Both the position numbers and the translations under genes were made by a program. The notes beneath the pieces were generated by a model. That model searched no databases. It saw only the letters and a list, made by a program, of their open reading frames with translations, and had not been told where the DNA came from. From the NCBI GenBank assembly GCA_022822565.1, contig JAJEAX010000113.1, positions 1 to 39,692 on the forward strand: 39,692 nucleotides of DNA. The letters are read 5' to 3'. How positions within the stretch are numbered: the first letter of the stretch is position 1; each line of letters begins with the position of its first letter. This document shows, piece after piece, positions 1 through 39,692 of this stretch. The DNA is from Candidatus Latescibacterota bacterium. GTDB lineage: Bacteria > Latescibacterota > UBA2968.

Positions 1-423
1 AACAAGTGAAATTTCCGGAGCTTTCTCACATCGGATAAAAAAATCAACAGGTTTAATTGACGAAAGTGATGAAAGCAATTCTAATCGCCCGATACTGCGC
101 TCATGTGCATTATGCGAACAGCGAAGTTCTAAAGTTTCATCCGCATCAAGACTATATGGCAATTCGATATTGCTGTGGGTGATCTCAAAACCCTCAGCCT
201 TTAACTCCTGAATTTCTATGGGATTGACGCCCTCGTTTTTGACCTTCAGTGTGATGGGTATTCCAGAAAAAATTGTCCAGGGGGCACCTCCCAGATCTTT
301 ATCCGGATCGGGCGTGACTGTTAGTTTTGCTAACTGATACGCACACCCTCCACAGAAAATATCTTTGGGAGAAATATGCCAGTAACATCTGGGACATACT
401 TGTGTGTTGCCTGTTGAGTTCAT
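1..423 (-). CDS. Zinc-ribbon protein with probable beta-sandwich (Ig/CARDB-like) domain, partial (runs off left edge)
   Basis: Manual reverse-strand translation from ATG at 423 is open to base 1: MNSTGNTQVCPRCYWHISPKDIFCGGCAYQLAKLTVTPDPDKDLGGAPWTIFSGIPITLKVKNEGVNPIEIQELKAEGFEI... CPRC...CGGC ribbon; not in ORF track because it has no stop in the window; starts 22 bp after the tubulin-like CDS stop. Confidence 0.75.
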   Translation of the reverse strand, partial: MNSTGNTQVCPRCYWHISPKDIFCGGCAYQLAKLTVTPDPDKDLGGAPWTIFSGIPITLKVKNEGVNPIEIQELKAEGFEITHSNIELPYSLDADETLELRCSHNAHERSIGRLELLSSLSSIKPVDFFIRCEKAPEISLV

Positions 424-445
424 TTTGAAACGCACCCTCATAAAA

Positions 446-3400
446 TCATTTCATCACATAGATATCATCATTACAGAATTGATCCCGATACGACAAAGGA
501 GTAGCAAATGTACCGATCTCATTCCTCAATTTTTCCAATTTCTCATCCAATATGGCTTCGCTCAAGTTGAATTGTTTAAGCGCCTGATCGTAATCGCTAT
601 GGTAGGACGTCTCCAGCAAAATCCGGAAGGTGTGATCTGCGGAGATATCCCTACTCCCCACGCGAATCTGAGTACTGGGAAATACCTTGCTGAGCAGCCA
701 ACTTTTTAGCGCAAGCCGCTGAATAAAACACTCATCCCGATTTTCTCTACGCCACTGGTCTTCCATTGTGCGGATCGCAATATCCAGGCGGTCTTTAGCG
801 TCTGATTTGTTTCCTATCATTAACCGTGCACGCTCGAGATTGTGACCGTATCTATCTAAATCCTCAATACCTCGCAGTATAAACGGACGGTGAAATCCTT
901 TCCTGATATCTTGATCATATTTGACTATGTCCATAATTAGCCCATTGATCAGAGAACTCTGTGCATTGATCAGTGCTCGAACTTCTCCATCATTTTGGGG
1001 CGGTAGAATATCGGCAAATTCAACATAGTTTTCGATCATGTGGCGTCGATACACGTTGATAGCATTTGCCTCGATATTTGCCCTGTAATCGCGGTATAGA
1101 TCGAATATATTTCCGATAGATAAAATGGGAAATGCCACCCATTGATTCACAAAAACAATAGCGTCGGGGTTGTGTTCTGTCGCTTGATATGGATCTCCTT
1201 GATGTGGAGAAGCAACCCTATGGACTCGAGAGAGCCAATTATTATCTATACTTCCGACGCCGATACGGTTATCGGAGATATTTTCTAGACCAGGCAAGAC
1301 CATACTTGTCTTGGAAATACGTGGTGCAGCTATCTGGCTTCGCTTAACAATTTCATCCTGCTCCTGATAATGATTGCGTAACTCCTCAGTGGCATGAATG
1401 TCAGTTTTGAAATCTCTAAAAATCTCAAATGTATATTTATCAATAGTCCTGCGAACTACATCCCAATTGCGAGGGGAATGCCCCCTGTTGGCAGACCGAT
1501 TGAATATCTCTCGGGTACCTGCCTTTATGGTGTCGATGTCTTCGCCCTGTGCCGTAGCGATATTGGCAAATAGGGATTTGGCTTCAGAGCGGAAATATTT
1601 TGCCAGACCCCCTCGACAGAGATGCGGTAAATCAGGTTCCGGCCATCTTTTGACCTGTCGGAGATGGTCTTGAATTTCTTCGGAATAGTTCAAGTCAGGT
1701 GTGAGGTTCAGGTTTCTTTCTCCCGTTACGCGCTGAATATATGCCTGATGGATGTCTAAAAAACCTCTGGACATTTCCTGCAGGTTCTCACGGAAGTGTT
1801 CAATCTGTGCTTGCAGGCCACTCACTTTTATGCTGTTCTTGCCATCATCTCCGATGACCTTTGCACGACTTCCCAGTTGGCTGATGATTCTTTCCACCAA
1901 ATCGCCGAGGAATCGGGCAGCATCCTTGCGAAAACGTTTCCGCACCCAATCGGAGAGTTCCCGCTCAATCGTCTCGACCTGATAGCGAAGATTCTTAGTG
2001 ATCAGTTGAGCATCCTTGCGAAAAGCCTCTGCTTTTTTGCCTTCGTAATAACGCACCGCTATCTTTTTTGTTTGCCAGGCCGGAACGAGCTCTTCAGCTT
2101 CTTTTAACCTCTGTTCAAAAAGATGAAAGTCTTCCGAAAGCTCAATATTGATAGCGGTGATTTTAGGATCTTCCATCGGTTCATTAGCCAACCGGTTCAA
2201 ATCTCGAAGCACAGATGCTAATTCCTCTTTGCTGTATTCTAAGAACTTTTCGACATAGTTGGGACCGCGCTCTAAAGGATTGCAGAGCATGTCAATACAA
2301 TAATCTTCTACTCTGTCTTCCAGATCTGGAATCAATTGATATACACTTTCGCGGATCTGTTTAATATCTTCTCCTTTAATTGTTCCTTCCTCTTTGAGCT
2401 TTTCAGCCACCGTCTGCTGTATTTCAAGTTTTATACTTTCAACTTTTGACCTGGCTTCTGCAACCTGTCTTTCGAGGACCGCAACATCCTGAGCTTCGGG
2501 TGCTTTCAGAATGCTTTGTTGAAGGTCGGTAAAAACCGGTCTCAAAATCTCATTTATGGCATGATCGGCAAGCGTAAAGTCTGCACCGGGACGGTTTAAG
2601 GCACGGTTGATGAGCTGGTCTGTGGTGAGCTCGATCTGTTCCAGATGAGGTCGCACATCGGCGGTAGAAAACCCAGATGGAACCTCATTTTTTGCTGCGA
2701 TTATAAAATCTACCAAGTGCTGTGCGAATTTATTTGAAGCAGCGTTGGCGAGACGCGGCTGGTTGATCTCTACTTGAGAGAGACCAAATGAGGCATATCG
2801 GCATGGGAAGTACTGGACATAATTGTCGCTTTTATACGTCACAACTTCCTGTAAAAATTGCTCCATATTGGAACGAGTACTGCGCTTGTCCATCGCAAAA
2901 CGGGTATCTTCGAAATCGAGCAACAGAAATTCAGCGATCATCTGGAATACATCAGTAAAATCTGCAATGCGGACCCCGGCAAGATTGCTATCATCAAATA
3001 AATATACCGTTGAAAACGGAGGTGCTTCAACTTCGTGCTCCATCTCATCCCACTTAAATTTATGTTTAGTAGAATGAGCAACATCCGCACCTTGTATATC
3101 AAAGTGAGGCTGCATGTAGTGTTCGAGTTCTTTAAGGGCGGCAAAACCATTGGCCCGTGTCGTCTGTCGTTTTCCCGGAACCCAATCAAAAACAGAGGGT
3201 AGCACCAGGTAGGCTGTACTGACAGCATTTGGGAAAAGGTCTCGGCACAGGAATCCCATGTCGATAAAGGAGCCAGAACCGGTACCTCCAGCAATGGATG
3301 TGACGAGCACGATTTCCAGATCGTTGGGATCAGCATCGTATTGGGGAAATAGTTTCTTCATCTCGCTTTCGGCTTCTTGGCTTCGAACGTGATTGACCTT

Positions 3401-3874
3401 TCTTTGTATTTCCTCTCGGAGTTTTTTGTAGTGATGAAAAAAGGCCAATCGGCCACATGGTCGATTCTGTCCAGCCCCCTGTGTAATAGATGTCGAGTTA
3501 ATATTGTCGAGTGCTTTAGGAAACCAAGACCAGATATGAGGATACATACCTTTGTTGTTGCGGTATCCCTCGAGTTCTCGGGGCATAACTCTACCGTCTA
3601 CCATTTCACCAGCAGAAAAGTCTATTCTCCGATCCAGAAGATCTGTTTCATTCTCCATAATATCAATATTTCGGATGTCGGTATCAAACCAGAGGTACTC
3701 CATCACGGGTAAACCGACCATCCTGTATTTTTCATAAAACATTCGACGAAGACGCCGCAAAACTTCCTTACCAGTGCCCCCAAGACCGATCAGAACAGTT
3801 GGCCTGATGCTGACCCGGCCTTCTCCTCGCTGTGCTCCGCCAAGGCGTTCTGCCGTAGCATTTGATTCCATCAT
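446..3874 (-). CDS. Tubulin-like (Tubulin_2 / FtsZ-like family) protein with long coiled-coil C-terminal region
   Basis: N-terminal VLIGLGGTGKEVLRRLRRMF nucleotide-binding loop and the tubulin/FtsZ-type signature VTSIAGGTGSGSFIDMGFLCRD; long charged helical C-terminal part. Confidence 0.85.
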   Translation of the reverse strand: MMESNATAERLGGAQRGEGRVSIRPTVLIGLGGTGKEVLRRLRRMFYEKYRMVGLPVMEYLWFDTDIRNIDIMENETDLLDRRIDFSAGEMVDGRVMPRELEGYRNNKGMYPHIWSWFPKALDNINSTSITQGAGQNRPCGRLAFFHHYKKLREEIQRKVNHVRSQEAESEMKKLFPQYDADPNDLEIVLVTSIAGGTGSGSFIDMGFLCRDLFPNAVSTAYLVLPSVFDWVPGKRQTTRANGFAALKELEHYMQPHFDIQGADVAHSTKHKFKWDEMEHEVEAPPFSTVYLFDDSNLAGVRIADFTDVFQMIAEFLLLDFEDTRFAMDKRSTRSNMEQFLQEVVTYKSDNYVQYFPCRYASFGLSQVEINQPRLANAASNKFAQHLVDFIIAAKNEVPSGFSTADVRPHLEQIELTTDQLINRALNRPGADFTLADHAINEILRPVFTDLQQSILKAPEAQDVAVLERQVAEARSKVESIKLEIQQTVAEKLKEEGTIKGEDIKQIRESVYQLIPDLEDRVEDYCIDMLCNPLERGPNYVEKFLEYSKEELASVLRDLNRLANEPMEDPKITAINIELSEDFHLFEQRLKEAEELVPAWQTKKIAVRYYEGKKAEAFRKDAQLITKNLRYQVETIERELSDWVRKRFRKDAARFLGDLVERIISQLGSRAKVIGDDGKNSIKVSGLQAQIEHFRENLQEMSRGFLDIHQAYIQRVTGERNLNLTPDLNYSEEIQDHLRQVKRWPEPDLPHLCRGGLAKYFRSEAKSLFANIATAQGEDIDTIKAGTREIFNRSANRGHSPRNWDVVRRTIDKYTFEIFRDFKTDIHATEELRNHYQEQDEIVKRSQIAAPRISKTSMVLPGLENISDNRIGVGSIDNNWLSRVHRVASPHQGDPYQATEHNPDAIVFVNQWVAFPILSIGNIFDLYRDYRANIEANAINVYRRHMIENYVEFADILPPQNDGEVRALINAQSSLINGLIMDIVKYDQDIRKGFHRPFILRGIEDLDRYGHNLERARLMIGNKSDAKDRLDIAIRTMEDQWRRENRDECFIQRLALKSWLLSKVFPSTQIRVGSRDISADHTFRILLETSYHSDYDQALKQFNLSEAILDEKLEKLRNEIGTFATPLSYRDQFCNDDIYVMK

Positions 3875-3901
3875 GGTTTTACTCCCAAAAGTTTGGTTAT
3901 C

Positions 3902-4936
3902 TCAGTTTTTACGAGGCTGAGAACGTGTCAGAAAAACGGCGATTAAAAAGACCAGAACACCACCAAAGAAAGACCCCCAGAACAGAGTGCTCGCATAATT
4001 GGTCTGCCAATCCAGCAGATAATCCAAATACCCGCTAAGAAAAAAGACAATGGTCAACGCACTCCCCACACCCGTAATCACAGCAGAAAGCCCAAAAGCC
4101 TGAGAAGGACGCCGATCGTGATTTCTGATGAGGATAGGGAAAACCACAAAGGTGGATAACACATAGATACCAATGATAATGACCACCAGCAACACCCACC
4201 TGAGAGAATCGTCAAAAATAAATGCTCTGGATCGCGACCTATCGGCAGGAGGCTCCATACCTGGAACAACCTTATCCTCATAATCCGATTTGCCCAATAA
4301 AGGTCTGGCTTCATCTATTGCCACAGCGTAATTGAGATTTTGGGCACGTCTGGCCGTATCCTGTTTGGTAAATGTTACAATGCCTACCACCTCTCCTTGT
4401 TCATTAAATAACGGCCCTCCACTATTACCAGGTGAGATGGGTGCCGTGGTCTGAACAACCTTGTATCCATCCTGATTTCGTATCTGCGATATGATGCCAT
4501 CGGTGACAGAAAACTCCTCGCCTAAGGGATTGCCAATCACGACCACGGGATCGCCGGGTTTTACCCCTGCCACTGTCCCCAGACGCGCTTGATGTAGGGT
4601 TTGTCCACCCAGATCGGCCTTCACAAGCGCGAGATCTTTGTGCTCATCTTTTGCCACAATAGCCACGATAGGCATCCATTCGGCTCCCTGTACGCGCACC
4701 CATCCTTCTCGAATACCTTTGATAACATGCCAGTTGGTCAGAAAATAGCCTTTTGCACCATCAATAGCTACTCCCGATCCCTGACTCTGACTCTTTGCGC
4801 CATCTATTTCAACAACCACAAAAGCCACAGCAGGGCCTTCCTCCTCAGCAATCCGCGAAGCAGTGTTATTACTTGTCCCCCCACAACCCCACAGGACCAA
4901 TAGAAAAATTATACCCGCAAGATGTGATATCATCAC
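3902..4936 (-). CDS. HtrA/DegP-like trypsin-fold serine protease, lipoprotein signal, C-terminal TM helices
   Basis: FLLVLWGCGG lipobox-like N-terminus; catalytic triad context TNWHV (His), KDLALVK (Asp), SPGNSGGPL (Ser); C-terminal hydrophobic segments WVLLVVIIIGIYVLSTFVVFPILI, AVITGVGSALTIVFFLSGYL, FWGSFFGGVLVFLIAVFL. Confidence 0.85.
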   Translation of the reverse strand: MMISHLAGIIFLLVLWGCGGTSNNTASRIAEEEGPAVAFVVVEIDGAKSQSQGSGVAIDGAKGYFLTNWHVIKGIREGWVRVQGAEWMPIVAIVAKDEHKDLALVKADLGGQTLHQARLGTVAGVKPGDPVVVIGNPLGEEFSVTDGIISQIRNQDGYKVVQTTAPISPGNSGGPLFNEQGEVVGIVTFTKQDTARRAQNLNYAVAIDEARPLLGKSDYEDKVVPGMEPPADRSRSRAFIFDDSLRWVLLVVIIIGIYVLSTFVVFPILIRNHDRRPSQAFGLSAVITGVGSALTIVFFLSGYLDYLLDWQTNYASTLFWGSFFGGVLVFLIAVFLTRSQPRKN

Positions 4937-4948
4937 ATACTCTCCTAT

Positions 4949-6628
4949 TTAAAACCGTGCAGCCCAACGTTCAAAAGTCACCGACATATCGCCTTTTTTT
5001 AATATCAGAGCTTTATCAGGCTCTAACAACAGCTTGACATCTTTGTGTTCTTCTTCATCTTCCTCTACTGTTGCGTTCAATTCTTCCAACATATCATTAC
5101 CTAAAGCATCTTCCACTATAACATCCTCATCTGGACGGAAAGCGAACTGAAAAATAGTGTCTCGTTTGATATTTCCCAAACTGATTTTGTCGCCTGCTGC
5201 ATTTGATATTTTCAGATCAATTTGCTTGCTCATAGGCCCTAAGCGAAGCCGTTCGGTATGATCCTGAACTTGATTCAGGCTGTCTGTAACCCGATACCTC
5301 AAAGGGTAGAATATTATCCAAACGATTGTAAGAATCGCGCCTATTACGACGAGAAGGAGCGCGATCCAGGCGATCCAGGGACCTTGAAGAGGTGTGATTT
5401 GCAATTCGCCAGAGATCGTACCCCCTATCGGCACGACAGTTGCAGGCTGCTGATGGAGGTACTGGATAATGTCAGCAGGTGTATAGATGCGGTTTAACAC
5501 CCCCGGCTGGTCGGTGAAGTACCGCGCATTGTAAGCCTCTGTCATGCGAAATGAATTGGGCGGAATTTCTATGGACACCGCGAAGTAATAGTCTGCTGGC
5601 ACGAGACCAATACGAGCAAGGTTCAAGTAATCCCAAAAATTTTGATGGTCTGGACGAAAAGGACCAAAGTGTATCAGACACGTATAGACAGAGGTATGCT
5701 GCGCGTCAGACATCAGGGTATCTACAAGTGATGGGGGACTCACCCCACCGTAGTGATACGATCTACGCCCCAATAAAATGCGGTCCTGCGGCTTGCGGGC
5801 ATGCACCTGCGGGGGTTGGACTCTAAATTCCGATCCCGTGGGTTCAATGTTAATATGGCTGAGCCGCGACTGTAGTGTAAAATTAAAACGCAGTCGGCTT
5901 TTTTCACTAATTTCCGCCACTATCGGCCTGATCAAACCGGGAGTTAAAATAATGGTATCATCAATCGGCTTCATCACCATCGGCTCCATACCTCCGTTCT
6001 GCAAGGATGTGACGAGGTGCTCATATTGGGAGCGATATTGCGGCTGTGTGAGAAACAGATAAAGGACAAAACCTTTCATTCCCTTGTAGTAGAGCCGACC
6101 ATCGGAACGAATCCGGATTTCAGCATCGGGATTCATGCTTTGCAGTTCACTATGTCCTTTATCTGGAAGGGGATTAAACAAAACTCCGTCAAACATCCGC
6201 TTAAGGGGAATAGCCCGTAATACTTTGATCGTATCGCGGTTAAAACAAGCATAAAGTGCTCTGGCATCGAGATCGCTGGCTGCCTGAACATTATCTGTGA
6301 GCATCATCACAATCGGTGCCCTGTCATATCCCGTATTAAATGCCGCTTCAAGATTGGTATATCCACCCCATGTCTTTGTCTTTTGGAAACTTTCGGCATC
6401 ATGCCAAGTTACTGTATCTGGCCGGGTTGAAACAAAAAAGACCGTCTCTGAGGGCATGCTCTTCTGTTCACACACCTTTTTCAGGATATTGACCAGAATA
6501 TCGAGTTCCTTGCTGTTGTCGAAACCAGTCATAGAACCGGAACCATCAATCTGTATGCTTACTCTCTGGGCATATACCAATGATGCCTGTGCAAACAGTA
6601 GGCCAAATATGATAATAAAATACGCCAC
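4949..6628 (-). CDS. VWA-domain protein with signal peptide and a single C-terminal TM helix
   Basis: N-terminal hydrophobic signal MAYFIIIFGLLFAQASLVYA; MIDAS-type DGSGS (IQIDGSGSMTGF), GGYTNLEAAF Thr and VMMLTDN; TM WIAWIALLLVVIGAILTIVWIIFYPL. Confidence 0.8.
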   Translation of the reverse strand: MAYFIIIFGLLFAQASLVYAQRVSIQIDGSGSMTGFDNSKELDILVNILKKVCEQKSMPSETVFFVSTRPDTVTWHDAESFQKTKTWGGYTNLEAAFNTGYDRAPIVMMLTDNVQAASDLDARALYACFNRDTIKVLRAIPLKRMFDGVLFNPLPDKGHSELQSMNPDAEIRIRSDGRLYYKGMKGFVLYLFLTQPQYRSQYEHLVTSLQNGGMEPMVMKPIDDTIILTPGLIRPIVAEISEKSRLRFNFTLQSRLSHINIEPTGSEFRVQPPQVHARKPQDRILLGRRSYHYGGVSPPSLVDTLMSDAQHTSVYTCLIHFGPFRPDHQNFWDYLNLARIGLVPADYYFAVSIEIPPNSFRMTEAYNARYFTDQPGVLNRIYTPADIIQYLHQQPATVVPIGGTISGELQITPLQGPWIAWIALLLVVIGAILTIVWIIFYPLRYRVTDSLNQVQDHTERLRLGPMSKQIDLKISNAAGDKISLGNIKRDTIFQFAFRPDEDVIVEDALGNDMLEELNATVEEDEEEHKDVKLLLEPDKALILKKGDMSVTFERWAARF

Positions 6629-6631
6629 TGT

Positions 6632-7879
6632 CTAAGCCTCTCTATCCCCATTGAGAGGATAACAGTACAGCATTGTGGAATTTTCTTCTCTCATCAAGAC
6701 ATATACACTATGCCCAAAACCTGCTGTTGCAGTCATTGGTGTCAGACCCATCTTGAGCGACCAGAAACGCGGACGAGAAATGCCATTGTTGCGGTCAAAA
6801 TGAAACAGGGCCACGAGAGGCAAACCACCAGGGTCTTCATTATCTTGAAAGCCCGCAACAAGATTGCCAAAAGAGCTACACATGTCTGTCTGACTCATGA
6901 AAGCTGGATACTCTCTATCAACACTGCCGTTCAAAGGATCTACTAAATTGATGCTGTCAGATGTGATCACGGCGAACCAGTCCTGTCCGTCAATGTCTAT
7001 GGTGTGAAGGGCTGTCGCCTGGAGATCGGGTATGGTATCTGTAATGGGTTCGAGATTATCCTGAGTAAAAGAAATTATCCTGACATCGCCATTCTCCTGT
7101 CTGATTGCTAAGTAATGACGACCCGCACGGTTTGATACTATCCAATGATTCTTGCCGCTATCTAAAAACCCTTCATAAGGCTCCGAGACATCTTCATCTG
7201 TCAACAAGGCCATTTGATTCTTACCTACAAGGGCCACCAAAAAATTCTCGCCTTGCAGTGGAACCAGAGTTTCAACTTCAAATCGCGTCTCTATTTCTGA
7301 AAGGTTGTAAGCCGTTTCCTCGCCTTCTGTCCAAAAATTGCTTATGGATGGTATATCACCTGTTTTAATTTTTTTGCTCTCTTTGTCAATGACGAACAAA
7401 CGGTTTTTGAACAGCCAAAATTTGTGTACATTCTCGGCATAAGGTCGCCACTTTGTATTCCTCGCCATATATTCGTCCCTAAGCGCAGACACCGGAAAGA
7501 CATAGAGAGTACCCGGAGTGTTCAGGGCATATACCCACCACTGGTCAAAACAAACTTGGACGATTCCCCCGATGATGCGGGAAAGAAAAAAAGGTATGCC
7601 TTCGCGGAGAGGATTGGGAAAAACTACCATATTTCCAGTAGTCTTCTCGACAACCAATGCAACGCCAAATATGTTCAAGAGCAAATCAGGATTCCCTCTA
7701 AGCGGAACCATGTGTTCCTCGGGCGGATAGCTTTCTGCGGGAGCTATGGGTGCTGCAATAAGGGTTGCTTTATCTGCGAGACTGCCACATTGAGAGCAAA
7801 AATTGGCGAGCGGTGGGTTGTTTTCAGCACCACACGCATTACATTTCCAGGTGTTTTTTATCCAATTCCATCTGACCAT
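6632..7879 (-). CDS. Zinc-ribbon protein with probable beta-propeller-like region
   Basis: WKCNACGAENNPPLANFCSQCG double-CxxC ribbon at N-terminus followed by repetitive beta-rich sequence; 3-bp gap to the VWA CDS. Confidence 0.65.
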   Translation of the reverse strand: MVRWNWIKNTWKCNACGAENNPPLANFCSQCGSLADKATLIAAPIAPAESYPPEEHMVPLRGNPDLLLNIFGVALVVEKTTGNMVVFPNPLREGIPFFLSRIIGGIVQVCFDQWWVYALNTPGTLYVFPVSALRDEYMARNTKWRPYAENVHKFWLFKNRLFVIDKESKKIKTGDIPSISNFWTEGEETAYNLSEIETRFEVETLVPLQGENFLVALVGKNQMALLTDEDVSEPYEGFLDSGKNHWIVSNRAGRHYLAIRQENGDVRIISFTQDNLEPITDTIPDLQATALHTIDIDGQDWFAVITSDSINLVDPLNGSVDREYPAFMSQTDMCSSFGNLVAGFQDNEDPGGLPLVALFHFDRNNGISRPRFWSLKMGLTPMTATAGFGHSVYVLMREENSTMLYCYPLNGDREA

Positions 7880-7914
7880 CGTATTATCCCAAGAAGCCAG
7901 GTGAGTTTTCTAAT

Positions 7915-7949
7915 GGTAAAACATTTTACCCTACGTCTAATACTGTCAA
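7915..7949 (-). promoter_or_regulatory. Putative promoter/operator of the tubulin-like/VWA operon
   Basis: Minus strand TTGACA (7944-7949) and TAAAAT (7923-7928), spacer 15 (short), overlapped by perfect inverted repeat ggtaaaa-ca-ttttacc (7915-7930). Confidence 0.35.
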
Positions 7950-8081
7950 TAAAAATCAGTTTGTGACTTGTAGCAATACAAAAATTAAAGCCCCATTGCT
8001 AATGCCAAGAAATGATTGAAGGGCAATTTCGTCATATACCAATCATAAAAGTTCATTTGAATCCGTTCTTCTCAACCCAAA

Positions 8082-8118
8082 AAAAATCCCCAGTTGCCCT
8101 GTAGAACCGGAGATTTTT
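8082..8118 (-). terminator. Putative rho-independent terminator of the minus-strand AlbA_2 gene / 51-aa ORF unit
   Basis: Minus-strand RNA AAAAAUCUCCGGU...ACUGGGGAUUUUU pairs fully with two G-U wobbles and ends in a U-run. Confidence 0.5.
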
Positions 8119-8175
8119 TGTTTTCAACTTGTTGTGTGGTGGTAGGCTTAGCCCTGCACTGATTCTTCCCCTCGG

Positions 8176-8331
8176 TTAGATTGACATTCGCACGGCCTGG
8201 ATTTCGCGGTTTACCTCTTCTAAATCCATCTTATCAAGACCATTTTCAACCGATTGCTTTTGCAGTTCATCAACAGCTTGAATCGCACGCACACGACGGA
8301 AAGTTGCCAGGGTGTCCTCTCTATTAGCCAT
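8176..8331 (-). CDS. Small hypothetical protein (51 aa), antitoxin-like tail
   Basis: MANREDTLATFRRVRAIQAVDELQKQSVENGLDKMDLEEVNREIQAVRMSI; starts 3 bp after the stop of the upstream AlbA_2 gene; not in ORF track (too short). Confidence 0.5.
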   Translation of the reverse strand: MANREDTLATFRRVRAIQAVDELQKQSVENGLDKMDLEEVNREIQAVRMSI

Positions 8332-8334
8332 ACG

Positions 8335-9519
8335 TTACCCCTCTGCCCCTTTGCGAAATGTCACCCGCACGAACTTCCCGCCCTCGTCTTGCACGATTTC
8401 TGGCTCAGTCCCGTTAAACTCCCGCATCGCTCTCCGCATGATGGGCCATCCGCGCCCTCGCTGTTCCATCAAACGTGCGACGAGCATAGCATTTGCCATC
8501 AACTCATTGCGGGATCGGGGATTGCCGCCCGAGCGAACATTCTCGACACGCATGTGATTTGGAAGCGTCCCTGGACTCGTCACATCAATGCGGTCGCGGA
8601 ATACTTCGAGCATCACCTTCGAACCCGTAATCGCGTAATCGCGGTGGACAACGGCGTTGACGATTGCCTCGCGCAGTGCCTTCTCGGGAATTAGCGGCGT
8701 CTCCTCTCGTTCAAGGCCATTGTAGCTCTCAGTCCATCCCAAACCTCGAACCCATCCGACTGACCGGCGTATTTGCTCTTCGAGACGTCCCTTCCCCTCG
8801 CCAACGAGAATAATATCCGACGCCCGATCCTCACCCAGATAGGCGACACACTCGACAAAAAAGTTGGTGGTCTGCGGATGCGCCTGCGGCTCTTTGCCAA
8901 ACGCCATCAATCCATAGACCGTAGGACGTAAAGCATTGTCGAATTCAATTAGAATACGTCTATTGCACAAATCATCAGCAATCTCAGGTTGCGGTTCCTC
9001 CTCTGTATCAAGACCCTGCTTATGCAGAAAGGCCCGAAACGCGTCGAGATCAATATCTTCCATATTCGCGGACGGAATAACCTGCTCTTCCGTCACAATA
9101 AAACCGAAGGTATTATACAACTCCTGGAGTTCGGTCGGAGACGGTTCCACACTGCTGCGTTCGCGCCGAATCCAAACGCGCCTTCGATAGTGAAGCGGCT
9201 CAAATCCTCGCTGGCGAGGTACCTCAATCCAATGCACCCATCCATTTGGATCATTGTACCGCCCACATCGCGCAGAAACCGGCGCACTACATCCCGAATG
9301 CAAAAAACTCGTCAGCCGTTCCTGCACCGCATCCGGATCCTCTCTCACCCCGACAACCGTTCCCTGGTCATCAACCCCCAGGATAATCAGCCCACCTTCC
9401 GCGTTGGCAAAGGCGCAAATCGCCCGACCGATTCCCGAAAACTCTATCAGGTCGCGTTTGAATTCAGTACTGCCATCCTCGCCCGCTTTGATGCGCCGCG
9501 CAATGTCATGCCATTCCAT
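8335..9519 (-). CDS. AlbA_2 (Schlafen-like) ATP-binding protein / putative transcriptional regulator
   Basis: STEFKRDLIEFSGIGRAICAFANAEGGLIILGVDDQGTVVGV is the AlbA_2 signature; ALREAIVNAVVHRDYAITGSKVMLEVFRDRIDVTSPG is the C-terminal COG2865-type motif. ATG at 9519 (MEWHDIARRI) preferred to 9624 in the track, because upstream codons overlap palindromic repeats. Confidence 0.85.
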   Translation of the reverse strand: MEWHDIARRIKAGEDGSTEFKRDLIEFSGIGRAICAFANAEGGLIILGVDDQGTVVGVREDPDAVQERLTSFLHSGCSAPVSARCGRYNDPNGWVHWIEVPRQRGFEPLHYRRRVWIRRERSSVEPSPTELQELYNTFGFIVTEEQVIPSANMEDIDLDAFRAFLHKQGLDTEEEPQPEIADDLCNRRILIEFDNALRPTVYGLMAFGKEPQAHPQTTNFFVECVAYLGEDRASDIILVGEGKGRLEEQIRRSVGWVRGLGWTESYNGLEREETPLIPEKALREAIVNAVVHRDYAITGSKVMLEVFRDRIDVTSPGTLPNHMRVENVRSGGNPRSRNELMANAMLVARLMEQRGRGWPIMRRAMREFNGTEPEIVQDEGGKFVRVTFRKGAEG

Positions 9520-9574
9520 AGCCCACCTCACTTCACACCGCCTTTTAAAACCCTCTGGATCGCGGCTAAGCATG

Positions 9575-9597
9575 CCCCTGCATGATTTAAGCAGGGG
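9575..9597. repeat. Hairpin cccctgc-N9-gcagggg
   Basis: Perfect 7-bp arms around atgatttaa, adjacent to the REP-like units. Confidence 0.6.
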
Positions 9598-9611
9598 ACC
9601 CTGCCGCGATG

Positions 9612-9667
9612 ACGGGCGAGGCATGCCTCGCCCCTACACAACGGGCGAAAGGTTTTTCGCCCCTACC
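9612..9667. repeat. Two tandem REP-like palindromic units
   Basis: acGGGCGAGGCATGCCTCGCCCctaca (20-nt perfect palindrome 9614-9633) then acGGGCGAAAGGTTTTTCGCCCctacc (9643-9662). Confidence 0.8.
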
Positions 9668-9690
9668 AACCACTTCACACTTCATACTTC

Positions 9691-12123
9691 TCACTTCCTA
9701 CGCCTTCTCCTATTCGTCGCCGGGTTTTCCGCGATAATTTTCTCGCAAGCCGCCTTCGTCAAAGACGACGCCTCCACGTCCTTTGGAATGCGGTAATTAT
9801 TTCCATCGTGTTTAATATAAGGACCATATCGCCCGGCAAGAACCTGAATCCCATCAAAATCGTGAATCACATTCTGCGACTGCCCGCCGCCCGACCCGCC
9901 CTGCATGAGTTTCTCGAGCGTCTCGCGGTCCAATGTCGCCGCATCCATCCCTCTGGGAATCTTGTAATTCTTCCCATCTTTGCGAATATAAGGCCCATAC
10001 CGTCCATTGAGCACCTGGAAATCGTCAAAATCCTGAATCACATTTTTGGCTTTGCGATCTTCCTCAGCCGCCGCGATCTCCAGCGCGCGATCCAGCGTCA
10101 CCTCAAACAGATCCTCGCCCTCTGGCAGGGAGAAAAAGTTGCGACCTATTCGCACATAGGGACCGTATCGACCCGTATTGACCTGCACCTCATCACCCGC
10201 ATCATTTTGCCCGAGTTTGCGCGGCAACTCAAAACACTTGAGCGCATCGGTCAATTCAATGTCACGAAAGCTCTGATCCGGTGGCAAAGATGCAAACAAA
10301 GGCTTTTCTTCTTCACCCGCACTACCAATCTGAACATAGGGACCATACTTCCCAAAACGCACACTCACCTCGCGCCCCGTATTGGGATCTTTCCCCAGAT
10401 TGCGCCCAATTTTATCAACCGACTTTTTGTCTTCCACCCGCTCATTAAACGGCGGATAAAACGCTTCTAACATCTCTTTCCATGAATTTTTACCCTGTGC
10501 AATCTCATCAAAATCGTCTTCGAGATGCGACGTAAAACCCAAATCGACAATATCGGGAAAATGCGCCATCAAAAAATCGTTCACCACCTCGCCGATATCT
10601 GTGGGTTTGAGTTTCTTATCTCGCGTGCGTTCCACATATTCCCGACTCTGAATGGTTGAAATCGTCGGCGAATAAGTCGAAGGCCGCCCAATACCTTCGC
10701 CCTCGAGCTTCTTCACCAGCGAAGCCTCGGTATAACGCGCGGGCGGTTTGGTAAACAACTGCTCCAAATGCAACTTCTCCAAATTGAGCACCTGCCCCTT
10801 TGCAACCTCTGGCAAAATCACATCTTTGTTGCTCACATCTGCCTCTGGATTATCGGACCCCTCGGCATAAACCCTCAAAAATCCGGGAAACAAAACGCGC
10901 TGCCCCTTTGCCTCAAAAACCAATTCGCCCGCTTCACCAGCCCGAATGCGAATCGTCGTATATGCAATGCGCGCATCGGCCATCTGCGTCGCCAACGTAC
11001 GCTTCCAGATCAAATCGTAAAGCCGAAATTGTCGGGGATCGAGATGTGCTTTAACCCGGTCGGGTTTAATCGACAAATCCGCCGGACGAATCGCCTCATG
11101 CGCTTCTTGTGCCCCCCTGGTCCTGTTGGCAAATCGCCGGGGACTCTCCACAGTGTAATCTCGGCCAAATTCCCGCGCAATCACCTCCCGAGCCTGATTC
11201 ACCGCCTGCTCGGCCAAATTCACCGAATCGGTACGCATATACGTAATCAAACCGCCGGTATATCCGGGAATTTCAAAATTGCCCTCGTAAAGCTGTTGTG
11301 CAACCCGCATTGTCTGAGACACGGAAAAACTCAGTTTGCGAGACGCCTCTTGTTGCAGCGTCGATGTCGTAAACGGAGGCACGGGCCGCCGCACACCCTC
11401 GCGCTCGACCACCTCTGCCACGACGAATTGCCCCTTCAGCGCACTCGCTTCAATAGCTTTGGCCTCGGCTTCATTTTTCACAGACGCTTTTTTGCCATTT
11501 TGCCGCGTCAATTCAGCCTGAAATTTGGGATCCTTAAAATCGGATTTAATCTTCCAATACTCCTCTGGCTTAAACGCCCGAATCTCCCGCTCCCGATCGA
11601 CAATAATCCGCACCGCCACACTCTGTACGCGCCCGGCTGACAATCCCCCCTTTACCTTTCGCCACAACAAAGGCGACAACTGATATCCCACAGCGCGATC
11701 CAGAATGCGACGCGCCTGTTGGGCATCGACCAGATTTTGATCCAGTTCGCGCGGATTTTCAAGCGCGTGCAAAATCGCAGATTGGGTAATCTCGTGGAAC
11801 ACAATCCGCTTAATGGGCTGATTCTTGAGCTTGAGCGCAGAAATCAGATGCCACGAAATAGATTCCCCTTCGCGGTCTTCATCTGTCGCCAGATACACAG
11901 TCGTATCTTTTTCAATATCTTTCTTTAGCGCCTGAATCACACTGCGCTTGTCTTGTGATACGACGTATTTGGGATCAAAACTCTCTACATCAAAGCCCAA
12001 TTCGCGTGCGGGAAGATCGCGCACATGCCCCATAGAAGCGGCGACTTTGTAGTCCTTGCCCACAAATCGAGAAATTGTCCGTGCTTTGGCAGGTGATTCG
12101 ACAATAATCAAATTTTTCGCCAT
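9691..12123 (-). CDS. topA: DNA topoisomerase I
   Basis: MAKNLIIVESPAKARTISRFVG, TDEDREGESISWHL, GYTGGLITYMRTDS; several C-terminal GRYGPYIRKDGKNYKIP repeats. ATG at 12123 preferred to 12141. Confidence 0.97.
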   Translation of the reverse strand: MAKNLIIVESPAKARTISRFVGKDYKVAASMGHVRDLPARELGFDVESFDPKYVVSQDKRSVIQALKKDIEKDTTVYLATDEDREGESISWHLISALKLKNQPIKRIVFHEITQSAILHALENPRELDQNLVDAQQARRILDRAVGYQLSPLLWRKVKGGLSAGRVQSVAVRIIVDREREIRAFKPEEYWKIKSDFKDPKFQAELTRQNGKKASVKNEAEAKAIEASALKGQFVVAEVVEREGVRRPVPPFTTSTLQQEASRKLSFSVSQTMRVAQQLYEGNFEIPGYTGGLITYMRTDSVNLAEQAVNQAREVIAREFGRDYTVESPRRFANRTRGAQEAHEAIRPADLSIKPDRVKAHLDPRQFRLYDLIWKRTLATQMADARIAYTTIRIRAGEAGELVFEAKGQRVLFPGFLRVYAEGSDNPEADVSNKDVILPEVAKGQVLNLEKLHLEQLFTKPPARYTEASLVKKLEGEGIGRPSTYSPTISTIQSREYVERTRDKKLKPTDIGEVVNDFLMAHFPDIVDLGFTSHLEDDFDEIAQGKNSWKEMLEAFYPPFNERVEDKKSVDKIGRNLGKDPNTGREVSVRFGKYGPYVQIGSAGEEEKPLFASLPPDQSFRDIELTDALKCFELPRKLGQNDAGDEVQVNTGRYGPYVRIGRNFFSLPEGEDLFEVTLDRALEIAAAEEDRKAKNVIQDFDDFQVLNGRYGPYIRKDGKNYKIPRGMDAATLDRETLEKLMQGGSGGGQSQNVIHDFDGIQVLAGRYGPYIKHDGNNYRIPKDVEASSLTKAACEKIIAENPATNRRRRRK

Positions 12124-12215
12124 CAAAACGTCCTTTGTCATTCAAATGAAGTAAGGGCGGTGCTTCTCTACTCGCCCACTGCAATTCAAAAAAATACGCG
12201 CACCAATTACAAAAG

Positions 12216-14276
12216 TCAAGGTTGCGTCCCTCGGCTCGTGCGTGCAGACTGTGCAATGAGCATCTCTGCACCCATCGCCATCAAGGCCAACAACAACACC
12301 CATCGCCAAAGCTCCCGACCGTGCCTCTGGGAAAGAATTGCCGCCTTCAAATCGGCCTTGCCATCCACAACGCGCAAACGGTCTTTGCCAAACAGAGCCT
12401 CGAGGCGCGCCATCGGAACCGGGGTCAAATCGGGTTCGCGGTCATCGGTCTGAACGGCAAAGCGATCAGAGACGCGCTCGCGCGCAAAAATCTCCCACAG
12501 CCCTGGCGCATCCACTACCCCAACCGGCCACACCGATTGCAAGCCTCGTTGTTGAGGCCAAATTGTTCTGGGTTCTCCACCCGGCGCCCGCAGCACAGCT
12601 TCAGAAGCATTTTCTCGCCGCATATCTCTGTACACAACCTGACCGACGCGATAGTCAGATCGACCAAACGCCCCAGCCGCCAGATATCCGCTCAGGCGAT
12701 GCACAAATGGAACAAAAAAGCCGGAAAGTGGCGCGTCATTCCATCCCAAATCCGCACTCACCGAAGACGCGAACAGCACGACGCGCCCATTGCCCTTGCG
12801 CGCTTCGAGAAGCGCGGGTGCCCCCGAAGTAAAGAACAACACAGATTGTGCATTTTGCGCGGGCAACACCCGATAAGAAACAAAAAAACGCGGGCTTTGA
12901 AATGCCCCTTTAAGTTCCAGACCCGACAGCATGGGATGATCGGGCAAAACCGTCTGTAAAGCCTGATACGCACCTGACAACGCACCCCGCGTACCGAGTA
13001 ATTTAGCGGGAAAAAGCGCGGGCAACACATGCTCATTATAATATCGGACATCTATTTGATCCCCTAAAAAAATAGCCAGCCCAACCCCGCGAGATATCCG
13101 ATTTTGCAAAACGGCAATCGCACCTGTAGAAAGCCGCGCAACATTGCACAAAAAAACCACATCAATATCTTCCAACACCTGATCTGATACGCGCTCGGGT
13201 TTAACCTGCACCACCTCGCTTGAGACAACGGACAAAGCCTCTGCGAGATAGTAAGACTCGCGGGACGCATCCCCCACCAGCAAAATGCGGACGCGCTCTG
13301 GAACGCGCAACACTGTCACGCACTTGTTATCGGCCTCGAGATCATCTTCTCCTATTTCCACACGCAGGGCAACATCCCCCCCTGTTTTGGGCACAAACGA
13401 CGTATGCAATTTGCGACGCCCGCCCGCAGGCACATGGGCAATATCCTGGCCAATGCGCCGACCATCTAAAAATATCTGCACAGGCACATCGCCTCGATTT
13501 GCCACGCCGTAATTGATCAGTTCGATCCCCAGCGCGGTTGAACGCCCGACCTCTGGAGAAGTCGTATTGATCTGCCCAATGCCGATATTGGCAACTTGCG
13601 AAGGCCGCTCGGAAATAATGTACACCGAGACATCGGCCAAATTAGACAGTGTATCGGGCAAATTCATCCATCCATTATAAGCGCGATCCGTCACGAGATA
13701 CAACTCGCGGTTGGGCATCTGTGACCCGGACAAATGCGACAAAGCCAATTGCAATCCCGCCTCAAAATCTGTACTGCCAAAACCGGGTTGTAGCGTATCC
13801 ATAAGCAGCCGCAGCCGCTCTGGCGAAGTCACATCGACCTCCTCAACGTCATTGTCAATCAGCGCTATACGCACATCGTCGCGCTCATCAAACAGGGACA
13901 ACAGAGCCTGCACCCTGCGAAGCGCCCGCTCAAACAACGTACCTTCTGCTGTGCGATATTGCATACTCAACGAACGATCGAGCAAAATAAACGCCGACGT
14001 TCCCGCATCGCCCACCTGCTCGCTACCCCCACTCAAAGTCGGACGCGCAAAAGCCAGCACCAGCAAAACAATGAGCAGAGTTCGCAAAATGAGCAATGCG
14101 AGATGCTTTAATTTTAGCCGTCGCATGCGGTCGTGCTGGAGTCTTTGCAAAAGTGCCACATTTGAAAACGAAACCGTTACCGTACGACGCCGATTCAACA
14201 AATGAATCACAAGCGGCAACAGCGCCGCCCACAAACCGTGCAACAGCATTGGATTTGTAAATGAAATACCGAACAT
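12216..14276 (-). CDS. BatA N-terminal / VWA-domain membrane protein
   Basis: MLLHGLWAALLPLVIHLLNRRRTVTVSFSNVALLQRLQHDRMRRLKLKHLALLILRTLLIVLLVLAFARPTL (BatA N-terminal double TM) followed by AFILLDRSLSMQYRT VWA region and C-terminal TM. Confidence 0.85.
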   Translation of the reverse strand: MFGISFTNPMLLHGLWAALLPLVIHLLNRRRTVTVSFSNVALLQRLQHDRMRRLKLKHLALLILRTLLIVLLVLAFARPTLSGGSEQVGDAGTSAFILLDRSLSMQYRTAEGTLFERALRRVQALLSLFDERDDVRIALIDNDVEEVDVTSPERLRLLMDTLQPGFGSTDFEAGLQLALSHLSGSQMPNRELYLVTDRAYNGWMNLPDTLSNLADVSVYIISERPSQVANIGIGQINTTSPEVGRSTALGIELINYGVANRGDVPVQIFLDGRRIGQDIAHVPAGGRRKLHTSFVPKTGGDVALRVEIGEDDLEADNKCVTVLRVPERVRILLVGDASRESYYLAEALSVVSSEVVQVKPERVSDQVLEDIDVVFLCNVARLSTGAIAVLQNRISRGVGLAIFLGDQIDVRYYNEHVLPALFPAKLLGTRGALSGAYQALQTVLPDHPMLSGLELKGAFQSPRFFVSYRVLPAQNAQSVLFFTSGAPALLEARKGNGRVVLFASSVSADLGWNDAPLSGFFVPFVHRLSGYLAAGAFGRSDYRVGQVVYRDMRRENASEAVLRAPGGEPRTIWPQQRGLQSVWPVGVVDAPGLWEIFARERVSDRFAVQTDDREPDLTPVPMARLEALFGKDRLRVVDGKADLKAAILSQRHGRELWRWVLLLALMAMGAEMLIAQSARTSRGTQP

Positions 14277-14286
14277 AAAAAACGCT

Positions 14287-14319
14287 CAAATAAAAAAACC
14301 TGCTTTGCAGAAAAGCAGG
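14287..14319 (-). terminator. Rho-independent terminator of the PTS IIA gene
   Basis: Minus strand CCTGCTTTTCTGCAAAGCAGGTTTTTTTATTT: 7-bp stem (14299-14305 / 14313-14319) plus T-run. Confidence 0.8.
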
Positions 14320-14345
14320 CATTGGGAAAAATCTTATAATATTTA

Positions 14346-14807
14346 TTAGTGTTTCTTATCCTCTGCCGCAATAATCGCCAGAGCCTCCTCGCGATTTCTA
14401 ATGCTAATCAAACGCTGTCTAAAATCTTCTCCTTTGAGCACTCTTGATATACGCGCTAAGGCTTTAATATGCGGTCCCGAAACATCCAGAGGCGAGACCA
14501 GAAGAAAAAAAATGTAGGTCTTTTTGCCATCTAAAGCATTAAAATTGATACCTTCTGACTTGATGCCCAACACACCGCCCAACGTCGTGGCATATTCCGA
14601 CTTCCCATGGGGAATGGCAATACCGTGCCCAATACCCGTACTCATAATGTCTTCGCGGTCCAAAACCGCCTGGAGTACCTTATCTCGGTCAGTAATTTTA
14701 TCGCCTACTTCGAGTTCATTAACAAGCTCTTCGAGAATTTCCCGCTTGTTATCCCCCTTAAGCCCGATAATGACCGACTTGCCCGACAGAATCTCTATCA
14801 ACGTCAT
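14346..14807 (-). CDS. PTS sugar transporter subunit IIA (EIIA-Ntr/PtsN-like)
   Basis: MTLIEILSGKSVIIGLKGDNKREILEELV..., STGIGHGIAIPHGKSEY with active-site His, ALARISRVLKGEDFRQRLI. ATG at 14807 preferred to 14855. Confidence 0.9.
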   Translation of the reverse strand: MTLIEILSGKSVIIGLKGDNKREILEELVNELEVGDKITDRDKVLQAVLDREDIMSTGIGHGIAIPHGKSEYATTLGGVLGIKSEGINFNALDGKKTYIFFLLVSPLDVSGPHIKALARISRVLKGEDFRQRLISIRNREEALAIIAAEDKKH

Positions 14808-14872
14808 AAATGCCCTTTCATTTGAGTGAGAGCATAGACATCCCTGCCTGCACACACATCGCTTTTAGACGG

Positions 14873-14901
14873 AAAATAAAACGCCCTTTCAACTAAGTCA
14901 A
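14873..14901 (-). promoter_or_regulatory. Putative sigma-70-like promoter of the PTS IIA gene
   Basis: Minus strand TTGACT-N17-TATTTT. Confidence 0.4.
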
Positions 14902-15045
14902 GAAAATTAGATATATTTATACCTTTACAGCCTTATAAGTCGCAAAAGTCATTGAGAAATTCGACAAAAGTTTTTAAAGTGTAAAAGAAACCAAAAACCC
15001 AAACAAACGTGTAAAAACTACCACGGCACTTACTAAGGATTATCC

Positions 15046-17349
15046 ATGCACACAGTCCTCTACTCAACCATCTATCTGCTCCTCATCAGTTTTGCAAGCA
15101 CGGGATTCGCGCAAAACCGCGACCTCCTCGACGTCATCAATCAATTGAAAGCAGACCTGACCACCGCGTCTGATTCGTCGGCGAGCTATGCGCGCATGGG
15201 CCTGCTCTATTTGCGCCTTGAAGAAGCCGATAGCGCCGAAGCAGCCTTTCAAAACGCGCTCGCTTTGCGCCCCGACCTCGCAATTGCCCACACGGGCCTG
15301 GGCCGCGTGTATCAAAACCTGCGCAACAAACCCGACCGCGCGCTGTCACACTACGAAAAAGCAGTCGCCATCGACACCACAGACGCGGACGCCCACGACC
15401 ACCTCATCAAAACCTTGCTCGCACTCGAAGATACCGGAAGCCGCGCGCGAAAAGCGGCCTCACAAACCATTGCGCGATTTCCCGACCGGGCTTCGCCCTA
15501 TCTCCTGCTCGCTCGCGCCCATCGCGAAGAAGGCAGCGCGCATCAGGTCGCGCTATACTACTACAAAAAATACCTCGAGCGCAACCCCGAAGACCACGAA
15601 ACCGCATACCAATTTGCCTACGCGCTATACGAAGCCAAAGAATACCGCGACCTCGAAGATATCACATCGCGCATGCGAGATCCCCGCGCACTGCCATTGC
15701 TCGCCCAGGCCCTCATACAAAGACGCGACCACGAAGGCGCACTAACGGCATTTCAACGCTATATCGAGACCTTATCCAAAGAAGAACAGCCTCTCTTTGA
15801 CGACATCTCTTATATCGGCTCAAAAGCCGAAGCGCGCGCTTACCGCCTCGCGTCGGCCTCGGATGACAAAACACAACGCGAGCGTTTTCTCACACGCTTT
15901 TGGTTGCAAAAAGATCCCTTTAAAACCTCGGGAGGCGCATTGCGCCGAGCCGAACACTACCGCAGGGTATGGCATGCGCGAACCCATTTTGGCAAAAAGT
16001 GGCCGTGGGATCGCCGAGGAGAAATCTACATCCGGTATGGCAAACCCGACTACATCTCTACCTCTCGCAAACTCAATGCCATCGTACCACTCGATATACA
16101 GCGCCTTCAAGAACAAAGAGCGTATGCGATTTACGGCGATGCGGGCATTGAGGCAAACTTCGTCGGTCCCGTCTATCCGATTCGCACTATGGAGCAAGGT
16201 GGCATAGGTCGCGTGGGCGATATGGGCTTTACCGACTACCGCCCCGTCACAACGACCAGCGGTTGGACCTCTGTACCCTGGGAAGTGTGGGTATATAAAA
16301 ACCTCGGACAGGGCGCAGAATTTACATTTACCGATGAATTTCTGGGTGGAAACTACGATTTTGCCCCCGTCCCGTCGCTAACCGAAGAAGACCTCGCCAA
16401 TGCCGAATCCTCCGGGCGCTCGTACATGAGCGTTATTCAGCGCCTCAACGAATTTAACCCCGCCACCCTCGCCCAATCGCTCGCCGCAATAGAACCCGAA
16501 TTGTACAGCATAGAAGCACTTGACCCCCTCGACTTTTACTTCGATACCCTCACCTTCAGGGGACCGGAGAACAAAACCGAATTGCAGGTCATATTTGGCC
16601 TGCCTTTAGACAATGTGGCCCTGCCCACAGATCCGGACACCACTGTAGTCGTCGAACGCCGCACCGCGCTTATCTACCCTCGCGCCCTCAATTTTCAGAA
16701 CACCAAAAGCGCATTGGCCATCGACATCACCGATGATATTCGAGACCGGGGTTTACAAGCCCTCAGCGGCGTGCATCACATTGCCGAACCCGGGGAATAT
16801 GAACTGGCCGTTGAAGCGTGGCGTCAAAATACCAACCGCGTTGGCGCATATCGTCAGCCCGATCTTCGCCTGCCCAACTATCACGATAAAAGCCTTATGA
16901 TGATGAGCGACATCCAGATCGCCTCCCTCATCATCGAAGCGGATCGCGCACCCGACACATCCTTTGTGCGCGGCAACCTCTACATTCAGCCACAGCCCTC
17001 GGCAACCTTTGTCCCCGGCATGCCCATGTACGTTTACTTTGAAATCTACAACCTCAAACGCGACGAATTTGGACAGACGCGATACACCATATCCTACGAA
17101 GTGCAAAAACGCCAGGAAACCGGTTTCGCACTCGTATCCCTCCTCGCCAAATTGGGCAAAAAAAATACCGAGGCCGTTGGCCTCAGCTTTGATCAAGTCG
17201 GTACAAACCCCGACGAAAACACCTATCTCGAAATGCCCCTTACCAACCTCGCGCCCGGACGCTATACCCTCAAACTCACAATCACAGACAAAAACGCCGA
17301 CCAGACCACAAAAAAAGATGCTGTCTTCTTTGTACCAGGCACCCGATAA
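15046..17349 (+). CDS. GWxTD-domain protein with N-terminal signal peptide and TPR repeats
   Basis: Signal MHTVLYSTIYLLLISFASTGFAQ; TPR-like YARMGLLYLRLEEADSAEAAFQNALALRPDLAIAHTGLGRVYQN; FWLQKDPF...EHYRRVWHARTHFGKKWPWDRRGEIYIRYGKPDYI typical of GWxTD proteins. Confidence 0.85.
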   Translation: MHTVLYSTIYLLLISFASTGFAQNRDLLDVINQLKADLTTASDSSASYARMGLLYLRLEEADSAEAAFQNALALRPDLAIAHTGLGRVYQNLRNKPDRALSHYEKAVAIDTTDADAHDHLIKTLLALEDTGSRARKAASQTIARFPDRASPYLLLARAHREEGSAHQVALYYYKKYLERNPEDHETAYQFAYALYEAKEYRDLEDITSRMRDPRALPLLAQALIQRRDHEGALTAFQRYIETLSKEEQPLFDDISYIGSKAEARAYRLASASDDKTQRERFLTRFWLQKDPFKTSGGALRRAEHYRRVWHARTHFGKKWPWDRRGEIYIRYGKPDYISTSRKLNAIVPLDIQRLQEQRAYAIYGDAGIEANFVGPVYPIRTMEQGGIGRVGDMGFTDYRPVTTTSGWTSVPWEVWVYKNLGQGAEFTFTDEFLGGNYDFAPVPSLTEEDLANAESSGRSYMSVIQRLNEFNPATLAQSLAAIEPELYSIEALDPLDFYFDTLTFRGPENKTELQVIFGLPLDNVALPTDPDTTVVVERRTALIYPRALNFQNTKSALAIDITDDIRDRGLQALSGVHHIAEPGEYELAVEAWRQNTNRVGAYRQPDLRLPNYHDKSLMMMSDIQIASLIIEADRAPDTSFVRGNLYIQPQPSATFVPGMPMYVYFEIYNLKRDEFGQTRYTISYEVQKRQETGFALVSLLAKLGKKNTEAVGLSFDQVGTNPDENTYLEMPLTNLAPGRYTLKLTITDKNADQTTKKDAVFFVPGTR

Positions 17350-17352
17350 TTT

Positions 17353-17883
17353 TCACCTCGTTCTAATCACATACGTCTCTGCCACGCGATCGTGAATCCC
17401 CTGACCATCGGGATGGCGGCGCGCCATGTGAATCAACACCAGCCAGCCCACCGTACCGATCACCATTGCAGTCGATGAAGCCACTGCCGATTGCGCATCA
17501 ACTTCAACGGTATCCATCACTTCTCCATCCGCGGGGCCCTGATACACCTCCTCTGGCGTCAACAGGGCCATCACAACAAACAGCACAAAAACCGGCGACC
17601 ACTTCACCACCGCACGTCGAAACGTCTGCACGTAATTCAACCCGCCACCGTGAGCATCAATCACGCGCAATCCCAACAACATCTTGCCCGGCGTCTGGCC
17701 CATAAGCCCCACAAATATCGCGGAATACACCAAAATAAAAATAAAATCCACCATCCACACGCCCGCAGGCGACAGCAGCATATTGCGCAGAACCACCGTC
17801 AGCACCAGGTGTAAAATCACAAAATCCAACACCGTTGCCAACAGACGCCGTCCTATCCCGGCGATTTCGCTTTGCATCAACAT
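17353..17883 (-). CDS. RDD family membrane protein
   Basis: IAGIGRRLLATVLDFVILHLVLTVVL, GQTPGKMLLGLRVIDAHGGGLNYVQTFRRAVVKW. Confidence 0.85.
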   Translation of the reverse strand: MLMQSEIAGIGRRLLATVLDFVILHLVLTVVLRNMLLSPAGVWMVDFIFILVYSAIFVGLMGQTPGKMLLGLRVIDAHGGGLNYVQTFRRAVVKWSPVFVLFVVMALLTPEEVYQGPADGEVMDTVEVDAQSAVASSTAMVIGTVGWLVLIHMARRHPDGQGIHDRVAETYVIRTR

Positions 17884-17902
17884 ATCTTCACCTTATCCCT
17901 AT

Positions 17903-18682
17903 TCAATCACGCCTCGCAATCAACGCTTTCGTCGTTGCGGCAACAATCCGCCGGGGTAATAAGCGCACAGTAAAAGCCAGCATCTTACTAATCAACCCGT
18001 GAATAGCCACGCGCTTTCCCTTTTGCATAGCTCTGTACCCATATTTTGCCACATCGGCACCCGTGGGCAATCCGCGCATATCAAACAAACGCGAACCCGT
18101 TGCACCCGCAGCATCTTGAAACCCCGTCTCCGTTGCCCCTGGACACAGCGCAGTCACGCTTACCCCCGTGCCCTTTAACTCATTGGCAATCGCATCTGAA
18201 AACGACAGCACATACGCCTTCGTCGCAAAATACACAGCCATCCTCGGGCCGGGCTGAAACGCCGCAGTCGAAGCCACATTCAAAATTCTTCCCCGACCCC
18301 GATCAATCAAACCAGGCAAAAACAACTTGGTCAAATGCGTCAAAGCGACAATATTTACCTGCAACATATCCGCTTCGGCCGTCCAATCTGTCTCCGCGTA
18401 AAAACCATAAACCCCAAACCCGGCATTATTCACCAGATAATCCACATCCCATCCCATCTCCGCGACCCGGTCATAAACCTTCTTTGCCCCGCCCTGCACC
18501 GACAAATCAGCCACAACCACCTCTGCTCTTACACCGTATTCCTCCCGCACCTCTTCTGCCAGCGCATGCAACTTATCCTCGGACCGCGCCGACAAAATCA
18601 CATCGACCCCATCAGCTGCAAACACCCGCGCCAGTTCCAGACCAATACCACTCGACGCGCCCGTAATCAGTGCTATAGCCAT
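17903..18682 (-). CDS. SDR family NAD(P)-dependent oxidoreductase
   Basis: ALITGASSGIGLELAR (TGxxxGIG), NNAG, YFATKAYV (YxxxK). ATG at 18682 preferred to 18790. Confidence 0.93.
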   Translation of the reverse strand: MAIALITGASSGIGLELARVFAADGVDVILSARSEDKLHALAEEVREEYGVRAEVVVADLSVQGGAKKVYDRVAEMGWDVDYLVNNAGFGVYGFYAETDWTAEADMLQVNIVALTHLTKLFLPGLIDRGRGRILNVASTAAFQPGPRMAVYFATKAYVLSFSDAIANELKGTGVSVTALCPGATETGFQDAAGATGSRLFDMRGLPTGADVAKYGYRAMQKGKRVAIHGLISKMLAFTVRLLPRRIVAATTKALIARRD

Positions 18683-18811
18683 AAGACCCGCCTCCTTTTC
18701 TCCTGCCTCAATATGTAAAAAAATTCGCACAATGGCTAACGATAAATCTGCTTTACAGGTGCCCCAATAATAACTATTCTTGTTTCCCATCCCACAATCA
18801 CCGAGGCAACC

Positions 18812-19840
18812 ATGAAACTATTGCAATTCGCACACCCCGAACAAGGACCTCGCCTGGGACTTGTCAAAGGCGACGATGTTCTCGATCTCACAGCCTGCGC
18901 CCCACACCCGACTTCGCTTCACGACCTCTATTACCGCCACGGGGGCAACAAAAACAGTATTGAAACCACAGTAGCGTCAATCAATATCCACAATGCGCCG
19001 CGCCTCTTACTCCGCGACCTCCTCGACAACACGTCCGACCCCGATCAACCGCACCTCATCAGCCCAATAACCGCACCGGCAGATGCACCGCACAAATTGC
19101 GGATCTGGCTCGCCGGTGTCACCCATGAAGACAGCGCAAAATTGCGCGAAATAGAAGCCAAACAGGCCACGGGTGATGCCGTCAACGTCTATGATCAAAA
19201 ATACCGGGAATGCGCGCAGGGCGGCATTCCCGAACTCTTTGCCAAAAACGACACCGCTGCCCTCGTCGGACACGGCGGACGCATATCGCACCCGCACAAC
19301 ACCCTGCGCCTCGTCCCTGAAACAGAACTCGTAACCATCTATGGCCTCAACACCACAGGTCAAATTGAGCGATTGGGCTACACCGGCGGCAACGATTACA
19401 CCGACAACGGCATCGAAGCCGAAAACCCGCTCAACTTACCCCAGGCAAAAAACTGGTCCCATGGCTGCGCCAGCCTCGGCCCCCTGATGGTCACCAACTC
19501 GGCCTATGACGACAGCAGCGTAGCCGTCTCTTGCGAAGTGATACGCAACAACACGCGCATTGCCTACAAAGAAGGACATACCGGACAAAACCATCTCAAC
19601 ATGCCCGACGGCCTCTTTCATCTCGAGCGGTCGCTCTTTTCCCGCTTACCCCTTGAACCCGACACCCTGCAAATCCTCTACTGGGGCACACCCATTGTCT
19701 TTTCCGACCACGACCTCGAAAGCGGCTTGTGTGAAGGCGACCGCGTATGCATGACCTTTGAAGGCATTGGACCTCTCGAAAATCCCATCACCGCTTTTCC
19801 GCAAACAAATCAACTGCAATGGCTAAAAAAAAGAAGTTAG
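18812..19840 (+). CDS. FAH-superfamily protein, GguC/AraD1-like
   Basis: MKLLQFAHPEQGPRLGLVKGDDVLDLT..., WLAGVTHEDSAKLREIEAK, ETELVTIYGLNTTGQIERLGYTGGNDYTDNGIEAENPLNLPQAKNWSHGCASLGPLMV. Confidence 0.75.
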   Translation: MKLLQFAHPEQGPRLGLVKGDDVLDLTACAPHPTSLHDLYYRHGGNKNSIETTVASINIHNAPRLLLRDLLDNTSDPDQPHLISPITAPADAPHKLRIWLAGVTHEDSAKLREIEAKQATGDAVNVYDQKYRECAQGGIPELFAKNDTAALVGHGGRISHPHNTLRLVPETELVTIYGLNTTGQIERLGYTGGNDYTDNGIEAENPLNLPQAKNWSHGCASLGPLMVTNSAYDDSSVAVSCEVIRNNTRIAYKEGHTGQNHLNMPDGLFHLERSLFSRLPLEPDTLQILYWGTPIVFSDHDLESGLCEGDRVCMTFEGIGPLENPITAFPQTNQLQWLKKRS

Positions 19841-19899
19841 AAGACCACCCAACACCACCCCAAGGCGGTGCTTCTTCACCCTTCACATTTCACAGCAAC

Positions 19900-19919
19900 G
19901 GGCGAGGCATGCCTCGCCC
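19900..19919. repeat. REP-like 20-nt palindrome, second copy
   Basis: GGGCGAGGCATGCCTCGCCC, with flanking aac...ctaca, identical to the 9614-9633 unit. Confidence 0.85.
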
Positions 19920-19925
19920 CTACAA

Positions 19926-19956
19926 TTATCTGTGTCCATCTGCGTTCATCTGCGGA
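19926..19956 (-). repeat. Dispersed GATGAACAC-type repeat (reverse orientation)
   Basis: Reverse complement ccgcagatgaacgcagatggacacaga matches 37969-37995 ccaccgatgaacaccgatgaacacaga at 22/27 positions. Confidence 0.65.
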
Positions 19957-19985
19957 TCACACTTCACACTTCCTCAGGAGACACC

Positions 19986-20378
19986 ATGAACCGCTCGCTA
20001 CTCATTGCACTCGTTCTCACACTCAGTTCCCTCATCTCTCTGATCGTCACCGCATCTTTCGCCCAAATTCCCGACACTTATACCAATTTAAAAGTCCTGC
20101 CCAAAGACATCAAAAAAGCGCAACTCATGCAATACATGAAAGATTTTAGCAAAGCACTGGGCGTGCGCTGTCACGCTTGCCACAAAGGAGAAGAAGGACA
20201 ATCCCTATCCACTTACGACTTCGCATCAGACGAAAACCCCCGCAAAGACATTGCGCGCCTCATGATCACAATGACGCAAAAAATCAACGGCGAAATCCTC
20301 AAAGACTTCAAAGAAGGACAATTCACACAGATCACCTGCCAGACCTGTCATCGAGGACAACAAGTACCGGACGCATGA
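19986..20378 (+). CDS. Small secreted diheme c-type cytochrome (reaction-centre cytochrome c subunit-like)
   Basis: Signal peptide MNRSLLIALVLTLSSLISLIVTASFAQ; two CxxCH motifs (CHACH, CQTCH). ATG 19986 with upstream caggag; longer ORF start at 19932 overlaps repeats. Confidence 0.8.
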   Translation: MNRSLLIALVLTLSSLISLIVTASFAQIPDTYTNLKVLPKDIKKAQLMQYMKDFSKALGVRCHACHKGEEGQSLSTYDFASDENPRKDIARLMITMTQKINGEILKDFKEGQFTQITCQTCHRGQQVPDA

Positions 20379-20395
20379 TACCTCCTCTCCCCCGA

Positions 20396-20421
20396 AGAAT
20401 GCGAGACATTCTGTTTTTTTT
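20396..20421 (+). terminator. Putative rho-independent terminator after the cytochrome gene
   Basis: agaatg-cgaga-cattct-g-tttttttt. Confidence 0.55.
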
Positions 20422-20535
20422 ACCATACTTTACCAACCAGTCAACTATTAATATCATTTTACTAATTAACAATATCTTATATAAATGCATTTCCTTAAAA
20501 TTTGCCTTTCTATCGCACAAAAATATTCTCTACAT

Positions 20536-20564
20536 TTGACAAAATTCATTATCCCTCGTAAATT
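20536..20564 (+). promoter_or_regulatory. Putative promoter of the pyruvate dehydrogenase operon
   Basis: TTGACA (20536-20541), 17-bp spacer, TAAATT (20559-20564). Confidence 0.5.
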
Positions 20565-20646
20565 TTACGCACAGAACTGATATTTTTGGATACGCGCGTA
20601 GATTTCAAATACCCGTCATTGCACCACAGAACAAAGGGGTTTTACC

Positions 20647-23352
20647 ATGGCCGATTCTGTCGCACCAGGTACATATCGCGATACCGATCCCATCGAAACC
20701 GAAGAATGGATCGAATCTCTGGCTTATGTTCTGCAAAACGGCGGTCCCGACCGCGTGCGCTATTTGCTCGACCGCCTCGAACAAGAAGCAGAAAAAAGTC
20801 TGGACGTTGACATACCCTTCGCACCTCATACGCCTTATATCAACACCATCCCGCGCGACAAACAACTGCCCTATCCGGGCGACCGAGAAATCGAGCGTCG
20901 CATCAAAAGTCTCGTACGCTGGAATGCCATGGCCATGGTCACCCGTGCCAACAAAGAAGCCGATGGCATTGGCGGTCACATCTCCACCTTTGCATCGGCT
21001 GCCACGCTCTATGAAGTGGGTCAAAATCACTTCTTCAAAGCGCCCAATGGCGATTTCTCCGGGGACCAGGTCTTCTTCCAGGGCCATGCCTCGCCCGGCA
21101 TGTATGCCCGCGCCTTTCTCGAAGGCCGGCTAAGCACCGAACACCTCGAAAACTTCCGCCGAGAACTCCGCAACCCCGGCGGCCTGTCTTCCTATCCCCA
21201 CCCCTATCTCATGCCCGACTTCTGGCAATTCCCCACAGTATCCATGGGCCTTGGCCCCCTCGTGGGCATCTTCCAGGCCCGCTTTAACCGCTACCTCGAA
21301 GACCGCGGCCTCAAATCCACTCGCGATTCCAAAGTCTGGGTCTTCGTTGGCGACGGCGAAACAGACGAGCCCGAAACCCTCGGCGCCATCAGCCTGGCAA
21401 CCCGCGAACAACTCGACAACCTCATCTTTGTAATCAACTGCAACCTGCAACGCCTCGACGGTCCCGTGCGCGGCAATAGCAAAATAATCCAAGAGCTCGA
21501 ACAGGTCTTTCGCGGCGCTGGCTGGAATGTCATCAAAGTGATATGGGGAGACGATTGGGACGCACTACTCGAAAAAGACACCCAGGGCCTGCTTCAGCAG
21601 CGCATGGAAGAAGTCGTCGATGGTCAATACCAGAAATACACCGTCGAATCCGGCGAATACATCCGCCGCGACTTTTTTGGCACCCATCCCGACTTGCTCA
21701 AAATAGTCGAACATCTCTCGGATGAACAACTTCAAAAATTGCGTCGCGGAGGTCACGATCCCGAAAAAGTGTACGCCGCCTTCAACGCTGCCGTGGAACA
21801 CAAAGGCGCACCAACGGTCATCCTGGCCAAAACCATCAAAGGCTATGGCCTGGGCGAAGCTGGCGAAGGCCGCAACATGACCCACCAGCAAAAAAAGCTC
21901 GAAGAAGACGAGATGCGAGATTTCAAACGCCGCTTTGACATCCCCATCTCCGACAGCGAAGTGGGCAAAGCACCCTTTTATCGTCCCCCCGACGACAGCC
22001 CTGAAATGCAGTATCTGCAACAACGCCGAAACGAACTCGGCGGCTATTTGCCCGCCCGAAGCGTGCGCGCCAAACCCATTCAAGCGCCCTCGCGCGACGT
22101 ATTTGACGAAGCCTTCAAAGGTACAGGTGACCGCCAGGCTTCTACAACAATGGCTTTTGCGCGCCTATTTGCCAAACTCGCCCGCGACAAAGACATCGGC
22201 AAACTGCTCGTCCCCATCATCCCGGACGAAGCCCGCACCTTTGGTATGGATTCCCTATTTCGGCAACTCGGCATCTACTCGCACATGGGGCAGATATACG
22301 AACCCGTTGACGCGGGCAATATCAGCTACTACCGAGAAGCGCAAGACGGCCAAATTCTCGAAGAAGGCATCAACGAAGCCGGTGCCATGTCCTCATTCAT
22401 CTGCGCTGGCACAGCTTATGCCACACACGGCGTCAACACCATCCCATTTTACATCTACTATTCCATGTTCGGCTTTCAGCGCGTGGGCGACCTCATGTGG
22501 CTGGCCGGCGATATCCGCTGCAAGGGCTTTCTCTTAGGCGGAACAGCCGGGCGCACCACGCTCAACGGCGAAGGCCTCCAGCACGAAGACGGACACAGCC
22601 ACATTCTGGCCTCATCCGTTCCCAACTGTATCGCCTACGACCCCGCCTATGCTTACGAAATTGCCATCATCATTCAGGACGGCATTCGGCGCATGTACCA
22701 GGAACAGGAAGATGTTTATTACTACATGACTCTGGGCAATGAAAACTACGAACACCCCCCCATGCCCAAAGGCGTTGAAGAAGGCATTGTCAAAGGCATT
22801 TATCCGCTCAAAGAACACGAAATGCAACAGGGCCAGCACAAGATTCAGCTCTTTGGCAGTGCATCTATCCTTCGCGAAACCCTGCGCGCGCAAGAAATCC
22901 TCGCCGCAGAATACAATATTTCCGCCGACGTGTGGAGCGTCACTTCATACAAGGAATTGCGGCGGGACGCGCTTGAGACTGAGCGGTGGAACATGCTACA
23001 CCCAACGAGGCGCAAGAAAAAGCCGTACATCGTCAAAGTACTCGAAAAAACCGATGGGCCGATCGTCGCCGCATCCGATTACATGAAATCCCTGCCCGAA
23101 ATGATCCACCCCTGGGTACCCGAAGACATGATGGTGCTGGGCACAGATGGATTTGGGCGCAGCGACACGCGCCAGGCTCTGCGCCGGCATTTTGAAGTCG
23201 ATGCCGAAAGCATTGCTGTGGCCGCGCTTTACGTCCTGGCAAAACAGGGCAAAATTAAACGCGAACAGGTCGCCACAGCCATCGACGAACTCGGAATAGA
23301 TCCCGAGAAAATCGATCCGGTATCGGCTGGTCCGGTCACGACGTATTATTAG
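20647..23352 (+). CDS. aceE: Pyruvate dehydrogenase E1 component, homodimeric type
   Basis: RDTDPIETEEWIESLAYVLQNGGPDRVRYLLDRLE, GHASPGMYARAFLEGRL, WVFVGDGETDEPETLGAISLATREQLDNLIFVINCNLQRLDGPVRGN, TAGRTTLNGEGLQHEDGHSH. Confidence 0.97.
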   Translation: MADSVAPGTYRDTDPIETEEWIESLAYVLQNGGPDRVRYLLDRLEQEAEKSLDVDIPFAPHTPYINTIPRDKQLPYPGDREIERRIKSLVRWNAMAMVTRANKEADGIGGHISTFASAATLYEVGQNHFFKAPNGDFSGDQVFFQGHASPGMYARAFLEGRLSTEHLENFRRELRNPGGLSSYPHPYLMPDFWQFPTVSMGLGPLVGIFQARFNRYLEDRGLKSTRDSKVWVFVGDGETDEPETLGAISLATREQLDNLIFVINCNLQRLDGPVRGNSKIIQELEQVFRGAGWNVIKVIWGDDWDALLEKDTQGLLQQRMEEVVDGQYQKYTVESGEYIRRDFFGTHPDLLKIVEHLSDEQLQKLRRGGHDPEKVYAAFNAAVEHKGAPTVILAKTIKGYGLGEAGEGRNMTHQQKKLEEDEMRDFKRRFDIPISDSEVGKAPFYRPPDDSPEMQYLQQRRNELGGYLPARSVRAKPIQAPSRDVFDEAFKGTGDRQASTTMAFARLFAKLARDKDIGKLLVPIIPDEARTFGMDSLFRQLGIYSHMGQIYEPVDAGNISYYREAQDGQILEEGINEAGAMSSFICAGTAYATHGVNTIPFYIYYSMFGFQRVGDLMWLAGDIRCKGFLLGGTAGRTTLNGEGLQHEDGHSHILASSVPNCIAYDPAYAYEIAIIIQDGIRRMYQEQEDVYYYMTLGNENYEHPPMPKGVEEGIVKGIYPLKEHEMQQGQHKIQLFGSASILRETLRAQEILAAEYNISADVWSVTSYKELRRDALETERWNMLHPTRRKKKPYIVKVLEKTDGPIVAASDYMKSLPEMIHPWVPEDMMVLGTDGFGRSDTRQALRRHFEVDAESIAVAALYVLAKQGKIKREQVATAIDELGIDPEKIDPVSAGPVTTYY

Positions 23353-23388
23353 TTTCTGGACATGCTTGTTGAATAGAGGTTCACATCA

Positions 23389-26300
23389 ATGAACACAGTT
23401 GGCCGACCAAATAGAGACGCGCTCAATAGTGCGTTGGACATCTACCGCGACGCCATGCGTTCGTTTATTGTCCGGTGTCTAAAGAAAGTTCAGGGCACAC
23501 AGGTCGAAGATGTGATATGCGACGCGCTAAATGACCGGCAGGCTCAGCAGTTTAGCCAAAATTTGCGTCAGAACGATAATATCGAAGCTGCGATAGATAT
23601 CAATGATTTCCCGCCACTCATCAGTAGAAACTGGCACGACATCTTCAGGGAACAGTTCGATGGGGAAATGACGGTTCAGAATAGGCTATGGCTGATTAAG
23701 GAGGCCCGGGATAAAGCAGCACATCCCGGGCAGCGAGATATGGATGCAGAGTTCGTCCGGACCAATCTGTATCAAATCGCCGATGTGCTCGACAAGATCA
23801 ATGTACCGACGCAGAAGCAGGCGGTAGAAAAGATCAGAGATCAACTGGTCACCCCTTCCAGCCAAAGCGATCCTGCTATCGTCCCGGCACAGACCCAGAG
23901 CGAACCCACAACACAACCCTCCCGTTCAAACGGCAACCTCACACCCTGGCGCGAAGTGATTCGACCCAATACAGATGTTCAGCAGGGAATTTTTCAGGAA
24001 GCAGAGTTTGCAGCAGACTTGCAGCAGGTATATGATGGACGCGCCAGCGCCACAAATTACGGCAACCCGGTCAGTTTCTTCAATCACACGTATATCACCC
24101 CAGGCATCCGCACATTACTGGTAAACACCCTAAAACGGCTTAGCGGCAATGGTGGCGATCCCGTTATCCAAACCAAAACGGGCTTCGGCGGAGGCAAGAC
24201 CCACAGCCTGATCGCGCTCTATCACCTGGTGAACAGCACCGACGCCCTGACCAATCCTACAGGGAATGAGCAATCCGATCAGACCTACGACGAAATACGC
24301 GGCCTGATGGAAGAAGCCGGGCTGAACACAGATAGCGGCATTCAAGCCCGCGTCGCCGTACTCGATGGAACGTATCTTTCATCCACCGATACAACAAAGA
24401 CCAGAGAAAAGGGCGACCCTCTAAATACCCTGTGGGGCGTGATGGCTTACCAGTTGGGTGGACAGGAGGCTTATGACCTCGTAGGTCAAGCCGCACGCCA
24501 AGGCACGGCACCCGGCGGTGCTCAACTCGATCAGCTATTCGCACAGGTCGCACCTTGTGTCATTCTTATTGACGAACTTGTGGCGTATGTACGCAATGCC
24601 GAAAGTACACAGGACAACATTTACACTTTCATCCAGGCACTCACCCAATCAGTCCGCAGGAACGACAAAACATCCCTGGTCGTAACCTTGCCCGAAAGCA
24701 GCATTGAGGCGGGAAGCGATGCCGGTATGGAGGCCCTCAGTCGGCTTGAGCATCTCTTGGGACGCATTGAAGCCGTATGGGAACCTCTTGAGGTAAACGA
24801 GGCGTTTGAAGTGGTACGCCGACGGCTCTTCGGCAATGTTATAGACGAAACAGAAAGAGATCGCACCTGCGAAAGATTCTCGCGGATGTACAATCCTCGA
24901 GACTATCCTCAAGGAACCAATGAACAGCGTTATTTGGAGCGCATGAAAGCGTGTTATCCCATCCACCCAGAAATATTTGACCGTCTCTATGAAGACTGGT
25001 CTGCTATTCCTCAGTTCCAGCGCACGCGTGGCGTGCTTAGGATGATGGCGCATTGCGTCAGCCGCCTGTATCTCAACAGCGATTCTTCTCCACTGATCCT
25101 GCCGGGCAATCTGACCTTAAGCGATGCAGCATTGGCCAACGAATTTGTCAGGTTGCTTGGTAACCAATGGAGTCCTGTCCTGTCTGAAATAGATAGCGAT
25201 GGCTCCAGGACCGATAACATAGATCATTCTTACCAGCGATTTGCTAATGTCGGAGGCGCAGCGCGGCGCATAGCTCGTGCCGTATTTCTCGGCAGTTCCG
25301 CCAGCGGTGCCGTCAAGGGTATTGATGCCCGCCAGATTCGCCTGGGCGTTGTTCAACCCGGACAGGGTGTCTCAGTCTATAACGAAGCTCTCAATCGCAT
25401 GAGCGGCGACCTCTATTACCTCTACAGCAGCGACGATCGGTACTATTTCCACGCAGAGGAAAACCTCAATAAAGTCGCCACCGATCGTGCGGGTGCATTG
25501 AACAACAGGGAAATCCACGCACACATAGTCAATGAGCTTCAAGAGACTGTTAGACGCCAATCGGAAGTTATGATATGTCCAAATAATTCCAGTGCCGTAC
25601 CCGAATCGGATGCAGTGCGCCTGGTGGTCCTGCCGCCTGACAAACCCCTGCCAAGCAGGTCAAGTGAACGCGATGACGCCACGCCAGAGGCATTGGATAT
25701 CCTCCAGAACCGCGGTGACGCGAGCCGGATTTGTAGAAATACCCTGCTCTTCTTGACCGCGAGGAATGACGAAATTCGCACCCTGCGCAATGTGGTCAGG
25801 CAGTATTTGGCATGGAATTCCATCGTCAATGGTGCCAATCGGCTCGAAAACCTCTCAGGCGACCGTCTAAGACAGACACAAAACAGCATCAGAACAGCGG
25901 AATCAGAGATACGGACCGCTCTGGTGAATGCCTACCGCTGGGCCTTGGCACCGGTGCAAGACAACCCACAAAAAGCCGAATACCGAATGAACGAGGTGCA
26001 GATCAATGCTCGGGATACCGGTGAGATTATCCAGAGTGCGTTCAATACGTTTATCGAAGGCGAAGCACTCGTGGGAAACATATCTCCTTCCGCACTTACC
26101 AGTATGCTGGAACAATACGTATGGAATAACGAGACCTACCGCGACCACATCGATATAGATATCCTGTGGAATATGATGACGAATAACGTTTACATGCATC
26201 GCCTGCGGAATAAGGACATACTGATAAGGTGCATTGGGCAAGGCGTGACTGAGCGCAAATTCGGATATGCCGAAAGTCACTATAAAGACGATTACAAGGG

Positions 26301-26730
26301 TCTGCGCTTTGGCGAACCTATGTCTGATATGTCAATTATAGCAGATAGCGGTTCAGGACTTTTGGTCAATCCCGAAATGGCACAACTCGTAAAGGATGAA
26401 ACGCCGCCGGAGGAAGAAACACAGACACCAACTGATGACACAGACACCTACATCACCGAAGAAGAACCTACCGAAACCGAGGATACTGTACCTTCACAAC
26501 GCGGTCCCAGGCACATCACTGCCACCAAGACAATGCAGAGCGATATTTCCCTGGATGATGTCAACCTGTTGCGCGAAGAGATTATCCGCAACCTACGCGA
26601 CGATGGCGGGGAAATAACCGTTAGCATTACCATCAATGCAAAAAAATTAGCTGGCTTCTCTGAAAGTATCACTCGCTCCGTGCGAGAGAACAGTACCCAG
26701 CTTAGTATTGATTTTAAAGAAAAGCTATGA
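23389..26730 (+). CDS. DUF499-type ATPase with N-terminal Swt1-like HEPN domain
   Basis: N-terminal NSALDIYRDAMRSFIVRCLKKVQG...KEARDKAAHPGQ (Swt1-type HEPN-like); Walker A KTGFGGGKTHSLIALYHL; Walker B CVILIDELVAYVRN; overall DUF499 pattern. Confidence 0.82.
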   Translation: MNTVGRPNRDALNSALDIYRDAMRSFIVRCLKKVQGTQVEDVICDALNDRQAQQFSQNLRQNDNIEAAIDINDFPPLISRNWHDIFREQFDGEMTVQNRLWLIKEARDKAAHPGQRDMDAEFVRTNLYQIADVLDKINVPTQKQAVEKIRDQLVTPSSQSDPAIVPAQTQSEPTTQPSRSNGNLTPWREVIRPNTDVQQGIFQEAEFAADLQQVYDGRASATNYGNPVSFFNHTYITPGIRTLLVNTLKRLSGNGGDPVIQTKTGFGGGKTHSLIALYHLVNSTDALTNPTGNEQSDQTYDEIRGLMEEAGLNTDSGIQARVAVLDGTYLSSTDTTKTREKGDPLNTLWGVMAYQLGGQEAYDLVGQAARQGTAPGGAQLDQLFAQVAPCVILIDELVAYVRNAESTQDNIYTFIQALTQSVRRNDKTSLVVTLPESSIEAGSDAGMEALSRLEHLLGRIEAVWEPLEVNEAFEVVRRRLFGNVIDETERDRTCERFSRMYNPRDYPQGTNEQRYLERMKACYPIHPEIFDRLYEDWSAIPQFQRTRGVLRMMAHCVSRLYLNSDSSPLILPGNLTLSDAALANEFVRLLGNQWSPVLSEIDSDGSRTDNIDHSYQRFANVGGAARRIARAVFLGSSASGAVKGIDARQIRLGVVQPGQGVSVYNEALNRMSGDLYYLYSSDDRYYFHAEENLNKVATDRAGALNNREIHAHIVNELQETVRRQSEVMICPNNSSAVPESDAVRLVVLPPDKPLPSRSSERDDATPEALDILQNRGDASRICRNTLLFLTARNDEIRTLRNVVRQYLAWNSIVNGANRLENLSGDRLRQTQNSIRTAESEIRTALVNAYRWALAPVQDNPQKAEYRMNEVQINARDTGEIIQSAFNTFIEGEALVGNISPSALTSMLEQYVWNNETYRDHIDIDILWNMMTNNVYMHRLRNKDILIRCIGQGVTERKFGYAESHYKDDYKGLRFGEPMSDMSIIADSGSGLLVNPEMAQLVKDETPPEEETQTPTDDTDTYITEEEPTETEDTVPSQRGPRHITATKTMQSDISLDDVNLLREEIIRNLRDDGGEITVSITINAKKLAGFSESITRSVRENSTQLSIDFKEKL

Positions 26731-27632
26731 AATACTATTTAACCCGTGGAACAATTGGAGCGACCGATCTTGAAATCGATGAAAACCGCTACGAGGACTA
26801 CAAAGAATCAAATAAGGTGCTCAAAAGTTGTTTGTCGTTTGAGAAAAGCTACGAAATTCTGCTCTCAAACTACATCGATCTGGAAAATGAACGGCTATCA
26901 TGGGCAACGCTTGAGATGGTACGAGTCAGGTCGAGAGATGACTTTTTGAACGCAACGCTCTCTTTAGATCGACGAATGGTAAACTTTTTATCAACGGCTC
27001 GTCTGCATATTGAACATCTTCAAAAACGGGGAGGAGACTGCGTGAGCGGCCAGTCCATTGAAGATGTCAAAGCTGTTGTTAAATGTTTCTGCGATACCGA
27101 GAAGGCCAATAAGCCGGAGTATAAATTCATGTGGGATCTACGAAATGAGGTGCTGCACTCGAGCCTGCCAACTAATTGGGTCAGTTTCTCTTCAAATCGG
27201 ACGAACTCATTTGATGATTCAAATCCAAAATTCGAGTATTCGCTAAACTTTGGATTGTCAAAATCGTTAGCCATGGGTTTTAAGCAGAATGAACTCGAGT
27301 CCATATCAAGTAATGACAAAATCGATTTGATGTCGGTTAGCAGGGTTTATATGGAATCACTCAGCACTATTCACGTAAAGTTTAGAGAGTACATCGCAGA
27401 GTCTGTTTCGCAAGCGCGTAGCAAAATGGAAGAAGCGTTTCATCGGTACAAAAAAGTGTGCGAGGATAACCTAATCGGTCTGTATCTTTGGAAAGTCAAC
27501 GACTCGTCTGATATTGTAGAAGAGTTTCACTTCTCTTTGTTCCATGATGACCGGCGTATTCAACTGCAAAAAAAGAATCGCAAGCTCGTCAATTTGCGTA
27601 ATCGACATGTAACTGGAAAACAAGCTGAGTAA
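26727..27632 (+). CDS. Uncharacterised protein with HEPN-type RNxxxH motif
   Basis: ATGA overlap with the upstream stop; helical sequence with FMWDLRNEVLHSSLP (R-N-x3-H) preceded by FLSTARLHIEHLQK. Confidence 0.7.
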   Translation: MKYYLTRGTIGATDLEIDENRYEDYKESNKVLKSCLSFEKSYEILLSNYIDLENERLSWATLEMVRVRSRDDFLNATLSLDRRMVNFLSTARLHIEHLQKRGGDCVSGQSIEDVKAVVKCFCDTEKANKPEYKFMWDLRNEVLHSSLPTNWVSFSSNRTNSFDDSNPKFEYSLNFGLSKSLAMGFKQNELESISSNDKIDLMSVSRVYMESLSTIHVKFREYIAESVSQARSKMEEAFHRYKKVCEDNLIGLYLWKVNDSSDIVEEFHFSLFHDDRRIQLQKKNRKLVNLRNRHVTGKQAE

Positions 27633-27840
27633 CGAGAAGTAAATGGACATTTCAAAAAAATTTGTGACGTAGGGCGATAAGTCGCGTTGATGAATACAAA
27701 AAATATGGGTTGTGATACTCTCAAAAACGTGTAATTTTACTTGAAAAACTGCCGCGAGATAATTCTGTACAAACTCAGCGGATCAGCCGCGAACCAATCC
27801 TATAGCGACCACTCCTATTTACTATCGTTGGAAATTCATA

Positions 27841-27880
27841 GGGGAAGAACCATGACCAAAGGGGGAAAGCCATGACCAAA
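27841..27880 (+). repeat. 20-bp tandem imperfect duplication containing SD-like sequence and ATG
   Basis: ggggaagaaccatgaccaaa / gggggaaagccatgaccaaa, 17/20 identical. Confidence 0.85.
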
Positions 27881-28081
27881 CACACATCGAAATCCCAAAA
27901 GCCGAACCGAGAGCAACAACACGCTGCCATGCTAAAGGAGGCATTGACCCGCCCAGGAGTCCGCGAAGTTATGCAGGTTTACCAAAACTACCAAGAGACA
28001 GATAAGGGGCTCGATTCTTACCGTCAGGCAACCAAATGCCCGGAAATTGTGACAACGACTGACCACGCTAATGTACAGTAA
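27872..28081 (+). CDS. Small hypothetical protein (69 aa)
   Basis: MTKHTSKSQKPNREQQHAAMLKEALTRPGVREVMQVYQNYQETDKGLDSYRQATKCPEIVTTTDHANVQ; SD gggggaa 8 nt upstream; co-directional with the cassette. Confidence 0.6.
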   Translation: MTKHTSKSQKPNREQQHAAMLKEALTRPGVREVMQVYQNYQETDKGLDSYRQATKCPEIVTTTDHANVQ

Positions 28082-28106
28082 ACTTTCATAAACTAAGAGC
28101 TTATCT

Positions 28107-29084
28107 ATGCCAATATGGAGTGAAATCTTAGCCGAACTCGCCCAATCCCGCGAACAAGATGGCCCGCCTGATTTCGATGGCGTTCGAAGAAAATATCTCC
28201 TCAAACTCCACCAGCATACAAGTCGAAATGTTGTCCTATACGCTTCGGGATGGATTCAGAAGGAAGCACCGGCGGCTTATATTTCGATCAGTGACGAGGA
28301 CATTCACGCCCTCATGGAAGTAACATCGGGACTAAGCGGCGGAAATCTCGACCTGATTTTACATAGCCCCGGCGGCTCTCCCGAAGCGGCGGAGGCCATA
28401 GTTTCTTATCTAAGATCTCGATTTTCTCACATCCGAGTAATTGTTCCCCAACTTGCCATGTCGGCAGCGACCATGATTTCATGTGCAGCTGATGAGATCT
28501 TACTGGGCAAACACTCCTTTCTTGGGCCGACCGACTCGCAAATTTTGCTCACTACCTCTTTAGGAATTCGCTTCGTTCCTGCTCAGGCCATCTTAGATCA
28601 GTTCGATAGAGCGCAAGAGGAATGCTCTGATCCAGCAAAACTATCGGCTTGGTTGCCAATGTTGAGCCAATATGGCCCAGATCTTTTGGTGCAATGTGAA
28701 ACAGCTCTGAATTTGTCCAAGGAACTCGTAAGGACATGGCTGGAAACCTACATGTTCAAAGATAGCCCTGATTCATTTAAAAAAGCCTCGGCGATTTCCG
28801 ACTGGCTTGCCAACCACAAAAACTTCAAGAGCCATAGCCGGCACATATCTCGGACAGATCTCTTGAAACACCAACTAAAGGTGATTGAGCTTGAAAAAGA
28901 TCATATACTGCAAGACCTCAGTTTGTCGGTATTCCATGCAACTACCCATACATTTACCGGGACTCCTGCGGTAAAAATCGTTGAAAATCATACCGGCCGT
29001 GCATTTATCAAGCAGCATATCCCGCCACCGCCGCCACAGACGGTTCAGGTTGATCTTGGCATTGGCCCTAATCAACCAGTCTAA
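28107..29084 (+). CDS. SDH_sah family (ClpP-class) serine protease-like protein
   Basis: LDLILHSPGGSPEAAEAIVSYLRSRFSHIRVIVPQLAMSAATMISCAADEILLGKHSFLGPTDSQI, the ClpP/SppA-like SDH proteinase pattern with MSAAT nucleophile elbow. Confidence 0.82.
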   Translation: MPIWSEILAELAQSREQDGPPDFDGVRRKYLLKLHQHTSRNVVLYASGWIQKEAPAAYISISDEDIHALMEVTSGLSGGNLDLILHSPGGSPEAAEAIVSYLRSRFSHIRVIVPQLAMSAATMISCAADEILLGKHSFLGPTDSQILLTTSLGIRFVPAQAILDQFDRAQEECSDPAKLSAWLPMLSQYGPDLLVQCETALNLSKELVRTWLETYMFKDSPDSFKKASAISDWLANHKNFKSHSRHISRTDLLKHQLKVIELEKDHILQDLSLSVFHATTHTFTGTPAVKIVENHTGRAFIKQHIPPPPPQTVQVDLGIGPNQPV

Positions 29085-29116
29085 TTCAGCGAGAATATGG
29101 ACAAGATAGTGCTGAT

Positions 29117-31927
29117 ATGACTACCCAACCCCAATATCGCCGTAAACTCATCGAAGTTGACCTGCCACTTAAGGATATCAACCGCGAATCCGCACGCGAG
29201 AAGTCTATCAGGCACGGACATCCTTCGACTCTACACTTGTGGTGGGCACGCCGTCCACTGGCTGCCTGCCGCGCCGTCATTTTCGCCAGTATGGTAGATG
29301 ACCCTTCCGAATGTCCCGATGAGTTTCCCGATGAGGAGATGCAACGCATTGAGCGCGAGCGGCTACATGACATCATCAAAGAACTGGTCAAGTGGGAGAA
29401 CACAGACGAGAGCAAACCCGATGTAAAAACACTCGTAGCGAAAGCGCGATACGAAATTGCTCGCTCAGTGGCACGCACACACGGAGAAACCGCGCCTACC
29501 GATCCAGTTGAAGTACTACGCTATCTGAACGACAAGGCTTTACCCATCTACGATCCCTTCGCTGGCGGTGGCTCGATTCCGCTGGAGGCACAGCGACTCG
29601 GACTGCGTGCTGTTGGTTCCGACCTCAATCCGGTAGCTGTCCTGATCAACAAAGCATTGATTGAACTGCCACCTAAATTCAGAAATCATCCACCTGTAAA
29701 TCCCGATGCCGATTCGATAGGCATGACCGTAGGCAAAGGCAGAAGGGCACAGCGCGTTCCATGGCTTGGTGCGGCAGGACTCGCGGACGATATTCGCTAC
29801 TACGGCCAGTGGATGCGCGAGGAAGCATTCAAGCGCATCGGCCATCTCTATCCAATGGCGAAACTGTCCGACGGTAGCGAGGCCACCGTAATCGCGTGGC
29901 TGTGGGCACGGACTGTTCCCTGCCCCAACCCGGCGTGTGGCATTAATATACCTCTCTTAAAGACTTTTCAATTATCAAAGAAGCGTGGTAACGAGCACTG
30001 GATAAGGCCCATTGTTGACCGAAAGACAAAGACCATATCGTGGACCGCGCAGGACAATTCCAATGGTGTTCCATCTACCGGCACGGTGAATCGCAATGGC
30101 GCAACCTGCCTTGGCTGTGGCGGTGCAGTGAAGCTGACTTATGTGCGTGAACAGGCGCGTGACGGAAATATGAGTGAACAGATGACAGCAATAGTCGCCG
30201 AGGGTGACCGCAAGCGACTATTCCTTTCGCCCACCGACGAGCACACCCAAGCTGCTTTGACTGCCAATCCTACTTGGCGACCAAGTGGTAGGCTTCCTGA
30301 ACAGGCAATGAACCTTCGTGTTCAGAGTTACGGGATTACAGAATGGCAACAGTTGTTTACGGCACGGCAACTGACCACATTGACCACTTTCAGTGACCTG
30401 CTAGTTGAGGCTGGCGAATTGTTGAAGAAAGATGGGGCTGATAAAGAATACGCCGATGCCGTGAGTACATACCTTGCATTTACTATTAGCAGAGTCGCTG
30501 ACAGCGGTTGTAGTTCTGCGACTTGGCAAAACGTGGGCGACTTTGTCGCCCACGTTTTCGCACGTCAAGTAATTGGGTTGATCTGGGATTTTGCCGAAGC
30601 TAACACCTTTTCTAGTTCAACGCAAAATTGGTTAGGTCAAATCAAGTGGGTTGCTGAGGTTGTCGAGCGTCTCCCCACGGAGGTGAACACAGGCAAGGTA
30701 TATCAAGCTAATGCATCTACCACAATTCACGTTGACAGTGGTCCTGTTATCGTTACCGATCCGCCCTATTACGACAATATCGGTTACGCCGACCTATCTG
30801 ATTTTTTTTATATTTGGCTACGCCAAGCACTCCGCGGCGTTTATCCCGACCTATTTGCAGGAATCACAACTCCCAAAGACGAGGAAATGATTGTCGGTCC
30901 CCGGTTTAAAGATGCTTCTCAGCGTTTCGAGGACTTACAGGGTAGGACCCTAAAGTTGATACGGGAGCATTGCGCCGATGAATTTCCCTCTTCCATCTTT
31001 TACGCCTACAAACAGCAGGAGAAAAAACGCGAGGGAAGAACATCTACGGGCTGGGAAACCATGCTGAATGCCGTAATATTGGCAGGATTTGAGATTGTTC
31101 GAACTTGGCCAATGCGAACCGAGCGTTCGGCAAGGTCAAGGGCACTCGGCTCCAACGCCCTTGCCTCATCTGTCGTCCTCGTCTGCCGCCCTCGTCCTGA
31201 GGATGCGCCCGTCGCTACGCGCCGCCAATTTTTTGATGCGTTGGAGAAAGAGATGCCCGAAGCCCTTGACCAACTCACGCAAGAAGGGCATATCGCCCCG
31301 ACCGATCTCGCACAAGCCGCTATCGGCCCGGGGATGCAGATTTACTCGCGCTACAGCCGCGTAGAGACCATAAGCGGTGAGCCGGTACCAGTGCGCGAAG
31401 CCCTGGCAGCTATCAACAAGGCCATTGCCGATTACGACGAGCGGCAGGAGGGCGACCTCGATTCGGAGAGTCGCTTCTGCATGGATTGGCTGAAACAATA
31501 CGGCTATGAAGAAGGGCAATACGGCGAGGCAGAGACGCTGGCACGCGCCAAAAATGTAGCCATTGGCAACTTAAATTTGAACCGCCTGCTCACTGCTGAA
31601 GGAGGCCGGGTAAGGTTGCTACCCATTGATGAGTTTGGAGACGACCGACCATTGACTCTGGGCAATATGACGGCCTGGGAAGGGTGTTTTCGAATGGCAT
31701 ATCACCTGAACCGCGAGGATGGCAGAGGCATTGAAGGCGCAGGCATGGTTGCGCGAGCGATGGACGGCAATGTGGAATCTATTGAACGACTGGCACGCAT
31801 TCTTTACGGGCATTATGACCGCAAAGGCGACTCTCAAAATGCTGTCATCTTCAACAATCTCGTCACATCATGGCAGGATATTATCAGGGAAATGCAGAAT
31901 GAGGGTCAAGGAACGCTGGGGATATGA
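29117..31927 (+). CDS. DUF1156-domain DNA methyltransferase
   Basis: RKLIEVDLPLKDINRESAREKSIRHGHPSTLHLWWARRPLAACRAVIFASMVDDPSE (DUF1156); DPFAGGGSIPLEAQRLGLRAVGSDLNPVAV (SAM motif); TDPPYYDNIGYADLSDFFYIWLR (catalytic DPPY); two CxxC pairs (CPNPAC, CLGC). Confidence 0.93.
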   Translation: MTTQPQYRRKLIEVDLPLKDINRESAREKSIRHGHPSTLHLWWARRPLAACRAVIFASMVDDPSECPDEFPDEEMQRIERERLHDIIKELVKWENTDESKPDVKTLVAKARYEIARSVARTHGETAPTDPVEVLRYLNDKALPIYDPFAGGGSIPLEAQRLGLRAVGSDLNPVAVLINKALIELPPKFRNHPPVNPDADSIGMTVGKGRRAQRVPWLGAAGLADDIRYYGQWMREEAFKRIGHLYPMAKLSDGSEATVIAWLWARTVPCPNPACGINIPLLKTFQLSKKRGNEHWIRPIVDRKTKTISWTAQDNSNGVPSTGTVNRNGATCLGCGGAVKLTYVREQARDGNMSEQMTAIVAEGDRKRLFLSPTDEHTQAALTANPTWRPSGRLPEQAMNLRVQSYGITEWQQLFTARQLTTLTTFSDLLVEAGELLKKDGADKEYADAVSTYLAFTISRVADSGCSSATWQNVGDFVAHVFARQVIGLIWDFAEANTFSSSTQNWLGQIKWVAEVVERLPTEVNTGKVYQANASTTIHVDSGPVIVTDPPYYDNIGYADLSDFFYIWLRQALRGVYPDLFAGITTPKDEEMIVGPRFKDASQRFEDLQGRTLKLIREHCADEFPSSIFYAYKQQEKKREGRTSTGWETMLNAVILAGFEIVRTWPMRTERSARSRALGSNALASSVVLVCRPRPEDAPVATRRQFFDALEKEMPEALDQLTQEGHIAPTDLAQAAIGPGMQIYSRYSRVETISGEPVPVREALAAINKAIADYDERQEGDLDSESRFCMDWLKQYGYEEGQYGEAETLARAKNVAIGNLNLNRLLTAEGGRVRLLPIDEFGDDRPLTLGNMTAWEGCFRMAYHLNREDGRGIEGAGMVARAMDGNVESIERLARILYGHYDRKGDSQNAVIFNNLVTSWQDIIREMQNEGQGTLGI

Positions 31928-32304
31928 GCGTGGAACACGATAGCAGTTCAACAACACCCTTCGCCCTGAAATACCAGCTTGAGCGGGATATTCGTCCGTT
32001 CAATCGGGACAGCGTGCGCGGTTTACCAAAAGGTCGTTCAGGCGTGTACGCCATGTGGCTTCCCATCGGTAACGAAGGCGATTACGACTGCTTGTACGTC
32101 GGCATGTCTCGGGTCTGCATGCGGCAACGTCTCTTGCAGCACCTATCAGATGAGGACAATCTCGAACTTCGACGCCAGCTTCGCATGTTCCGCGACATCG
32201 TCCAGTTCTCAGCAGCATTCACCCAAGGCGTGCAACAAACCCGTGCGCTGGAGGCTCTGGTCATCCGCGACTGGCAACCGGAAACGAATAAGATCCACAG
32301 GTGA
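31924..32304 (+). CDS. GIY-YIG nuclease-domain protein
   Basis: SGVYAMWLP...DCLYVGMSRVCMRQRLLQHLSD...ALEALVIRDWQPETNK: GVY / YVG / R / E pattern; ATGA overlap with the methylase stop. Confidence 0.75.
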   Translation: MSVEHDSSSTTPFALKYQLERDIRPFNRDSVRGLPKGRSGVYAMWLPIGNEGDYDCLYVGMSRVCMRQRLLQHLSDEDNLELRRQLRMFRDIVQFSAAFTQGVQQTRALEALVIRDWQPETNKIHR

Positions 32305-32374
32305 ACGGTGGATACAGCGTGAGAGGAGCGAGGAAGTGAGGTGGGATCGGTGTCTGAGTATCCTAACCAGACAA

Positions 32375-32461
32375 ATGGCAAAAAAAGAGACGCCCCTTGC
32401 GGAGCGTCGGCCCAACGATACTATCGTTAGGGTGGTAAAAGAAATCTACTTAAATATGTAA
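32375..32461 (+). CDS. Possible 28-aa small ORF
   Basis: MAKKETPLAERRPNDTIVRVVKEIYLNM*; no clear SD, overlaps hairpins; weak. Confidence 0.2.
   Translation: MAKKETPLAERRPNDTIVRVVKEIYLNM
32389..32428. repeat. Two adjacent hairpins (gacgc...gcgtc and aacgata-c-tatcgtt)
   Basis: GACGC/GCGTC at 32389-32408; perfect 7-bp arms at 32414-32428; A7 tract on the 5' side gives a minus-strand U-run. Confidence 0.6.
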
Positions 32462-32539
32462 TTTCGTCAAGAAAAAAGTTATAAAAAAATAGCCTATATC
32501 AAACCTTATGTCCCATATCAGACAGAAGGAAACCCATTG

Positions 32540-33160
32540 ATGCAGCGCGTGTCGGTGTACGTTGATGGGTTCAATCTCTACTACGGCCTCAGGTCCAAAG
32601 GCTGGCGGCGGTACTATTGGCTCGACATATATCGTCTGGCAGAGAAACTGCTACGCCCCGAACAGTGTCTTGCGGCAGTCAGGTATTTTACTGCCAGATT
32701 GTACAAAGGAGTTGATCCAGAGAAACAAGAGCGACAGAAAATCTACCTGGAAGCATTGACAACTCTCTCAGACCTGCACATTCATTATGGATACTACCTT
32801 CAAAAGGACAGAACCTGCTCACAATGTGGCGCGACCAGGAAGACCTATGAAGAAAAAATGACAGATGTGAATATCGCCGTTGAGTTGCTCGGCGATGCTC
32901 ATGACGATGTATTCGACACAGCAATCATTATCTCTGGTGATAGTGATTTGTCCGGGCCGATAAGCACTGTTCGCCGCCGCTACCCACAGAAACGGGTGAT
33001 TATCGCCTTCCCGCCGGAGCGCAACAAGTCTTTCCGATTGCGTAATGTGGCAACTGCATCTTTTACTATAGGTCGTGATGCCTTCAGAGACAGTCAGTTA
33101 CCGGATCAGATCACCAAGACCGATGGGTATATTCTTAACAAGCCCCCGAAGTGGCGTTGA
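32540..33160 (+). CDS. NYN (LabA/DUF88, PIN-like) domain protein with zinc ribbon
   Basis: RVSVYVDGFNLYYGL, KMTDVNIAVELLGDAHDDVFDTAIIISGDSDLSGPISTVR (NYN acidic residues); CSQCG knuckle. ATG 32540 preferred to the TTG at 32537. Confidence 0.88.
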   Translation: MQRVSVYVDGFNLYYGLRSKGWRRYYWLDIYRLAEKLLRPEQCLAAVRYFTARLYKGVDPEKQERQKIYLEALTTLSDLHIHYGYYLQKDRTCSQCGATRKTYEEKMTDVNIAVELLGDAHDDVFDTAIIISGDSDLSGPISTVRRRYPQKRVIIAFPPERNKSFRLRNVATASFTIGRDAFRDSQLPDQITKTDGYILNKPPKWR

Positions 33161-33270
33161 GAGTGAGAACTTTTGGCGATAGGCATGCAAGAATACAATG
33201 ACATAAAATGGTAATGTTCTTATTGTATATTTTTTAAGTCTATACCCCGTTGTGTAGAAAGGAAATTCTC

Positions 33271-34524
33271 GTGGCAACCGAATTTAAACTTCCCGATCTC
33301 GGCGAAGGTGTAGAAGCCGGCGATGTTGTCAGCGTACTCATTGCCGAAGGCGACACGGTTGAAATCGATCAGAGCGTGCTCGAACTCGAAACCGACAAAG
33401 CCCTCGTTGAAGTACCCAGCAGTGTTGCTGGCACAGTCACAGAAATACACGTTAATGCCGGAGACCGCGTGCCCGTGGGCAGCTTATTGATCTCCGTTGA
33501 AGAAGGCGAACAACAAGCAGAGCCTGAAGCCGAAGCACCGGCTTCTGTACAAAAAAAAGAACCCGAACCCACCGCCAGAGCACCCGAACCAACACCTCCC
33601 GCACCCAGACCACCTGCACCCGCATCCAACGGCGATCCCATTCCCGCAGCGCCATCCACGCGGCGGCTCGCGCGAGAACTCGGCGTAGATCTCACCCAGG
33701 TCGCTGGTTCAGGCCCCGGTGGACGCATCTCACAAGACGACATCAAAGCCGCTGTGCGCGATCGGCAAACAGGTGGTCCCGCACCAACTGCTCCCGTCCA
33801 ACTGCCCGACTTCTCGAGATGGGGCAACATCGAACGCCAACCCCTCAGCAAAGTTCGGCAAATTATTGCAAAAAATATGAGCCAGGCCTGGCAACAGGTG
33901 GCTCATGTCACGCAATTTGATCGCGCAGACGTCACAGACCTCGAAGCATTTCGGCAACGCAACAAAGAAAAAGCCGAAGCACAGGGTGCCAAACTGACGC
34001 CGACCATCCTTGCGCTAAAAGCAATCATCACCGCGCTCAAGACCTTTCCGCAATTCAACGCCAGCCTCGATGCGGGGGCCAATGAAATTATACTCAAACA
34101 CTACTACAACCTCGGCATCGCCGTTGACACCGAGCGCGGCTTACTCGTTCCCGTCATCAAAGACGTCGATCGCAAAGACATCCTGGAATTAGCTCTCGAA
34201 CTCGGCGACATCAGCAACCGCGCGCGCACCAACAAAATTGGCCTCGACGAACTGCAAGGCGGCACATTCACCATCACCAACCTGGGCAGCCTGGGCGTGG
34301 GTGAATTTACCCCCATCGTCAATCACCCCGAAGTTGCAATATTGGGACTCGGACGCGCCAGAGAAGAAGCCACCGTGCGCGAAGGACGCATCGAACCTCG
34401 CCTCATCATGCCTTTGGCACTCTCTTATGACCACCGCGTTATTGACGGCGCCGACGGCGCGCGATTCATGCGAAAAATCGTCGATGCGCTCGAAAACCCG
34501 GAACTCATGCTCATGGGCGGATAA
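33271..34524 (+). CDS. Dihydrolipoamide acyltransferase (E2) of pyruvate dehydrogenase
   Basis: GTG start after aaagga; single lipoyl domain LELETDKALVEVPS, Pro/Ala-rich linker, E3-binding domain ARELGVDLTQVAGSGPGGRISQDDI, catalytic SYDHRVIDGADGARF. Confidence 0.95.
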   Translation: MATEFKLPDLGEGVEAGDVVSVLIAEGDTVEIDQSVLELETDKALVEVPSSVAGTVTEIHVNAGDRVPVGSLLISVEEGEQQAEPEAEAPASVQKKEPEPTARAPEPTPPAPRPPAPASNGDPIPAAPSTRRLARELGVDLTQVAGSGPGGRISQDDIKAAVRDRQTGGPAPTAPVQLPDFSRWGNIERQPLSKVRQIIAKNMSQAWQQVAHVTQFDRADVTDLEAFRQRNKEKAEAQGAKLTPTILALKAIITALKTFPQFNASLDAGANEIILKHYYNLGIAVDTERGLLVPVIKDVDRKDILELALELGDISNRARTNKIGLDELQGGTFTITNLGSLGVGEFTPIVNHPEVAILGLGRAREEATVREGRIEPRLIMPLALSYDHRVIDGADGARFMRKIVDALENPELMLMGG

Positions 34525-34538
34525 ACTGGAGAAACCAC

Positions 34539-35951
34539 ATGGCCGAAACGCACAAAACCGATCTCCTCGTAATCGGCGGCGGTCCCGGCGGATATACAGC
34601 GGCCTTTCGCGCTGCTGATCTGGGTCTGCATGTCACCCTCGTCAATGCCGACGACAACCTCGGTGGCACCTGTTTATTGCGCGGATGCATCCCATCCAAA
34701 GCCCTGCTCCACGTTGCCGAACTCATCACCGAAGCCAGCGAAGCCAGAACTTATGGCCTCACCTTTGGCGATCCCAAAATCGATCTGGACGCCCTGCGGG
34801 GCTGGAAAGACAACATCATCACCCGCCTCTCAAATGGCCTATCTGGCCTGGTGCGCCAGCGCAAGGTTACCCACCTGACGGGCTACGCGCAATTTGAGAA
34901 CTCGCAAAGCGCGTCTATCGAAGGCGATGGAGATATCGACCACGTCGAATTTGAACACGCCATCATCGCCACGGGATCACGCCCTATCATCCTCCCAATT
35001 TTCGCGCTCGACACACCGCGCATCCTGGACTCGACAACAGCACTCGACCTCGACGAAATACCCAAAAGCCTTCTCGTCGTTGGCGGGGGCATCATCGGCC
35101 TCGAACTCGGCAGTGTTTATGCGGCATTGGGAAGTGCCGTCACCGTCGTCGAAATGACCGACACCCTCCTGCCCGGCACCGATCCCGACCTGGTCAAACC
35201 CCTCGAAACCCGATTGCGTCAGGCATTCAGCGCCATACACACCAGCACGCGCGTCACGCATATCGAAGAAGTCAACACCGGCATTGAAGTAAACTGGGAA
35301 GGTGAAGAATCGAAAACATCCAAAATATTCGACCGCGTCCTCCTCTGCATTGGCCGACGCCCGAATACAGACAATATCGGCCTGGAAAACACGGACATTG
35401 AACCCAATGACCACGGATTCATCGAAGTCGATTCGCAGATGCGTACAAACGACCCCCGCCTCTTTGCAATCGGCGATGCTATTCCAGGCCCCGGCCTTGC
35501 CCACAAAGCCGCGTACGAAGGCAAAATCGCCGCCGAAGTTCTCGCCGGTGAACCCGCGTCTTTTGACGCACTCATTCCCTCTGTCGTGTACACCGACCCC
35601 GAAATTGCCTGGGTGGGCCTGACCGAAACCGACGCTCTCAAACAAGGTCGCAAAGTCGATATCGTGCGCTTTCCCTGGGCCGCCCTGGGCAAAGCGCATG
35701 CAATTGGACGCATCGAAGGCCAGACCAAGCTCATTGTCGATCCCTATACCCAACGCGTACTCGGCATGGGTATTGTGGGACCAAACGCGGGCGACCTCAT
35801 CGCCGAAGGCGCCCTCGCCATTGAAATGGCTGCCGTCGCCGAAGACATTGCCCACACCATTCACCCCCACCCATCGCTTGCCGAATCCATCGGCATAGCC
35901 TCAGAAATCCACCTCGGCTCTGCGACCGATGTGTACATGCCTAAAAAATAG
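34539..35951 (+). CDS. lpdA: Dihydrolipoyl dehydrogenase (E3)
   Basis: LLVIGGGPGGYTAAFRAADLG, GGTCLLRGCIPSKALLH redox disulfide, VVGGGIIGLELGSVYAALGS, AIGDAIPGPGLAHKAAYEGK, C-terminal HPHPSLAE. Confidence 0.97.
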   Translation: MAETHKTDLLVIGGGPGGYTAAFRAADLGLHVTLVNADDNLGGTCLLRGCIPSKALLHVAELITEASEARTYGLTFGDPKIDLDALRGWKDNIITRLSNGLSGLVRQRKVTHLTGYAQFENSQSASIEGDGDIDHVEFEHAIIATGSRPIILPIFALDTPRILDSTTALDLDEIPKSLLVVGGGIIGLELGSVYAALGSAVTVVEMTDTLLPGTDPDLVKPLETRLRQAFSAIHTSTRVTHIEEVNTGIEVNWEGEESKTSKIFDRVLLCIGRRPNTDNIGLENTDIEPNDHGFIEVDSQMRTNDPRLFAIGDAIPGPGLAHKAAYEGKIAAEVLAGEPASFDALIPSVVYTDPEIAWVGLTETDALKQGRKVDIVRFPWAALGKAHAIGRIEGQTKLIVDPYTQRVLGMGIVGPNAGDLIAEGALAIEMAAVAEDIAHTIHPHPSLAESIGIASEIHLGSATDVYMPKK

Positions 35952-35961
35952 CTAATCGCCC

Positions 35962-37365
35962 TTACAAATCCCCATACTGCGCCTGCAATCGTCTCAACTC
36001 AACCTTCAACTCCGCCACCAGGTCTGCATACGCCACATCTTCGTACACATTTCGCAATTCATTGGGATCTTCTTGCAGATCGAACAACTCCCAGTAATCG
36101 CCCTCGGCATAATATTCAATCAGCTTGTAGCGGTCTGTACGCACGCCGCGATGCGGGCCAATGCGGTGCGGCGTAAAATACTGGAATGACGGTTCTGACA
36201 TCGCCTCTGACCCCTTGCCGTGCAACACCCACGAATCCTCAAAATAGGCATAATAAACAGACCTGCGCCAATCGTCGGGTTCTGTCCCCTGGAGCAACGG
36301 GCGCAAACTCTCGCCCTGCACACCTTCGGGAATTTCGACACCGGCAAAATCCAGAATCGTCGGCGCAAAATCCACATTCATCACCAGCGCATCGGTCACA
36401 TTGCCGCTTATACCCCCATTTGGATAACGCACCACCAGCGGAATGCGAATCGACGGCTCGTACATAAACCGCTTATCGTACCATCCGTAATCGCCCAAAA
36501 AATACCCGTGATCCGACGTATAGATCACCAGCGTATCGTCAGCCCAACCCGTCTCATCCAGATAATCCAGCACCCGCCCCAAATTTTCATCCACACCGTA
36601 AATCGTGCGATACCGATCCTTCATAAAACGCTGGTAAATCCAATCCTTCTTTTCCCCATCACTCAAGCCCTCGGGTATATCGTCGTAATCGGGCGCCAGA
36701 CTAATATCAAACTTCATATCCTCAGCCAGCGCCGCAATTTTTCGCGTCGCAAAATCATCGTCATACGTATCCGGCTGGGGAATCTCAACATCCTCAAAAA
36801 GATGTGCATGCCGGGGGGCTGGCGTAAACGGCCGATGCGGCGCCTTAAACTGATACACCAGACAAAAAGGCTGTTCCCCATCCAACCCCTTCAAAAATTC
36901 AAGTGCCATATCCGTCGTTATATCCGTGGCATACCCCTCCTTCTGCACCTCTTGCCCATTATCGATATACGTCGGATCAAAATACACGCCCTGCCCGGGA
37001 TGAATACACCACGTATCAAACCCACGCGGATCCTGCCGGATATGATACTTGCCAAACAACGCGGTCTTATACCCCTCGGCTTGAAGCAACTCGGGAAACG
37101 TCGGCACATTCGGATCCAGATTCTCAATCGCATCGGCCCTCTCGGAATTTCCCCGAATACCGTGGACATGTGAAAAACATCCCGTCAGCACCGTGCCCCT
37201 TGCAGGCGCGCACAGCGCATTGGTCGAAAAACAATTGTTAAACCGCGTACCCTCATTCCCAATCCGATCCAGATTGGGCGTATGCAAAATCGGATTGCCA
37301 TAACTGCTCATCTCGCGCGGCGTGTGGTCATCGGTCATCACAAACAAAATATTCGGTCGCTTCAT
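35962..37365 (-). CDS. Sulfatase (Cys-type)
   Basis: RPNILFVMTDDHTPREMSSYGNPILHTPNLDRIGNEGTRFNNCFSTNALCAPARGTVLTG: sulfatase CxPxR signature. ATG 37365 preferred to 37392. Confidence 0.95.
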   Translation of the reverse strand: MKRPNILFVMTDDHTPREMSSYGNPILHTPNLDRIGNEGTRFNNCFSTNALCAPARGTVLTGCFSHVHGIRGNSERADAIENLDPNVPTFPELLQAEGYKTALFGKYHIRQDPRGFDTWCIHPGQGVYFDPTYIDNGQEVQKEGYATDITTDMALEFLKGLDGEQPFCLVYQFKAPHRPFTPAPRHAHLFEDVEIPQPDTYDDDFATRKIAALAEDMKFDISLAPDYDDIPEGLSDGEKKDWIYQRFMKDRYRTIYGVDENLGRVLDYLDETGWADDTLVIYTSDHGYFLGDYGWYDKRFMYEPSIRIPLVVRYPNGGISGNVTDALVMNVDFAPTILDFAGVEIPEGVQGESLRPLLQGTEPDDWRRSVYYAYFEDSWVLHGKGSEAMSEPSFQYFTPHRIGPHRGVRTDRYKLIEYYAEGDYWELFDLQEDPNELRNVYEDVAYADLVAELKVELRRLQAQYGDL

Positions 37366-37375
37366 TTCTTCTCCT

Positions 37376-37885
37376 TCAAAGATTATCAACAAAAAATTTC
37401 AACTCTCGATAATACCGCAACTTCTCAACCCTCGGCAGGGGCAGCGCACCGCTCGTTGACGGAGCGAGAAACAGCTTCGCACCTTCCAGCATCTCATCTT
37501 GCAAACCGTAATCTCGCCTCCCGCCCATCACTTTGGCATATCCGCTCTTCCCATTAAAACAAATCACCCGCGGTCGATACCTCCGCATTTTTTCTCGCAA
37601 CAATTCAAAACCCGACACATAATCGCCATCCGTCAGATCTCCAATCCCCCGCGTCGCGCGCCCCTTCACAATATCTGTCAGCCCGATATTATAATCCAAA
37701 ATACTCGCATCTTCCCGCGGCTCCAACAATCGATCTGTCAGCCCGGCCTCGTATAAAAACGGCCAGAACTGATTGCCGCGCCCCGCGTAATAATAACCAA
37801 CTTCCGCAGACTTTAAGCTCGGATTAAACCCCACAAACACCAGATCCAGTCCCACACGCAAATAATCCTGCAACACATATTCCAT
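37376..37885 (-). CDS. mug: Mismatch-specific (Mug/TDG-like) uracil-DNA glycosylase
   Basis: LDLVFVGFNPSLKSAEVGYYYAGRGNQFWPFLYEAGLTDRLL, ICFNGKSGYAKVMG, LAPSTSGALPLPRVEKLRYYRELK. ATG 37885 or 37915. Confidence 0.9.
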   Translation of the reverse strand: MEYVLQDYLRVGLDLVFVGFNPSLKSAEVGYYYAGRGNQFWPFLYEAGLTDRLLEPREDASILDYNIGLTDIVKGRATRGIGDLTDGDYVSGFELLREKMRRYRPRVICFNGKSGYAKVMGGRRDYGLQDEMLEGAKLFLAPSTSGALPLPRVEKLRYYRELKFFVDNL

Positions 37886-37899
37886 ATACGACACCTTTG

Positions 37900-37929
37900 T
37901 TGACACGCTTCCCACAAATCGGTTAAATT
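37900..37929 (+). promoter_or_regulatory. Putative promoter of ilvD
   Basis: TTGACA (37900-37905), 18-bp spacer, TAAATT (37924-37929). Confidence 0.4.
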
Positions 37930-37965
37930 ACAACCTCGAAAAAATAAGACAATGCGTAAAAGCAA

Positions 37966-37998
37966 CCACCGATGAACACCGATGAACACAGAGTAAAA
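37966..37998 (+). repeat. Dispersed GATGAACAC-type repeat
   Basis: caaccaccgatgaacaccgatgaacacagagta, internal direct repeat gatgaacacc/gatgaacaca; homologous to 19926-19956 in opposite orientation. Confidence 0.65.
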
Positions 37999-38088
37999 GG
38001 CAAACAAGGAGCGATCAACTCTGGTGCGGCGGTATTGGGCGGCCTTCTCACTTCTTACTTTTTACTTCTTATTGAAAGGAAATCTTCA

Positions 38089-39692
38089 ATGGCAAAACTG
38101 AACAAGTACAGTTCTCAGATCACCCAAAAAAAATCCCAGGGCGGATCGCAGGCCATGCTCTATGCCACGGGACTGACGCGCGCCGACATGGACAAAGCAC
38201 AGGTCGGCATCGCCTCGGTCTGGTATGAAGGCAACCCCTGCAACATGCACCTCAACGACCTCGCCGCCGAAACCAAAAAAGGCGTCACCGAAGCCGGGTG
38301 CGTTGGCATGCGCTTCAACACCATCGGCGTATCCGACGGCATATCCATGGGCACAGACGGCATGTCCTTCTCCCTTCAATCCCGCGACCTCATAGCCGAC
38401 TCCATCGAAACCCTCATGGGCGCGCAATGGTACGATGGCCTGATCGCATTGCCCGGCTGCGACAAAAACATGCCCGGCGTGGTCATGGCAATGGGCCGCC
38501 TCAACCGCCCTGCCCTGATGATCTACGGCGGCACAATAAAGCCCGGTTGCGCCACCATTCAAGGTGAAGAACGCAAACTCGACATCATCTCTGCCTTTCA
38601 AAGCTACGGCGAATTTATCACAGACTCGCTCAGCGATGCAGAACGCCAGGAAATCGTCGAACACGCTTGCCCAGGCGCCGGTGCCTGCGGCGGCATGTAC
38701 ACCGCCAATACCATGGCCAGCGCCATCGAATGCATGGGCCTCTCCCTGCCCTATTCTTCGTGCACACCCGCCGAAGACCTCGACAAACACGCTGAATGTA
38801 TTCGCGCCGGTCACGCTGTTCGCGCCCTGCTCGAAGCCGACCTCAAACCGCGCGACATCGTCACCAAACAATCCTTTCTCAACGCCATCCGCCTCGCCGT
38901 TGTCACGGGCGGCTCCACCAATATCGTACTCCACCTGCTCGCCATTGCCAGAGCTTATGACATAGACCTCGACATCGACGAATTTCAGCACATATCCAAC
39001 GAAACACCTCTCCTGTGTGACCTCAAACCCTCCGGACGTTACGTCATGGAAGAGCTACACGACATCGGCGGAACACCCGCAATGATGAAATTGCTCCTCG
39101 ACGCAGACCTCATCGACGGCGACCAGATGACCGTAACGGGCAAAACAATAGCCGAAAATCTCGCCGACATAAAAGGCCTTCCCCCTTATGGCACGGGTGA
39201 AGGACAGCAAGACATCGTAAGCCCCTTTAATGACCCCATCAAGCCAACGGGACACTTACAAATTTTGCGTGGGAATTTGGCACCGGAAGGTTCAGTCGGA
39301 AAAATCACGGGCAAAGAAGGCGAGGTTTTCAAAGGTGCGGCCAATGTATTCGACTGCGAAGAAGACATGCTCGCCGCCCTCGAACAGGGCAAGATCGAAA
39401 AAGGCAATGTCATCATCATTCGCTACGAAGGACCCAAAGGCGGACCCGGCATGCCGGAAATGCTCACCCCCACATCCGCATTGGCCGGCGCGGGACTGGT
39501 ACAGGATGTCGCGCTAATTACCGATGGGCGCTTTTCGGGCGGCTCGCACGGCTTTCTCATCGGCCACGTCGTCCCCGAAGCCATCGAAGGCGGACCCATC
39601 GCCCTCGTCCAAACCGGCGACCAGGTCACCATCGACAGCCAAAACGGAGAGATCAACATGGACGTCTCTGCCGAAGAACTCGAAAAACGCCG
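38089..39692 (+). CDS. ilvD: Dihydroxy-acid dehydratase, partial (open at right edge)
   Basis: Manual translation [59 protein letters not shown]..., [55 protein letters not shown] gaaagga. Missing from ORF track because no stop is reached. Confidence 0.96.

Follow-up and report, generated by a model that had tools for sequence, protein, structure and literature searches.

Gene content of the aceE-aceF island

The window analyzed here is a stretch of 39,692 nucleotides from a sponge-type Latescibacterota genome, in which a cassette of genes sits co-directionally between aceE and aceF, inside the pyruvate dehydrogenase operon. An earlier note, made from the sequence itself, had described seven co-directional open reading frames (ORFs) with two ATGA overlaps, and the coordinates of all seven, each on the + strand, as well as of the overlaps at the gene 1/gene 2 and gene 5/gene 6 junctions, were confirmed. 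The position of the cassette between aceE and aceF is not mentioned in that note. The island and its borders are as follows, with the basis of each assignment in brackets.

20647..23352, + strand: aceE, left border of the island (adjoins aceF in seven congeners)
23389..26730, + strand: gene 1, hmaC-like core gene, HEPN_Swt1-DUF499 AAA+ ATPase (PADLOC, Pfam, clade-conserved motifs)
26727..27632, + strand: gene 2, insert, orphan of 301 aa, HEPN-like at most (RNEVLH motif)
27872..28081, + strand: gene 3, insert, 69-aa protein (relatives adjoin SDH-type proteases)
28107..29084, + strand: gene 4, insert, ClpP-fold SDH-type serine protease (Pfam PF01972, phrog_11747, alignment)
29117..31927, + strand: gene 5, hmaB-like core gene, DUF1156 N6-adenine methylase with DPPY motif (PADLOC, Pfam, tree)
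31924..32304, + strand: gene 6, core gene, 126-aa GIY-YIG nuclease, its start overlapping the end of hmaB (active-site alignment, predicted fold, neighbourhood)
32537..33160, + strand: gene 7, downstream accessory gene, NYN nuclease HEC-09 (Hma-embedded candidate) (PADLOC, Pfam)
33250..34524, + strand: aceF, a 2-oxoacid dehydrogenase acyltransferase gene bordering the island on the right (Pfam, 3e-89)
34539-35951: lpd, directly after aceF

The results showed that genes 1 and 5 correspond to two components of Hma, the helicase-methylase-ATPase system, which was defined as a three-gene operon including the helicase (PMC8565338). Gene 1 matched the PADLOC profile of HmaC with an E-value of 1.4e-248 (aa 183-1109) and carries DUF499 (Pfam, 4e-27) with a Walker A motif, GFGGGKTH, at aa 265, preceded by an N-terminal HEPN_Swt1 domain (2.5e-7; 31.4 bits against a cut-off of 27.5) with its Rx4H motif at aa 107-112; both the HEPN and the Walker motifs are kept across the clade of the window described below. 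Gene 5 matched HmaB at 1.1e-299 and DUF1156 at 1.8e-30. The two proteins match HmaC and HmaB over their full length. The earlier note was right to take the DUF499 and DUF1156 proteins as partners, and modification-based defence was likewise rightly named as the likely role of such a locus. The methylase of a sibling genome (G004, L012:13920-16205) was found to be a mosaic in comparison to window positions 29117-31927, its DNA being about 95% identical as far as window position ~29550 and 61-83% thereafter, a pattern consistent with a replaced recognition region.

For gene 6 on its own, the match to the Pfam GIY-YIG families was marginal (PF20815, 0.008, below the cut-off). Its membership of the family was nevertheless confirmed by the family alignment and the predicted fold: G40, Y42, Y58, G60, R67, R69, E110 and N122 are invariant among 16 proteins from three phyla, so that the GIY and YIG motifs and the catalytic Arg, Glu and Asn are all present, and the nine best fold matches of the predicted model (pLDDT 86) were UvrC GIY-YIG domains with a probability of 1.00. 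The dN/dS of this gene was 0.08-0.24.

HmaA and GIY-YIG across the methylase tree

Related loci from Latescibacterota, Poribacteria and Chloroflexota were annotated with profiles for HmaA, HmaB, HmaC, GIY-YIG and other genes, and a tree was built from 61 HmaB sequences. The window methylase falls within a clade of 36 (SH-aLRT 99), in which HmaA adjoins none of the 36 members and a GIY-YIG gene adjoins 31 of the 34 loci that could be judged; the sister clade is ordinary Hma, with HmaA adjoining 12 of 23 members and GIY-YIG none of the 14 judgeable loci. Three members of the window clade are missing the GIY-YIG gene, and two of these are also missing hmaC, while in one locus (L020) a SoFic-type gene separates hmaB from the GIY-YIG gene. 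A reverse search starting from the GIY-YIG protein found matches in 4 of 400 Chloroflexota genomes, and all four adjoin hmaB and hmaC of the window clade. Across the three phyla, the HEPN-DUF499 ATPase, the DUF1156 methylase and the GIY-YIG protein thus recur with conserved active-site motifs and with no HmaA alongside, and genes 1, 5 and 6 are the conserved core of the locus. The absence of a helicase noted earlier for the cassette is borne out, as no helicase lies in the window, and it is a heritable feature of this lineage. As for the GIY-YIG protein, it was correctly called a nuclease, but it is the sole constant extra gene and not one effector among several.

Essentially a single change on the tree, and not many independent ones, separates the loci with HmaA from those with GIY-YIG, and it has been maintained across three phyla. 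Because the change is a single event, the linkage pattern of HmaA and GIY-YIG may in part be mere inheritance, and an independent-pairs test of the two genes found too few independent changes on the tree to be informative.

We also counted HmaA genome-wide in 28 genomes carrying the variant. A type-1 HmaA was present somewhere in seven of them, including the window's own; another seven contained weaker helicases only (567-690 bits); and the remaining 14, among them the one-contig genome G008, had no HmaA match at E <= 1e-60. In the window's own genome, a full-length HmaA (1607 bits) lies on contig C189, and neither a second HmaC nor a second full-length HmaB match was found. This arrangement, together with the distant HmaA of the other carriers, is what would be expected if the locus worked with an HmaA encoded elsewhere, i.e., if it were an ordinary Hma whose helicase gene has been relocated. 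We consider this unlikely, given that half of the variant genomes are without an HmaA match and that the distant HmaA in three genomes (G060, G061 and G064) adjoins its own HmaC and/or HmaB; in a further genome (G066) and in the window's own, no HmaC or HmaB was seen beside the distant HmaA. The HmaA on C189 (L006:3286-15117) is followed by a gene for a TmtA-like sacsin-type ATPase and, further on, a PDC-S57 gene. A canonical HmaC immediately upstream of it was looked for and was absent, as the 216 bp upstream are non-coding and the contig then ends; any upstream partner may be located on sequence past that end. Based on the genome-wide counts and the separate HmaC/HmaB partners, the variant does without HmaA in most of its hosts, although a split system retains some probability in the window's own genome.

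Contig C127 of the window's genome (L007:737-7620) encodes a second SNF2-type helicase (1018 aa). In its vicinity is a protein of 1057 aa that, judged by eye, looks like a sacsin-type ATPase, and this region is perhaps another defence locus.

A different division of labor can be considered for the core, in which the HEPN domain of gene 1 is the main effector. The system would then sense phage and degrade RNA to stop infection, and the GIY-YIG protein would contribute little or act in processing. The Rx4H motif is present in all full-length HmaC proteins of the clade with the sole exception of L176, most of the sampled canonical HmaC proteins of Poribacteria have no HEPN domain, and a back-up effector role of HEPN with DUF499 has already been proposed (PMC12839542). 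However, HEPN is common in helicase-bearing DUF499 systems too, with 1370 taxa in the published survey (PMC12839542) and L023, L080 and L144-L148 among the loci studied here, so that HEPN does not track the loss of HmaA as GIY-YIG does, and we regard a leading role for HEPN as improbable.

Inserted genes and the insertion site

The spacing between hmaC and hmaB ranged from 12 bases to 4.5 kb among the related loci, and genes 2 to 4 are inserts in this variable slot. The slot is nearly empty in four loci (L015, L016, L019 and L020); elsewhere it holds an AAA ATPase and other genes (L013), a DUF433 gene (L010), an NYN gene (L018) or a transposase (L159), and in many Poribacteria loci (L155-L176) it is filled by a family of ~299 aa, which by eye looks PD-(D/E)XK-like, and by short fragments of the same family. 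In the window, it is occupied by the orphan gene 2 and the pair formed by the 69-aa protein and the SDH-type protease.

Gene 2 had been described as an RNxxxH HEPN-like protein. The motif is present (RNEVLH at aa 139-144), but the protein matched no HEPN family profile, nor any other entry of Pfam, PADLOC or NCBIfam, and an R[ND]xxxH motif occurred in 7% of shuffles of the same protein. A weak match to phrog_12680 (7.7e-4) was obtained, searches of 64 Latescibacterota genomes, of plasmids and of viral contigs found no relative, and the structure model (pLDDT 39) was unusable. Kinship with the ~299-aa Poribacteria family was considered and no match was found.

The identification of gene 4 as an SDH_sah protease agreed with its Pfam match (PF01972, 2.5e-16), and it also matched phrog_11747 nearly over its full length (4.2e-86). 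S119, D143 and H243 are invariant in nine relatives and would form the catalytic triad. Members of this protease family occur in phages of Gordonia, Porphyromonas and Shewanella and in plasmids with phage genes, in several of which a small ORF lies just upstream of the protease, and relatives of gene 3 in L012, L090 and L092 adjoin a protease as well. A related protease with 45% identity adjoins a canonical Hma at L181, and other SDH-protease neighbourhoods are mixed, with restriction-modification genes (L089, L091, L092) or metabolic genes (L090). Gene 7 was correctly identified as an NYN nuclease (Pfam, 6.8e-14), and it matched PADLOC HEC-09 at 7.7e-89 over the whole profile (1-203/203).

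Contrary to the suggestion of the earlier note, the seven genes are not one new defence system: the core pair is the catalogued HmaC and HmaB, the NYN gene is the catalogued HEC-09, and, the GIY-YIG gene apart, the rest are inserts. Neither gene 2 nor the protease pair nor the NYN gene is a constant partner of the Hma-type core, within or beside which they are inserted. With regard to recurrence, the core was found in three phyla, and the protease-containing set in only one eroded sibling locus, L012.

At the insertion site, aceE and aceF are about 26 bases apart in the seven congeners in which it is empty, and in three further congeners (G004, G007 and G008) it is occupied or eroded in various ways. 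In G007, the start of hmaC runs directly into the last part of the GIY-YIG gene, with an NYN gene following, which marks a deletion scar. In G004, there is an in-frame deletion in hmaC, the end of hmaB and the NYN gene are lost, and gene 2 is missing although its first codons remain. In G008, a GmrSD-type gene (best PADLOC matches Orf5 and HEC-06) and an NYN gene are found instead (L093:14723-17399), and defence genes have therefore been exchanged at this site within the genus. A chimeric assembly was ruled out by L012, which has the same junction in an independent genome. No repeat was found to mark both ends of the island, and site-specific integration is thus not supported; because filled and empty sites have different sequences throughout the aceE-aceF spacer, the likelier route is an exchange of the island by way of its flanking genes. 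Partly deleted copies in G007 and G004 and swapped contents in G008 would also fit a decaying island, in which the leftovers of several systems persist because transcription from the aceE promoter happens to read through them, and have no joint function, but this is the least probable explanation considered, as all seven window ORFs retain their full length, genes 1 and 3-7 are under purifying selection (dN/dS 0.04-0.27 in a codon-level comparison, gene 2 having no relative to compare), and the same core is kept in more than 30 loci of three phyla.

Proposed mechanism and comparison with known systems

We propose, with a probability of roughly 0.55, that the core (genes 1, 5 and 6) represents a helicase-free lineage of the Hma or DUF499-centred BR (BREX-related) restriction system, in which the GIY-YIG protein has replaced HmaA. 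The anatomy, conservation and linkage of the core are observed, and from the protein families we infer a restriction mechanism in which the methylase would mark host DNA at whatever sequence its recognition region reads. The DUF499 ATPase would assemble on invading DNA that lacks the mark, and the GIY-YIG protein, taking over from the HmaA helicase-nuclease, would nick or cut this DNA. As a back-up to halt infection, the HEPN domain fused to the ATPase may cut RNA. The other genes, 2-4 and 7, would be add-ons that were acquired independently and inserted among and behind the core genes, the site being a variable island of the aceE-aceF-lpd operon. Whether the core also amounts to a fourth type of DUF499-centred restriction, one that works without a helicase, with a stand-alone GIY-YIG nuclease replacing the helicase-nuclease and with recognition and any translocation of DNA left to the ATPase and methylase alone, we judge to be about evenly balanced. 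A lineage found in three phyla that keeps the ATPase and methylase but has GIY-YIG instead of a helicase provides a natural experiment for telling the components that recognise invading DNA from those that destroy it. The aceE-aceF junction is also a defence hot spot in an operon of central metabolism, and within a single genus it is seen empty, partly filled and full.

No paper joining DUF499 and GIY-YIG as one system was found in a search that reached few subscription papers and no bioRxiv preprints. Hma corresponds to the Type-1 DUF499-centred BR system, and according to a 2026 survey, all DUF499-centred systems consist of an ATPase, a methylase and a helicase and fall into three subtypes, with the Snf2 helicase-nuclease regarded as the main effector of Hma/BR and with no mention of GIY-YIG (PMC12839542).

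Among the accessory genes, gene 7 matches HEC-09 of PADLOC, which at the aceE-aceF site of G007 and G008 stands without an intact Hma, and gene 4 matches the ClpP-fold protease of PHROG 11747 (4e-86), except that it is embedded in a restriction-type operon and not in a phage. Type-3 BREX and the Type-2 and Type-3 BR systems have an ATPase and a methylase related to those of the window, but by their descriptions they also have a helicase plus DUF3780 or PglZ/iSTAND, none of which is in the window; profile searches with the seven window proteins gave no match to PglZ or iSTAND. The closest likeness is to Hma/Type-1 BR, of which the N-terminal HEPN-DUF499 fusion is an already known version, and the difference from it is that the window clade has no adjoining HmaA and has a GIY-YIG gene after hmaB instead. 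Judged by its gene content, the helicase-free, GIY-YIG-bearing core appears to be an undescribed variant of the known Hma system.
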